Below are positions 1 to 64,000 of a stretch of DNA of 64,000 nucleotides, in pieces (the first letter of the stretch is position 1; every line of letters begins with the position of its first letter). The notes beneath the pieces are model-generated. The model worked only from the letters and a program-made list of their open reading frames with translations. It ran no database searches and had not been told where the DNA came from. Source of the stretch: Siphonodentalium dalli (Eukaryota > Mollusca > Scaphopoda > Gadilida > Siphonodentaliidae); contig CP136068.1 in assembly GCA_032622095.1 (NCBI GenBank), positions 13,993,729 through 14,057,728 on the forward strand. Direction: 5' to 3'. Both the position numbers and the translations under genes were made by a program.

Positions 1-955
1 TTTTTTTGTAAGCTGTACCAAAGGTTCAGCGATTTGCGAAAATGAGGGGACAAATCTGCGGTAGTAGTTGCTCATGCCAATGAAGGAACGAACTTCTTTG
101 ACTGATGTTGGGGGTACAAGCGACCGGATGGCCTTGACCTTGTCGGGGTCAGGTCGGACGCCGTCGGTATCAATTATAAAACCCAAATACTGTGTTTCTT
201 GCTTTAGGAATTGGCACTTTTTTAATTTTAATTTCAGTGTATGTTGGCGCAACTTGTCAAAGACTTTCTGGATATGTTCCAAGTGTAATTCTAGGGACTC
301 GCTGTAGATGAGGACGTCGTCTAAGTAGGCAATGGCGTAATCACCCATCCCACATAACACCTGGGCCATCAGCTGGGAGAAAACCCCTCCAGCGTTCCGG
401 AGCCCAAAAGGCATGGAGTTGAATTCAAAGAGACCTCGGTGGCAAGCGAATGCCGTCTTTTGCTTGTCCTCCTCTGCGACCTGGCACTGCCAATAGCCAC
501 TTTTAAGATCGATAGCGGTGAAGAATTTAGACTTTCCAAGAAGTGCCAAAATATCGTCGATAACCGGAAGTGGGTATGACATAGGCTTGGTTATGGAATT
601 TAATTGTCTGAAGTCGACGCAAAATCGTTTCGTGCCGTCGCGCTTGTCAACCATGACAATCGGCGCCGAATACGGGCTCGAACTCGGCCTGATAATGTCT
701 GCTTCGAGCATATCATTTATGGCAGTGTCAACCAACGGTCGTTTATTCAAAGGGGTGCGATACGGGCGAAGTTTTATCGGAGGGTGGTTTCCCGTGTCAA
801 TATGCATCTTGACTGTGCTCGTCTGCGTCAGCTCAGTGTCCTTGTCGGCAAAAATGTCCGAGTTGGACTTCAACAATTTTATCAGTGTCTCTCGGTATTG
901 CTCGGGGCATGAAACTTCGGTTAAATTTAATCTTTTCTCGACGGTAGCGCGCTGA
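1..955 (-). CDS. pol: Ty3/gypsy-type reverse transcriptase (partial)
   Basis: This is the reverse transcriptase part of an LTR-retrotransposon pol, copying element RNA into DNA inside Gag particles. The minus strand is open from about 955 to the window edge, read by hand without a stop. Visible landmarks in order are VDKRDGTKRFCVDFRQLN, the AIDLKSGYWQ palm motif, MPFGLRNAGGVF, the catalytic YLDDVLIYS (YLDD codons at 313-330), and the RSFIGMSNYYRRFVPSFS segment after the palm. These are hallmarks of the Ty3/gypsy family rather than Copia or BEL. RNase H and integrase would lie beyond position 1. The frame joins the upstream protease/linker only through a frame change near 950-975, so this copy is probably dead although the RT itself looks undamaged. 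Confidence 0.93.
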
Positions 956-1795
956 CCTAGAGTTGTCTACCCTGTTACGGTCGGCGCGCCCGGGAGCATA
1001 GCCATTATCGCGGTAATTACGGGTTGTCGGGGACTGGGAGCTTTGCGACAAAGAGTTGATTTCATGATTGGTTTCGGGGTCACACACGATCGTTTTGCCG
1101 ATCACACTGCCCCGCCGTAGGCGAAACGTTTTGTTAGTGTTATTGACGAGTAATACCGGGACCTTGTTCCTCTTGCCCACCCCAGAAATGGAGCTGCCGA
1201 TTTCCAGACCGGGTTCTGACGCTAGGTAGCCTTTCTCGATTTGGGCCACCTCTACTAATGTCGACTTGCGAAGAGAAGCTAAGTTTTTTTATTTTCCCAT
1301 ACATAAAGTTGATGTTTGGGGCTTTAAGCTAACCTTGCTGGTCAATCTCAGCAGGGAAGCTATGTGCGCGTCCGATTCCAATGGGACGTACACGTCACTG
1401 ACCTTGAGGCATCCCAGGTCATAATATAGTCTGACCCCCCGAGAGGTCAACCAGTCCCTCCCTAAGATCATATTCCGGGTCATCTCATTCACCACATAAA
1501 ATTTGTGGGTTAATTTTAGTTTCGCCATTCTGAAGGTTAGTTCCACGCTACCAAGTACGCCCAGTGACTTCCCATTCACGGAGCTAAGGTTGATGTGTTC
1601 CCTAGTTAGTTTTGGTCGGAACTGTAATGCGTCATAGACCCGTTTGTGAATCAATGATACTTCCGCTCCACTATCCACTAATGAGCGATATTTATTTTTA
1701 CCTATTCTAACTAAACACGAGCTGGGGTTCCCCACAATGTTGATACTAAATTTCCTCTCACATGTGGCCTCAATGAGAGGATTCCTTAGTTTTTT
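956..1795 (-). pseudogene. pol: gypsy-type aspartic protease and protease-RT linker, interrupted
   Basis: This lies in the -1 frame relative to gag and is open from the frameshift heptamer at 1795. The retropepsin active site is visible as SLVDSGAEVSLIHK, followed by the conserved ILGRDWL segment expected near the protease C-terminus. An in-frame TAA at 1289-1291 ends the protease frame. The same frame then reopens into a linker resembling that between protease and RT in gypsy elements (LEIGSSISGVGKRNKVP...). Around 950-975 the coding sense moves to another frame, so a one-base indel is inferred. Protease activity would be Gag-Pol maturation. The stop and the frame change mark this copy as decayed. 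A natural stop is less likely because the linker continues in the same frame. Confidence 0.82.
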
Positions 1796-2868
1796 GCGTA
1801 TGTGGGCGGGGTCATTAGTCGTGGTGGTTCGTTTAATGTCGGATATCTCCGGCTGTGACGCGGTGTATCATGGGATAGGTCACGTGATCGATTCGGCTGA
1901 TCTCGGCGGATTCCCCTAGGTGGCGTTACTGGCGCGTTCCATTGCTTTTGCTTCGAATCTCCGGATTTAGAGGGGCAATTTCTAGCCAAGTGATTACCTT
2001 CGCAAACCCAGCAAGATACGTGCCTTCGGTTTTCGGTCTTAAAGGGGCAGTCGCGAGCGAAATGGTCACCTTGACACGTCCAACATTCGACTGTTCGTGG
2101 TTTAACCACCGCGTCGACATGCACCTGTCTCGGGCGTGATCGGTGTTCTCGGGTCGTGTGGTTATCGCGTGCGCATATATCGCAGGTTGCTCTCGCGTTT
2201 TTGTTTCTGAAACTATCGATTTCCATTGCTTCCGGTTCGTTTTCGTTGTAATTTTCGCGGCCCGTTCGTAGATTGAATACCCGTCGGATCCCCATTTCCC
2301 GCATGGCGATTTCGGCTGCCAATTTTAGTGTCTTCGGCGCATCTCTGATCAACTTCATTTTCAAACTGTCGCTTCTTAAAGCGTCAATATAAAACCCTAC
2401 GAGTTGGCCTTCAACCGCGTTGATCCCACCGGTTTGATCTCGGTATGCCACCGTCGCGATCTCCAAAATTCGTTCGGCAAGCACATGTAAATTTTCGTTT
2501 TGTTTTTGCTTGATTTTTCTTAGCATCGAAAAGGCGAATTGATTGTCATTTATCTCGGCAAATCGACTAGATAATTCGGTTTTTGTGTCTTGCCACGTGG
2601 CGTTAGGATTCGTGGCCAAATATCTTTGTAAAAAATCTGAAACGGGGCCCGTGGCGCTCTGGAATGCCATATAGGGCTTCTTTGCTTCGTTAGCGCCGGT
2701 TAGGATCGCGAATTTTTCTATCAACTTGACCCACCCGTGGTATTTCGTGGGGTCCCCGTCAAATGACGTCACTACCTGTGTCACCGTAGTCATGGCCATT
2801 GCAGCAATTTGAGAATTGATAGACTCTGTTAATGGGGCGAGAACACCAGCTGATTGTTGGGTAGCCAT
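1786..2868 (-). CDS. gag: gypsy-type Gag with zinc knuckles
   Basis: This is the structural Gag protein of the LTR element, which packages the RNA in a cytoplasmic particle. The start chosen is the ATG at 2868 (ATA ATG G context); an upstream TTG is open but a weaker choice. The protein has about 360 residues. The N-terminal two thirds look like a retrotransposon capsid (WVKLIEKFAILTGAN, ATWQDTKTELSSRF, LRKIKQKQNENLHVLAERI). The C-terminus has two zinc knuckles of the C-x2-C-x3-H-x4-C form (CWTCQGDHFARDC and CWVCEGNHLARNC) and a degenerate CDIC...H before them. The knuckle spacing is one residue shorter than the retroviral CX2CX4HX4C. The frame is intact and ends at the frameshift heptamer, so expression of pol would depend on slippage. 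Confidence 0.9.
   Translation of the reverse strand: MATQQSAGVLAPLTESINSQIAAMAMTTVTQVVTSFDGDPTKYHGWVKLIEKFAILTGANEAKKPYMAFQSATGPVSDFLQRYLATNPNATWQDTKTELSSRFAEINDNQFAFSMLRKIKQKQNENLHVLAERILEIATVAYRDQTGGINAVEGQLVGFYIDALRSDSLKMKLIRDAPKTLKLAAEIAMREMGIRRVFNLRTGRENYNENEPEAMEIDSFRNKNARATCDICARDNHTTREHRSRPRQVHVDAVVKPRTVECWTCQGDHFARDCPFKTENRRHVSCWVCEGNHLARNCPSKSGDSKQKQWNAPVTPPRGIRRDQPNRSRDLSHDTPRHSRRYPTLNEPPRLMTPPTYAKN
1789..1795 (-). promoter_or_regulatory. -1 programmed ribosomal frameshift heptamer A AAA AAC
   Basis: On the minus strand the last gag codons are GCA AAA AAC TAA. The heptamer A AAA AAC is therefore exactly in the X XXY YYZ register directly before the gag stop. Slipping back one base enters the frame that leads without a stop into the protease. 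No stimulatory pseudoknot was modelled. Confidence 0.75.
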
Positions 2869-2972
2869 TATGATAATAAACAATTAGACTCACGTTTTGC
2901 GAATTTTCCCACACTGTTTCTGTTCACACTGTTCCTCTTCTGGTTTCACGTTGTGTCTGTGATTAGCGTTCA

Positions 2973-2991
2973 GATCCTCCTCACGGCACCA
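2973..2991 (-). other. candidate tRNA primer-binding site of the LTR element
   Basis: On the minus strand, about 105 bases before the gag ATG, the sequence TGGTGCCGTGAGGAGGATC begins with TGG, as expected for pairing with a tRNA 3' CCA end. The matching tRNA was not identified. Its position between the putative LTR and gag is right for a PBS. Confidence 0.5.
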
Positions 2992-3950
2992 GTTAAGAGA
3001 TATGTGCCAATACGGGTACATATAACTCTTAAGGCTATCAGAACGGTTTGATTATTTATTTACAACAAAGTCAATAATGTTCAATCATCGGCATCTGGGT
3101 TTCTCTTCCTGTCGTCTGCTTGGTTTAGGGTCTTCTTCCGTCTTCATAGGTTGGGTGTGTCTGCTTGTCTTCTACTCGGTTGAGTTCCGGTTGAGTTTAT
3201 CTTCCTGTCGTCTGCTCTTCTTCTTCCGTCGGCGCATCAGTGGGACGTTGTTAGAAATACAAGAGCATAATGTTTACCTTGTATTTTCGCCCATTGCTCC
3301 ACACTGCTCTTCTATGCGTCCGAGGCTTCTTGATACTCGCTGTGTGGTCAGATAGAACTGGTTCGGTGTCGGCTTTCTTCTTACTAAATACACAGAGGGC
3401 GTTAATGACGGCCCGGTGCATCTTCACGGCGAATCGGTTCCAGGCGTACCTAGGGTAATCGGGCGATCGTCATCTCCCCATGCGTCCTATAGACTCTTCT
3501 CCTTATCCATCACGCTGCGTTAGGTTTCGGTAGCTTTTCTAGGCGAGATATCTGGTCTCGCTAATCCTCAAGATCGTTCTGTTTACTCCCCAAATCATTT
3601 CCCTATGTATGTGTCGGGGATGGTTATTTCATGGACGTCCGCTAATTCGTTTTGGTGCCCAGTCTTTTTGCGATCTAGATGTGGTCAACAGCGGCGCTGA
3701 TATGTGTGGTAATCGAGCGCCCCTCTGACTTAGAGATTGCCTGTCTTCTTCCCGGGTTGAAAGTTATGTCCCTGGGGTTGTCTTGGCACATTTCTGATAA
3801 CCGTGTACCTAGTTTCCTGGGCTAATACTAGTTTCATTGTTTGTTTTTTTTTGTATCATTATGCCCAAAAACAGATCCAAGACAGCATCTGCAAATGATA
3901 ACTCAACAGGCACATCTCCCAAACTGTAATCTGCAGTGTTCTAATCATGT
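2992..3950 (-). repeat. probable 5' LTR and flank of the gypsy element (boundary unresolved)
   Basis: No coding region is supported here. The part next to the primer-binding site should be the U5/R end of the 5' LTR. An AATAAA on the minus strand lies at about 3056-3061, and an inverted pair TTAAGAG/CTCTTAA lies at 2993-3033. The outer LTR edge cannot be set because the 3' LTR is outside the window. Several unrelated short open frames in this stretch have no family features. Confidence 0.4.
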
Positions 3951-3951
3951 A

Positions 3952-4112
3952 TACAGTAATGCCCTAATTAATCGACTCCTTTAACCACAGCAGAATTATG
4001 GGTATCTTTTCAGGATTTAGTCGGAAATATGGCTTGTTTCCGACTAAATCCTGAAAAGTTACCCATAATTCTGCTGTGGTTAAAGGAGTCAATTAATTAG
4101 GGCATTACTGTA
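3952..4112. mobile_element. palindromic mariner-type MITE, family A
   Basis: A 161-bp near-perfect palindrome begins TACAGTAATGCCCTAATTAA and ends with its reverse complement. Its TA boundaries and CAGTA-type ends suggest a Tc1/mariner-mobilised MITE. Copies of the same family lie at 4582-6709 and 16655-16852. Confidence 0.85.
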
Positions 4113-4313
4113 CCAAGATTGTGATTGTGAGTTTTTCGCTCAGTACAGAAGATATCTTATCACCAGCACATGGATGGCGTATTTTGGGCTACAAGATATA
4201 TCGTCGCCGGCACTGAATGACTTAATTGTAAATTATTTACAGATCAGCAGGACAGACAGAATTGTTTTAGCAGTTGAAGACCCCCGACCCTTAACACTTG
4301 AAGTACCACTTAC

Positions 4314-4562
4314 AGGTCCAGACTCTGGAGACGCGGCCGGTGAGTCTGCCTTCAGTCGCTCCAGCTCTTCGTCATTATTCCTCGGTGAATGAACTTGTGA
4401 CGTCACGAATATACTCGAGAAATCGGGTCCTCTCCCCGATGATGCAAGGCAATCCTTCGAGTCGTACGACCTCGCCGTGAAGCTGTACATCTCGGAGTCG
4501 ACACTCGGCGCTGATGGAATGGATTCTCCGGCATCATGTGGTGCGTTGGTCATCGCACTTAT
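4314..4562 (-). CDS. candidate host exon (Ser/acid-rich), flanked by splice sites
   Basis: The family is not recognised. On the minus strand a pyrimidine-rich tract ending CTCTTTATAG precedes the segment, and a perfect GTAAGT donor follows it (GT at 4312-4313). In between the frame is open: ATA AGT GCG then ATG at 4553, followed by about 80 codons rich in Ser, Pro, Asp and Glu with a NNDEELERL stretch. The segment is more GC-rich than its surroundings. The exon would be either the first coding exon or internal. The end of the family A MITE at 4582 lies about 20 bases upstream of the acceptor. The opposite strand is also partly open, and no partner exons were found, so this is tentative. Confidence 0.35.
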
Positions 4563-4902
4563 CTATAAAGAGAGAATATTGTACAGTAATGCCCTAATTA
4601 ATCGACTTCTTAACTGGTTCTGTGCTGAAAGCCCATATTTGGACCCTATGTAAGAGTGCTGGAAGCCCAGATATGGGCTTTGGCAATGACACTGTCTTGT
4701 TTAGTCAACTCTTGTTTATTTTAATCATTTAAATAGCGTTTGTCAGGTAATATTTCAGAAATATTGTTACATATATAATTAAATTGCGACATTGTGAAGT
4801 TTGAATGGATGCCGACCAATAAAATTGTCAGAAAAGGTACTTATATCGCGAAAAGTTTGAGAAAAATTACAAATGTTTTGCCCTAAGGGCGGCCGACAAC
4901 CA

Positions 4903-5096
4903 AGCTCATAACCATAACCTAATCAGACATCCAGGCTCATATCGATAACCTACTTTGACAAACAGACAACCAGGCTCATAACCATAGCCTAATGAGACAT
5001 CCAGGCCCATAACATTGCCTATTGAGACATCCAGACTCATAATCATTGCCTAATGAGACATCCAGACCCAAAACCATAGTCTAATGAGACATCAAG
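4903..5096. repeat. 31-bp minisatellite, left part
   Basis: Degenerate copies of a unit such as CTCATAACCATAGCCTAATG + AGACATCCAGG repeat about six times. The array continues at 6225-6370; the hAT at 5097-6224 interrupts it. Confidence 0.85.
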
Positions 5097-6224
5097 TAGG
5101 GTCCTGCGAATTGGATATTTTGATCGAATCGAATATCGAATCGAATTCACGAAATCGAATCGAATATCGAATCGAATCATATATGTGTGTTGCATTCTCG
5201 ATTAGGCATGTTTTGTCAACAATTAGACCATTTGTGAAACGTTCTATGAACTACATGCATGAAGTTCCATCACAACTTATGTGGTGATGAACCATCGTTT
5301 GAGATACTATTAACTTCAATTGATAATTGTCGAGAAAACAAAACAGATCAAAACGTTCATGCGGCCATCACAACAATTAATATATTACCTCTAAAGTTCT
5401 AAACGGATTATCGGAACTAAAATCACGCAGAATTTCTACAGTTTGCATGTATATGCAAAATAGCAAATCGGCATTCGGAAACACCCGTTGTTATAAACTT
5501 GAAGACGAAAAACATCAGTCGCAGGGTAGCCTCTTCGTGTAGTGGTTGATGCTTCTTGAACAGATGATTCCATAGATGGGTCGTTGTCCCAGATGCTTGC
5601 GATTTATACACCATGTTGCATTCATCACATGTGTAAGTCCATGCACTGCCTGCAGCTTTATCGTGTTTAAAATAAGCATGAATGACGGACGACATTTTGT
5701 CCAGTGTAAAAGAAAGCCCCGAAACTGAAAGTCAACTTCAAAAGAGAACAGCGCCAAAATGCACTTTTCGACACCGGGAACACGTGTTGTTTACATTCTC
5801 ACCCATATTACATAGCGCGGAATCTGAGATGGATAGACGGCGGATAAAGCTATCGGTTGCTCAGTCTCATATCTATTATAATTTACTGCGTCGTCGGCCC
5901 ATTGGCAATCTGCGAGCTTTTGCTACCATTTTAAAGCTAGAATTCATACGTATTTAGTTGTCCTATCGTGGGCTTCGTGGCTATTCTTATATTTAATAGC
6001 ATGTGCATGAACATCCGCGATGTACAATAAGAATTACAATGTGCATATATACATAATTTTCTGGGATTAAACGCCACAAAACAGCTAATATCGACGTGTG
6101 TACTTGTCCATAAACAGCCTACTTTTCCGTCAGAGTATATTCGAAATTTCGAGTTGGCAATTTCGACTCGAATTCGAATCGAATTTGACTTTCGAATCGA
6201 ATCTCGAATATTCGCAGGAGCCTA
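5097..6224 (-). mobile_element. hAT DNA transposon remnant
   Basis: The ends are TAGGGTCCTGCGAAT and ATTCGCAGGAGCCTA, with subterminal GAATCGAATATC-type repeats. An exact 8-bp duplication, ACATCAAG, flanks it at 5089-5096 and 6225-6232. TIRs starting YAGGG plus an 8-bp duplication are typical of hAT. At 1.13 kb it is internally deleted, keeping only a BED-finger region. Confidence 0.85.
5423..5695 (-). pseudogene. BED-type zinc finger fragment of hAT transposase
   Basis: About 90 codons are open, starting at an ATG at 5695. Residues 8-52 read as a BED finger, the DNA-binding domain found at the N-terminus of hAT transposases: YFKHDKAAGSAWTYTCDEC, then C-x2-C, a THLWNHL segment and the closing H-x4/5-H (FKKHQPLH). 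The rest of the transposase (RNase-H fold, dimerisation domain) is absent from this copy. It sits inside the hAT termini, which supports the assignment. The tail after residue 60 is probably past a lost splice site or deletion junction. Confidence 0.72.
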
Positions 6225-6370
6225 ACATCAAGTCTCATAACCATAGCCTAATGAGACATTCAGGCCCGTAGGCATAGCCATAGCCTAATGAGACATCCAG
6301 ACTCATAACCATAGCCTATTGAGACATCCAAGCTCATAACCATAGCCTAGTAAGACATCCAGGCTCACAA
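6225..6370. repeat. 31-bp minisatellite, right part
   Basis: This continues the array at 4903-5096 after the hAT insertion and starts with the second copy of the hAT target duplication. Confidence 0.85.
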
Positions 6371-6743
6371 CATAATCACAAATGCATATATTTGGGGGTC
6401 AAATTTGAGAAAAGAGTGCAAATTATCAACTCCGAGCATAAAATTCAATAATTTTCTGTTTGTTGAAATATATATACGCATTTTATTACGTGTATGTAGG
6501 ATATTTAGCAGCGAACCAGTTAACCACTGCAGAATTATAAGGTAACTTTTCAGGATTTAGTCGGAAATATGGCTTGTTGCCATTCATCGGAAAGCTCTCG
6601 GGGAGAACTTTCCGATGAATGGCAACAAGCCATATTTCCGACTAAATCCTGAAAAGTTACCCATAATTCTGCTGTGGTTAAGAAGTCGATTAATTAGGGC
6701 ATTACTGTATGAAATTATCTCAGTTGGTATTTAAGAATACACA

Positions 6744-6850
6744 TCAAGCCTGAGTTTAGTGTGCCTGTCATTTGCAGAATGAGGTCCCAAGAGGGTGAAT
6801 TTAGTGATGCTATCCCGCACAGTGGACTAGAATCAGCTCATTCTGCTTAG
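6744..6850. mobile_element. degenerate MITE, family B
   Basis: The sequence contains GTGTGCCTGTCATTTGCAGA followed by the GGTGAATTTAGTGATGCTA core of the palindromic family B (best copies 14510-14672 and 15195-15452). The right arm is mostly lost. Confidence 0.7.
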
Positions 6851-6976
6851 GCATCATCTTCTCTGGAAAGTTTCTTTATTATCAAATTTCTATTGAAAGT
6901 TCTTCACATAGATTCTATATATTTTTTTAGTTTAGTTTCTTTTCCCCCAAATTGGTAGACAACACATTGCATAATC

Positions 6977-7010
<34 letters not shown>

Positions 7011-10000
7011 TTTATTGATAAAGAAGAATAATAACAAAAGAAAGAGACAAAATACATTCACTCATTCATGCTCTCTGTCCAAAACATGGAAGAGTTTCAC
7101 TCTTCCATGCCCTGGCCTACTTTCTTACCTGTGACATGCAATTAGAAAATATTTAAAGCCACATTATGTGTTAGGACAATTTTAACAGTCATCGTTCAAC
7201 TTAAAAGCAAGACAAATAATCGATACTAGGTACTACCTTGATATATTTTTTGCCTGAAAAGGACTTTCTTTAGCAACAACAATGATAATAAAAAAAAATA
7301 GATTATTTGTTTGTCTTCAGAATAACTTTAAATTTCCCTTATTAACCGGCTAAAGTGGTCGATGGTTTGCAATATTTAAGGTTTGCAAATTCAATGTTCC
7401 AACACTATGTGCAGCTTTAATTGATTTAAGTTCTGAATTTAACATAAACAGTTTAATTAGTAAATTTAACCATATTGAGACCGTATTGTAAATATTGTGA
7501 ATATTGCCTGGTTCGATAGCAAAGGGGAAAAATACACAACGCTCGCTTGAATTGCGTTTGGGACTGTGATTGTAAAATGTTGTGATGTGGTTAAGCATAC
7601 CATGTATATATTGACGTTCTTGTGGACTGTATTACTGGACCAATAAGAATGAGAATGATCATGATCGCTCGGGTACCGGGTAATTGATTTATGCTGTGTG
7701 TTGTTCAGGGTCACTGTTAAGGTAGGGTATACTTTGAGTCTGTAAAAAACAGGGTTTTTAATATAATATTATATTATTTTATTTTTAAGGCATTTCGCAG
7801 TGCCAGCCACTGATTATCGAAGTCGTGATTCATGTTACATTTTGCGTTGTATCTCTCGCATTCATACCTAAATTGAAGATCGCAAAGGAACGGGCGAAGC
7901 GACAGCTGTGTCGGTGTGAATTTGGTCCTATATATATATTGTTTCAACACTAGTAGGAAAAGGTTAATTTTTGAATATCTGTATTCATGATCGATACCTA
8001 TAATGATATTCTTTTTTGTTAGATCAATTGGAAATTGGTTGTTTCTTGTCCATGTTTTAATTTCTAGTATAAAGGTTTGGACGTGGGGACAATCCCAGAA
8101 AATATGAGATATGGTTTCCTGTACATTTTGACAGCGATTGCAAAAATCGTCGAGTCTAAGGTTAGCCATCTTCAGAAATTTATTGGTACTAATAATTCGT
8201 GTGTTTATTCTGAATTGGAGCCACTGTAATTTCGTATCCGTTGTCGTTTTAAAGGGCATGCTCAAATGTTCTTCCCAATTTTCTATCTTCTCGCCTATTT
8301 CGTATTCCCATTTTTGGCATGCATTCGGCATATTTTCCCCATTTGTTAGAGTTTTGTAAAATAATTGCCCGCCTTTTACGTCACGGAGTATCGGAGCGAG
8401 ATTGTTGGGTAGGAATGGACATGGCATACGGATTAAGCGTTGATTAAGAGAACTTGCCAATGAGAAAATCTGACGCTTTATGTTGTTGATTGTTATGAAA
8501 TCGACGCGGATGTTGAAAGTTGCATATAATGTGAATGGGGTATGGAATTTATTATCTGATTGGAATAGATCATTTATATAATATATTCCCGCATCTTTCC
8601 ACGACTTCAAGTTGATCGACGAACCTCCGATTTTTATGTTCGGATTATTCCAGATAGTTGAGGCCATAATATTATCATTTGCATTATTTAGTCGCATAAA
8701 TTTACACCATGCGCGGAAGACGTCTCTCCAGAATGGATTTGCGAACTTGTCTGTTTGCTTTACAATATAATTTGCGTGGTATGTGAGAAGGAGTGGGTCG
8801 TTTAAGAGAGGGGTGGCATTGCATAGTGAAGCCCACTTCGATTGTTTGCAAATCAAACGTCGTATCCAGGTAATTTTCATGGCGGCATCAAAGTTTTCAA
8901 CATTAATCATCTTCAAACCTCCGTACATATGGTCAGCATATAATTGTTTTCTTTTTATTCTATCGCGTTTGGAATTCCAAATGAAATTATATAGACAGGT
9001 ATTTAGGGCTTTCAAAAAGGCTGTATCCGGACTTGGGAGAGCTATAAATAGGTGTGTCAATTTAGGTAAGATTAGTGATTTGATAACTGTTATTCTACCT
9101 AAAGGGGTCAGGAGTCTGTGTTTCCAAATTTTTGTGGTCCTATCAATATCTTCGAGTTTATAACTGTAGTTTATATTCATGTTTGTTAAATTAGTGTCGA
9201 AATGAATGCCTAGAAAATTAAAGGTGTTTACGGTAGACAGGTTTAATTCCGAAAGCACTTGTCGTATTTTATTTTGTGACTCAATCCCTATCCACGCTGC
9301 TTGACATTTTTCAGGATTTATGCGCAGACCCGATACCCGAGCAAATTCGTCCAGTGTTAAGTACGATTCGCGTAGACTATTTTCAGAACCATCAAGTATG
9401 AGCGTCGTGTCGTCCGCATATTGTGTTATTTTGTACTCTGAACCGCCGAGGAAAATCCCTTTAATTGTATTGTTTTGTCGTATCATTAGCCCTAAAACTT
9501 CGGCACAGAGGAGGAAGATATACGGGGATATTGGGTCACCCTGGCGGCAGCCTCTCCCTAACATGAAGCTCTGAGAAATATGACCATTAATCAGAATAGA
9601 TGAACTGGCATTCTCGTACAAAATTGATATCCATTTTTTTACTGCATCTCCAAAATTAAAAAGGTCAAGACATTTTCTTATAAATGACCAGGAAACAGTG
9701 TCAAATGCTTTTTCAAAATCGATAAGGAGTAGTAGGCCAGATTTATTTTCTTGCTTTGTCCTGTGAATTATGTCATATATAAGTCGGGTGTTGTCACCTA
9801 TATACCTACCAGCTAGAAACCCAGTTTGATCGGAGTTGATTATAGATGGGAGCACACGTTTTATTCTGTCAGCTATGCATGACGAGGCTAGTTTGTAGGA
9901 TGTATTCAAGAGGGTGATGGGACGCCAGTTTTTTATCATCTGCCTATTTTTATCCTTTTTTGGTATCAACGTTATAATGCCTTGTTTTTGTGTGATTGAT

Positions 10001-11556
10001 AGCTCCCCCATTGAAAACGATTCATTGAGCGACTCTGTAAAGAAGGGGCCAAGGTCAGACCAAAAAAATTTATAAAATTCATAAGTGTATCCGGATGGCC
10101 CTGGGCTTTTATTATTTTTGGTGGTCTTAAGCGCATCTGTTAATTCTTGCAAGGTTAAAGGTCCTTCAATACTCGAGGCCTGCATGTTGCTTAGTTTAGG
10201 AACGGTTCCATCGTTAAGAAGGGATTTTAAATCGCGATCGTCCATTGACCTATATGAGTATAAATTAAGATAAAAATTTCGGACTTCTTTCATGATATCG
10301 GTTTGTTTTGTGATTGTACTATCATTCGCCACTGTCAGGCTGGTCAGGGCTTTGGAAATGTAATTACGTTTTTCTAAATTTAGAAAATATTTTGTTGGTT
10401 TTTCGCCTTCCTCTATCCATTTTGCACGAGATCTAACCATGGTTCCGCGGATTGTTTCTCTTCGCATTGCTTCCATTTCGACTTCTACTTTTTCTAAGTC
10501 TTCCATTATTTTTTGCTTTTCTTCAGAGCTATATGATGGATGCTCAAGATCAGAAATAATTTTTGCCTTTTTTAATGTTAGATTTTTCTCAATTTTTATT
10601 CGCTCACGTTTTCGATTTGCAGAAAATCGTATAGTAGCGCCTCTGATATCAAGCAACACTGCGTCGAGAAATAGTCGTTTTCCAATGGAGCAATTTTTAA
10701 TGCTTTTTTCCTCATTTGAGGAGTAAGAATATCTTATTTTGTTTTCAGCTATGATTCCTTTTACTAAGTCGACATATTCTCTACAGTATAACAGAGAATT
10801 ATTAAATTTCCAAAAACCTGGACCAGTCTTGATGTCACTGACGTTTAATGGGAGTGAAATAATAGAGTGATCTGTTTTGTATCCGGGTAAAATTGTCGGT
10901 CCTTTTCCCACTAGATTAAGGAGGTCCTCCGAAATTAAAAAGTAATCTAGCCTCGCCATTTTAATTGGGGATTTTCTTCTCCACGTATAGCGTCTTTCTT
11001 GTTTGTTAAATAATCTCCACACGTCAACTAGTTCGAGGCTGCCGGAAAGGTCCGCAACTTCATTTTGGGCGCGGGGGTTGTTTAAATGTTTGTAGTTATA
11101 AGTGTCTAAGTCTTGTTTCTGTACCAGATTCCAGTCTCCACACATGATTATTTGCGTGTTCCCAATCTGGGTAATTAATTTTTTTAGGTTAGAGTAAAAT
11201 GCTGGATTATCTTCATTTGGCCCGTACAAGTTCACCAAACTTAAACGTATATTTTCTATGGTTATGTCGAGTATAATAAAATTTCCACCAGAATCTTTAT
11301 GTGTTTCGTGGATACTATATTCAAAGTTATTTCTAAATAGAATAGCTACACCTCTAGCCTGGGAAGTATAAGATGACATTATCGCTTTGCATCCCCATTC
11401 TGTTTCAATACACCTTTCCATGTGTTTAGTGAAATGTGTGTCTTGCAAGCAATATATCGAGCCCTCCATGTTACGAATGTGGTGAAAGACGTCTCGGCGT
11501 TTCTCGGCTTGGTTAAGTCCACGGCAGTTCAGAGACAAAATTTTAATAGTACTCAT
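6977..11556 (-). mobile_element. L1/Tx1-type LINE (ORF2, 3' UTR and poly(A))
   Basis: The 3' end on the minus strand is a 26-base poly(A) (T run at 6977-7002), followed inwards by a ~770-base 3' UTR (7003-7773) with no coding features and then ORF2. The 5' end is not resolved. Upstream of ORF2 there is no ORF1 within 1.7 kb, but an ORF1-like fragment lies at 13332-13690. Confidence 0.85.
7774..11556 (-). CDS. LINE ORF2: APE endonuclease, reverse transcriptase, CCHC knuckle
   Basis: This is an unbroken 1260-codon ORF2 that would nick target DNA and reverse-transcribe the element RNA at the nick. Residues 1-235 are an APE-type endonuclease: LNCRGL (N10), LQDTH (D39 where L1 usually has E), LYGPN (110-114), GDWN (140-143), ARLDYFL (D204) and the terminal TDH (H230). 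The reverse transcriptase spans roughly 520-770, with LLIDFEKAFD (D613), GCRQGDPISP and the catalytic QYADD (D715, D716). A CCHC knuckle closes the protein at C1139, C1142, H1151 and C1156. The 1260-residue length is full size for the L1/Tx1 clade. The start is an ATG at 11556 just before the endonuclease. An intact frame of this size suggests a young insertion. Confidence 0.95.
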   Translation of the reverse strand: MSTIKILSLNCRGLNQAEKRRDVFHHIRNMEGSIYCLQDTHFTKHMERCIETEWGCKAIMSSYTSQARGVAILFRNNFEYSIHETHKDSGGNFIILDITIENIRLSLVNLYGPNEDNPAFYSNLKKLITQIGNTQIIMCGDWNLVQKQDLDTYNYKHLNNPRAQNEVADLSGSLELVDVWRLFNKQERRYTWRRKSPIKMARLDYFLISEDLLNLVGKGPTILPGYKTDHSIISLPLNVSDIKTGPGFWKFNNSLLYCREYVDLVKGIIAENKIRYSYSSNEEKSIKNCSIGKRLFLDAVLLDIRGATIRFSANRKRERIKIEKNLTLKKAKIISDLEHPSYSSEEKQKIMEDLEKVEVEMEAMRRETIRGTMVRSRAKWIEEGEKPTKYFLNLEKRNYISKALTSLTVANDSTITKQTDIMKEVRNFYLNLYSYRSMDDRDLKSLLNDGTVPKLSNMQASSIEGPLTLQELTDALKTTKNNKSPGPSGYTYEFYKFFWSDLGPFFTESLNESFSMGELSITQKQGIITLIPKKDKNRQMIKNWRPITLLNTSYKLASSCIADRIKRVLPSIINSDQTGFLAGRYIGDNTRLIYDIIHRTKQENKSGLLLLIDFEKAFDTVSWSFIRKCLDLFNFGDAVKKWISILYENASSSILINGHISQSFMLGRGCRQGDPISPYIFLLCAEVLGLMIRQNNTIKGIFLGGSEYKITQYADDTTLILDGSENSLRESYLTLDEFARVSGLRINPEKCQAAWIGIESQNKIRQVLSELNLSTVNTFNFLGIHFDTNLTNMNINYSYKLEDIDRTTKIWKHRLLTPLGRITVIKSLILPKLTHLFIALPSPDTAFLKALNTCLYNFIWNSKRDRIKRKQLYADHMYGGLKMINVENFDAAMKITWIRRLICKQSKWASLCNATPLLNDPLLLTYHANYIVKQTDKFANPFWRDVFRAWCKFMRLNNANDNIMASTIWNNPNIKIGGSSINLKSWKDAGIYYINDLFQSDNKFHTPFTLYATFNIRVDFITINNIKRQIFSLASSLNQRLIRMPCPFLPNNLAPILRDVKGGQLFYKTLTNGENMPNACQKWEYEIGEKIENWEEHLSMPFKTTTDTKLQWLQFRINTRIISTNKFLKMANLRLDDFCNRCQNVQETISHIFWDCPHVQTFILEIKTWTRNNQFPIDLTKKNIIIGIDHEYRYSKINLFLLVLKQYIYRTKFTPTQLSLRPFLCDLQFRYECERYNAKCNMNHDFDNQWLALRNALKIK

Positions 11557-13331
11557 TGATATTATATGCGGACGCCCTAGCTGCCGAACCAGAAATGTGT
11601 ACTATTTGGTAATGTATACGGTACATATATGCATATAACATTATGGTACATTTTGATGTCACATTCATTCGCACTAAGAAAAGAGACACATGCATAACAA
11701 AGGTAGAGTACAGAAATAGCAAAAACAAAGACAAATACATACCGGTTGAGGGTTGTTGTCAGCTTGGATGGACAACACTGACCGCCCAGTGGTGGCAATA
11801 TATAATATAGGTTAGGGCAATTGGCTTGCCAAAACCCCGGGAAAAAAAAATAATAAAAAATAAAAAATAAATAAAAAGGGGGGGGGGGGGGTGTCTGAGG
11901 CAACATACATATACACGAAGACATTAAAGTGTAGTGAAAAAGATTCTGATTACCTGTTATAATAACATAATTATTTATACCATGATATATCCTGACCACA
12001 ATACCTACACGAGTCAGCACATACATATATTTATTGAGTAAGTATTATATTATCTATTTTAGTCATGTGAAGTGGTGCTCCAGGCAGAACAAACTACATA
12101 GCATGAAATACCAATTAAGACAGGGGTCAATATCAGCACCCTGTTTGAAAGTGTGGTATATTCTACATTATATTATATGTAATCCAGAGTGCCTTTCAAG
12201 TCTTGAATAAAATGAAACTGTTCATGGAGAAAATGACAGCACATTTGTTAAATCTGGACGTTTTGAGCATATAGTTGACTTCAGTCAGTCCGCTATATTT
12301 AGATACTCGGCAAACCGATCGATAAATGGACAAATTCCAACAATTATTAACACTTAGTAGAGACGTGTGATTATTGTTAACAGTGTTCGTGTGACACAAA
12401 TAATTAGGCCAAAACTCAGGTTATTCATTGTGCTTTCCGTCTGTGCTGACTCAGAATGTGTCAAAATAAGATGTGCAGTTTAATGTATCATTCGTAATTC
12501 TGGATTTACTATGGATCATATTGTGTCTCTTCTGAACAAACGTTATGTCAGGATTACTTTAAAGGGTGACTTCATTTATGAAAAACCCTAAGAATTGTTT
12601 CATTTGGAGATTGACGGGATTACAAAGTTAAAAAGGTCGAATGTTTAACAGCTATTTAAGGTAAATCCAAAGTAGATATTAGGTGGCACTGCTCGCGTCA
12701 TACATGGCGTGGAGCCGCTGGAGGAATGTACTATTCAAACAAATTGTATGTCAAAGGGTCAAAGACTATTCAATTTCATGAGAATCTACATTATTGGGGG
12801 GGGGGGGGGGTATTTTTTGGTATATTATAAAAATATGTATAATATGCAAAACAATGTATCTAATATAACCATCTAATCAAGAATAACACTGAACTCATGT
12901 CACTGCATGTCAAGTGACTGCATTCCAGCTATAAAAGTAGCTTACATTGGGTAGGATGCTTGCTGAAAATCGCCGAGTTTAACAGGGCGACATTTCGGTG
13001 TTATATATACTTTGTAGTTAAATATATATGATATAATTATGTAATCAAGTGTAATTCTGAAGTCACGTCTTTACTGAATGACTAAATTTAAGCTATGAAA
13101 TAAGGCTTATTTTTTAAAGGATATTTAGTGTTGGGGATTATATAATTTGCCACAACTGGGGTTTTAGGGATTCTATTAAAGCAATTATATTGGGTAAGGG
13201 GGTGTTTGGATCACAAGATATCTTGTGATTGGATTAGGTCATTTTTCAAAATCATTACATCATTAGGTCACATGCTACAAAAATACAACATATTTACATA
13301 CACAGCTAGCATCTGAGCATATCTCAACATA
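11557..13331. other. stretch without recognised genes between ORF2 and the ORF1-like fragment
   Basis: No coding family is visible. It holds an A-rich tract (11841-11877) running into G14 (11878-11891) and a G15 run (12796-12810). It may include the LINE 5' UTR and a later insertion. Confidence 0.4.
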
Positions 13332-13690
13332 TTAATTGTCAATTATTTTGTTTAGCTCTTCATGTGTATGGAATTTTTCAATTTTCCCAGATGAGAGCTT
13401 CAGGTATAATTTGCCATTTGTGAGCCAAGAGTTTTGAACACGCGTAGATTTGAAAGCCTTAGTAAGCAGTTCATGATTCAGCTGTGTGGCATCCTCAACT
13501 ATAGAAATGCCTGATTTCTTCAGGTTACTCCTGGCCTCAATGACGTCATATTTAGTGAATCTGTTCACAAACTTAACAATAATAGCCCTCGGTTTACATT
13601 GCATAATCTTGGTTCCCAATGGGTGTGCATCACAATATTCACCATTTGGGAACTTCAATCTGAGTCTATGTCTCCCATAGCAGATGAGGC
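13332..13690 (-). CDS. LINE ORF1-type RNA-binding domain fragment
   Basis: About 115 codons match the RRM plus C-terminal domain of L1-like ORF1 proteins, the RNA chaperone partner of ORF2. The segment AHPLGTKIMQCKPRAIIVKF is the junction normally seen before the RRM core. FTKYDVIEARSNLKKSGISI and EDATQLNHELL follow, then SWLTNGKLYLKL, the usual NGK strand. The frame extends to 13838. However, that extension comes from a MITE arm and a tandem repeat (see 13690-14095), so the genuine domain probably starts near 13690 and the N-terminal coiled coil is missing. It has the same strand as the ORF2 at 7774-11556 and may be the displaced ORF1 of that element. Confidence 0.6.
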
Positions 13691-13742
13691 CATGGAGAAT
13701 GAGGTCTCCAGAGGGTGAATTTGGTGACGCTAGCCCGATATG
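13690..13742. repeat. family B MITE arm fused into the ORF1-like frame
   Basis: About 50 bases (around GAGGGTGAATTTGGTGACGC) align at high identity to the inner arm of the family B MITEs. They are translated in the overlapping frame as LASPNSPSGDLIL. Confidence 0.65.
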
Positions 13743-13754
13743 CCCCTTTTTCAC

Positions 13755-14095
13755 AGTTTTTGTATTGTCTGGATGATAACAGAATTTTTTGACATTTGTA
13801 CTTAAATCACATTTGAGACACATATTAAGTTTGATCATGGCATGATGACTGTTGACGGAGTTATCAGCCAGAGTTATGCACCTTTTTCAACTTAGAAATA
13901 ACAATTTTTGGGTTATCTGGATGATAACTTTATCATTACTCAACAAAATATATTTATATCTGGTATTGGTTCACATTTTATGAGACATGTCAAGTTCAAA
14001 TTTGGTGATGGTCCGTTGACTTTTGATGGAGTTATGCATCTTTTTCGACTTAGAAATCACACTTTTTGGGTTGTCCGAATGAAAGCTTGAGCAAT
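13755..14095. repeat. ~150-bp imperfect tandem repeat
   Basis: Recurring blocks are TGTCTGGATGATAAC, AGACATGTCAAGTTCAAATT and GATGGAGTTATGCATCTTTT, about 2.3 copies. No protein is supported. Confidence 0.65.
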
Positions 14096-14286
14096 ATTCA
14101 ATATAGGGAAAAAAAGGGTCAGGTGAATCGGGCGGCTGGTTTAACCCTTCCTATTCTAAATCGATTCTCCCACTCAGTTATAAAAGAATAAATTGGATTG
14201 GTCTATTATTTATTTGTAGGGGTTATCAGGAAATATAAGCAGACAACAGATAATGAAAGTTCAGAAGGAGTCCTATTCATTGGTGG

Positions 14287-14354
14287 GAAATGTTCAGATA
14301 ATAAGTTCAACAATAGTCGTTTGTTGAACTTATCTTATTATCTAAACATTTCCT
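14287..14354. repeat. hairpin
   Basis: Arms GGAAATGTTCAGATAATAAG... and its complement pair around an AACAATAGTCGTTTGTT centre, with 2-3 mismatches. Confidence 0.7.
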
Positions 14355-14509
14355 AACGACTCATCAATAAGTATAGAGAGGATTAATTGGGGTAAGACTG
14401 AGTCTAATGCGCGAAATCTGACAACCACTTTCTCAGTTTTCACTATTTCCCTGTTTTTGTGAAAACTTTCCGATCACGTATCCCAGCGTTTTTAAGAAAT
14501 GGATGTTGA

Positions 14510-14672
14510 CAAGCCTTGAAATAGTGTGTCTGTCATTTGCAGAATGAGGTCCCCAGAGGGTGAATTTAGAGATGCTACCCGCATAGCGGGCTAGCATCAC
14601 CAAATTCACCCTCTGGGAACCTCATTCTGCTGAGGTGTAAGCAGAATGACAGACACACTATTTCAAGGCTTG
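14510..14672. mobile_element. palindromic MITE, family B
   Basis: The ends are CAAGCCTTGAAATAG and its complement, with an exact 8-bp duplication GATGTTGA at 14502-14509 and 14673-14680. An 8-bp duplication suggests a hAT-type source. The interior is a long stem with no coding capacity. Confidence 0.88.
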
Positions 14673-15194
14673 GATGTTGATATTGTTGCGTTCCACACAT
14701 ACAAATGTCAGACCAGCTTGCATCCATACTCTATGGAACGCATCAAAATCAACATCCATTACTTATATTTACACTCAACCGAGTCAACTGGCAGATTAGA
14801 ATAGCATTAAGCGCCCATTTCCAACGTTATTCTCATGACTTGATGCAAGTTGCGTCTACACAGAAATGGATGCAAGTTGGGGTCAGCGCATGACGTCATG
14901 TGACATAATTTCGACAACCAACGTCCTGCATTCATGTTCCACAAAGTGAATATAACTGTAAATATAGCCAAATTGCACTCTTAACAATATTTTGTAGTAA
15001 ATGAACAGTCGCCAGATAAAATTTGTTTTACAAACTTTTGAGCCAGCAGTTTTATTCACTAAAGCCACATGTTTGCCTTTCTAAATGACATTAACATGGC
15101 AACTTAATCACTCCTTCATAACAATATTTAGACCAACTGAATCTTAATTGACTTCCTTATATAACGTGCCATCATGATTAGTAATTCGCACAGA

Positions 15195-15452
15195 CAAGCC
15201 TTGAAATAGTACGTGTGCCTGTCATTTGCAGAATGAGGTTCCCAGAGGGTAAATTTAGTTATGCTATCCCGCATAGCAGGCTAGAATCACCAAATTCACC
15301 CTCTGGGAACCTCATTCAGCTGAGTTGTAAGCAGAATGAGGTCCACAGAGGGTGAATTTGGTGATGCTAGTCCGCTATGTGGGATAGCATCACTAAATTC
15401 ACCCTCTGGGAACCTCATTCTGCAAATGACAGGCACACTATTTCAAGGCTTG
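15195..15452. mobile_element. family B MITE with doubled stem-loop
   Basis: It has the same CAAGCCTTG ends and 8-bp flanks CGCACAGA/CACACAGA (one mismatch). Two successive palindromic modules fill the interior, making it about 95 bp longer than the 14510 copy. Confidence 0.85.
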
Positions 15453-15591
15453 CACACAGATCGAGACAGATCGTGGTACCGACTAATGTGACGTGACTGC
15501 ATGATTATGAATACAATTTGTGAAACATGATTTTGGATCATTATCACCCATTTATCAAATTCATAAAACGATATAATATCCAACATTAATA

Positions 15592-15905
15592 ATTAAAGAT
15601 GCATAATCCGATTAAGCGCCCCTCAATTACTATTTATATGAATTCAGGAGGAAAAAATATCTGATTCGAGTCGAGGAATCCACCTATCAAAGCTCAGGAG
15701 TTATTAGATATCGATTTTTGAAATCTATTATTTTTCACCATCGAGAATTATAAGGGGCCAGTAAACAGTTCACGAGCCTATGGATGGTCTCGGAACAAAT
15801 TTCGGATGAAGATTAATAACTCTAAAATCAAGAGGCTTTCTGTCGATAATAAGGCCAAATTTCGTCGAACAACTTGTTCAGATAAATAACACGTTTCGGG
15901 CAATT
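15592..15905 (+). repeat. dispersed repeat, copy 1
   Basis: It begins AAAGATGCATAATCCGATTA and shares over 300 bp with 26750-27060, including TTATTAGATATCGATTTTTG. The open frame on its minus strand (15778-16002) is not conserved in the other copy. Confidence 0.8.
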
Positions 15906-16051
15906 TTATACCATAGTTGACAGTGGTTAGCATTATTTTTGGACAATTAACTGAAGCGGCATTTCTAAATGTTGTTGTTGGGATCTGATTATATGGGGAC
16001 AATCAAATCGGATTGAGTACATTTGAATATAAACTATAATAGTTGAATTCA

Positions 16052-16183
<132 letters not shown>

Positions 16184-16538
16184 TTAAATCAACCCTTCCC
16201 AGATCAAAATGTGAAGTGATTGCTGAATTGATTGACAGTTACTTAGACACTGTTAAATGTAAAAACCTTCACTGTTTTGATTGTTACCCATTTATGGAGG
16301 AATAATGTTGATACCCCATACTCTATGAAATTCTTCTAAAAATATATCTCTTTGTCACTTTTAGTCCAATTGAATGAATGAATTGCAAGTATGCTTTGAA
16401 AACAGAAATAATATATATCTCATCAGTCGCAGTCATCATCATGTTATTTTTTATTTCAGTCATCTTTATTTTATATTTGTCATTTATATTTTTAAGAACC
16501 ATCTGAAGAAATGCATATCAGCTTCAAACAATCTTAAC

Positions 16539-16647
16539 CTGGAAAACCAAATACTTCATTGTCTGCATGAGGATAGCTCAGAGTCGGATTATTATATTTC
16601 TTTTCCTTGGGAGGTGTAGAAAGATGACCAGATGGTCGTAGCACCTC
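16539..16647 (-). CDS. candidate internal exon of the 16-20 kb gene
   Basis: The acceptor TTACCAG|GAGG lies at 16648-16649 and the donor CCAG|GTTAAG at 16538. The 109 bases are open in the phase that fits the exon at 18611-18731, giving about 36 codons that start EVLRPSGHLSTPPKEKKYNN and are rich in Pro, Ser and Lys (a likely cytoplasmic tail). The family A MITE at 16655-16852 stops seven bases before this exon, so the MITE end now supplies the branch and pyrimidine region. The protein is not recognised. Confidence 0.45.
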
Positions 16648-16654
16648 CTGGTAA

Positions 16655-16852
16655 TACAGTATTGCCCTAAATAATCGACTCCTTAACCACAGCAGAATTA
16701 TGGGTAACTTTTCAGGATTTAGTCGGAAATATGACTTGTTGCCATTCAAGCTCTCCAATGAATGGCAACAAGCCATATTTCTGACTAAATCCTGAAAAGT
16801 TACCCATAATTCTGCTGCGGTTAAGGAGTCGATTATTTAGGGCATTACTGTA
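16655..16852. mobile_element. palindromic MITE, family A
   Basis: It runs TACAGTATTGCCC ... GGGCATTACTGTA with arms of about 90 bp and a short loop. It belongs to the same family as 3952-4112 and abuts a candidate splice acceptor. Confidence 0.88.
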
Positions 16853-18020
16853 TATACCACATTTAATTGATTATTTTCACCATATATTATTATACAAGTT
16901 ACATGTATATGTTACTGAATAAAATTATATCTATCTGAAGCAATAATGAAATGAAACAGTATCAGATGATTCTAGAAAAAATCGATGTTGACAGCCTTTT
17001 TAGTTTCCATATTAAATTTATTCATTAAAAATTATCAGCTAGTACTTTGCAAATAAAAGTGCATTGGCCTTTTAAGGACACACATGGTTCATATACACTC
17101 AGCTGAGAGAAAAATTCCATAACTTTTCCAGACTTTCCAACAAATTTTCCAAGACTTTTCACCGAATATTTAATTCCATAACATGTCCTTACCAATAGCC
17201 ATATATTTCGCCTGAAATTTTAGCCTACATGTAACTCGCAGACTTGTACAATATACATCTATTTCTCATCAATCATGCGAATTTAGGGCCCGATTGGGCA
17301 TACTGAAAACATTTCATAAATGCAAACAATCTTGATTAATCAGATATATCAGATATGCAATTCATCTAGGCATTCTTGAAATGTACTTGCAGACTTACAA
17401 TGTTGATGATTTTCGAAACACAACTGTACCAATCTTTATAATTTGAAGATGAGAAGTTTTTTTTTAGACTGAAACTTCCAGTGGTTCATCCGTTGATCTT
17501 ATACGTTGTAACATGTTCCATCAACCATCCGATGACCTTGCAATTGCAACCCATTTGCCCCAGTACCATGGACATGGCAACTGGGGGTTTGGGGAGGGGG
17601 TGGGGTAAAATGTTTCTCATTGTTTGATTTTTCAACAAGTAATTAGTAGGAAATTGTTGTATTTTAGACTAAGAGTAGCATATGTTTCTACTTTTGTTAA
17701 AAATTTTGGTCTGAAAATTCTTTTGGTCAATTTTTTGGTAATTTATAAAAAAAAAATCCACTTTTTAGAAGCTTTGGGCAAATTGAAAAACCAGAATATA
17801 GGATCCAATGAGAAAACCAAATCTAAAACAAGAATATTAAGAAGCACACACTATAGCCTTGAAACTTTTGGCCATTTTCCAAAAAATTGCCATTGGCATA
17901 ATTTGGCCACCATCAGTGTGTCACTGAATTTCCAGAAAACTCCACAAATACATCAAAGAGGAAATCAGAAGTGAAGTACCAATCATACCATTTCAGAAAA
18001 TACACTTGAAAGAAAAAAGG
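16853..18020. other. no gene seen
   Basis: This is AT-rich sequence, intronic if the 16-20 kb gene is real. 17620-17730 carries a block (GTTAAAAATTTTGGTCTGAA) of a dispersed repeat also at 21640-21870 and 42000-42130. Confidence 0.5.
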
Positions 18021-18099
18021 TGAATTTTTTTTTAACAAACAACAGTAATAATCCACCATCCTGTAAATTATGAAAAAAATTGTCACAAACAAAAAAAAG

Positions 18100-18475
18100 T
18101 CGGACAGACGTCATAATCGCAGGTCCGCAGGTTTCCACGGTACTAAATATCTGTGCCAAGTTTTAAAACAATTGACATAAAAATGTAGGAATAAAAGGTC
18201 GGACAAAGGTATACCCCTGTATTAAAAATGTCGAAACTGGGGATAACTCCAGCAAAAAAAGTCAAACAAACCACATAATCGCAGATGCATAGGTTCCCAT
18301 GGTACTAAATATCTGTGCCAAGTTAAAAAAAACATGGAAGAAAAAATATAGGAATAAAAGCTTGAACAAAATTGCATCCACGGACGGACACACGGACGGA
18401 AGGCCAGATGCTCCGACGGATGAACGGACAAGCTGATTCCAGTATAACCAACCACAACTCACTGCATGGGGTATA
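18100..18475. repeat. dispersed repeat with internal direct duplication
   Basis: Blocks containing CATAATCGCAG and GGTACTAAATATCTGTGCCA occur twice (about 18110-18160 and 18275-18325). They are followed by an ACGGACGGACAC-type simple tract and GGTATAAT. This organisation is common among non-coding repeats of marine invertebrates. Confidence 0.55.
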
Positions 18476-18610
18476 ATTATATTTTCACAAAGTTATTGAC
18501 AAGATTGGTTAAAATTGCCACCATACAAGTGAATTGGTATTCCCTATCACCAATTATTTATATCAAAGTCCGTACTCTCCAATATAAGAAAATACAACTA
18601 GTATACGTAC

Positions 18611-18731
18611 AAGAAAGAATACATGTCCCAAGAACATGACTACGTTCTCCACTCCCACAACGGTTTTCTCTCGCACCCATAGAGACATCGCTTTCATGGA
18701 CACTAGAATAACAATAGGTCCAGACCAGAAC
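18611..18731 (-). CDS. candidate internal exon encoding membrane segments
   Basis: The acceptor is TTTTTTTCAG|G (AG at 18732-18733). The donor GTACGT at 18610 would end the exon in phase 0, and one base at the start completes the split codon from the 20400-20593 exon. The 40 codons include the hydrophobic stretches FWSGPIVILVSMKAM and VENVVMFLGHVFFL. Alternatively, without that donor, the frame runs on through LVRILVVFSYIGEYGL to a TGA at 18563-18565. That would make this the last exon of a 120-residue protein. Both versions predict a small multi-pass membrane protein. I do not recognise the family. Confidence 0.42.
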
Positions 18732-18904
18732 CTGAAAAAAATAGTTCACATAACCAGCATATAATAGAATTGGAACCAGTAATGCTGCGAGGGGTTTAAC
18801 ATCTGATTTTTTCCATGTCTTCCTTCAATATATATCAGGTTAAAGGCACACTTAATTTTTTAGCCAATTATTTTTTTATAGTACCATGATATACGGTTTT
18901 AATA

Positions 18905-19015
18905 TCGGGACCTGCGAATATTCGAGATTCGATTCGATGTCGATATCGGGCACCCGATTCGAGATCGACACCGAATCGTTCCGCTGATTCGGATATTTTC
19001 GAATCGGTGTTACTT
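18905..19015. mobile_element. hAT terminus fragment
   Basis: GGGACCTGCGAATATTCGAG with following GATTCGATTCGA repeats resembles the end of the hAT at 5097-6224. No opposite end was found. Confidence 0.5.
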
Positions 19016-19376
19016 TGGTGTAGTCTCGTTTTTTGCGTTTAAATAACGCTGCACAATATACTAAACTGATTCTAATACTGAAACAACATTGATGTTCTAA
19101 CGTAATAGTTTGTGTGTCGAATTTTGCAAATTGCCGAATATTTATACTGAAGCCGAAAACTTGACACTTCTAAATAGCCAGAAGCAGTGACTTGTCTGAT
19201 TAACCAAGGTGCACAGTGAAGCGATAATTAAGTGACGTGTTATAACTTAGACAATATGCAAAGATTTTATCGCTAATAGAAAACACTTTGATTGAATAAA
19301 CCGAAAAGAACACATAGATTGATTTTTGAAAATAATTTAGATATAAATTTGTAATGATAACACCGAACTAACTTAA

Positions 19377-20333
19377 GGGGGAGACGCACGTTTTGCATAA
19401 ATCACAGTAAATCCAGCCATAAATGCCAAGTGATTTTCAACAAAGAATTTCTCTGGATCTATCTGGTGAAAAATCTTGAATTTTACATATGATAATTTTC
19501 ATTATATATAGAATCAGAGCAATTATAAAGAGACAATAACAATAATGGATTTTAATACATTTGAGAGGTTGAAAATATTTGTTTCGTTTCTGTCCCTTTA
19601 GGTACCGAGAACTGCCAGAAAAATTTATAATTTCAAACAACATGTCAACCAGCAAATAGCTTATTGTATTGACTCCATGAGAGGAGGCTTCATTTGTATC
19701 ATAATGTTGAGTTAGCTTTTTAATTGCATATTATAGCATCATACCCCATGTATTATAATGAAGAATAAAGCAGTCACAAATATGCCAGCCCAATGAAAAT
19801 AAATGTTCAAATCTGGTGCTGTCCACTCAAGCAGGGAGCAATCAACAGAAATTAGGCCACAGTGTTAAGAGATATGGTGGTCAGATTTAACTTGGTTATG
19901 AACCCATGACCCAGAACTCAACTGAGCCCAATTTTTCAATGACCAACAAGCAGGGCATGAAAATTCTCAATAATAAAAAATTATTTATGGTAGTTGTCTT
20001 TCTGAATGAAAATAATCATTTAATTTCATGAATCAAGAAAAATTAAGTCTCCTCTCGTGATCTTCAGATATGATATCATGTATATATGAAATGCACTTTC
20101 GAAAAAAATCTGTTTTACAGTAGTTCTCGGTACCTGAACACAGTGAAATTTTAAAGATTTATCATGCCATAAAAGTAAAGTAAATGAAATTATAATAACC
20201 AAATGTCCAATGGTTCTTATGTATGGTACCACAATAATCTCTTGTACAAAATTTCACAAAGATATTCCTGATAGATTTAGAGAAAATACATTTTGAAATA
20301 CCAGGAAATTTCGGCAAAACGTGCGTCTGACCC
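19377..20333. mobile_element. TTAA-flanked foldback element
   Basis: The ends are GGGGGAGACGCACGTTTTGC and, reverse-complemented, GGGTCAGACGCACGTTTTGC. TTAA flanks both sides (19373-19376, 20334-20337). The inner arms also pair (TAGGTACCGAGAACTGCC with its complement near 20120). It is 957 bp and non-coding. It lies in the putative first intron, about 60 bases from the donor. Confidence 0.78.
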
Positions 20334-20399
20334 TTAAAGCAAGATAACAATTGATATATCAAAAATAATGTTAAACCTACATTACAATAATATACTCAC

Positions 20400-20593
20400 A
20401 CAATAACTTTCATCGATTTATTTTCACCAGCATTACATACCTTTTTGAACTTAAATGAGCACAATTTGTCCTCTATATATTTGTAGCATTTCCCACTCTC
20501 TAAACTCGGTGTCGAAGGCATAATTATGCCATGATTTGCGTTGAACTTGTTTTGTACTGTTTTCGAGTCTAAACTGATGTTTTCTTGTCCCAT
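20400..20593 (-). CDS. candidate first coding exon of the 16-20 kb gene
   Basis: An ATG at 20593 (G at +4) opens 64 codons plus two bases, ending at a consensus GTGAGT donor (GT at 20398-20399). The peptide starts MGQENISLDSKTVQNKF and is polar, with a Lys/Cys-rich middle, so it would be a soluble N-terminal tail before the membrane segments of the next exon. The two-base overhang fits the next exon's single leading base. A full CRE palindrome lies about 190 bases upstream. No homologous family is recognised. The evidence is splice sites, phase and context only. Confidence 0.45.
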
Positions 20594-20784
20594 TAAGGTT
20601 TGGTGCTATAATGGGAGACGACAGACGGCCATATCCTACGTATTAGATAACGCTCATAGCTTACCACGATTTAGGTAAGTGTCTGCTTATGACTAAGTAA
20701 CTACGAGTTCGATAGTCTGAAACAGTATAACACATTCCCTATTACCGCCGCTAGAAAAAGCTTTCCCCGGAAATCAGCGCAGTA

Positions 20785-20792
20785 TGACGTCA
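20785..20792. promoter_or_regulatory. CRE palindrome TGACGTCA
   Basis: A perfect CREB/ATF site lies about 190 bases upstream of the candidate ATG at 20593, in a locally GC-richer stretch. No TATA box was identified at a suitable distance. Confidence 0.45.
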
Positions 20793-21276
20793 CTGAGCAC
20801 AGCTTGTATTAAAAATAATGTTATGGATGACATGTATCGACTTACGGTTTAGTTTTCGCAAGTAACATATTTGGTGATAATTGTTGAAATTCTTGTAAAA
20901 TTTATATTAATGTGCTAGTTAATAATGGAAATTCTTTGACCTTTTTATGGATGTTTTTTAGTGTTGTTGTAATCTTAAAACATTTAAACGCTGCATGAAA
21001 ATAGCCTGTGACAGGAAATCTATTCCGCTATTTTAGCTATAATTTGGCGAGGTCGCTGTATGAATTAATTTCGACAATCTTATTGGAATCATCTTTTTAC
21101 TGTGTAATGTTGTGATTGGCTGACACTGACGTCATTCTTCTTGGAAGTATTGGGATTTCCTGGTATTTGTGTCAGATTATCGAAGCAGTTTGGCAAGTTC
21201 AGTAGTCTGGGTTTGACTCAGACTGGATCGGGCTGTATCCAATTGCTAATGCAATAAAGTTTTGGTATGACACTAA

Positions 21277-22599
21277 GGGCGCGTACACATGGCCAGCAGG
21301 AAAATATCAGGTATGCCCCATGTGATTTACTTGACCAATGAAATAAATAATACCGGAAATATCCGACGAAGGCAGCGCGCTGATATTTTATCGCCAATTG
21401 TTGATATGTGTTCACCTTGATATGTGGCCATCGGTATCCGTTAACTAATCTCGCAGGGATATGATCGTAACAATTCAAGCACTCGAGTTATGATCCATCA
21501 ATAGTATCGTCTGTTTCAACATACTACGTATTTCCATTTTACATTGGTTGTCAGAACCGCTGATGTATTATATATACATGTATATACGTGTGTACAGAGA
21601 CGTGGCGACAAGGGGGGGGGGGGCTTGGGGTGTGTCAATATTTTCAACAGTTGGACATTTCATACTTGCCAAAACATTAGTTGGAAATTTCACACCAACA
21701 ATAGGTTGAAAATGTTCTTGTAGTTTGATTTTCAAAACATTTCTTGTGGGAATTAATTGTTTTTGGATCAATATTTGCATATTTTCCTATTTTTGGTAAA
21801 AATTTTGGTCTGAAATGGTCATCAGTTGGAAACTTTCCAACCTCAGTGGGTGACAGGTTGGAAATTTCCAACACTTTGAAAGCTTGTGTCCTGGTCCCTC
21901 CCCCGTGGCCAGTCAAAAGTCAAAAACTGCTACTTAATTTAAGAAAACAATATTGTCATACATTTGGTCAACATTGTCATTGGAATTGTCATCAGATGTA
22001 AATTTTCCAACCTAAGTGGGGTGTCAGGTTTGAAATTTCCAACTCTAGGAATGATTGAGGCTAGTCTAGATGGTAGGATTTTGCGATTTTCTTGTTTCGC
22101 ACACCGGGCCGAACCATGGTCTAATATTAGGCCTAAGAGCACTGAGGTGCAATGGGGGTGCAAATGGAATAATGGAAAACTTTTGTTTGGTCTGATTCTG
22201 ATTTAAGGGGGGGGGGGGTGCAGTTAGAATTTCCCATGGTGGACACCCCGAACGGAAACCCTCTGCGTGTATGGGGATGTTTTATAATTTGGTACCTCAC
22301 ATGCCTTGATTTAGTTGTTTTACTTTAATTTGGACTGTATGCATAGAGGGCGCTTTCGTTTTTAAATTTTCCATAACACTTTATAACTCTATGAATATTC
22401 GATATGGACTATAGGTTGTTTGTCCGCAGTAATTCACTTCAACAAACACGACTAACACTAGTCACATTGAGCTCAATCAACGTCAACTAACCCGCCGCTT
22501 TCTCACGGGCGTAATCTTTGCAGCAAGAAAATATCAGAGTACAATTGTACCTGATATTTTCTTGCAGATATTTTCTTGCAGCTTCATGTGTACGCGCCC
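21277..22599. mobile_element. Harbinger-like non-autonomous element
   Basis: The inverted ends are GGGCGCGTACACATGGCCAG and GGGCGCGTACACATGAAGCT, flanked by TAA at 21274-21276 and 22600-22602. The GGGC start and a 3-bp TWA duplication fit PIF/Harbinger. Subterminal GAAAATATCAG repeats are present. The 1.3-kb interior has no transposase. It contains the dispersed AAAAATTTTGGTCTGAAATG repeat and two G12 runs (21612-21623, 22207-22218). Confidence 0.72.
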
Positions 22600-22602
22600 T
22601 AA

Positions 22603-24194
22603 GGGTGGTGATCAGTATATATATATTGGCTGGTGCATAATGTGTGCGTTGTGTAACTGCATTTCGCGTTAGTTTCCGCGCGCACATGGCTGCATGTTTC
22701 TAATGCCAATTTCTAATGTATAATTTTACCAATATCACCCTGGTATTTGTACTCCGCTATCAGCTTATGAATCACATGTTTCAGCATAATTCACCCTAGT
22801 ATTTTTTTCTCCTGTATTTTCAGTTCGGCGGTTCAGAATTCTATTTCCACCCTATATACTATGGTCGGTTAATGAAGTCCTAAACATGAACAATGAACAT
22901 ATTTGAGGTCACGAACATGTGATTACCCGATATGTTGATCACTTCTTGACTCAGCCGACTTAGTTACAACAATATTCAATATAACTTTTGAGTATGTCCC
23001 CGTTGTACTGAGTTGTTTGCATTGATTAGATAATGAAACTTTTCTTCTCGCAAAAAAAGAATAAAAAACAACAGCTGCGTAGTGTGTTATTGTGCCATTT
23101 AGTTATCCCACATATTACGTTAAATTTGGAAACAGTCATAATATCCGGCATAACAGAATTTCTATTTCATCGGAATGTGGGAGGAAAGATGGTATGCAAT
23201 GAAACGAACATCTTATAGCTCAGGCCCACATATATGTGTTTACTATTCTGAAGACGTCGCTAATATTTTTGAACCCAACCAATATGTTTATGCTTGGTGA
23301 ATTCAATTTTAATTGCATTGAGGAGGCCTATTTATCAGATAATTGATCAAGATATTAGTTTAAATTATCGCCAATCGTTGGGAAATTCTGCCGATACTTA
23401 CAACAAGCCGACGTTAACCATATCGACCGGTCGACATTAATATCCGATACATGTTACCATTGCATCTCTAATAAAATAATAGCAATAATGCATGCAGTTA
23501 AAAGGAAAATTTCCCGATACCAACATGTATTATGATTAACCCATTGTTGGACTGTGTAGAACATTCGACGTGTCAGTATTCTCAATTCTCCAATAATGAT
23601 AACACTATCATTGCCATCAAGCCACGCCGGAGACCAGAGTCGGCGTCAGCGTTTATTGGTATAAATGCTTACAAGTCAAGGGACGGGCACGTGTTCACAT
23701 ACAGGTTAATTACATCCTACTTTGTCTGCGTTGGCGATCATGGAAAAAACACCGAAAACATCTGGGGGGGGGGGGGGGGGGGCGATGGAAACCTGCTTTC
23801 CGAAACCAACATCTTTGTGACGCGGCTCGAATGTTCGGAACTTCATTCTAATTGACCAATTGTGCAACACAAACATGTGCATTCACATATATAATATACA
23901 TAATAATGTTCAAATACATTATGATTGTGATCGAATGACACAAATGCGTTTACAATAAATGACGATAAATCTATTTCTATATCTACCTTCACATTTAACA
24001 CAATGTTTTTATTTTGATATGTATCCATACCAAAGGCATTGGGCCACTTTAAAAGTCTCGGGTCAAGAGGCTGGATTGTGTCCTAACATTACTCGCCATG
24101 ATAAATTCGAATATATAAGTTTATGTTCCGTTCACGCCACTGGCTGTGTTGTTCTGCTGTATTACTATGATGCTGGCAGGACAAAGCGTTGATG
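22603..24194. other. no gene seen
   Basis: The sequence is AT-rich and non-coding. The only notable feature is a G19 run at 23764-23782. Short frames on both strands have no family features. Confidence 0.5.
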
Positions 24195-24198
24195 TTAA

Positions 24199-24548
24199 AG
24201 GGGTACTGTACCCTAAATTCGGCCATTTTTGGGACCATCTCCTTTTATACTCAACAGAATATATGCAACAAATGAATGAATTTGAGCCATGGATGAGTGC
24301 AAAATACACTCATTTACCGAATGAATGATACAAACAACATGGTAATTATAATGAAAATGAATTTATGGCTGGAGTCATAAAATAATTTTCATTATAATGA
24401 CCATGTTGTTTGCATCATTCATAGACCACATGAGTGTATTTTGCATAGCCCATGGCTCAAATTCATTCATTTGTTGCATATATTCTGTTGAGTATAAAAG
24501 AAGATGGTCCCATAATTGGCCGGATTTAGTGTACAGTACCCATCCCAT
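24199..24548. mobile_element. TTAA-flanked palindromic MITE
   Basis: A 350-bp palindrome has ends near GGGTACTGTACC, a second block GGACCATCT...TTTTATACTCAACAG, and TTAA on both sides (24195-24198, 24549-24552). The arms are about 85-90% complementary. Confidence 0.75.
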
Positions 24549-24756
24549 TTAAGAACTAGAGGTCAGATTCCATGGAATCAGATATACTTCCATGGTATTC
24601 CATCCTATCCCATGTGAGTGTTATGCATATATGTGTGTTCCTCTTCATGCGAATGCATATTGGTGCCTTACGATCCGATGGTGGACTTGCATTGACATTT
24701 CTTAATTTGATATATATTTTGGTACTTCTGTCTGTCTGTTTGTTTGTCTGTCAGCT

Positions 24757-25120
24757 ATGGCCGGGAAAACTGCTGGACGGATTTTGACGAAATCTGATAA
24801 ATATGGGTACTTTTGTCCAGGGAGTGTTTTGGACGGGTCGAATCGTGACCCCCGACCTGACATTTGTCTTCAAAAAGGACAATCGAAGGTCAAATCGGGT
24901 AAAACACGGATTTCCACGAAATTCGATACCTATGGGTGCTTTTGTCCGGGGAGTCTTTTGGGTGGGTCAAGTCGTGACCCCGACCTGACATTGACCTTCG
25001 AAATGGTCAGTTCAAGGTCAAATCTAGTAAAACGATCGGATTTCGACGAAATGTGATACCTAGGAAAACTTTTGTCCGGGGAGTGTTTTGGACAGGTCAA
25101 ATCGTGACAATGGGTTACTT
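24757..25120. repeat. ~130-bp satellite, array 1
   Basis: About 2.8 copies are present; the marker AATCGTGAC/AAGTCGTGAC recurs at 24841, 24969 and 25100. Each unit has GGACGGGTC, CCGACCTGACATT and TTTCGACGAAAT blocks. It is the reverse complement of the array at 51180-51720. The plus-strand frame is open only by chance. Confidence 0.85.
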
Positions 25121-25129
25121 TTACAGTAA

Positions 25130-26040
25130 AGCGGACATACCTATATAGTATATCGGTGAGCATATTCATGCATTTGCCTTGCTTCTTGCTAAGTCCGTTT
25201 GAATTTGCGTCATGAAGAGAGGGTTTGAATTTGAGTAATATATATCACCCGTCACCACGTTATACGCTACCAGGGTTAAACCGTTCAATATAAATCATTA
25301 AAAAGTGTACTAATCTTGCGTTTAGATACTACTTATCACATCCACTCATCGAAAAGTTTTTATCTCAATATATGATTTTCGGAGTAATTTTCCCCATTTG
25401 ATCTTCGGTGGAATTTTCCAAATCTGAACCCACCCGACACAAACACTCCTTTGAGCAGGTTGCGTTTATATTAGAGAGGTAAAATTTTAGAGGCATACCT
25501 ATAGTATACCGGCTTATGTACCACCGCATTAAACTCGCTCCTACATCGGCCCGTTTGGATTTGGGGATAAAAATCGGCTAGTGATAGACTACAGAAGTAT
25601 ACATATTTATGATATATAGCGTTGTCACGAGTAAACCGTTCCATCTGAAAATTAGAAAATCGCCCTCTGGATGCGCGTGAACACTAGCCATCAGATGTAC
25701 TCGTAAAAAAAATTATCTCGATGTTTGAATTCCCCCCCCTTTGCAATTTTCGTGGAATTTTCCTAAAGTCTCAACCCACATTGACACGCATTCTCCGTTG
25801 GGCATATTATATTTATAGTATAGCCGTCAAACTTCTGGGACGTACATAAAGTATGTCAACGTACATGCTACGACATTATCTTGCTCTTTAATCACCCGGT
25901 TTGAATTTGGCGGGAAACATAGTTGCAATATTTCCGTACCCCGTAACGCGGAAAGTCCTGGGTAAAAACATGTTTAGGCGGTGTATTCGAGTTAGAATTA
26001 CTCGTCCAATTCGGAATATGCAATAAAAAATTGAGAGCTC
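25130..26040. repeat. diverged tandem triplication, period ~355 bp
   Basis: Matching blocks start near 25137, 25493 and 25850 (ACATACCTATA / GCATACCTATAG / GACGTACATAAAG), each followed by a CGTTTGAATTTG-like block and a GTTATC/GTAAACCGTTC block. It is old and non-coding. Confidence 0.6.
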
Positions 26041-26099
26041 TGTACTTATAAAAAAAAACAAAAAAACCTCGGTTTATTCATTCTGGTGTATAGTGTGTC

Positions 26100-26600
26100 T
26101 CTATTTATGGGCCATAACTCCTCAGGGAAACCGCGGACCCAAGTTTTGATGCCCGTGGGCAGTAGGGCATATCGAGGTGTGCATACGGTCCGATTTTCGA
26201 TACTCTGCTCCTTATAATTTCCGAGATAATAAAATTACATTTTTTTAGATAAAGGGAGATAACTCCGCAGTGGAAACGCGGACAATATTCATTATACGAC
26301 GATAGGTTAGAACTCATTGACCCCAACATACGTACAAAATTTGAGATTGATACTCCGTATACTTTCAAATATTAGGGAGTTGTAATAGTGTCGAGTATAA
26401 TAATAATAATAATGAAAAATGAAAAATAATCGAAAAAGGGCCATAACTCCGTCAAAATCCATTAGGCCGAGTTTCGGATACCATTATACTTAGTAGACCG
26501 TGGATGCCTACAATCGCTAGAGATTTCACGCTCCTACTGCCCTTAGTTTCTGAGTATTTCCAAATAAACGGAAAACGGCACCAGTACAAAAACAATATAC
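26100..26600. repeat. GGGCCATAACTCC-type dispersed repeat
   Basis: GGGCCATAACTCC and GGGAGATAACTCCGC blocks recur at about 26109, 26246 and 26437. They are interspersed with an ATA-rich spacer. Such sequences are abundant in mollusc genomes (general knowledge). No gene is visible. Confidence 0.6.
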
Positions 26601-26749
26601 TTCCTTGGTTACACCATGGAAGTATAATAAGTACTGTTAATGTTACTATAGTTACTAATGATGGCGGCTCTGGTGTTTGAAAAACAAAACGTCAGAAACA
26701 ACCATCTCAACCATGGGTTTTGCAACACAAACATCACATATACATGTAA

Positions 26750-27060
26750 TATTAAAGATGCATAATCCGATTAAGCGCCCCTCATTTACTACTTATTTGG
26801 TTTCGGGGTTAAAAATATTTGATTCGAGTTGAGGAACCCACCTACCAAAGACCAGAGTTATTAGATATCGATTTTTGAAATCTATTATTTTTCACCATCT
26901 GAGACTTAATAGTGGCTCAGTACAAAGTCGACGAGCCGACGGTCTCGGCCCAAATTGCCGATGAAGATGGATAACTCTAAATGCAATAGGCGTTGTGTTG
27001 ATGATAAGGCCAAATTTAGTCGCCCAACGTGTTGATAAATAACATGTTTCGGGTAATATC
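26750..27060 (+). repeat. dispersed repeat, copy 2
   Basis: It shares AAAGATGCATAATCCGATTA and TTATTAGATATCGATTTTTG with 15592-15905 over about 310 bp, in the same orientation. Confidence 0.8.
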
Positions 27061-27618
27061 AGAGTAACATCGTATTGCTACATTATATGTGCTTAGATTC
27101 CTCTTAAATTGCTTTCTTGTGTTACAGGGTAATAGGAACACTTCAGAATTCTTGGGACTTTGCCGAAGCCTTCAGTTGTCCCGTTGGATCGTTTATGAAT
27201 CCTGAGAAGAAATGCAGCGTGTGGTGAAATGTGACGCAACAATTTCTGAAATATTTTAAAGGGATACTTTACCCAAATGTTGTTGTTGGTTTCTTTAGTC
27301 TCTGAGTTGTAGAATAAAAAAACCAGATTTCCATTATTTGAAAGTCTGTTGAGTACGAAGTAATGTTACGGATGGCAGATTAGCCGGAATGCGAAAATAC
27401 CAATTGTCTTTGTCGAGCACTTTTTTGACAGTGTTCAAGCAAATGTATCAATAAATGTTATATTATATGCATACTAGTCCCATATACTCAGTAAGTTATT
27501 GTATACTCACTAGTCAGTGAGTGGCTTGAGTTTACACCCCCTTTCAACATAATTTTGTACACGATCATGTGTGCCACGCTTTGCCCAATCCACTATCCGT
27601 GAATTATTTGTATTACGT

Positions 27619-30600
27619 CTTGTACAGCGGGGGGGTCAGGAAAAAAATTACGGATACAAGGTGGAAATTTTGTGTTTTTAAGTTTTGGGGACCCACCACC
27701 CCGGGAGCGTAAGTTTTTTCCACCCAGGTCTGGGACCCCCACCCGGGACCGTAAGTTTTTTCCACCCATGTCTGGGACACCCACCCCCAAAATTTATGAA
27801 AATCATGTAAATTGTACTAAATAATGTGTTGTTGGCAGGGTAAGGGTCTCTCATTGGGTATGCACCAGAACTGAGAGAACGCTGATCAAGTACACCCACA
27901 AAAAATAAACAAACAAAGCACATGGCTGAAAAATATGCCAACAAAACCTTTAAAAACCCAAATATTTATGGTTATAAAGGTAAAATACCCACTTTAACAG
28001 GATAGTTGTGTCCCTTATTAGCAATAGGTTAAAATGTGTGCATGTGTAAAGTAAAAACACCATCAATTTGATTAAATAAACACAGTTCCAATCCTCTCCC
28101 AGTGGCGGATCCAGGAAATTTGAAAGGGGTGGCGCTATGTATTATTATATATATGATGCATAGCATCATCCGAGCCGCGAAGCAGCGAGTGGGGAAGAGC
28201 AGGAGAGGGGGGTCTAACCCCCTTCTCGTAAGTGGGGTCCGGGGAAATTTTTCGTATACTACATTCAAAACGACGTGTTTTCCTGTGTTCTGGACCCAGT
28301 AATATATTGCTTTATATTAGGCCTATATATGGAACGGGTAACAATAACCTTCAGTACAATTACCTTATACTATGGAAGGTTAGAGCAGTGAACTTATCTT
28401 CTGAAAGTCTGTGCAAATGTGAATTATCTGGCGACATGGTGATTTTTGCGCGCCGGACATGCCCACGGAATAAGCCCCCGGAATCACCGGGTGCCTATGC
28501 TTTGGGCTGGTGCATGGGAGAATATTTTGTAATTCAGAATGAATACTCGCAATCATGGCTTCTAGTCAGTACTAGTACATAGGTGTTTCGGCTGGTAATA
28601 CAATGCATCTATCCAACCTCTTAATCCCTCCATTAATCATGCTAATGTTTTCAGTTTTACTTCTAATAGCCATCAGCTTCATGATACACCAGCAAAATAA
28701 GTCATCAATACAAGCCAAACGGGTGGTCATATCACACTCCAATCACGTACTCGTTTTACTAGTATAAACATCGTTTTCACCAAAAAATATCTGACACGGA
28801 ACTGATTAACTAGTATTCCAATCCCCTATCCATCTTCATTCTGGTTGCATCCATAATGTTAATTAAAATATTGTATGCAAATTATTATCTGTTGTGTAAA
28901 TGTTTGGGTTATGAATAAATATATGTTCAGTCAATCAGCTGACTAATTACAATAAGGACACATGGGAACCGATGCTTTGAAGGACTCGTGTCAGACTTTT
29001 ATTTATTAAGCAATGGAAGATGCGTATTTGTCGTGACCTGGAGATGTCTTGTTATCACACATTCGGTCCAATTAGGGTGCCACAACATGTGATGGAAGAT
29101 ATAACCAATTGTAAATTCCATGCATATATACCATTGGAAACGAACCAGCAATGTATTTCTATAATATAATTCGAAAATATACTATATGTATACGGTACAT
29201 GTATACCATAGTAGTATGGCGTATGTGCCTTTAGATAATCTCATTACGATGATACTGCCGCCAGTGCGTTTTATAGTCCGGGCGTTGATCGGACTACATT
29301 GTATAACCTATAGAGTGCACTGTAGACGACTCATGTTTATCATTCATTCGTTCTTTACATATAGATGGAATTGTCTAAATTTTGACTCCACTTTCAGAAT
29401 TGCTATATTTCTTTTTGATAGAAATATTTAGTGTTGAAACTTCGGGCGCACAAAACTTAGCGCAGGCGAGATATTCTCCGATATAAAATGCATGGCGAAA
29501 AATAGCCCGCGGACCTTCATCTCGGGATGTTGGATTCGCCCCTTAGACCGGCCCCCAGATGAGGGTAGTGTCACACGAAAGGGTAGAAATTTTGACGCTA
29601 TCTCCAATTATCCTTGCCCCATGGGGGGTTCCAAAACACTGCATGAGGTATCCAGGGCGGAGCAGGTGGAAAATATATATTTTTTGACCTTTTCGGTGTT
29701 TTTGACCTGCAAATTTCAGTATAATCAGGAAAACCAATAAAGTAAGACAAATGTTGAATAAAATATACTTGAATATCAGATACTTATTCTATCTGGGTTG
29801 CTTAACATTTATGATGTGCAAAAAGTTATATTTTCCAACAATTTTTGTGAAAAATTCACGAAAATGCCAAAAAAATGCATAAATTGCATGGCTATACGGT
29901 CATATCGTGGAATACCAAATTGAAGTCATTTCAACCCACATTTAAAAAAAACTATACGTTTGAGTAATGTAAACATGTAAACTGCTGTATTTGCATGCGC
30001 GTTAGCAATATTCAGTGCGGAATCTTCGGGCGCCCAATACAAATGGTGCCAGGATCACCTCGCAAAAAAATCCTTGCTCTGGCGAAAATAGGAGGGGGGG
30101 CGCCCCCCTTGGATCCGTTTGTCTCCATGTGGGAAATCACTGATCGGCAATGATGAGCTCCTCTTAAAATCATTCCAGGCGAGTGGCGGGTAGATCCTGG
30201 AATCATCACTCGGGGTCATGGCCTAAAGGCCACTCGTAATGATTCCAGTATCTCACTGTGACCACTCATGAGTTACTTCCGGTATTCACTCAAAAAACGC
30301 AGGTAACCTCTGTATAATAAGTTTTAAAAGCCATGATAAACTATGAGAATTAATTTTTGTTCATTGCAATTTTTTTCCTCGACCAAAACCGGACCCACCC
30401 CATGGTTTCAGCTGTCAAAGGGTGAAATTGTGGACAAAAAATTAAAATATAGAGCCCCCCTCACTTGTATAGGGCTATATCATGCACTACTATATGAATC
30501 TGATTGTTTCAATTCATTTTTAAGCTGTAATTTGTCTTAGAAATGATTTTGGGAAAAAATTGCATGACATCAGAAAAAATCTGCATTCCGGGCTCGGAGA

Positions 30601-30667
30601 CACCCACCCACCCGGTCCTTGTATCCTGTAATTTTTATCCGACCCCCCCCCCCCCCTGTCTTGTACA
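27619..30667. mobile_element. possible 3-kb element with inverted ends
   Basis: The left end is CTTGTACAGCGGGGGGGTCA followed by AAAAAAATTACGGATACAAGG. The reverse complement of 30616-30667 has the same order (TGTACAAGACAGGGG, TCGGATAAAAATTAC, GGATACAAGG). The interior has a ~50-bp direct repeat (27706-27795), a GTGGCGGATCCAGG block (28103), a pair of CTTCGGGCGC blocks (29441, 30026) and a C14 run. No transposase is visible, and no target duplication was identified. Confidence 0.5.
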
Positions 30668-30744
30668 CAGAAATTCGTAATTTAATTTATGACTCAGCCA
30701 TAAGTTAAATTTATATCAAATTATTAACGTTGATTTTAAGATAA

Positions 30745-31110
30745 CCTAGATAGATAGATAGATTTATTTGTACAATAAACATAGCATACAGTGGTCTGGT
30801 TTGGTGATGCCGTCGTGTTTGGTGATACCACGTACACGGGGGTGAAGACCCCTTCACGTTAATGCAGGGATGCAGTTCGATGGGCTGATCGGCTGTCCCT
30901 TCCCACTCGGCTGCGATGAATGGTGGTCGCCTGCCTACCGCCGAGGATGCTGCCGGGAGTACAGCCCGGGGGCGGTCTGAGAGACGCCCAGACCACCCCT
31001 CCCCCGCTGGAATGCTGACTAACGTGACCAGACAGCTGCTGCTGATGCCGTGATGGAGATGAAAAGTCCATCAAAAAGAAAAAAATAGACCATTCTTTCA
31101 CCATTCACCA
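30745..31110 (-). mobile_element. 3' end of a non-LTR element with ATCT tail
   Basis: Read on the minus strand, a GC-rich segment runs into ACAAATAAATCTATCTATCT and stops. An AATAAA plus a short simple-repeat tail is typical of a LINE or SINE 3' end. No RT domain is present. Confidence 0.5.
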
Positions 31111-31244
31111 TTTCATGTTTAATGTATAACCATTACATGTCCCATCCAAAATTTCAAAAGTGTGTTGTAGGGGAGGTGTTCCACCCCTTCCAACTCCTCC
31201 CGGGTCCACACCCAAATCCCTAATAAAGTTCTGGGATAAACACG

Positions 31245-31493
31245 ATGGCAAGTGCTCAAGTTAACGTATATTATATTCCAAATAACAGAGGAGGAAAGTA
31301 TATAATGATTATAAGTTCTGCATAACATGAAGGCGATATCATGCAGCGAATTCATTGGCAATGTTGTAAGAAAGACTGTCGTGCAACCATCAACACCGTG
31401 AACGGCATGGTGACATGCCACAGTGGCAACCATAACCACGAACCTGACTTCAACCAAGTAGCAACAGCGGATGCCTTCATTGCAGCCAAATGA
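31245..31493 (+). pseudogene. FLYWCH-type zinc finger exon with one nonsense codon
   Basis: The frame starts MASAQVNVYYIPNNRGGKYI, meets TAA at 31323-31325, and continues in the same frame as IHWQCCKKDCRATINT to the HNH that completes a FLYWCH-like C-x4-C ... H-x-H zinc site. It closely matches the minus-strand exon at 50459-50665 (MASSQVNVLFIANDRGGK, HWVFCKNGCGATINT, HNH). Both copies carry CA(A/G)|GTA at the same place, the likely donor. FLYWCH fingers occur in host regulators and at the N-terminus of Mutator-like transposases. The tandem duplicates suggest the latter. A possible next exon follows at 32231. Confidence 0.68.
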
Positions 31494-31661
31494 CGAAAAA
31501 TCACCATACACCTCGAGATACCTATAACACGTCGGGTATTATGTATATATATTTCATTACATGTATTTCACTTTATTATTTTTTCTCAAATACTGTATTG
31601 TATATATGGTTTAATGAGAATAAACATATTTGATATTTGAGATCTGAAAAAGCTTACTAAG

Positions 31662-32175
31662 ACGAGTACTATGCCAGTATCAACTTTATACCAAGAATAA
31701 ATAGCAAGTATGTACTAAATAAAATCGTTATAAATTTCGCATTCTCATTAATGAGGCGACGCTCTTTATGGTTATTCGTCATAACGAGTACTATGCCAGT
31801 ATCAACTTTATACCAAGAATAAATAGCAAGTATGTACTAAATAAAATCGTTATAAATTTCGCATTCTCATTAATGAGGCGACGCTCTTTATGGTTATTCG
31901 TCATAACGAGTACTATGCCAGTATCAACTTTATACCAAGAATAAATAGCAAGTATGTACTAAATAAAATGTTTATAAATTTCGCATTCTCATTAATGAGG
32001 CGACGCTCTTTATGGTTATTCGTCATAACGAGTACTAAGACAGTAACAACTCTATACCAAGAAGAAATTTCGCATTATCATTATATAATGAGGCGACGCT
32101 CTTTATATATTCGTCGTAACGAGTACTAAGCGTGTAACAACTCAATTTCGCATTATTGAGGCGACGCTCTTTATA
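31662..32175. repeat. 122-bp tandem repeat
   Basis: Near-identical units start at 31662, 31784, 31906 and 32028 (ACGAGTACTATGCCAGTATC, then ATGAGGCGACGCTCTTTATG). Two shortened degenerate units follow. The period is exactly 122 bp for the first three. Confidence 0.93.
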
Positions 32176-32230
32176 TGAATTTTCAGAATGAATTGTATAC
32201 CATTTAACCATAATTGTTTTTCTCCAACAG

Positions 32231-32358
32231 ATCTTCGAGTAGACAAGACCGACCCTGACATAATAGCGAAAAACGAAAGGTTGTCTATTCCATTTCGGCC
32301 AAGCAGTTTGGAAAAATGTAAAGAAATGCCACCTGCAACAGCTATATTAAGAAACTGA
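32231..32358 (+). pseudogene. possible second exon of the FLYWCH gene
   Basis: A consensus acceptor (TTTTTCTCCAACAG) precedes an open stretch that reads VDKTDPDIIAKNERLSIPFR and ends at TGA about 40 codons later. It is polar and not recognised by itself. Its place downstream of the FLYWCH exon, across the 122-bp array, suggests a remnant of the same gene. The phase does not fit cleanly. Confidence 0.28.
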
Positions 32359-33140
32359 AGGAAATTATCAAAAGACCCTCATACGACGAGCTATAGCCCT
32401 CCCTGTGGTACCGGTCGCGATGGTTTGTGATGTCTGGTTCGAAGCTCTAGAATATTATCTTGTAAGTAACAACACTGTTCTAGAAGATAATATCACCCAG
32501 TTCACGTAATATGTATCATATTTTTGGGTAGAAGGGAGCCATGGCCGCCAAATGACACTATTGGTCCACAAATAACAAATCACGTCGAATGTTGGCACCG
32601 AACACTTCGGATGGTGCTGTCCTGCTCCCACCGAACATCTTCAGCACGTTCGATTTCCTAAAGAAAGAGGAAGCAACCATCATCCAGCCGAGAACAGGTT
32701 GGAAGCAAGGGGCCACGGAAGATGAAGTGTCGAAGGTTGATAATTCAATCGGACACTTCAACAGATTTTTCGGCACAGGGGAAATCGACATCTGAGTCAA
32801 TTGAAAAATGATTCGGACACCATCGCCCAATCCCCTGCGACATTTGACATCACCATTGTGATAAAAACTGTAGTCGGCAACTATATGATGTTGAGGATTA
32901 TGACACCAACCGCAACACCTATCGGAAACAATAGATGCCGGATGAACAGGACGACCCAATGTGGCCTTAATCTTGATCTATAGTGGCACTTGATTTGTAA
33001 ACAGGAAATGATTTTGATGAAACAGACAACAATTTTTTTTTGCACAAATGACAAATGTCTTTATTTTAGCTCATGAAGGTGCGGATTTCGGAACTTTTGG
33101 TGGAATCATCTCTTTATTGTCACCATAAGAAGAGAACCAA
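32359..33140. other. no supported gene
   Basis: Overlapping open frames on both strands at 32558-32983 lack recognisable motifs. They may be a decayed part of the FLYWCH element. Confidence 0.4.
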
Positions 33141-33484
33141 GCAGAATCTGCCACCAGGAGTCCTTTATCGCCTGTAAATAGAAAAGGTATGAGCTTCAGA
33201 CAGGGTCAAATAGTGGCTGATCAGAGTCCAATACAGATGTATATCATGCTCTTGTGAACGAACATCTGTTGCACATGAACACGGACCAACCTTTCCTTAA
33301 CATTTTGTGTCTGTTCTATAATAATATTCTCACGCTTGAATACATACCAGTGAAGCTGAAAATTGGCATCGTAGTACATGATATACATCTGTATTGGACT
33401 CTGATCAGCCACTATTTGACACTGTCTGAAGCTCATACCTTTTCTATTTACAGGCGATAAAGGACTCCTGGTGGCAGATTCTGC
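33141..33484. repeat. foldback with ~108-bp arms
   Basis: GCAGAATCTGCCACCAGGAG... (33141-33250) pairs almost perfectly with 33377-33484 around a ~126-base loop. A transcript would form a long hairpin. Confidence 0.9.
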
Positions 33485-33825
33485 AGGGTCTAAGTTTTAC
33501 CATGAGCATGGAACTTCATTCTAGTGGTGTCTTGAACTCTGCCGACAGTAATTCGTGACATTTCAGCCGGCTCCATTCGCCGCCAATGCACGGAGTTAGG
33601 GAAGGCCGCAGCCATGTTGGATTTTTAAATAATTTTTGTGTGTTTTTTAAAAATATTTTATTTCGGACTATTTTAGTCAATGTCAATATTATTGTGCTGG
33701 TGCAGTTGAAGAGTGTGAAATGTGTTATATTCGTCATCATTCTGCCACTGGGGACTTTTAATGGGAGCTGGATCTTCGTTGTGTACATGCGTTACACCAA
33801 CTCTATCATGATTGACTTTATGTAT

Positions 33826-34100
33826 ACAGAGTTTCGCAGTGTACCGATCTGAATATGCGCTACACCTTGCTTTGGATACAGGGTTTCGCAGTGCTCCGGT
33901 CTGAATATGTGTTTATGCATTGGCCTTTAAAAAGCATGGACTTTAATGTATAACAGAGTTTCGCGGTTCACTGAACTGAATATGAGTTTATCTCATTGCC
34001 TGGTGTACAGAGTTTCGCGGTTCGCTGATCTGAATATGCGTCGATACATTCACTTTACCATGGAGGAGCTTGCCCAGGTGTACAGAGTTTCGCGGGTGAA
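33826..34100. repeat. tandem ACAGAGTTTCGCGG repeat with alternating spacing
   Basis: The motif recurs at 33826, 33878, 33953, 34007 and 34082, with spacings 52, 75, 54 and 75. Between copies is a CTGAATATGCG block. Confidence 0.75.
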
Positions 34101-34166
34101 TTGTTCTCTGAAAGACTCAGTGCCTTGCATGATGTCAGTTCACGTTTCATACCCTCCATAAACAAC

Positions 34167-34386
34167 CTGGACTCAACCCAAATTCTTTCGGAACTTTCGG
34201 CCTCACATTCTGCGCTATTGCATGTACCAGCTCTGTCAAAATTTGTGCAGGACTACATGTTTTAAGGAACTATCTTCGTTTTATATTGATATTTATAGTC
34301 TTTTTACATGTATTACCCCATATGGGGGTGCGCCGTAAAATCATCGCCGGAATCTAAATAAACCATACCATATACCATACCATAGT
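34167..34386 (+). mobile_element. LINE 3' end with CATAC tail
   Basis: The frame LHVPALSKFVQDYMF resembles the extreme C-terminus of a LINE ORF2. A 3' UTR with CCCCATATGGGGGTGCGCC, an AATAAA and a CCATACCATATACCATACC tail follows. The element is 5'-truncated. Confidence 0.55.
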
Positions 34387-34542
34387 GGCAATCACATAAT
34401 TCATCGTCGTTAAACGCGAGAATCTTTTGAAACACATTGCGCTAAGTTATGACCTGATAACCGCATAATTAATACAAAATAATCACGACACGAAGACCCG
34501 TAATCACATACCGCGAGTGATCACATGGTAATAAAATGTAGG

Positions 34543-34875
34543 GAACTTAATGAACTTAGAATAAAATACCTGAAACCCTACTACTACCAGAGACCTAACA
34601 CTCACAAACTAGCCGCTATTTTCAACTCCCGAAATCAAAAGACAGTTAAAAATCTATCAGTTTTTATTAAGAAGATCCTAGAAATATTCAGGTCCGCCTG
34701 AGGCTTATTACCACCTGCCTGACATATTGAAACAACCGAATACCGTCCAACATTTCTATATTCTATTATTATGCCATATATAATATATACATGTACTGAA
34801 ATATATTGTATATTATACCCATATATATCTGTAATGTCTTAATTTGACGATAAGAATAAACTAATTGAATTGAAA
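34543..34875 (+). mobile_element. CR1-like LINE ORF2 C-terminus and 3' UTR
   Basis: The frame ELNELRIKYLKPYYYQRPNT to a TGA at 34699-34701 matches the end of CR1-group ORF2 proteins (short basic tail, YYxxRP motif, final FIKK). About 170 bases of AT-rich 3' UTR end with ATAAACTAATTGAATTG, a probable short tail repeat. No RT is left. Confidence 0.55.
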
Positions 34876-37077
34876 GTGACAAACACGATTGTCCCACAAA
34901 CGGACTCGTTGTCAATAATGCGAAAAGGATTTTTGGACCGTCCAAATAGCTTTTCGTAATAATTATCTGTCGTCGTTCATTATGCGAAAGGTGTCTAATA
35001 TTAATGCTTTATGTGCAATATCTGGGATAAAATACCACAAATGATTTTTTGGGCTGACCTTTTGTACAGTGCCATCCGCCTCCCCCAAGCTAACACCTGG
35101 CATTCATATTACGTGTTGTTGTATAAATCTTTAGACATGCCCGTTATTTCGTACAAGTAAAAGTTAAGTATCTAATCCCATACCATTCCGCTTTCTGTAA
35201 CTTTTTGTAAATGCCTGAAAATAAATAACAGGACATTTTGCGAGTATATGTATATCTGGAAATGAGATCCGACTGCTCGTGTATTAAACAGTGATTAACC
35301 TATACATGATTTTTGGCATCCAAAAAGCACAATGTATATTCTCGTACAATATAAAGTTCCGACACGAAATATTACACTTATTGAACATTCGGTACAGGTA
35401 TTATTTAATATATTATTCCATTTCTATAAATTGTACCAGGATTGTTGTTTATGTGAATAAATTATTTAATTTGAAATTTGTCTACGGGCAAATTTGCGCA
35501 ATTATTTCAGTTAATTCATAGCGGAGGGCGTTTTGCGCGAATAAGCCTACAATACTATCTTGATCCCAGCTATAATTAATAGATTTCACATGAATGGACC
35601 ACTCAGACTAATTGTTCTTTAGAAATATACATACTCTAACGCGAAATTAATTATTTTTTACAGAAACTAGGCGGCATGAAGTAATTCCATTAAAACGTTA
35701 TTATAACTCATTAGTCGTAGTAAAACGAGTAGGTTCAATTTGTCCAATTTCGTACATTTTATCACCGAGATTATCAGATTCGGTGTATATAATATATTGT
35801 CCCCCATTTAACCTATATTGCACCCAAATATGACACTGGGAAGTTAAAGCACGGACGGCGTTCGTTGCAGAAATATTCATATTTGTTCAAATCGCCATCA
35901 ACAGAAGGAATATTAAAATATATATAGTTTTGTTCATATGCCAAACATAATCAGTGCGTAAATAGTATATTGTCGTCAAGACGTGCGATGGTGTATGTAA
36001 ACAAGAGCCTGCTCGTGTTACAGAAGTTTTGCTTCTGTTTACATAACACAGCGCAATCCTATTGGTTAATCACACACAAATGATATAAACGCTCTGTGTT
36101 ATTTTCATATCAGGAAAACAGTAACAAATACCGCTCTTTATGTTTACCATATCCGGATCTAAACAAAAGCCAGGTTCTGTAACGTTTTTTGTGTTTGTTT
36201 GCACAACAAAGGAAAAACATTTGACAATTTAAACTTACGTCGAATTATATACCGATAGCAGTCAACAGCGCAAATAACATTTTTGAATTTTATCCCGAGT
36301 CTAGGTTGTTGCGTGTCACTGTGGACTAATTCGGGAGATATTACATAGACGAGACACTGGTATATTTTAGTGCGTTTCTATATAGAATGCAGGCATTTCT
36401 TGGCAAATAAGCCAAACTTAAAGATGCAATGTCAAATTTGACACTATTAAACAATCCTCTGTTTTCTCTTTTCCGTTTTCCATATCACAAACACAAATTA
36501 AACCGGACACAAGATCCCATGGATGTGTTGTTTTGATAGCCATATGCCGACTTTCGAAACATGACATTTTAACACGTATGGATTTATTTGTCAGCCTGGA
36601 AAAAATCAGTGATGGTCTCTTATAAAGAGCGTCCAATCTTTACCGACCAAATGTGTTGGGTTATAAAGAGCGTTCTCATTTAGAATCTTTTGTACTTATT
36701 TTTTGTGTAAAACGTATATCTTACTCGTATTTAAATTCGCCCAGTACTATATTTCACACACTCATCGGTGTGCGAAATTAAAACTGAGCGAAATATAGTA
36801 CAGCTCCTGAGTTTATAGCGAAACACAGGGGAAAGCAGATGTATATGTTGATGAGTTACATACGTTACGGAAGGCTGGACTAAATATAGACAACTAGATC
36901 TGTTTTATACGACTATATATTACATGCGGGTGACCAACATAAAAAATCATTACTCATAATTATGCAAATCAACAAATGATGGTAACATCGACGGTGTTGA
37001 AATAATTGTAAGAAATATACATGTGCCAGGCCGAATGTGTACGAAAGTACGCCTCATCAACGCTGTATGCAGAGACA
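34876..37077. other. no gene seen
   Basis: The sequence is AT-rich. Two copies of TTATAAAGAGCG (36619, 36662) relate it to the GACGCTCTTTAT block of the 122-bp array. No coding features are visible. Confidence 0.5.
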
Positions 37078-37100
37078 CCTTATCTTATCTTATCTTATAT
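37078..37100. repeat. CTTAT microsatellite
   Basis: Four tandem copies of TTATC occur between CACC and ATATTG. Confidence 0.9.
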
Positions 37101-37230
37101 TGTACTGTTGTTGTTGTTTATTTCACCCAATGTCACAATTAAGTGGCGAATACAGAGTATTAAATAATTAACATATATACATATATTTACAAAAGTTGTC
37201 TGGCTTGCCATTTTCATATGGCAGAGGTGC

Positions 37231-37256
37231 ATCTTCATCGTCGTCGTCGTCGTCGG

Positions 37257-37290
<34 letters not shown>

Positions 37291-37295
37291 TCGTT

Positions 37296-37326
<31 letters not shown>

Positions 37327-38083
37327 TCATCATCACCACCACCATCACCATTATCATCATCATCGTCACCATCATCATCATAATGATCATCATCATCATC
37401 ATCATAATCGTCATCATAATCATCATCATCATCATAATCATCATAATCATCATCATCATCACCATTATCATCATCATCGTCACCATCATCATCATCCTCA
37501 TAATCATCATCATCATCGTCGTCGTCGTTTCATCCTCATATTCATCATCATCATCATCGTCGTCGTCATCGTCGTAGTCGTCTTCATCATCATCATCATC
37601 ATCATCACCATCATCGTCTGCATCGTCGTCGTCATAGTCGCCACAATCACCACCATCATCATCATTATCATTACAATCATCATAACATCATCGTCATAAT
37701 CATCGCCATCAACATCGTTATCATGATAATCAAAATCTTCATCATCGTCGTCGCCGTCGTCGTCATCATCGTCATTGTCATCATTGTCGTCGTCGTCATC
37801 GCTGTCATCATCTCAAGCATATATATCATCATCATAATCATCGTCCCCATCATCATCATCATCATCATCATCACCATCATCGTGATTATCGCCGTCAGAC
37901 ATCATCGCCATACTAATCATCTTCACCACCACTGTCATTTTCGTCATCATTATCAACATCATCGTCGGTTTCGTTATAATCATCGGCAGCATCACAATCA
38001 ACATCAACATCAACATCATCATCATCATCATCATCATCATCGCCATTCGAAACAGTATCATCATTACCACCACCACCACAGTT
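37231..38083. repeat. ~850-bp TCA/TCG trinucleotide array
   Basis: The array is almost uninterrupted (TCG)n turning into (TCA)n with interspersions of ACC and ATA. Every frame is open for long stretches (poly-Ser, His, Ile, Arg, Asp, Met), which is a composition artefact. It adjoins the 3' end of the LINE fragment at 38193-39062. Confidence 0.96.
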
Positions 38084-38192
38084 ATTGTCATACTCCATAT
38101 ATATCGCATTTTCGCTATTTCTGTCGTAATATATATGTCATCACCGTAATCATGGTAAGCAGATGTTGTTATAAATTGCCGCTGTCAATTAG

Positions 38193-39062
38193 TTAATTCC
38201 TATTAATAATCTTACAACCCAACTTCACAAAGATTGCAAATTGCTTTAGAACATTCGGGTCAGCACTCGTGAGTAATTTCACTAATTTAGTTTCAGTTGG
38301 TTCCGTATGGTAAGTTTTGGGCAAATATTTTCGTCTTAAATGTGTGAATTCCGTGCATTCTAGTGCAAAGTGTAATTCGTCGCCTATCGCCGTCTTGCAT
38401 TGCTGGCAGATATTTGTATTCTTATTTTTCTTGTTTTCTTTTTGGCTTTACCCCACCTTACCCTTTCAATCTGCAGTCTATGATTAGCAGTGCGTATCTT
38501 AACAATATATGTCATCAAACTGTTTGTCGTAATAGCCATATATGCTTCCATTCCGAAATTCTTTTTAAACAACCCATAGAACTTTCCGCGATCTGATGAC
38601 TCAATCGTGTTCTTCCATTGTTCAACAAATTTTGTTCTACGAACTTCCATGAATATATTCAACTCTAGTTTACTTAAAGAGTGTTGCGAGTCCCAAATGG
38701 ACCCCCACCCTAGACAGGACAGCGTACTTCTGACACATGTGATCCATTTGATCGTCTTACCGTTCAAATAGGAACGTTGTTCGATGAAATAGAGAAGTTT
38801 ATATAACTTTTGCGCTAATATTGAGCAATCACCTTTCACTAATCGCGACCAAAACCCAAGCATTCTCTTTTTCGCTGAAATCGACAAGGGGTACCTTCCA
38901 GTTTCCCCGTAAACCATATAGTTTGGTGTACTCAACTTCATGTGTAAGACATATTTCATAACTTTAAATGAACCCCTTCTATGCATTCGAAATTCTCGAA
39001 CCCCCAAACTTCGCTACCATACAAAAGTATTGGTTCAATTGTACTATCAAAAAGTCGAAAAT
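38193..39062 (-). pseudogene. LINE ORF2 C-terminal fragment, frameshifted
   Basis: Three frame segments together read as the end of a non-LTR ORF2. First is ILLYGSEVWGFENFECIE (38990-39062), the segment after the RT thumb. Then comes a ~190-codon piece starting VLHMKLSTPNYMVYGETGRY (from about 38965 down to 38405). Last is a zinc site CQQCKTAIGDELHFALEC with a tail ending INRN before TAA at 38193-38195. Frame changes at about 38970 and 38405 show decay. The 5' end breaks sharply at about 39062. The 3' UTR (38192-38084) runs straight into GATGATGAT, the complement of the microsatellite, so that may be the element's own tail. Confidence 0.78.
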
Positions 39063-39339
39063 ACCTCCTATGTCAGGAGAACCGCCGATGGCCCGACGTT
39101 TATATACACACACGGCTGTATATAGACTTTGTGTTAGTATTGTTATTCTATATGGAGGGGTATTTTTAGTAGGACCTGTTCGTACTTTTACATATATACA
39201 TACCTGGAGGAGTAATTTTACCACGCTTGCGAACCAGACTGGGACTCAACTCGACAGGCCTGAAATTTTTATGTCTATACTTATACATACCCTGTTGGGC
39301 AGGTAACTCTATCTACATATTTACAACGTACTGGAAGCT

Positions 39340-39695
39340 TACGCCCCGAAAGGAGGAATTTATACAGGAATTTTGCCATTCACCTGTGGATCGTTGCCCA
39401 CAGTAGGGTTCTTTAACGTGCACACATGGTTGTACACGGGACAGCCATTAACGTCCCCACCCGATGGGACGGCGTGATCAAAACAGTGTCATCCCTGTAC
39501 ATAACACTGGGCGGGAGAGGATTACCGCTCAATGACACCTCGGCGAGGCATACACGGTACTTTATATAGGCACGATCAAAGCTCCCGACTTTTGGAATTG
39601 TCGAGGATCGATATGAATAGATCCGGGGTCCAAGCGAAACCTCTGGCCAGCAGTCGAACACGCTAACCGCTCGGCCATCACACTCCCACCATGAC
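39340..39695 (-). mobile_element. tRNA-derived SINE
   Basis: The minus-strand 5' part has a class II tRNA-like A box TGGCCGAGCGGTTAG (39665-39680) and a degenerate B box GGTTTCGCTTGGACC (39627-39641), as in Ser/Leu tRNA heads. The body contains TAACGTGCACACATGG and ACGGGACAGCC blocks reminiscent of widely shared SINE bodies. The 3' limit near 39340 is approximate. It is not a functional tRNA. Confidence 0.68.
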
Positions 39696-40739
39696 CAAAC
39701 AGACTGAATTATTTATGCCAACACAACCCTCTGCCAAGTGTTGACTTTTTCTGAAGTCAGCTGCTTAGTATGTGGCTGTGGTTTTACTTCTTTCGAGTTT
39801 ATTCCAACTATTTCAATTGAGTATCACTGAGAATAAATATTTGGAGCATATAAACACACATCTTGACAACAGATTGATGATGCAGTCATGTTTTACATGC
39901 ACGGTGTGAATCCGTCGTTATTGTGTTTAATATACACAAGTATTTTCAGAACGATTAAGAACTGAAATCGTCACCAGATCCAAAATATTTAGGAAAACAT
40001 TGTTGTCAGTTTTGAATTCACGCAGCTATGTGTGCGAATTCAAAGTGCGCGAATTCAAAACCGAGCGAAATAGGATTGACTGTCGTTCAATTCCATATAT
40101 TATGTAGCCCACTTCAGCCAATAACATAACCATTTTGACTATATGCCTTCATAAAATAACTTCATGATATCGCAAAGGGATATAATACGCAGATTGTATC
40201 TGGGGATGGTTGGGTTTTGTCATCGTTCTTTATTATCCGAGTCGATACAACACGCGGTCACGATCCCATACACGGAGAAAACATTAGTACATAAAACTTG
40301 ATCATGTATGAAAAAAAACACTGCCATGTCATATATTCTCACATAATCGGTAGATCAAATCCAATACATTATTACCTCTCTAATATACGTGCAGATGTTA
40401 CAAAAAATATCGTCAAATATGCTCCAGATTGGCGCTCGATGGGTTCAAATTTTTTTTTTATAATTATATATAGGATGCCCCTATGGGAAAGGGACATCCC
40501 TCCTGCACCATCACACGCACCGCGGTCGGAGCTTTTCAACTCGGTCCCATACCCCTCAAGTTGTGATGATTTGGAGTTTGGGATGATTCCCGGGAAGATT
40601 TGGTAGGACAGTATGCCCTCCCCTACAACCCGCTTGTTTGATGCTGTGTTGTTGCTGAAGAGCGTTGTGAACTTTCATGTCCCCGCAGCAGGAAGTGATC
40701 TAGGCCTTGGTTTTTTTCTTTTTTGCTCTCTTTTTTTTC
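39696..40739. other. no gene seen
   Basis: AT-rich sequence runs to about 40480, then a GC-richer block (40480-40700) that may be the 3' continuation of the ORF1-like pseudogene on the minus strand. It has no conserved protein motif. Confidence 0.4.
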
Positions 40740-41670
40740 CTATCGGTTGATGTTGTTGTTGTTGCTGCTGATTCCGCTAACTCTTTTTTTTTCTCTTTCT
40801 GCTTTTAATTTCGCTATCATTTTATCTGCCGCCGCCAGTGTTCTTTCGAGCTTCTCATCTTTTCCCCGTTCTCTTTCCTGTTCTCTAACTTCAGCCTCCG
40901 ACATGATGGAAGTGGTGGATTTGCTGTTGATGTTGCTGTTGTCGTTACTGGTGGTGGAGATGGAGGACACCGGTATGTGTTGGTACTCCGGTGTCGCAGG
41001 TGTGAATGTGTCCATCTCTACCTCGAAGTCAGCGGCAGGAGCGTCGGGGATGATATCCGCGTTCCTGTTTCCGTTGGCCTCGGTGACGATAGCAGAGGCA
41101 ACCGGGGTGACATCGGCGTCTCTGTATCTGGTGGTGGTATCGTCGGGTTGAGGCCGGGTGGGGGGGAGCTGGGTGTCTCTCAGCTCTCCCATGTTTCCAC
41201 TTGGCCTTCCTGTCTGCATCTCTTCTTTTGCGGGAGGGGGTCTTCTTGCTTTTCCGCCTCCTTTTCTTTGCGCCTTCGTCCACAGGTAGCTGGTGGTCTC
41301 CAGCTACCGGATTACAGCCGGCAGAGGGTCCTGATGAGGACAGTGTCGGTTTAACCCGGTACGTCAAAAGCAGATCAACCTGGCTGCCTGACCGGTGTAG
41401 ATTCCATGTCAGGCAGTGGTCCAAGTTGAGCGAGCTCAGCACAAGCTTGACTTCAGCGGGGATTATTGATGAATCCATTGTCCAGCTGAAGTCATGAGTG
41501 AGATAGGTTATAATGCGTCCGTCCTCTCTGGCTGTCGAGAGATCTAATGAATACCTGAATGTTAATATTCGAACCCGCCTATTAAAAATGCTGGCTACGC
41601 CCATTGTTCCATTCATCAGCGCGGCTCCATTCATGAAAGGGTAATGTTGCACCAGCTCAGCTCCAGTCAT
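40740..41670 (-). pseudogene. LINE ORF1-like pseudogene
   Basis: The N-terminal part (about 41670 to 41195) has a folded-looking segment (IPAEVKLVLSSLNLDHCLTW) and then a basic KKTPSRKRRDADRKAKWKHG patch. That patch is of the kind preceding the RT in several invertebrate non-LTR elements. At about 41190-41215 the sense moves one frame. The second part (GELRDTQLPPTRPQPDDTTT) is disordered and ends in a charged coiled-coil-like run (EAEVREQERERGKDEKLERT). RNA binding and multimerisation are inferred by analogy. The family is uncertain. Confidence 0.45.
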
Positions 41671-41979
41671 GAAAGGGTTAACAATTTGTAAGTGTCACAG
41701 ATGTCTCCATCCAAAATAACCCACAGAACATGTCACTGGAGGCACTTGCTTTGATATTACAGTTATCGATCTTGATGCAGGTTATAATACTCAAACCTGA
41801 CACACCCTAAATTCACAAATTATATTTAACTAGTACAAATACATTGGACAGTGCCAAATCCACTAAATCCCAGTTCTTGTGGAAAATATGGGATCGTGAA
41901 TACCGAGGTACATCCACATGACGCGTTTAAGAAAAGTGCAGCTGATAAAGAATCTCAAGATAGAACTCGTTTTGCAACA

Positions 41980-42135
41980 TTATTTTCCAACAATTTATTA
42001 GTGGAGAATTTGTAATTTTTAGACTAACATTTGTATATTTCCCTACTTTCGGTAAAAAATTTGGACTGAAATTGCTATCAGTTGGAAATTATTCAACCTT
42101 ATGGGGTGTGAGGTTTCAAAACTTCCAACAATTTA
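41980..42135. repeat. dispersed GGTAAAAAATTTGGACTGAA repeat
   Basis: It resembles 21770-21870 and 17690-17720, including the following CAGTTGGAAATT and AACCTTATGGGGTGTGAGGTT blocks. Confidence 0.65.
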
Positions 42136-42254
42136 AAGCTTGATGCCAGTCTGAATCGGTGTTCGCCCTGCCGTTAGCAAATTTAGCAAATTGCGAACAA
42201 AAATACGAAGTGGTTAAAATAAATATGCTTGTGGCTAAAAAATATGGCTACAAA

Positions 42255-43040
42255 CATTTTCTGACTTAATGTCTTATTTTGTATAACTCGGAGTTTATTG
42301 AGTGTGGATTTGGGAAGGTCGGCTATTATGATGGCCCCATATTCCATGATAGGTCGTATAAATTGCTTATAAAGTTTAATCAGGGTTTCTGGATTGAGTC
42401 CCCATGAGGTGCCCCTGAGCATCCTTAATAGCCCAATTCTTTGGTAGGCCCTGGTCGAAATGTTTTTAATGTGGGGGGGGGGGGTGAAAAGATAGTCTGT
42501 GGTCGAGAGTTATGCCCAGTAGAGTTGCTTCCTGGATGTGTTCGAAAGTTTCCCCAAAGATGGATAAATTTAGTTTGCATTTGGTATGTTTTCTACTAAA
42601 TACGATTAACTGAGTTTTTTTGGCGTTAAGTTTGATGCGCCATTTGGAACACCATACTTCCAGGTCATTAAGTTGTTTTTTGTAGTCTTAATTCCAACAT
42701 TTTGGGGTTCCCCGGTGGTCCAGAGGCCCAAATCGTCGGTAAATTGTGATATTTGTATGTTATGAAGTGGATTGTGGGGGATGTCGTTGACGTATATTAG
42801 AAAAAGTACTTAGGACCGACCCTTGGGGCGTACCGGCCTTAAGATCTACACTGTCTGAGATTTCTTCGCCCATCCTTACCTTGATAGATCTTTGCATGAG
42901 AAATGAGGAGATGAGTCGTAACATTTTAGTGGGGATGTCGGTGGTTGTTTTTAGTTTGTAGCGACGGCCGTGGTGCCACACTGAGTCGAAGGCCTTCTCT
43001 ACATCCAAGAAGATGGGTTGGTCTCCGTGTTTTGATGAGA
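42255..43040 (-). pseudogene. Jockey-like LINE reverse transcriptase, internally deleted
   Basis: RT palm motifs are visible in order: FLDVEKAFDSVWH (first catalytic Asp), the fingers/palm run to GTPQGSVLS, then in a shifted frame LFLIYVNDIP and QFTDDLGLW (FTDD in place of FADD). Further down is RGTSWGLNPETLIKLYKQF with IRPIMEYGA, the segment after the RT. Frame changes fall at about 42790 and 42660-42480, and a G12 run sits at 42473-42484. The endonuclease and the RT N-terminus are missing. The C-terminus breaks off at about 42255 into unrelated repeat. The same group is represented at 63292-64000. Confidence 0.8.
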
Positions 43041-44054
43041 TAAGTCGTTTTGCATCAAATTCTGTGCCGATGCTTTGGGTTATCTGGTCCTCTGAAATGT
43101 CGGGGTGGACTCCACAGATGACCACAAACAAGTTTTCGTTATTTTGTTGAGTTTGACCTTTGGTTGGTCTAAAATTAACATTTGCCTCTTTAAGGGCTCG
43201 AATTTCATTATGGGCCTGTGTTAGGAGATATAATCTAGTTGCTTCATTAGACGGATAAACTAGCATATTTTGACGTGTAGTGGTTTGTATTTCCACAGGG
43301 TATTTTGACCCTAGTATGCCGTGCAGTGCCCAGGGATTGTTTAGCATTTCACGTGTTGGGTTCTCAACGAATAGAGTTGCCGGTCTTTTATTGTTGTTGT
43401 TGTTGTTGTTGTTGTTTTGCGCATTGTTAGTTACGTTAATTTTAGCTGTTTGATTTTGAGGTAAGGTCGGGTGAAGGGTCGGATGGGATGTGTTGATCTG
43501 TTTCCGTTTGTTTTCCCTGTGTGTTGATGATGACGAGCCTGAAGGGCTGGGTGTTTCCCTATTGCGTTTCTTCTTATTTGTGACTATTTCAAACCCTTAA
43601 TCATCAGATTGCATGTCTGGGTCTTTAATGGGAATGATTAGGTCATCTGTGATAGAGAATCTTGCGATTCCCGTCATTTCAGGATCGTCGTGTCTATGGT
43701 GATGGTTGGTTTGAGCTTGTTTGCGGCTGGTGTAGTTACTGAAGTGGGTGGTTTGGGTGGTGATTTGATTAGATTCTTTTTGGCTTTGCTTGTTTTTGTG
43801 GATTTGAGTTTTTTCTTTTGTTCCTGTGGTCGTGTGGTTTCGGATGATTGTGAGTTGCGTGTTAATTCGACTAACTGTTGTGTTAAGGTGTTAACTCGTT
43901 CGTTTGCTTCTTTGGTTTCTTGCCTTTGTTGTTTAAGTTCTTGTTCAAGTTTGAGTGTGTTCTCCTTACTTTCTTGCATTTGTTGTTCGAGTTTTAATCC
44001 AAGTTTGAGTGAGTTCTCTTTATGTTCAGCTCGGAGTTGTGATATATCGGTCAA
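43041..44054 (-). pseudogene. Jockey-like LINE ORF1 (coiled coil plus PRE_C2HC-like domain)
   Basis: The N-terminus (44054 to 43674) is a ~95-residue coiled coil rich in E, K and Q (LKLEQELKQQRQETKEANER). A frame change at 43675 continues as MTGIARFSITDDLIIPI. Another joins EIVTNKKKRNRETPSPS, and a poly-Asn run is encoded by a GTT microsatellite (43391-43417). The last part (frame from 43347) contains LFVVICGVHPDISEDQITQS, like the PRE_C2HC domain of Jockey-group ORF1/Gag proteins. The usual CCHC knuckles are lost because this frame runs directly into the RT at about 43010. Confidence 0.7.
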
Positions 44055-44410
44055 CTTTGAGATGACCTTGGCTAGTGAGTCTTTGGATTACAATGTGGGA
44101 TTCATGATTGATTGAAATAAGTGTCTGAGTGTGTGAAAATGTGAAGACGATGGAAAAGTTCCGAAAAACTGGGAAAGAATTGAGAAAAATGGGAAAAATG
44201 GAAAAATACTGGGTAAGAGTAGAAATAAAGTGAAAAGGTACTAATAAATTGCAAAAGAATTGAAAAGATTACGAAAAAGAGTGAGAAATTGTGAAAAAAT
44301 TGAAAATTTTGCTAAATAGTGTGAAAAATTTGAAAAAGTGGAAAATTTGTCGAAATTCGGTGTGGTCAGACTTCTTCTCCTCAAGCACAAGCTGACTCTT
44401 TATACGCCGG
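44055..44410 (-). promoter_or_regulatory. purine-biased 5' UTR of the Jockey-like LINE
   Basis: 44130-44352 on the plus strand is made of degenerate TGTGAAAAATTGAAAA-like units and is nearly free of C. On the LINE sense strand it is a long pyrimidine tract. Its position before ORF1 suggests an internal promoter/5' UTR. The element's 5' edge is probably near 44410. Confidence 0.45.
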
Positions 44411-45389
44411 GGGTATCGTCATATGGTATCAAGATTGCCGTACAACCAGCTGTCCTACCCACGGGGAACTTGTAGCAAAAACATATTGAAATATATACCT
44501 CATATACTACCACAGGGGGAGTCTCTAATTCGGTACCGAATTGGGCCGAACGACGTCAACGTTGATTTTCTGACTCACTGCACCGATTTTGGTCGGATAA
44601 ACGGTATTGTCGCGTATATTGCTACTTCCAAAAGTGATATAAACCCTCCTTACCATGTAAAGTGCTGTAGAATGCCGATATAAACCTGTTTTATACGTTC
44701 AAGTGTTAGAAATCTTTCTAATGTGACCATAAACATGGGACGATTCACCATTCATCGTGGCAATATAATGCCCTCTTTCTGATTGGTCGATATTCACGTG
44801 GCTTTGTTTACGAAATGACCGTCCGAAAAAATATATTGTGTTTTTCGACCAATGTGAAAGAGTCACATTTGCCAATATCGTGTGCGTAACGTAACTATCA
44901 CAAGTATAACGTACTCTGATAACAACTTATCGCCAAATTCATGCTTCAAACATTTTTAACATATCATCTTCGACTTGTTTTATTTTATTTTTATGAAAAG
45001 AAATAACAAATGGGGTAATAAATATTTATAACGACAAATAGAATCAAATTGGTCATTTTCTTGGTACAGGCAAGCAAGGTACGAATATTTGTGAAATCTG
45101 AGTACGAACGTCGGAGTGTTCCCCTATGGTATTCCAATAATCACCATCCGTGGAGTGCATGTTCATGGTTTGGTTTGAAGAAATTTTCTCACTTCAAAGT
45201 ATACAAAAGTTGTTTGTAGACATTCCACTGCATTTGACAGTGTAAGGAGGTTTTTATTCACTTTTGAAAGAAGAAAAACAAGCGACAATGCCGTTTACGC
45301 GGACATAATCGGTTCGGTGAGTCAGAAATGCAACAAATTTCTGGAATGGGAAACCGAACATTGTCTGACCTTGTCATATATATATATAT
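44411..45389. other. no gene seen
   Basis: The sequence is AT-rich, with short frames and no family features. Confidence 0.5.
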
Positions 45390-45470
45390 TATTACGCCAC
45401 CTAGTGTGGTGTTACTTGCATTTGGTTTTTTTATATCGCATGGAGTACAGGGCGAATGTATTCTTGGAGA
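45390..45470 (+). repeat. ATTACGCCACC repeat, copy 1
   Basis: ATTACGCCACCTAGTGTGGT followed by TATATCGCATGGAGTACAGG. Copies occur at 47686-47765 (+) and 53040-53130 (-). In copies 1 and 3 the frame reads a hydrophobic LLAFGFFISHG / FLAFGFLISHG stretch. Confidence 0.7.
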
Positions 45471-45955
45471 TTGTTTGTACCTTACTCAATCGTACCGATA
45501 TAATCACGTAGATGCCGAAATTGTAAAGTTAACGCCAGCGGTGTATAATACGTTTATGAAAATATGATAAATCCTATCGATAGAGTCAGGACAGGCTCAA
45601 ATTGTAAACTTAAAGTCACCGGTGTAATAATATGTTGTTGAAAATATAAATAATCTGATAGCCTGAAAAATATTGTATAACCTATTGGGAGCCCATAATA
45701 AATGGGAATAACCTATTGGGAGCCCCTGCTGTATCTTATGGAGATTGTTTGTACCTTACTGAATCGTACCGATATAATCACGTAGATGCCGAAGTTGTAA
45801 AGTTAACGCCACTGGTGTATAATATGTTTATGATAAATCGTATCGATAGAGTGAGGACAGGCTCAAATTGTAAACTTAAAGTCGAAAATATAAATAATCT
45901 GATAGCCTGAAAACATTGTATAACCTGTTGGGAGCCCCTGGTGTAGTGAACTGAA
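45466..45955. repeat. direct duplication, offset 274 bp
   Basis: GGAGATTGTTTGTACCTTAC starts at 45466 and again at 45740. Both copies keep the frame GDCLYLTxSYRYNHVDAExV, but no protein family is recognised. TAACCTATTGGGAGCCC recurs three times. Confidence 0.8.
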
Positions 45956-46340
45956 TTATGGGTAATTTTAATTGGAGTGCGCATGTCTGTTTTTTTTGTA
46001 GTAACGGCCATCTTTTATTTTCTGCATGCGCAGTCTATATGCGTTCTTTTGGGGAAATTCGCTATTTTGGTTAAGTGAAACAATGGTATGAGTTCAATGT
46101 TTGTTTGTATATAAGAAAGTATATCGAATTTTGGAGGCCGACAATTGTATCTATTTGAAGATTAAAAGTTGCTTGTGTGTATTTAGCTGTGCATGGTTCG
46201 TTAATTAGGCCAGCCTATTGTCATATTAGAACGTCTCCAATAACATACAACCTCTCTGCAGTTAACATTGTGAATTTGGCAACAGTCCAAGCAGGCCCTC
46301 TAATGGAGCACTGTGAATTTGGCAACAGTCCAAGACACGT

Positions 46341-46507
46341 GGGGTATATATAGAATACACACGTAGTGTTTCTGAATACCAAATTTACACCACGAGTGGG
46401 ATTGATGGTTTACCACACGAGCTTTAGCGAGTGTGGTAAATCATCAATCCCACGAGTGGTGTAAATTTGGTATTCAGAAACACTACGTGTGTATTTTGTT
46501 TATACCA
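46341..46507. repeat. near-perfect hairpin, ~60-bp arms
   Basis: AATACACACGTAGTGTTTCT at 46355 pairs with the end at 46495 through a GAGCTTTAGCGA loop. The outer GGTATA flanks also match. It is probably a small MITE. Confidence 0.9.
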
Positions 46508-47329
46508 TGACCGGTACAGGAGCAACAACTGCTATGAAATCGAAATAAACCCACTTAAATTAAGATGATTCTGTCGCACCATTCACAATCATCCCCGTTG
46601 TGTTCCCCACACTTGGCCGTACATCGACGTACACTATCACAGCTGATCAGGCGTATTGATACATTGAATTAGGTCAACATTCAATTGTACGAATATGGTA
46701 TCATTGTAGCCAATTCACAATAAACTGTAATCATGATGAAACCGCCATAAATAAACAACATGAATATATATATATGGGAATACGAATTTAATGAATATAA
46801 ATATAACACATTGCGGGAACTTTTTTTTCTCCGCCGTACAGTGAACAGGAAACCACGAAAGTCATTTTGAAATCCACCGTTTGTTGTTCGAGTTTTTTAC
46901 GTCTATTTCTTGAAATATATGTTCAATTTGTTGATCTGGATGTGATTTCCACGGAAATAACTGTTCGTTTTTATCGCATTAGTGAGTATAATATTCAATT
47001 GAATCGAAAGTATCAAATTGTTTTCATCGCGAGGCGCTACATTTTAAAAATAGAGTGATTTTGATCGAGGTCATGGAAGGTTAATGAAAGGTCAACTCGG
47101 ATGTAGTTCTACTATGGGTATAAACTTTAACCATTGAAATGCCATTAAAACGTGTTACCCACAGTAGAAACGTGTTACCCACGGTCGGACTCCTGTTCAC
47201 ACACAGTAGGGTGTACAGCACAAATATATTATATAGCATGTTTGTACACAGTACAATAGGGAGTCATGGTATAAAATAACTGAACACCTGTGGCCAACTT
47301 GATCTCCAGAATGTTTTTAAGTGGAAGGG
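46508..47329. other. no gene seen
   Basis: The sequence is AT-rich. The only repeat is a doubled CGTGTTACCCAC at 47151-47180. Confidence 0.5.
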
Positions 47330-47610
47330 ACAGTGTAGTGGGGTGGGGGTGGAAGTTAGATTTTGAGTGTGTATGATTCACAACTTTTGTAAAAAAAAGT
47401 TAATGCACATGTAGTTGGAAATTTCATACATTATTACACTACAACATAAAGGTTAAAATACATGGTTACCATTGCCTGGTATCCCAACTAGTAATTATTG
47501 TCCCCATTATGATGGGGACGGGGATCGAATGATGGAGGTATTTTGAGGGGGTGGGAGTCACAACTGTTATAAAGAATTTTAACAGTTGGAAATTTCATAC
47601 ATGATTACAC
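47330..47610. repeat. two-copy repeat containing AGTTGGAAATTTCATACA
   Basis: The block with GGGGTGGGGGTGG, CACAACTTTTGTAAA and AGTTGGAAATTTCATACAT occurs at about 47335-47450 and 47535-47625. It is related to the family at 21640-21870. Confidence 0.6.
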
Positions 47611-47685
47611 TAACTTTTTGTCCCCATTTATTTTACTGCTGTCTTGTTTGTTACTGTATTCCTGATATGGAAATAATAAAGAGCA

Positions 47686-47765
47686 TTTATTACGCCACCT
47701 GTGGTGTATCTAGCTGCTGAGATTTTTATATTGCGTGGTGGACAGGGCGAATGCATTGTGGGGCT
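47686..47765 (+). repeat. ATTACGCCACC repeat, copy 2
   Basis: TTATTACGCCACCTGTGGTG followed by TATATTGCGTGGTGGACAGG, matching copy 1 at 45390. Confidence 0.7.
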
Positions 47766-47867
47766 TTTATTTATAGAGTTGGAAATTCCGTTTATTTAAA
47801 AGTCGGAACTACGCGACCAGTAGGCCAAGTCCAGTAAAACGGTTCGTTATAGGTGCTGGTTGTTATT

Positions 47868-47960
47868 GTTATTTTAACGGAATTCTGAGTTGGTCATTCG
47901 CGAAACCAATATATTTTATATTCTATAATTAAAACCGTGGGTATATAATATATGATCCTC
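47868..47960 (+). repeat. AACGGAATTCTGAG repeat, copy 1
   Basis: TTAACGGAATTCTGAGTTGG plus AACCAATATATTTTATATT. The second copy is at 49130-49220, on the other side of the foldback at 48031. Confidence 0.75.
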
Positions 47961-48030
47961 TTTATGGATATTGTAGGAAGGTAAATTTAGCTAAAGCGGT
48001 GGGATATCTTGCAAGACAACACATTTCGGT

Positions 48031-48740
48031 TTGCGCTATAACTGCTCAATGTTTTAAGGTGTTACACAACGTCTGACAAAAAGAGTTCTATCGGGAATAT
48101 TCACACTATTTTTTCAGAGAACATGCATAGAGTAAACATAGTCCTATCGGACTATCGTAAAGTAGTTCCGTTTAATTCGGGATTAATTAACCCTCAGACT
48201 GCCGAAACTGCCGACAATAAATTCGCTTGTTCGTGTCCGCCGAAAATCAAACTTGCCTGTTTAGAGGTCCCATTTTTGTGGCTAATGGTGATAGAATCAC
48301 AATTTTTCAGTCAAATTCATGGATAAATTACATTACACTTAATCGGCTTATGTCCGCGGCCATAAACCTGCGTTTTGATAACAATTTATTTGAGACAAAC
48401 TGTTGCGCGGGTATCAGTCGGCGCTTATCGGTTGAAGTTATTATGATCGTGCAGCCTGCGCGTGCAACAAGTGTTCAAATACAACAGAAGAAAAAAATAC
48501 TATGTCAAATAAATAACGTCATCAATGGACAGACAAGTTTCATTTCCGCGGGACACGAAAAAGCGAATTTAATGTCGTCAGTTTCGGCAGTCTGAGGGGT
48601 TTAATTAATCTCCTTTACGATATCCCGATAGGACTATATTTACACTATGTTCTCTGAAAAAAAATGGTGTGAATATTCCCGATAGAACTATTTTTATCAG
48701 ACGTTTTGTAACACATTAAAACATTGAGCAGTTAGCGCAA
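48031..48740. repeat. foldback with ~210-bp arms
   Basis: Left arm 48031-48247 (GCGCTATAACTGCTCAATGT...) pairs with 48541-48740. The ~290-base loop carries an open frame that runs into the arms and is not convincing as a gene. Confidence 0.85.
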
Positions 48741-49409
48741 TTTTCTGGAATTTCGGACTATTTCGTCTATAAAAATACGATGAGCAACTGAAAATGTTTT
48801 TCAACATTCTGGAAGGGGTAGATGTCCAGGTATATATGTTTAAAATTTCACGCATAAACTATGACAGATAACAAAGTTATAATTAGTTTTATAGGCCCAC
48901 CATAAATCCCCTATAATAAACGCATGCCCCCGTAAGCACATGGCTTTGCTGTGGATGCTTTCGTTCCCAGCATGCATCATTCTCGCTATCTGTAAAATGT
49001 CTATGAACAATGGCTGTGCCACGCACTCTTAGCTTTGATCCGCATTTAGAAGCATTCTGGTGTGGCGAATGAGAAACCTGCAGTAATTTATAAGCCGTAG
49101 TTCATTGTAATAATTTGAAGAATTACTTATCTTAACGGAATTCTGAGGCGGTCCATTCATGTAACCAATATATTTTATATTATGATTTATATTTATGGCT
49201 AATAATACGATCTTGGTGGCGTTACCATTTCTGACTATGGTTTTCTTGTGTACACTGTTTTCTACAAAGTGCCTGTGGTCCTACCTATGTTTAATGCAAA
49301 AATAACCTATCTACAGAATTCAAACAAGTGAGTGCGTTGCCAGAGTGTCACAATATTGTCCAAAAGATAAGCCAAAATAACAGTGCGAAGTGCGAAGATT
49401 AAATTGTAC

Positions 49410-49676
49410 TTAAGGGCTTTGCTAACCCAATTTTCCCCAAATTTAATGGAGTCCAAAACAAAGGTTTATGTTCACTTTTATTAGTAACCACAGTAACCAA
49501 ACCCATGAATGCAACATTTTAAGAGTATAATTCATGGTAGATTATGTTAGAAATTCAAAATGTGGAATTTATAGAAGTTTTTAAAATAAAAATTTTCGAA
49601 CCCAAAATCAACAAGCACAAACTCAATATCAAAGAAAAAAATATGGCAATATATGAAGAATGATGAACAATAAAGA
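49410..49676. repeat. TTAAGG-ended repeat, copy 1
   Basis: TTAAGGGCTTTGCTAACCC followed by AATTTTCCCCAAATTTAATG. It is the reverse complement of 53419-53695 over about 270 bp. Confidence 0.85.
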
Positions 49677-50458
49677 TATACTCACATTTCTTTAGTTTCA
49701 TTAAGATTTTTGGCTTGGAAGCAGTTGTTTACAGATGGTAGCTTTCATTGCTCAGAAAAGCTATTTGGGAACTGTATTTGATGGGTTAAGTTAATGTTCA
49801 CTCAAGCCAGCTAAGATTATGGCCGGGAGCATCTCACTTTGCCGACGGCTATTGTTTCCGGGGGTACCTGCAAGAGGTGGCGATAATCCCTTACTTCAAT
49901 CATTTGCCGCTTATAGTCTATTCCTCTTTTCTTTTGGTGTTTTAATGGTTTGTCCTCTCTTTTGGTAGGTTTTTAAAGATTTGTCAATTTGGGAACGATG
50001 GTTTTGGAACCTTTGGTGCGGATTCAATGTTGATGTCAGGAAATAATCTATGTCATGTTTTATTTATTTATTGATGCAAAATAATTAATAAAATACATAC
50101 AAGGAGATAACAAACATATAACAAATACACGACAATACTTTAACAAAAAGCTCAATGGCGAACACATTCAGCGATTGAATCTAAGTATTCTACAACGTCG
50201 ATCTCGTTTTACCTGAATATTCTCTTGAAATGTCTAAGAGACGCGTTAACTGCCCGATATTTTCTTCTCTGTGGTTGAACTCTGCCGCCACCAGTCAGTT
50301 GAAGTATCGTCGATTCTGTATATCTTTTTTAATGTGGTCGATCAAGTCGAATATATTTGGTTTTGAAATTAGAATGCTCTTTATTGTCTGGCGTTTTGTT
50401 TAGAGAAGAATGGATGCTCTTTATAAGAATTTGAAATAAGAAAATGCATGTGTCGTAC

Positions 50459-50665
50459 CTGGTCAGAATCGGCTAGATGGTTGTGTTGACTCGTTGAAGA
50501 ACTAACTATCTCGTTCTTTGTGTTGATGGTGGCACCACAGCCATTCTTACAAAACACCCAGTGGACATTCTCGGATCGACGTGATTTGATGCGGAATTTG
50601 AAGACCAGGTGTTTGCCTCCTCGATCGTTGGCGATGAATAATACATTTACTTGAGAACTTGCCAT
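50459..50665 (-). CDS. FLYWCH-type zinc finger exon
   Basis: An ATG at 50665 opens 69 codons ending at a CAG|GTACGA donor (GT at 50457-50458). The peptide reads MASSQVNVLFIANDRGGKHL, then HWVFCKNGCGATINT and QHNHLADSDQ. This gives the C-x3-C ... H-x-H zinc ligands of a FLYWCH finger, a DNA-binding module related to WRKY-GCM1 fingers and shared with MULE transposases. Here the frame is intact, unlike the plus-strand paralogue at 31245-31493. It lies inside the 65-bp inverted repeats. No transposase domain follows within the element, so either the element is a deletion derivative or the gene is a captured exon. Confidence 0.68.
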
Positions 50666-51179
50666 GATGAAGATAGAACATTGAATATGATCAACTTTGG
50701 AGAGACATGGGGTTTTTATAGCTCAATACGATCGCTCAATACGAATAACAGTTTACTACTATTTCACTGAGTGAACATGAAAATCGCTCATCTGATGACG
50801 ACTAAAGTGAAATTCGTTTAGCGGGCATGCTAAAACAACATTGCAAACAGGAGCCGGGAAAACTGTTATTTAATTAATACAGACTATAGGCGCGACTATC
50901 ACACATTGCCTGCGATATTTTTGCAGGCTCGTCGACAAAGTGAGAACAAGAAAACCATAGTCAGAAATGGTAACGCCACCAAGATCGTATTATTAGCCAT
51001 AAATATAAATAATAATACAATTATTCTATAAACTAGCTTTCAAATTTTATGCGGGAAATTTGCGTACTTCCATATTTCAAGTTTTCCCGTTTCTCGTGGC
51101 ATACATTACTTTCATCAAACTGTCTTCTTTATTACACAAGCTGATAGGCCCGACTTCACCCGGGCTGTTTCCCATCTGC

Positions 51180-51720
51180 TTTCCGGTGAAAGGTGCGATT
51201 TGACCCTCAATTGACTATTTCGAAAGTCAAGGTCAGGTCAGGGTCATGATTTGTCCAGTCCAAAACACCCCCACCCGTAGAAAACTACCCATAGGTATCA
51301 TATTTCGTCGAAATCCGTCCGTTTTACCCAACTTGAACTTTAATTAACAATTTTGAAGGTCAAGGTAAGGTCAGAGTCATGATTTGACCCGTCCAAAACA
51401 CCCCCCCCCCGACAAAAGTACCCATAGGTATCAAATTTCGTCGAAATCTATCCGTTTTATCCGAGTTGACCTTTGATTGGCCATATTGAAGGTCAAGGTC
51501 AGGCCGAGGTCACGATTTGACCCGTTCAAAACTCTCCTCGGACCAAAGTATCCCTAGATATAAAATTTCGCCGAAATTTGTCCGTTTTACCCAAATTGAC
51601 CTTGCATTGACAGTTTTAAAGGTCAAGGTCAGGTCGGGGTCACGATTTGACCCGTTCAAAACACTTCCCGGACACAAATACCCATAAGTATCAAATTACG
51701 TTGAAATCTATGGAAAGCCG
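51180..51720. repeat. ~133-bp satellite, array 2
   Basis: About four units are present, with GATTTGACCCG or GATTTGTCC at 51248, 51381, 51514 and 51644. Each carries a GTCAAGGTCAGGTC block and TTTCGTCGAAATC. It is the inverted counterpart of 24757-25120. C10 lies at 51401-51410. Confidence 0.9.
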
Positions 51721-52152
51721 AGGAGGACATGTTGGTTGCTTATTGCTAGATATACGACGCGGTATTTTGAAGGTGTTTCAAACTAGGAGATAGAAGTATT
51801 CTGCCTTTCAAATGGTGATGAATTATAGTAGTTTATTCAAATTTTATGGCATAAATTGTTATTAAAACCGTATATACTATAAAAAATTAATGACTCGAAA
51901 ATTAAGTGGGCCTTTAAACAAAGTCACAATTGCATTTAGGCTCATCTCATACTCGTCCATTCAGCGATATTCTACTGCGCAGTTTGTTATAGCCTCCAGT
52001 ATTTATTGAGCGTTATACCCCCAACTGTTATAATTCGCCTTTAGCAGGCGTACTCTTGCCTCAGATTATTGAGATATTAGGTCACACATAATCACATTAA
52101 ATCGCATCGTAACATAGCAATTGTGTGGGCTCCTTGGCGTGAATATGTAATG

Positions 52153-52937
52153 AGAAATAAGGTCATACGTAATGACATTAAACTCAAGAAAACCCTCGAA
52201 AACAAAACAAAATCACATGTAATGTTTTACGTTATTTCCTTCATAAAAAGAATCTTCGTGATAATGAACCCTCTCGTTACTTTAGAATATAGAATTAACC
52301 TTAAAATAAAAAAAATCTTTGGAACACAGAACCTTCGGAATAACGAACCTTCGGATTGGTGAACCTTCGGAATAGCGAACATTCAGAGAAATTTCGGAAT
52401 AGTGGACCTTCGGGATAGTGAACATTCGGAATAGAGACATTCCCCCCAATATTCATATTATATGCCCAGAGTTCAAAGGTATGGACCCATAAAATTCTAA
52501 ACTTGGCCCTTAAAATATTGAACTCCAAATTGGAGCACACACAGAACACCACTTAAGTCAACTGAACCTATGTCATGTCCCAATGCGGGAGGGTCCATAT
52601 ATACCACAACATTCATAGTATATGCCAAGAATTCAAAGGTATGGGACACGTAATGACATAAAATCTCAAGAAAACCAGCGAAAACAAAACAAAATCACAT
52701 TTAATGTTCTAAGTTAAGTTATTTCCTCCTGTATCTGTATCGGTGTGCGCGCATGATCAGTTCGGATGTGAGCGCACACTCCATATAAAGAATCTTTGTG
52801 AAAATGAACCCTCTCAAATTAGTCTCAATACTTTAAAATATAGAATTAACCTAAAAATAACAAAAACCTTCGGAATAGAGAACCTTCGGAATAGCGGACC
52901 TTCGGGATAGCAAACCGTCATAATAGAAGCATGTCCC
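52153..52937. repeat. ~485-bp tandem duplication with ACCTTCGGAATAG minisatellite
   Basis: Blocks GTAATGACAT, CGAAAACAAAACAAAATCAC and ATATAGAATTAACC recur in order in 52153-52440 and 52640-52937. Each ends in a 16-19 bp minisatellite (GAACCTTCGGAATAGC). Confidence 0.85.
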
Positions 52938-53039
52938 CACAATTACACCGGTGACGTAAACACATGTGCCAATCTTAGTTGTACTCTCGTAATTATCGGT
53001 ACGATGAAACGGTGACGGAATCTGACGAGGTTTGCCGAA

Positions 53040-53130
53040 TGTACAATCACCCAGTGAATTATCGATCGACCATGCGATATCAAAAAACCAAAAGCTAGAA
53101 ACACCACACTACGGTGGCGTAATAAGCCAT
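53040..53130 (-). repeat. ATTACGCCACC repeat, copy 3 (inverted)
   Basis: This is the reverse complement of copies at 45390 and 47686. On the minus strand the frame includes SVVFLAFGFLISHG. Confidence 0.7.
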
Positions 53131-53418
53131 TATGACCAGCAGAACAGTCCAGGTGCTTGAGCCATGACAAGATTACATCCCGATTCAGGATGATTGGCGA
53201 CCTAGTTTCTGGGTTATGGGGTACCCAGAGATTAGGGATTAATCATTACACAGTTCTTTTGTCAAGAGATTCACAACACACCACTGTCCACACAGTTATT
53301 AACACTTAATTTTAACTGTCACCTCACTTCAAGGGATGTCAGGCAAGTTACTCAAATATTTGTAAACAATTGGTTCTTAGTAATTTTATCAAAGAATGCT
53401 TGATAAATATGAATATTA

Positions 53419-53695
53419 TTTTATTGTTCATCATTCTTCAGAGTGTTCAGTACACATTGCCATATTTTTTTCTTTGATATGGACTTTGTGTTTGTTGATT
53501 TTGGGTTCGAAAAAATTGATTTTAAAAACCTCTACAAATTTCACATTTAGTATTTCTAACATATTCCACCATGAATTATACTCTTAAGATGTTGCATTCA
53601 TGGGTTTGGTTACTGTGATTACTAATAAAAGTGAACATAAACCTTTATTTTGACTCCATCAAATTTGGGGAAAATTGGGTTAGCAAAGTCCTTAA
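53419..53695. repeat. TTAAGG-ended repeat, copy 2 (inverted)
   Basis: This is the counterpart of 49410-49676. It ends GGGTTAGCAAAGTCCTTAA directly before the CR1-like LINE. Confidence 0.85.
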
Positions 53696-53744
53696 CAGCG
53701 GGTATCCGAATAGCATAGGTATCCAGGTGCCGTATCTAGGGAGA

Positions 53745-53850
53745 CCCTATAAAAGCCCAGCTGGGCGGCCCAGCTGGGCGATTCTGAAAAAATAGTATAA
53801 AAGCCCCTACTGGGCGGCCCAGCTGGGCGGTATTAGAGTAAACTCCAAAT
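53745..53850 (+). promoter_or_regulatory. tandem TATAAAAG / CCCAGCTGGG repeat in the LINE 5' UTR
   Basis: Two ~58-bp units each contain TATAAAAGCCC and GGCGGCCCAGCTGGGCG. They lie 125-230 bases upstream of the ORF at 53975, a plausible internal promoter array. Confidence 0.5.
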
Positions 53851-53974
53851 TAAAGGATATTTTGGACGCAATAGTGATTGATTATTACTTTTGGACAACT
53901 AATATATATATTTCTTTGCGAATATCCCGAAAACTTATCATTAGAAAGCTTTAGGAGCGAATATTCTTTTCCCG

Positions 53975-54359
53975 ATGGAACAACTGTGTACTCTCAAATA
54001 TATCATGACACACAAGAAAATATCATATGCACCACATTCCGAAGAAAAGTTGAGACTGAACACAAAACTTGCGATATCACACACAGCGGCATCTATCTTC
54101 ACAGGCGCGAGCATTCTAACAGTACTAGCGGTATTTCTGGCAAGGGCTCTCATGATCCTCGCAGGAGACGTCGAGACTAACCCAGGCCCTTCGAACGAAC
54201 AACACAATCACTCTGTACTTGTATTGAACACACAGAGTATCAGAAATAAATTAGATATACTAGCGGCCGAAACATCAAGTGGCGAGTACGACGTATGCCT
54301 ATTAACCGAATCATGGCTCGATCATTCTATCTCGGACTCAGAAATCCATCTTCCTGGTT
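53975..54359 (+). pseudogene. CR1-like LINE: hydrophobic leader, 2A peptide, endonuclease start
   Basis: From the ATG at 53975, residues 32-63 are hydrophobic (AISHTAASIFTGASILTVLA). They are followed by GDVETNPGP at residues 64-72 (54164-54190), the canonical 2A ribosome-skipping motif, with separation expected between G71 and P72. After it, LVLNTQSIRNKLDIL and CLLTESWL are the opening motifs of a CR1-type APE endonuclease. 2A sequences at this place are known in CR1-group LINEs of several marine invertebrates. The hydrophobic stretch before it could also act as a signal sequence. The frame is cut at 54360 by a retroposed insertion and resumes at 54568. Confidence 0.85.
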
Positions 54360-54555
54360 CTTACCACCCAAGGACTCCTGAATCAACTGTACAGTATCAC
54401 CATATGCACTTAATTTTGTTTTTTGTTTTGTTTTGTTGATCACGTGAATATTATTTTGTAATTTATATTTTGTTGAGTCGGACTTATATAGGTCTTCGGA
54501 CCTGTTGTCTGGCTCTTTGCATTTTTATTTGCAATAAACCTATTTATACAAAAAA
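54360..54555 (+). mobile_element. 5'-truncated retroposed insertion inside the LINE
   Basis: 196 bp flanked by the exact 12-bp duplication ATCTTCCTGGTT (54348-54359, 54556-54567). It ends with CAATAAACC and a short A run. It looks like a LINE 3' UTR or SINE copy inserted by target-primed reverse transcription. Confidence 0.8.
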
Positions 54556-54838
54556 ATCTTCCTGGTTACCACGATCCCGCCCGCAAAGACAGGAACGATG
54601 GGAGAACAGGAGGGGGTGTGTGCATTTACGTCCGCGACAATATACCTTTCAAAATACGCGAAGATCTTGACAGTAACGAAGTAGAAACTATTTGGGTAGA
54701 GGTTACAATTAACAGAAAGCACTGTCTTGTTGGATGCTTCTATCGCCCTCCCAACTCCCCCTCAAGCCAGTGGACGAAAGTTAATAATAACATTTCCCTT
54801 GCGCGCGACACCGACCTGGATGTCATAATAGGTGGAGT
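54556..54838 (+). pseudogene. CR1-like LINE endonuclease, middle part
   Basis: After the insertion the endonuclease continues: GGGVCIYVRDNIPFKIREDL, then ETIWVEV and LVGCFYRPPNSP, and DLDVIIGG where the catalytic GDFN should follow. The frame ends there at a deletion junction (about 54838), which removes the rest of the endonuclease and the whole reverse transcriptase. Confidence 0.8.
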
Positions 54839-54841
54839 AGC

Positions 54842-54983
54842 CACCTGAGTGGAGACCTGACAGATAATCATGTTAAAAATTTCCCCTTTTGTCTATGTGG
54901 GGAATTTGAGACAACTTACCACTATCTCTTTGAATGTACACTGAAACACCTTGAAAAAAACGCGTCAAGTCGTGCGTCGTAAC
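54842..54983 (+). pseudogene. CR1-like LINE C-terminal zinc site
   Basis: FPFCLCGEFETTYHYLFECT is the C-x-C-G...ET..H..FEC zinc motif near the end of CR1-group ORF2. It follows the deletion junction and ends at TAA. It belongs to the same insertion as 53975-54838. Confidence 0.72.
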
Positions 54984-54992
54984 GTTGATTTT

Positions 54993-56663
54993 GTCATGAT
55001 GTTATACATTTATCGTATAGAATGGTCATTGGCGAAGACATGGGGACCATAATATACATTCATTGTGGGATAATTTTGTCCGTTATTACGTTTTCTCAAA
55101 TGCCGGTATAATAGGTCACCGCCGAATCAACGCTAATAACGTGATGTGATGTTTCGAATCAATGAATGTTATTGCTATCATAACAACACCCATGCATATA
55201 TATGTACAGGAGATAGTCGAGCTAGGATTCCTCTTATACCCGAGTTGAGAAATATTCACCCTAATCCAAGATGGCGGCCAAAATGGCCACCATAAATACA
55301 AAATCGCCGACAATCGCTGATTTTAACATCAGTGAGCATTATTGTCATGATAAATCCACACCTACTTACTATTGTGAGTTGGGAACACTTAAGCAAAGAA
55401 CTTTCCTTGTACCATTTTCAAATAAAAGTCCCCCAAATCCAAAATAGCGCCCACAATGTCGGACAGATTTAGAAAAATCACCGAAATTCCCTCATATTCA
55501 CACCATTGGGCATTATTGTAGAGACAACTCCACCCATGCTTACAGTTGAGTTGTAAATACTGAGGTGAAGTAATTACCTTACATCTCATGCAAGAAATGT
55601 TTTTCCAAATCGAAGATGGCTGCCAAAATGGCGACCGAAATTTGAAAACACGCCTGCATTCCTTTACTTTCTTACGATGGGCATTATTGTTTCGCGATTT
55701 ATACCCACCATTGCATCTTGATGTGGAATATTGATATGAAGTATTCATTAGGGTTTGGCAATTGATACTCAGTCAAGATCGTGGCCAAACTGGCGGCCAG
55801 AAATTGAAAAGAAGTCGATATTATCACATGCTAATTTCAACTTTTTGTCATAATATCGATCTGTATAGACGAAACGGTACAAAATATAAGCCATCTATTA
55901 GTTCCAATATAAGTCGTAGCCTTTTGGAAGGATGAAAACCCACAATCGCGATGTGATATTTCAAAATCCATTCTTGACTATAAAGGGCGCATACTGGTCG
56001 TAACCGTATATAGGTGCGCCGAATAGTCAAATTATGACTTCCAAGATTCAAAACAACAGTACATTTCTTGCATGGGATGTAAGGTAATTACTTCACTTCA
56101 GTATTCCAACTCAACTTTAAGCATGGGTGGAGTTGTCTCGACAATAATGCCCAATAATGTGACTATGAGGGAATTTCGGTGATTTTTCAAAATCTGTCCG
56201 CCATTGTGGGCGCCATTTTGAATTTGGGCGACTTTTATTTGGATATGGTAATAGGAAAGTTCTTCGCCTAAATGTTCCCAACTCATAATAGTAAGCAGGT
56301 GTGGAGTTGTGATGACAATAATGCTCACTGATGTTAAAATCAGTGATTTTGGGCATTTTTCTATTTCTGGTGGCCATTTTGGCCGCCATCTTGGATTTGG
56401 GTGAATATTCCTCAACTCAGGTATAATAGGAATCCTAGCTCGAGTATCTCCTGCACATATATATGTATGGGTGTTGTTATGATAGCAGTAACATTCATTG
56501 ATTCGAAACATTACATCGCTTTATTAATATCGATTCGACTTTGACCTATTATACCGGCATTTGGGAAAACATTATATCGGACAAAAAGATCCCACAATGA
56601 ATACATATTATGGCCTCATGTGTTCGCCAATGAATCTTCTATGCAATAAATGTATAACATGAC
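54993..56663. mobile_element. 1.7-kb foldback element
   Basis: Left arm 54993-55600 and right arm 56062-56663 are inverted at roughly 85% identity. The left begins TGTCATGATGTTATACATTT and the right ends with its complement. Blocks such as CAAGATGGCGGCCAAAATGG occur in both arms and in the 460-base centre. No coding region is supported. Several blocks (GCATTATTGT...CAACTCCACCC) recur within each arm, so each arm is itself repetitive. Confidence 0.85.
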
Positions 56664-57200
56664 GCCAATATGCCAATATTTTCCCACAGAGACAAACAAA
56701 AGGTGGTGAAATGTCTGAAAAATAGCGTATTTTCACATTTCGGCGGCCATCTTGGATTCTGGTGTCGGATTTTTGGCTAATTTGTAAGGGTTACATATTA
56801 GGATAACGAATCGAGCGGAAAGCAAGACCGCATGTGATATCATCTTTACTATAACGGCGATCAAAGAGACCTGGTGCATATAAAAAAAATGGCCACCATG
56901 ATGGACGCCATCTTGTCTGGAGTCTCTGCGGCCACTTTTTTTTCTTGTTAGCAAGTGAAAACATTTAGAGGAGACATTAAGAAAGACAATTAGTGGGGTG
57001 AAGTTGAGTCCTGGGGGGGGGGGGTGCAGAGGTTGACCAATAACTCCTGGACTAATTGGTTCTTATCAGAGATGCGGTTTTAAATTACTGTTTGCTTTTG
57101 TTTACATAACCCTCCGACTTGTTGTCTGATCCTCGTTTCCATATATTTTGTAGACAAGTTTGTTTTGATTGGGAAGTAAAAATATATTTACACTAATCTA
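56664..57200. other. no gene seen
   Basis: It contains further GGCGGCCATCTTGG and GACGCCATCTTG blocks (56739, 56905) related to the foldback, and a G12 run (57013-57024). Confidence 0.5.
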
Positions 57201-57300
57201 CACAGGTCCCCTGGTGCGACAACCCAACAATGGGTGTCCACCTTAATAAAGGCATTAATGTGGATACTCATGGTGGAGTTATCGCACCAGGGGACCTGTG
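57201..57300. repeat. 100-bp hairpin
   Basis: CACAGGTCCCCTGGTGCGA pairs with TCGCACCAGGGGACCTGTG. The middle (GTCCACCTTAATAAAG... TTAATGTGGATAC) pairs as well. It is probably a small MITE. Confidence 0.88.
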
Positions 57301-57537
57301 CATCTAGGTATGAAACTCTGATAAATCTGGGGATAGATTATGTCATGATATAATTTGAGTCACTGGGCCACAATTCAGACAAAGAAGCTGATATTTTACA
57401 ACAGTTTAATAAAATTATAAACACATGCATGGTAACCAAGTACATCGTAATTTGAACAACAAAAAACATTTTGAGGCATGGACGTCTGTGTTTCTGTTTT
57501 ATTTGTGATTCTTTATCCGGTCTTATCTTGAAGTCTA

Positions 57538-57790
57538 TGTTTCGGTGTAGCAGTTATTGAAGTATGTGTTTCGGTGTAGCAGTCCTCGAAATCTGTTTCT
57601 GTGTAGCAGTCCTCGAAATCTGTTTCTGTGTAGCAGTTCTTGAAGTATGTGTTTCTGTGTAGCAGTCCTCGAAATCTGTTTATGTGTAGCAGTTCTTGAA
57701 GTATGCGTTTCTGTATAGCAGTTATTGAAGTCTGTGTTTCTTTGTAGCAGTTCTTGAAGTCTGTGTTTCTGTAAAGCAGTTCTTGGAGCC
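57538..57790. repeat. ~30-bp minisatellite
   Basis: About nine degenerate copies of GTGTAGCAGTTCTTGAAGT + CTGTGTTTCT, with alternating TCCTCGAAAT variants. Confidence 0.9.
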
Positions 57791-58123
57791 TGTTTCCGTA
57801 GTCTACGGCAGCTACTCTTCTTTTATTAATTTTTAAACTAAATACAACACTCTCAAACTATGTACAATACTATAAAACTATAGACAAAGTTCTAAAACTA
57901 TATGCAATGTTCTATAAATATATGCCATACTGAATACTCAACTATAAACAATGCTCTAAAACTATACAATCGTTTGATAAATATTTGAATAAATAAACGA
58001 ATAAATAATGAGTTCAAGAATGAGGGGCACCGTTCCTCTATTTATTACGTATTTAGTGATATCAATAATTCGATTTAATGAGATCATAAAATGATTTAAT
58101 GAGATCATAAAATGATTTGTGAT
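57791..58123. other. no gene seen
   Basis: The sequence is AT-rich with a loose ACTATA(G/T)ACAATGTTCTAAA repeat at 57838-57965. Confidence 0.5.
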
Positions 58124-58241
58124 GAAATTGAGAAAAATAACTAAAGGAGTAGGCAGGCAATCCACCGTCAACAAATGAAAATTCTCCCCAACATAGATGC
58201 GAACTTTCATGTGAAGTCGGTGGAGTCCATGCCAGGAAATC
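58124..58241. repeat. 118-bp repeat, copy 1
   Basis: It runs GAAATTGAGAAAAATAACTA to GGAGTCCATGCCAGGAAATC. It is nearly identical to 59175-59292. A diverged third copy lies at about 58665-58750. Confidence 0.88.
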
Positions 58242-59174
58242 GAATTTGTGATATCATACTTCCATCTAGTATTTATTGATATTAACTAAACAGGTAATAA
58301 ATAGAAGAACGTCGCCCCATACAAGATTACTTGTTTGTCTGATGATGTTTTAAGCATGCCATATATGTGCACAGATAAGAAACACCAGAATAAATAAACG
58401 AATCAATGATAGCACTCGCTTCAATATAAATCAATAGCACGTGTTTGTATAAGAGGTTTAACGGATGACCTTCGCGATGGGTACCGCTGTTAAAATAGTC
58501 AAATCAGAAATAATATTAAAATATAGACATCTTTTTGTTCTAGACATAGATATAGCTATTGTCAAGTTCGTACGCGTTGTTATGTATGTAAGCACAATCA
58601 TACATAACAGGCCAACACTGTTACAGAACCTGGTTCCACCAATGGAAATATCAATAAATACAGATGGAGGCAGAAAATCCACCGCCAACAAATGAAAAAT
58701 CTCCCCAACTTAGTTGCGAAATTTCAAGCGGTGTCGGTGGAGTCCTGCAATCCACATGCAGTTGAAGAGAAAATAATGTTGAAAGGTATTTTAAGATCGA
58801 GAATAAATGTCAGCACTGGTTTCAATGTTCAAGATCACTTTCGGTGGAGTCCTGCAATCCCCGTGCAGCTTCTGAGACATAATAGACATAACTATAAATA
58901 AATAGACATTTATATTTAATGTTGCAAGGCTCGAGCTGTATGGAAAATCACTTCTTTAGTCAACACTTTTAAACTTCTAGGCCGATGTGTCGCTATACGG
59001 AGCTCGCGAGCATACCTGCATTGCCCGAAAATCAATAAGGACGGACGGAAAAATGATTGTTATAGATAAAGGCACTAAGATAATATTTGAAACCAAAATG
59101 ACTGAATTAATTAAGGTTGTGTTCACATGACAATTGAGTGTGAAAATTAACCAAAGAAAGTGGCCTGCGCTAGT

Positions 59175-59292
59175 GAAATTGGGAAAAATAACTAAAGGAG
59201 TAGGCAGGCAATCCACTGTCAACAAATGAAAATTCTCCCCAACATAGATGCGAACTTTCATGTGAAGTCGGTGGAGTCCATGCCAGGAAATC
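59175..59292. repeat. 118-bp repeat, copy 2
   Basis: This copy ends 22 bases from the stop codon of the MULE gene (59315). It may be part of that element's 3' flank. Confidence 0.88.
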
Positions 59293-59314
59293 ATTGTCGA
59301 TATATATTTCGCGT

Positions 59315-61083
59315 TCAATGTTTTTTTGGACAGAAGGAACAAATCCAAGTTCCCCTGGTAGCGCGTTTGCTGATGTTTTGGCAGTAGATGTGGTACCAAT
59401 TCATACACTCAGAACACTGTGTCATGTTGTCGTTACAATCCGGCATTGCACAACCCTGATGGTTACAATTCTTCTCAATATAAAATGACGTGAATTTCGA
59501 CTTTGTGCGCATGCATAAGAAATTCTTCGGGAAAGGAGTGAAATGTCCCTTCTGGAGGCATGCAAGTAAATGCTGTCGCATTCCATTGGGTCTGAATCTG
59601 CAGTAATCATTCCTACCAAAAGAAGGTTCGTGGCAAAACTCCACAAGGTTTGCCAACGCGAATACTCCACAGTCATCCGAATTTGTTTGCCGTTGGGTGT
59701 GTGGTATCCGCACGCTCAATTTGCCTATTTTCGATCCATGACCATACATGGACCACAATTGAATCATTGTGGATGTTGACAATGGGTCAGATTCGTTTAG
59801 AAGCGAATCAAACAAGTAAACAGAAGTGTCATCATAACTTGGGACATACGTCGAAGCAATCCAATGGCTATGACCGGTGTGGTGCACTTGAGCAACTGGT
59901 TGAGTCGGTCCGAAACCGGTGAAGTGGCTGAAAGGATTATAAAGCCCTGTCGTGCCTTCCATGGTAGGTGCGAAGATTGTATCCTGGAAACCATGTGTCC
60001 AGGGAAACTGATTTGCAAGAATGGACTGAGATTCTCTAACAATCGAATCACACAACCACTTACCGGCTGTGATCGTCTGAACCTTAGTAGGAGTTAGGTT
60101 TTTACCAGTTTTACCATTTTTGCTGATCGCAGAATGTAGCTGGTTTGATGATGGTGGTTTGGGTTTAAGGGGTCGATGCGACCCAGTTGACAGAACAGGG
60201 AGAACGAGATTTTTGTCAGGCGAAGACTGAACAGGCGAAGAGGGAGGGGAAGGTGATAGCATGAAATCGATCGATGCAGTCGAGTCAAAAATAAGATGTT
60301 TCGAAGACGAAATAGGTGGTACAATGACTGAGGAATGTTCCTGGAATTCTATCGTGGATTTTGGCGATGCCACGGGTGATGAGTCCGAAGGAGACAAACG
60401 TAGAGCAAGTGGTGAGGACATATCATCAATGCGCGGTGACTCAACAGGGCGGGGTGACGCCGACGCAGAATGTGAAGGCGATGCGACCTGTGTATTACAA
60501 TCAATTGTCGGTGTCATCACCGATGGCTGAGAGATTGGAGAACATGATATCCTGTTTGCAGATGGGATTTTCGAGCTTGATTTGGGACGAACTGGTGTAG
60601 AAGACGTCGTGGAACACGGTGACAAAGCGGTAGGGGATATAGCTTGAGAAGCAGCTGCAGAATCAGGTGCGGGTGTGACTAGACAATCATAGTCATTTTT
60701 TCTAGGCCTTTTCCTGCCAGATTTTTTGTCAGCCCGTGAGCGTCCACGTTTTCTGAGGACGGTCAAATTGACGGGTCTAGATTCGATATTATCATCTGTT
60801 TCCATCCCTATGAACATACGGGAAGCGATGATGTGATAACAAGTTGATGTGGAAGGACATCCACATTTCTCTTTGGGGAAAAGCTGTACGCAGTAGTTGT
60901 CTCCCCTGTTACCGACAACGCAGAAAACTCGTTGATCGGGAACAAATGAGATTCGTTTGGACCGAATGACTTCAATTGCAAGCGACTTCTGACTGGTGAA
61001 TCTCGGTTGTTCTGAGCTAATCTCGGGCTCAGTTTCAGTGTCAAGGACGTCACTTGTGGCATTTTCCACCAAGAGCCGCCCCC
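59315..61083 (-). CDS. MULE protein, C-terminal half: SWIM finger, Ulp1-type protease, PHD finger
   Basis: 585 codons are open in this frame, counted from 61072; the coding sense joins the transposase frame near 61083. A SWIM zinc finger lies at residues 61-80 (CVQLFPKEKCGCPSTSTCYH: C70, C72, C78, H80), as normally follows a MULE transposase. Residues ~100-330 are a Ser/Pro-rich, disordered linker with a basic nuclear-type patch (RKRGRSRADKKSGRKRPRK). Residues ~335-500 are a C48/Ulp1-like cysteine protease with HSHW (H403), YLFDSL (D422), Q462 six residues before the cysteine, and DDCGVF (C468), so the full catalytic set is present. A PHD-type finger closes the protein (C541, C546, C553, C556, H561, C564, C578, C581). 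The role of the protease and PHD is inferred: deSUMOylation or proteolysis, and chromatin reading. Confidence 0.85.
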
Positions 61084-62168
61084 TCTGGTATCATTGACTA
61101 TGTCTTGCCAATGAGTGATCCCTTGTGGTATTATGCATTCGCCGGACTGATATTTGGCGAACGCATATATTTCTCTGAGGACCATATTTCCGACTCCGAG
61201 TCGGCCCCTCTGATACTCATAAAAATAAAATTTCATTAAGAAGTACAGAGATATGACAATAGCATCAATAGGGACTTCTTTCCAGCCCTGTAACTGCTTT
61301 AGAATGACATTAAAAGACTCTGATTGATTATTTGTTAACCCAGAAAGTGGATTATAGAGTTTGTGTGGGCGGAGCAACCAGGCACCAGCGCCTTTTTTTA
61401 TGTCGCTCTTGAGACATTTATCGAAGTAGGCTTTCACAGCCTCTGTCCAATTCGCGGTCAGTTGTTCGTACTTATCGTCGAATTCAGCCTCGGATGAAGC
61501 CTTCATCATGGCGACCACGTCCTGTTTATAAGCGGCTATTTCATCCAAGCCAGCTTTTAGTTCCGCGTGGAGATAACGATGCATATCTCTTTTGATGTGG
61601 TTCCAACAAAAGAACACAGGCATTTGTGGGAACACGGCATGAACAGCATTTGAGAAGCTGTCTTCCCTATCGAAGACGATGGGAATATTAGATTGGTATT
61701 TGAAAATCTTTGGAAATTTGTCTTTAACCATTTCAAATAGCCGAGTGTGTGCTTTTTGATATTTGCGCTCATGTATCAAGAACGCTAAAGGAAAAACAGG
61801 TGAGCCCTCGAATAGAATGTTTCTTATTATTAACGAGGAGACATAGAAGTCACCTACATTGAAGGTAGTGTCGTAGCCGAGCACGAAACGGTGCGATTCC
61901 TGATCAATTTCCAACAAATCATTGACCTCATGTGACCATTCAGGATAGTGGACGATAACGTACAAATCGTTATCGAGGTAGCACATTTCAGGAATATGCT
62001 TTAATTGATGAGCCATTTGCAAAAGATCCCTAATTGGGTCTTTGTTGCGTTTTTCTGACACTGACTTGGCCTTAATATTTGCCTTGTATTTCTTGGGTTT
62101 AAGACCCCATTGTGATCTGGTTGTTGTGGTACTGTAACTAACTGTTGGTAAATCGTTTGAGGATTCCT
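61084..62168 (-). CDS. MULE DDE transposase core
   Basis: This is the transposase that would cut and join element ends. Numbered from the open frame starting at 62061, the motifs are GYDTTFNVGDFYVS (D64), PVFPLAFLIHERK, IVFDREDSF (D131), FCWNHIKRD (the C-x2-H of MULEs, 152-155) and LTNNQSESFN (E248). All three acidic residues are present with Mutator-type spacing. The frame runs open past the expected junction into nonsense residues and stops at 60808. The real continuation (LLVENATSD) is one base out of frame at a G5 run near 61082, so a one-base loss is inferred. Upstream, codons reading SQWGLKPKKYKANIKAKS extend the frame to about 62168, where another one-base loss separates it from the N-terminal domain. 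Confidence 0.85.
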
Positions 62169-62615
62169 TTCAGATGACGTTACGGTGTTTCTGATCGAAG
62201 CCAAAGTAGAAGGGGCAGTTCTTTTGGAGACATAGAAGTCACCTACATTGAAGGTAGTGTCGTAGCCGAGCACGAAACGGTGCGATTCCTGATCAATTTC
62301 CAACAAATCATTGACCTCATGTGACCATTCAGGATAGTGGACGATAACGTACAAATCGTTATCGAGGTAGCACATTTCAGGAATATGCTTTAATTGATGA
62401 GCCATTTGCAAAAGATCCCTAATTGGGTCTTTGTTGCGTTTTTCTGACACTGACTTGGCCTTAATATTTGCCTTGTATTTCTTGGGTTTAAGACCCCATT
62501 GTGATCTGGTTGTTGTGGTACTGTAACTAACTGTTGGTAAATCGTTTGAGGATTCCTTTCAGATGACGTTACGGTGTTTCTGATCGAAGCCAAAGTAGAA
62601 GGGGCAGTTCTTTTG
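61838..62615. repeat. exact 389-bp tandem duplication within the MULE gene
   Basis: 61838-62226 and 62227-62615 appear identical. The unit is not a multiple of three. It repeats coding sequence from the N-terminal linker through the first catalytic Asp region. Both copies carry the same frame change at TCCTTTCAG (62164-62172 and 62553-62561). Confidence 0.93.
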
Positions 62616-63046
62616 AATGTTGATCGGCTGTCTTTCGAATTACCATGTGGAATATCTGTTGATAGCGAATCGTCGCCAAGGTAATGGATGAGGGTATCAG
62701 AGTTATGTTTGTCGAACAGTGTGTATGCTGTACGAATAAAAGAATTCGAGCCCTTTCTATCACCAATGCCTTGCTTCAAAGTGAAGCGTGATTTTGTTAT
62801 GACAGGTGAGTTTTTCGGGTGGTTGTTGGGTCCTCTATTCACCCACAGATGTTGATCGGCCTTCCAATCATCTTTTTTGAGTGGGTCTTCATTTCTATAC
62901 AGATATATGTCACCTCCCTTTGGTTTTACAGGTGGTATATCACATATTTTGACCCGATCGGGTTCTGACAACAGTTCTAAGGCATATCCGTTGGAAAGTA
63001 CTTTATCCCATTTATCAATAAGTGGAGATGATTCGGCTGACGCCAT
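62562..63046 (-). CDS. MULE protein, N-terminal half with CG-1-like DNA-binding domain
   Basis: An ATG at 63046 opens about 160 codons. Residues ~40-125 resemble the CG-1 domain of CAMTA transcription activators: PVKPKGGDIYLYRN matches the PxNGSxxLY start, DDWKADQHLWVNRG the RKDGYxW strand, and FIRTAYTLFD plus DTLIHYLGD the terminal FHRRxYWLL...LVHYL. This is my alignment by eye, not a profile match. The domain would recognise the element ends. A Ser/Thr-rich linker follows (KDSRSTFKRTAPSTLASIRN). A one-base frame change at the AAA run near 62557 then leads into TTTTRSQWGLKPKKY. The open frame itself continues to 62390 in the wrong register. Confidence 0.6.
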
Positions 63047-63291
63047 GCTAATATGACTATAATTATTGCATTACTCACGAGAACGGATGAATCTGAATGG
63101 AGTCGTCTTGGTTATGAATTGTTGTTGAGTCGTTTCCGGCCGAAGGCCGGGTAGGGTGGTCGGACTGCAGTGTGCAAGTCCCTTCACCCTTACTTGATTT
63201 TTCGATGGGGATCGATCTTGTGGCTGTCGTGGTTACTGGGGTTGGAGGCAAAGCGGCGGAAGCGTGGTGGAGTCGTCAGGTGCTGTCGAGG
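63047..63291 (-). other. 3' part of the neighbouring LINE and upstream region of the MULE gene
   Basis: GC-rich sequence between 63100 and 63291 probably continues the LINE below its stop. The MULE terminus is not identified here. A GTGAGT on the minus strand (63076-63071) and TATTAG just before the MULE ATG could be a short 5' intron, but this is weak. Confidence 0.35.
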
Positions 63292-64000
63292 TTATATGGG
63301 TCTGTCTGTTGCGTCTAGTTGTAGGATGGACTTTGTCTTTTTCGTGGTGAGTAGTTGATTTCTAACTTGTAGTTCTAGGAGGAGTGGGCTGTTGTCTAGT
63401 CGGGATAGTGTCATGTTTCTGAGATCCATCAGTCTTTGCTTGATTGTAGGTATGTTCGCTGCGTCGTGGAGTGCGTTGATCGGTGTCCATGGTGGTTGGC
63501 GGAGCGCGATGCGGAGTGCTTGGTTTTGGACTTTCTGTAGTTTTTCAATGTATGTCTTTGGGGCTGCTGTGAGGACGGCAGCACCGTACTCCATGACTGG
63601 TCGGACGTAGATTTGGTAGAGGTTGATGAGGGTTTGGCTGTTGGTTCCCCAGTCTGTTCCCAGGAGGCATCGTAGTAGATTTGTTCTTTTTCGGGCTTTA
63701 TCGGCTATCTTGTTGATGTGAGGGATGAAGGTCATTTGCTGGTCTAGTGTTATTCCTAGTAGGATCGCTTGGTTGGATGGTCTCGTTGTCTATCTTGATG
63801 TCGATGGATTGTGTTGTTTTTCTTCTGTGGAATATGATGAGTTGGGTCTTTTTGGCGTTGAGTTTAATTCTCCATTTTGAGCACCATGTTGATAGGTCGT
63901 CGAGTGTCTTTTGTAGTCTTTTCTGTAGGATTCGAGGGTTTGTATGAGTCGTCCAGAGTCCTAGGTCGTCGGCGAACTGTGATATTTCAACGTTGTTTCT
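63292..64000 (-). pseudogene. Jockey-like LINE ORF2: end of RT and C-terminal region
   Basis: The window opens within the RT palm: VEISQFADDLGLW (FADD catalytic motif, about 63960-63990) and WCSKWRIKLNAKKTQLIIF follow the expected order. A frame change at about 63770 leads into an open frame (start 63735) reading RTNLLRCLLGTDWGTNSQTL, YVRPVMEYGAAVLTAAPK and KVQNQALRIALRQPPWTPI, the conserved post-RT segment of Jockey-group LINEs. It ends at a stop at 63292. It is related to, but clearly distinct from, the deleted copy at 42255-43040. The endonuclease would lie beyond 64000. Confidence 0.82.

Follow-up and report, generated by a model that had tools for sequence, protein, structure and literature searches.

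The window, a stretch of 64,000 nucleotides from the genome of the scaphopod mollusc Siphonodentalium dalli, carries on its minus strand, in coding order, a CG-1 domain, a Mutator-like (MULE) DDE core, a SWIM finger, a linker, a C48/Ulp1-type protease and a PHD finger. The coding part is spread over three open reading frames (ORFs) in three frames. The first (62390..63046), whose final residues leave the transposase frame, is the N-terminal part and holds the CG-1 domain (62642..62938, residues 37-135), recognised by Pfam and by a family HMM. The second (60808..62061), taken from the ORF list and matched by Pfam, holds the DDE core (61165..62055; also found by a family HMM), with D64, D131, a CxxH motif at C152 and E248; the C2H motif between the second D and the E, together with the Pfam score, places this core among the MULEs. 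The third (59315..61072), from the ORF list, begins with the SWIM finger and its flanking stretch (60686..60994, residues 27-129, motif from C70), for which the family HMM gives 7e-41 after being seeded in part with this very stretch. There follow a Ser/Pro-rich linker (60032..60685), delimited as the gap between family HMM matches, the protease (59525..60031) with H403, D422, Q462 and C468, and a TAF3-like PHD finger (59330..59461; family HMM 4e-16). An earlier note, made from the letters of the window, had named these residues and this order of five modules, and each residue was located in the ORF to which it had been assigned.

Profile searches of the segments, which the earlier note had proposed as a check, gave a graded answer. 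Both CG-1 (25.5 bits, Pfam cut-off 23.5) and MULE (32.8 against 27.6) score over their cut-offs in the window ORFs, so the CG-1 call stands by profile. PHD falls at or just under its threshold (22.2 bits, 24.0 when trimmed; cut-off 24), C48 (PF02902) just under it (17.4 bits, 19.3 trimmed; cut-off 20.7), and Pfam SWIM has no match in the window ORFs, so that the SWIM call rests on the motif and on relatives.

The copy in the window is decayed. A letter-perfect tandem duplication of 389 bp per unit occupies 61837..62225 and 62226..62614. It is absent from the sister copies L023 and L024, which are 99.85% alike and thus count as one witness only. With the intact sister protein of locus L013 as guide, two shifts of frame appear, one close to the duplicated stretch and one close to 61080. 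Because of its three frames and the duplication, this copy, as assembled, is unable to encode one protein; the single five-module protein proposed earlier is found in the single frames of sister copies and not here.

The element is also larger than the interval 59315..63046 first taken for it, with a 3' terminus probably near 53741. A 224-bp stretch there (53741..53964; GAGACCCTATAAAAGC...), a putative segment of the 3' terminal inverted repeat, matches in inverted orientation, at 97.8-98.7% identity, sequence that lies upstream of the coding region in L023, L024 and L027; the matches to L023/L024 and to L027 end no more than one base apart, and the flanks are unlike. I infer that the window element spans from 53741 to beyond base 64000. 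Its 5' end or 5' repeat was not found in the window or in the 3 kb beyond. The 3' non-coding part contains three 119-bp repeat units, 70-98% alike and about 520 bp apart (58123..59292), in common with L027, which matches the window at 97.6% identity across 61909-57119. On the 5' side the 3' end of a LINE (63122..64000, minus strand) abuts or interrupts the element, and the L023/L024 match stops at 63122. Its reverse-transcriptase-type ORFs were recognised by eye, Pfam gave no match for the ORF at 63292-63735, and a 70-bp tail similar to the LINE end at 63122 is present in L026.

Other sequences share the window. An ORF with a 2A-like NPGP motif, by eye the endonuclease-like start of a LINE, lies at 53975-54439 inside the presumed MULE 3' part, and a 613-bp inverted pair, 88% alike (54988-55600 and 56061-56671), probably came in separately as a foldback. 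Regions 1-2883 and 7774-11556 hold, as recognised by eye, frames of a Ty3-type retroelement and a LINE ORF of 1260 aa.

When the 2.23-Gb genome (9 contigs) was searched with the DDE core, at least 110 places matched, and 20 regions picked from these were surveyed for domains. All five modules lie in one open frame in 8 of these 20 chosen loci (L013, L014, L018, L019, L021, L022, L017 and L020); the frame of the last two covers CG-1 only in part, and the remaining 12 of the 20 are broken, cut or split across frames. An in-frame ATG precedes CG-1 in L018, L019, L021 and L022. For L013 and L014, whose open frame starts upstream of CG-1 but has no ATG there, a short first exon is suggested. Further loci with CG-1 and DDE, over the Pfam CG-1 cut-off and in several frames or exons, lie on contig C8 (L034, L035). 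The earlier note had held that its reading would fail if other copies had these domains on separate genes; what the 8 copies named above show is the five modules in one frame.

Termini, which the earlier note had suggested looking for in such copies, were found in three. L009, which has lost its C-terminal half, has 1.6-kb inverted repeats, 96% alike, and a 9-bp target-site duplication (TSD), tctttgtgc. L026, in two frames, has terminal inverted repeats (TIRs) of about 250 bp, 85% alike, and the TSD gaaaatatg. L025 is a 4.4-kb element with 287-bp TIRs, 99.65% alike, and an 8-9 bp TSD; it encodes CG-1 in one ORF and DDE, SWIM, C48 and PHD in another of 873 aa. These sisters thus have the TIRs and the TSD of about 9 bp of a MULE, while the window offers one end only. 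The TIR ends differ between subfamilies, that of subfamily A being GAGAGTGGCTAAAATGC. The subfamily A repeats of L009 (oriented 472-2086 and 5567-7164) contain an array of 193-bp tandem units, and both subfamily A and the window element at 53741 have, just inside the end, a doubled palindrome-like motif that is a candidate CG-1 binding site. L023 and L024, about 430 kb apart on contig C2, are 9.2-kb stretches with two insertions in common; one of these (L023, oriented 5397-7637) carries 32-bp inverted repeats and, at its edges, an overlap of 9 bp, and so seems to be another TIR element inside the MULE copy.

The same architecture was found in protein databases. The C-terminal ORF as query retrieved 7 proteins and a profile search 53 rows, combining to 58 different proteins; the C-terminal matches include proteins of Mytilus edulis and Pinctada imbricata as well as P0005, and the named hosts among the matches are two bivalves, two mites and one caecilian. 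P0005, an intact chain of 950 aa, exceeds the Pfam cut-off for C48 (46.3 bits), PHD (34.4), MULE (32.8) and CG-1 (26.5), so the profile support for C48 that is marginal in the window is firm in a relative. Family HMMs detect CG-1 in 47 of the 58 proteins, DDE in 56, SWIM in 50, C48 in 23 and PHD in 17, with all five in 11; they were iterated on these same proteins and their E-values are therefore not independent. By Pfam only (E<=0.01, 55 proteins) the counts are MULE 51, CG-1 16, PHD 14, C48 13 and SWIM 6. In the DDE alignment of 55 rows the first D, the C, the H and the E are invariant and the second D is kept in at least 90%. C48 was undetected by the family HMM in 35 of the 58 homologues, many of which are fragments or end soon past SWIM, after a conserved PAPDA-type motif; those ending there could represent first exons, or else the family could do without its C48-PHD half. 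One caecilian protein with CG-1 and DDE modules (P0055) is named a mitochondrial tyrosine-tRNA ligase, probably through mis-annotation or because it is a chimera.

These relatives settle the five-module architecture, and with it the question of whether unrelated neighbouring fragments, or an assembly artefact, had been read as one gene. The window copy, with its three frames and exact duplication, would by itself look like such a patchwork. However, a single frame with this order recurs in 8 of the 20 chosen loci, and all five modules are joined in 11 of the 58 database proteins; these copies refute that reading, to which I give practically no credence.

The PHD finger is closest to that of TAF3 (profile E 8.9e-9). 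W559 and M550, at positions which I take to correspond to the TAF3 cage residues, are present in the window, which therefore has the cage Trp and Met of an H3K4me3-reading PHD as in TAF3. Across rows that include near-identical copies from the same genome, the W is kept in 21 of 27 and the M in 23 of 27, the cage tryptophan being missing in 6 of the 27. The earlier description of a chromatin reader is strengthened by this TAF3-like signature of a predicted H3K4me3 reader, which, as far as checked, appears to be new here. H3K4me3 is a mark of active, not silent, chromatin.

In the protease the His-Asp-Gln-Cys set and the Ulp1 fold agree with peptidase family C48 of clan CE. The catalytic residues are invariant in ungapped rows (H 35/35, D 34/34, Q 34/34, C 33/33), near-identical own-genome copies again included, and the Pfam score, 17.4-19.3 in the window, rises to 46.3 among the relatives scored. 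By sequence profile against solved structures the best match is SENP8, a NEDD8 protease, followed by Ulp1 and OtDUB. By structure, proteases acting on SUMO, on NEDD8 and on ubiquitin score close together, and viral clan CE proteases are also among the matches. The protease had been called SUMO-type; fold and catalytic residues bear out the clan, but a preference for SUMO does not follow from them, and with SENP8 nearest and the structural scores so close the tag could be SUMO, NEDD8 or ubiquitin.

Divergence among copies separates the modules. In five subfamily pairs synonymous sites are saturated (pS 0.76-0.81 overall), and the non-synonymous difference is 0.26-0.31 in DDE, 0.28-0.33 in C48, 0.19-0.31 in SWIM, 0.23-0.39 in PHD, 0.37-0.48 in CG-1 and 0.49-0.52 in the linker. 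Between subfamilies the protease thus changes about as slowly as the transposase core, which argues that it belongs to the transposition machine and is not a passing capture. CG-1 changes faster, as would a domain that tracks the termini of its own subfamily. Five near-identical pairs have an overall dN/dS of 0.54-1.19 over few changes, so that little selection is visible in recent copies, as expected for decay after insertion.

Parts of this combination are known elsewhere. KDZ/Zisupton, another transposase superfamily, combines a DDE core, SWIM and Ulp1-like parts, and plant KIU/VANDAL MULEs also carry an Ulp1 domain. In plant VANDALs, according to the part of the source available, Ulp1 sits on anti-silencing genes of the VANC type, which are linked to hypomethylation among related copies (PMC13317346); here it is on the transposase. 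Bao, Kapitonov and Jurka (2010; PMC2836005) describe, in the accessible text, Ulp1 in hydra, lancelet and plant Mutator transposons and propose a role through ubiquitin/SUMO pathways; one figure legend refers to Ulp1 and PHD domains from Mutator and Ginger1 transposases as aligned together. The protease and reader half is therefore already known, by that portion of the paper, in animal Mutator elements, of which the hydra and lancelet ones share with the present family a Mutator with Ulp1, and CG-1 goes unmentioned in the same portion. Ginger1 (Ginger1-9_HM) likewise has a C-terminal Ulp1 and PHD on its transposase, but with a Gypsy-integrase-like core and 4-bp TSDs (PMC2836005, same portion); the MULE core and the 8-9 or 9-bp TSDs of the sister copies led me to reject membership in Ginger1. 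Rehavkus is a MULE-like element with a PHD finger, set apart by description only, since Ulp1 and CG-1 are not listed in the available text, from which the words protease and CG-1 are absent (PMC6446971); the same text describes one MULE group of hydra that has an ovarian tumour gene, and groups whose fingers are of the SWIM, FLYWCH or further kinds. Mosquito MULEs with FLYWCH and SWIM are described in the part seen of PMC5225508. The earlier note knew of no described element joining all five modules, and none was found in the literature searched, but Ulp1 with PHD in animal Mutators was already in print (PMC2836005, as available).

The S. dalli genome itself holds six further stretches with C48 (L045:535-1869, L041:492-1869, L042, L043, L047 and L049; MULE C48 profile 2e-22 to 1.3e-20). 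In L045 and L041 C48 has beside it the C-terminal domain of an integrase (Pfam SH3_Tf2-1), over the cut-off in L041 only, and for this reason the two look Ginger1-like. One kind of protease would then look to be common to two unlike transposase types in the same genome.

The CG-1 domain (PF03859) reaches E<=1 in 12 of 15 segments, besides the 16 of 55 proteins counted above, and its predicted model lies near GCM, NAC and WRKY domains with middling scores. No report of a CG-1 transposase was found in the titles and abstract openings of openly licensed papers; in PMC3169594 'CG-1' is frequent, never as 'CG-1 domain'. As far as checked, the CG-1 end of the transposase is new here. A possible reading, which I offer tentatively, is that CG-1, the DNA-binding domain of the CAMTA transcription factors, is a branch of the GCM/NAC/WRKY group and has a common origin with the terminus-binding domain of these Mutator transposases, having come from a transposon as the domains of some other factors did. 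On this reading the transposase, with an H3K4me3 reader and a ubiquitin-like protease of its own, would also combine the choice of target with local editing of chromatin in one enzyme.

Five conserved modules stand in fixed order and in one frame in sister copies, with MULE-type termini, TSDs and intact protease residues. I consider it probable that the copy in the window is a dead member of a family of autonomous Mutator-like DNA transposons, whose one-piece transposase divides its work among these modules. As proposed from sequence, CG-1 would bind the inverted repeats of the transposon ends, the DDE core with SWIM would cut and join DNA, and the PHD finger would dock the complex on H3K4me3-marked active promoter chromatin. 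C48 would strip off a ubiquitin-like tag, be it SUMO, NEDD8 or ubiquitin; its substrates could be proteins at the donor or target site, silencing or repair factors, or the transposase itself, and the removal would help transposition.

Two narrower assignments of the protease were weighed against this proposal. In one, the C48-PHD half serves the transposon as an encoded counter-defence by taking SUMO off repressors at the element, a role for which the conserved catalytic residues would suit C48 and which has a precedent in plant VANDALs, whose Ulp1-bearing VANC genes are tied to hypomethylation (PMC13317346, as available). However, C48 is SENP8-like by sequence, with its tag specificity not assigned to SUMO, and the mark predicted for the reader belongs to active, not silent, chromatin; I therefore regard a counter-defence as doubtful. 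In the other, the substrate of C48 is the transposase and not host silencing proteins: the large fusion protein would be trimmed by it or kept clear of SUMO or ubiquitin. The position of C48 in cis between linker and PHD in 11 of 11 five-module proteins would fit self-processing, as would the viral processing proteases of clan CE, present among its structural matches; but a nine-row alignment has no conserved columns in the linker, and ubiquitin-like tags are what its closest relatives of solved structure cleave, which makes this unlikely.

On the preferred reading, a one-piece transposase with divided roles, recognition of DNA ends, catalysis, chromatin reading and tag removal would be united in one enzyme whose modules are separable for test. 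An H3K4me3-reading PHD on a transposase, if real, would be a direct mechanism of target-site choice, with a parallel in RAG2, and CG-1 in the transposase is a possible transposon link for CAMTA factors. Finally, a protease that is part of the transposition machine would bear on why unrelated transposon superfamilies keep Ulp1 domains.
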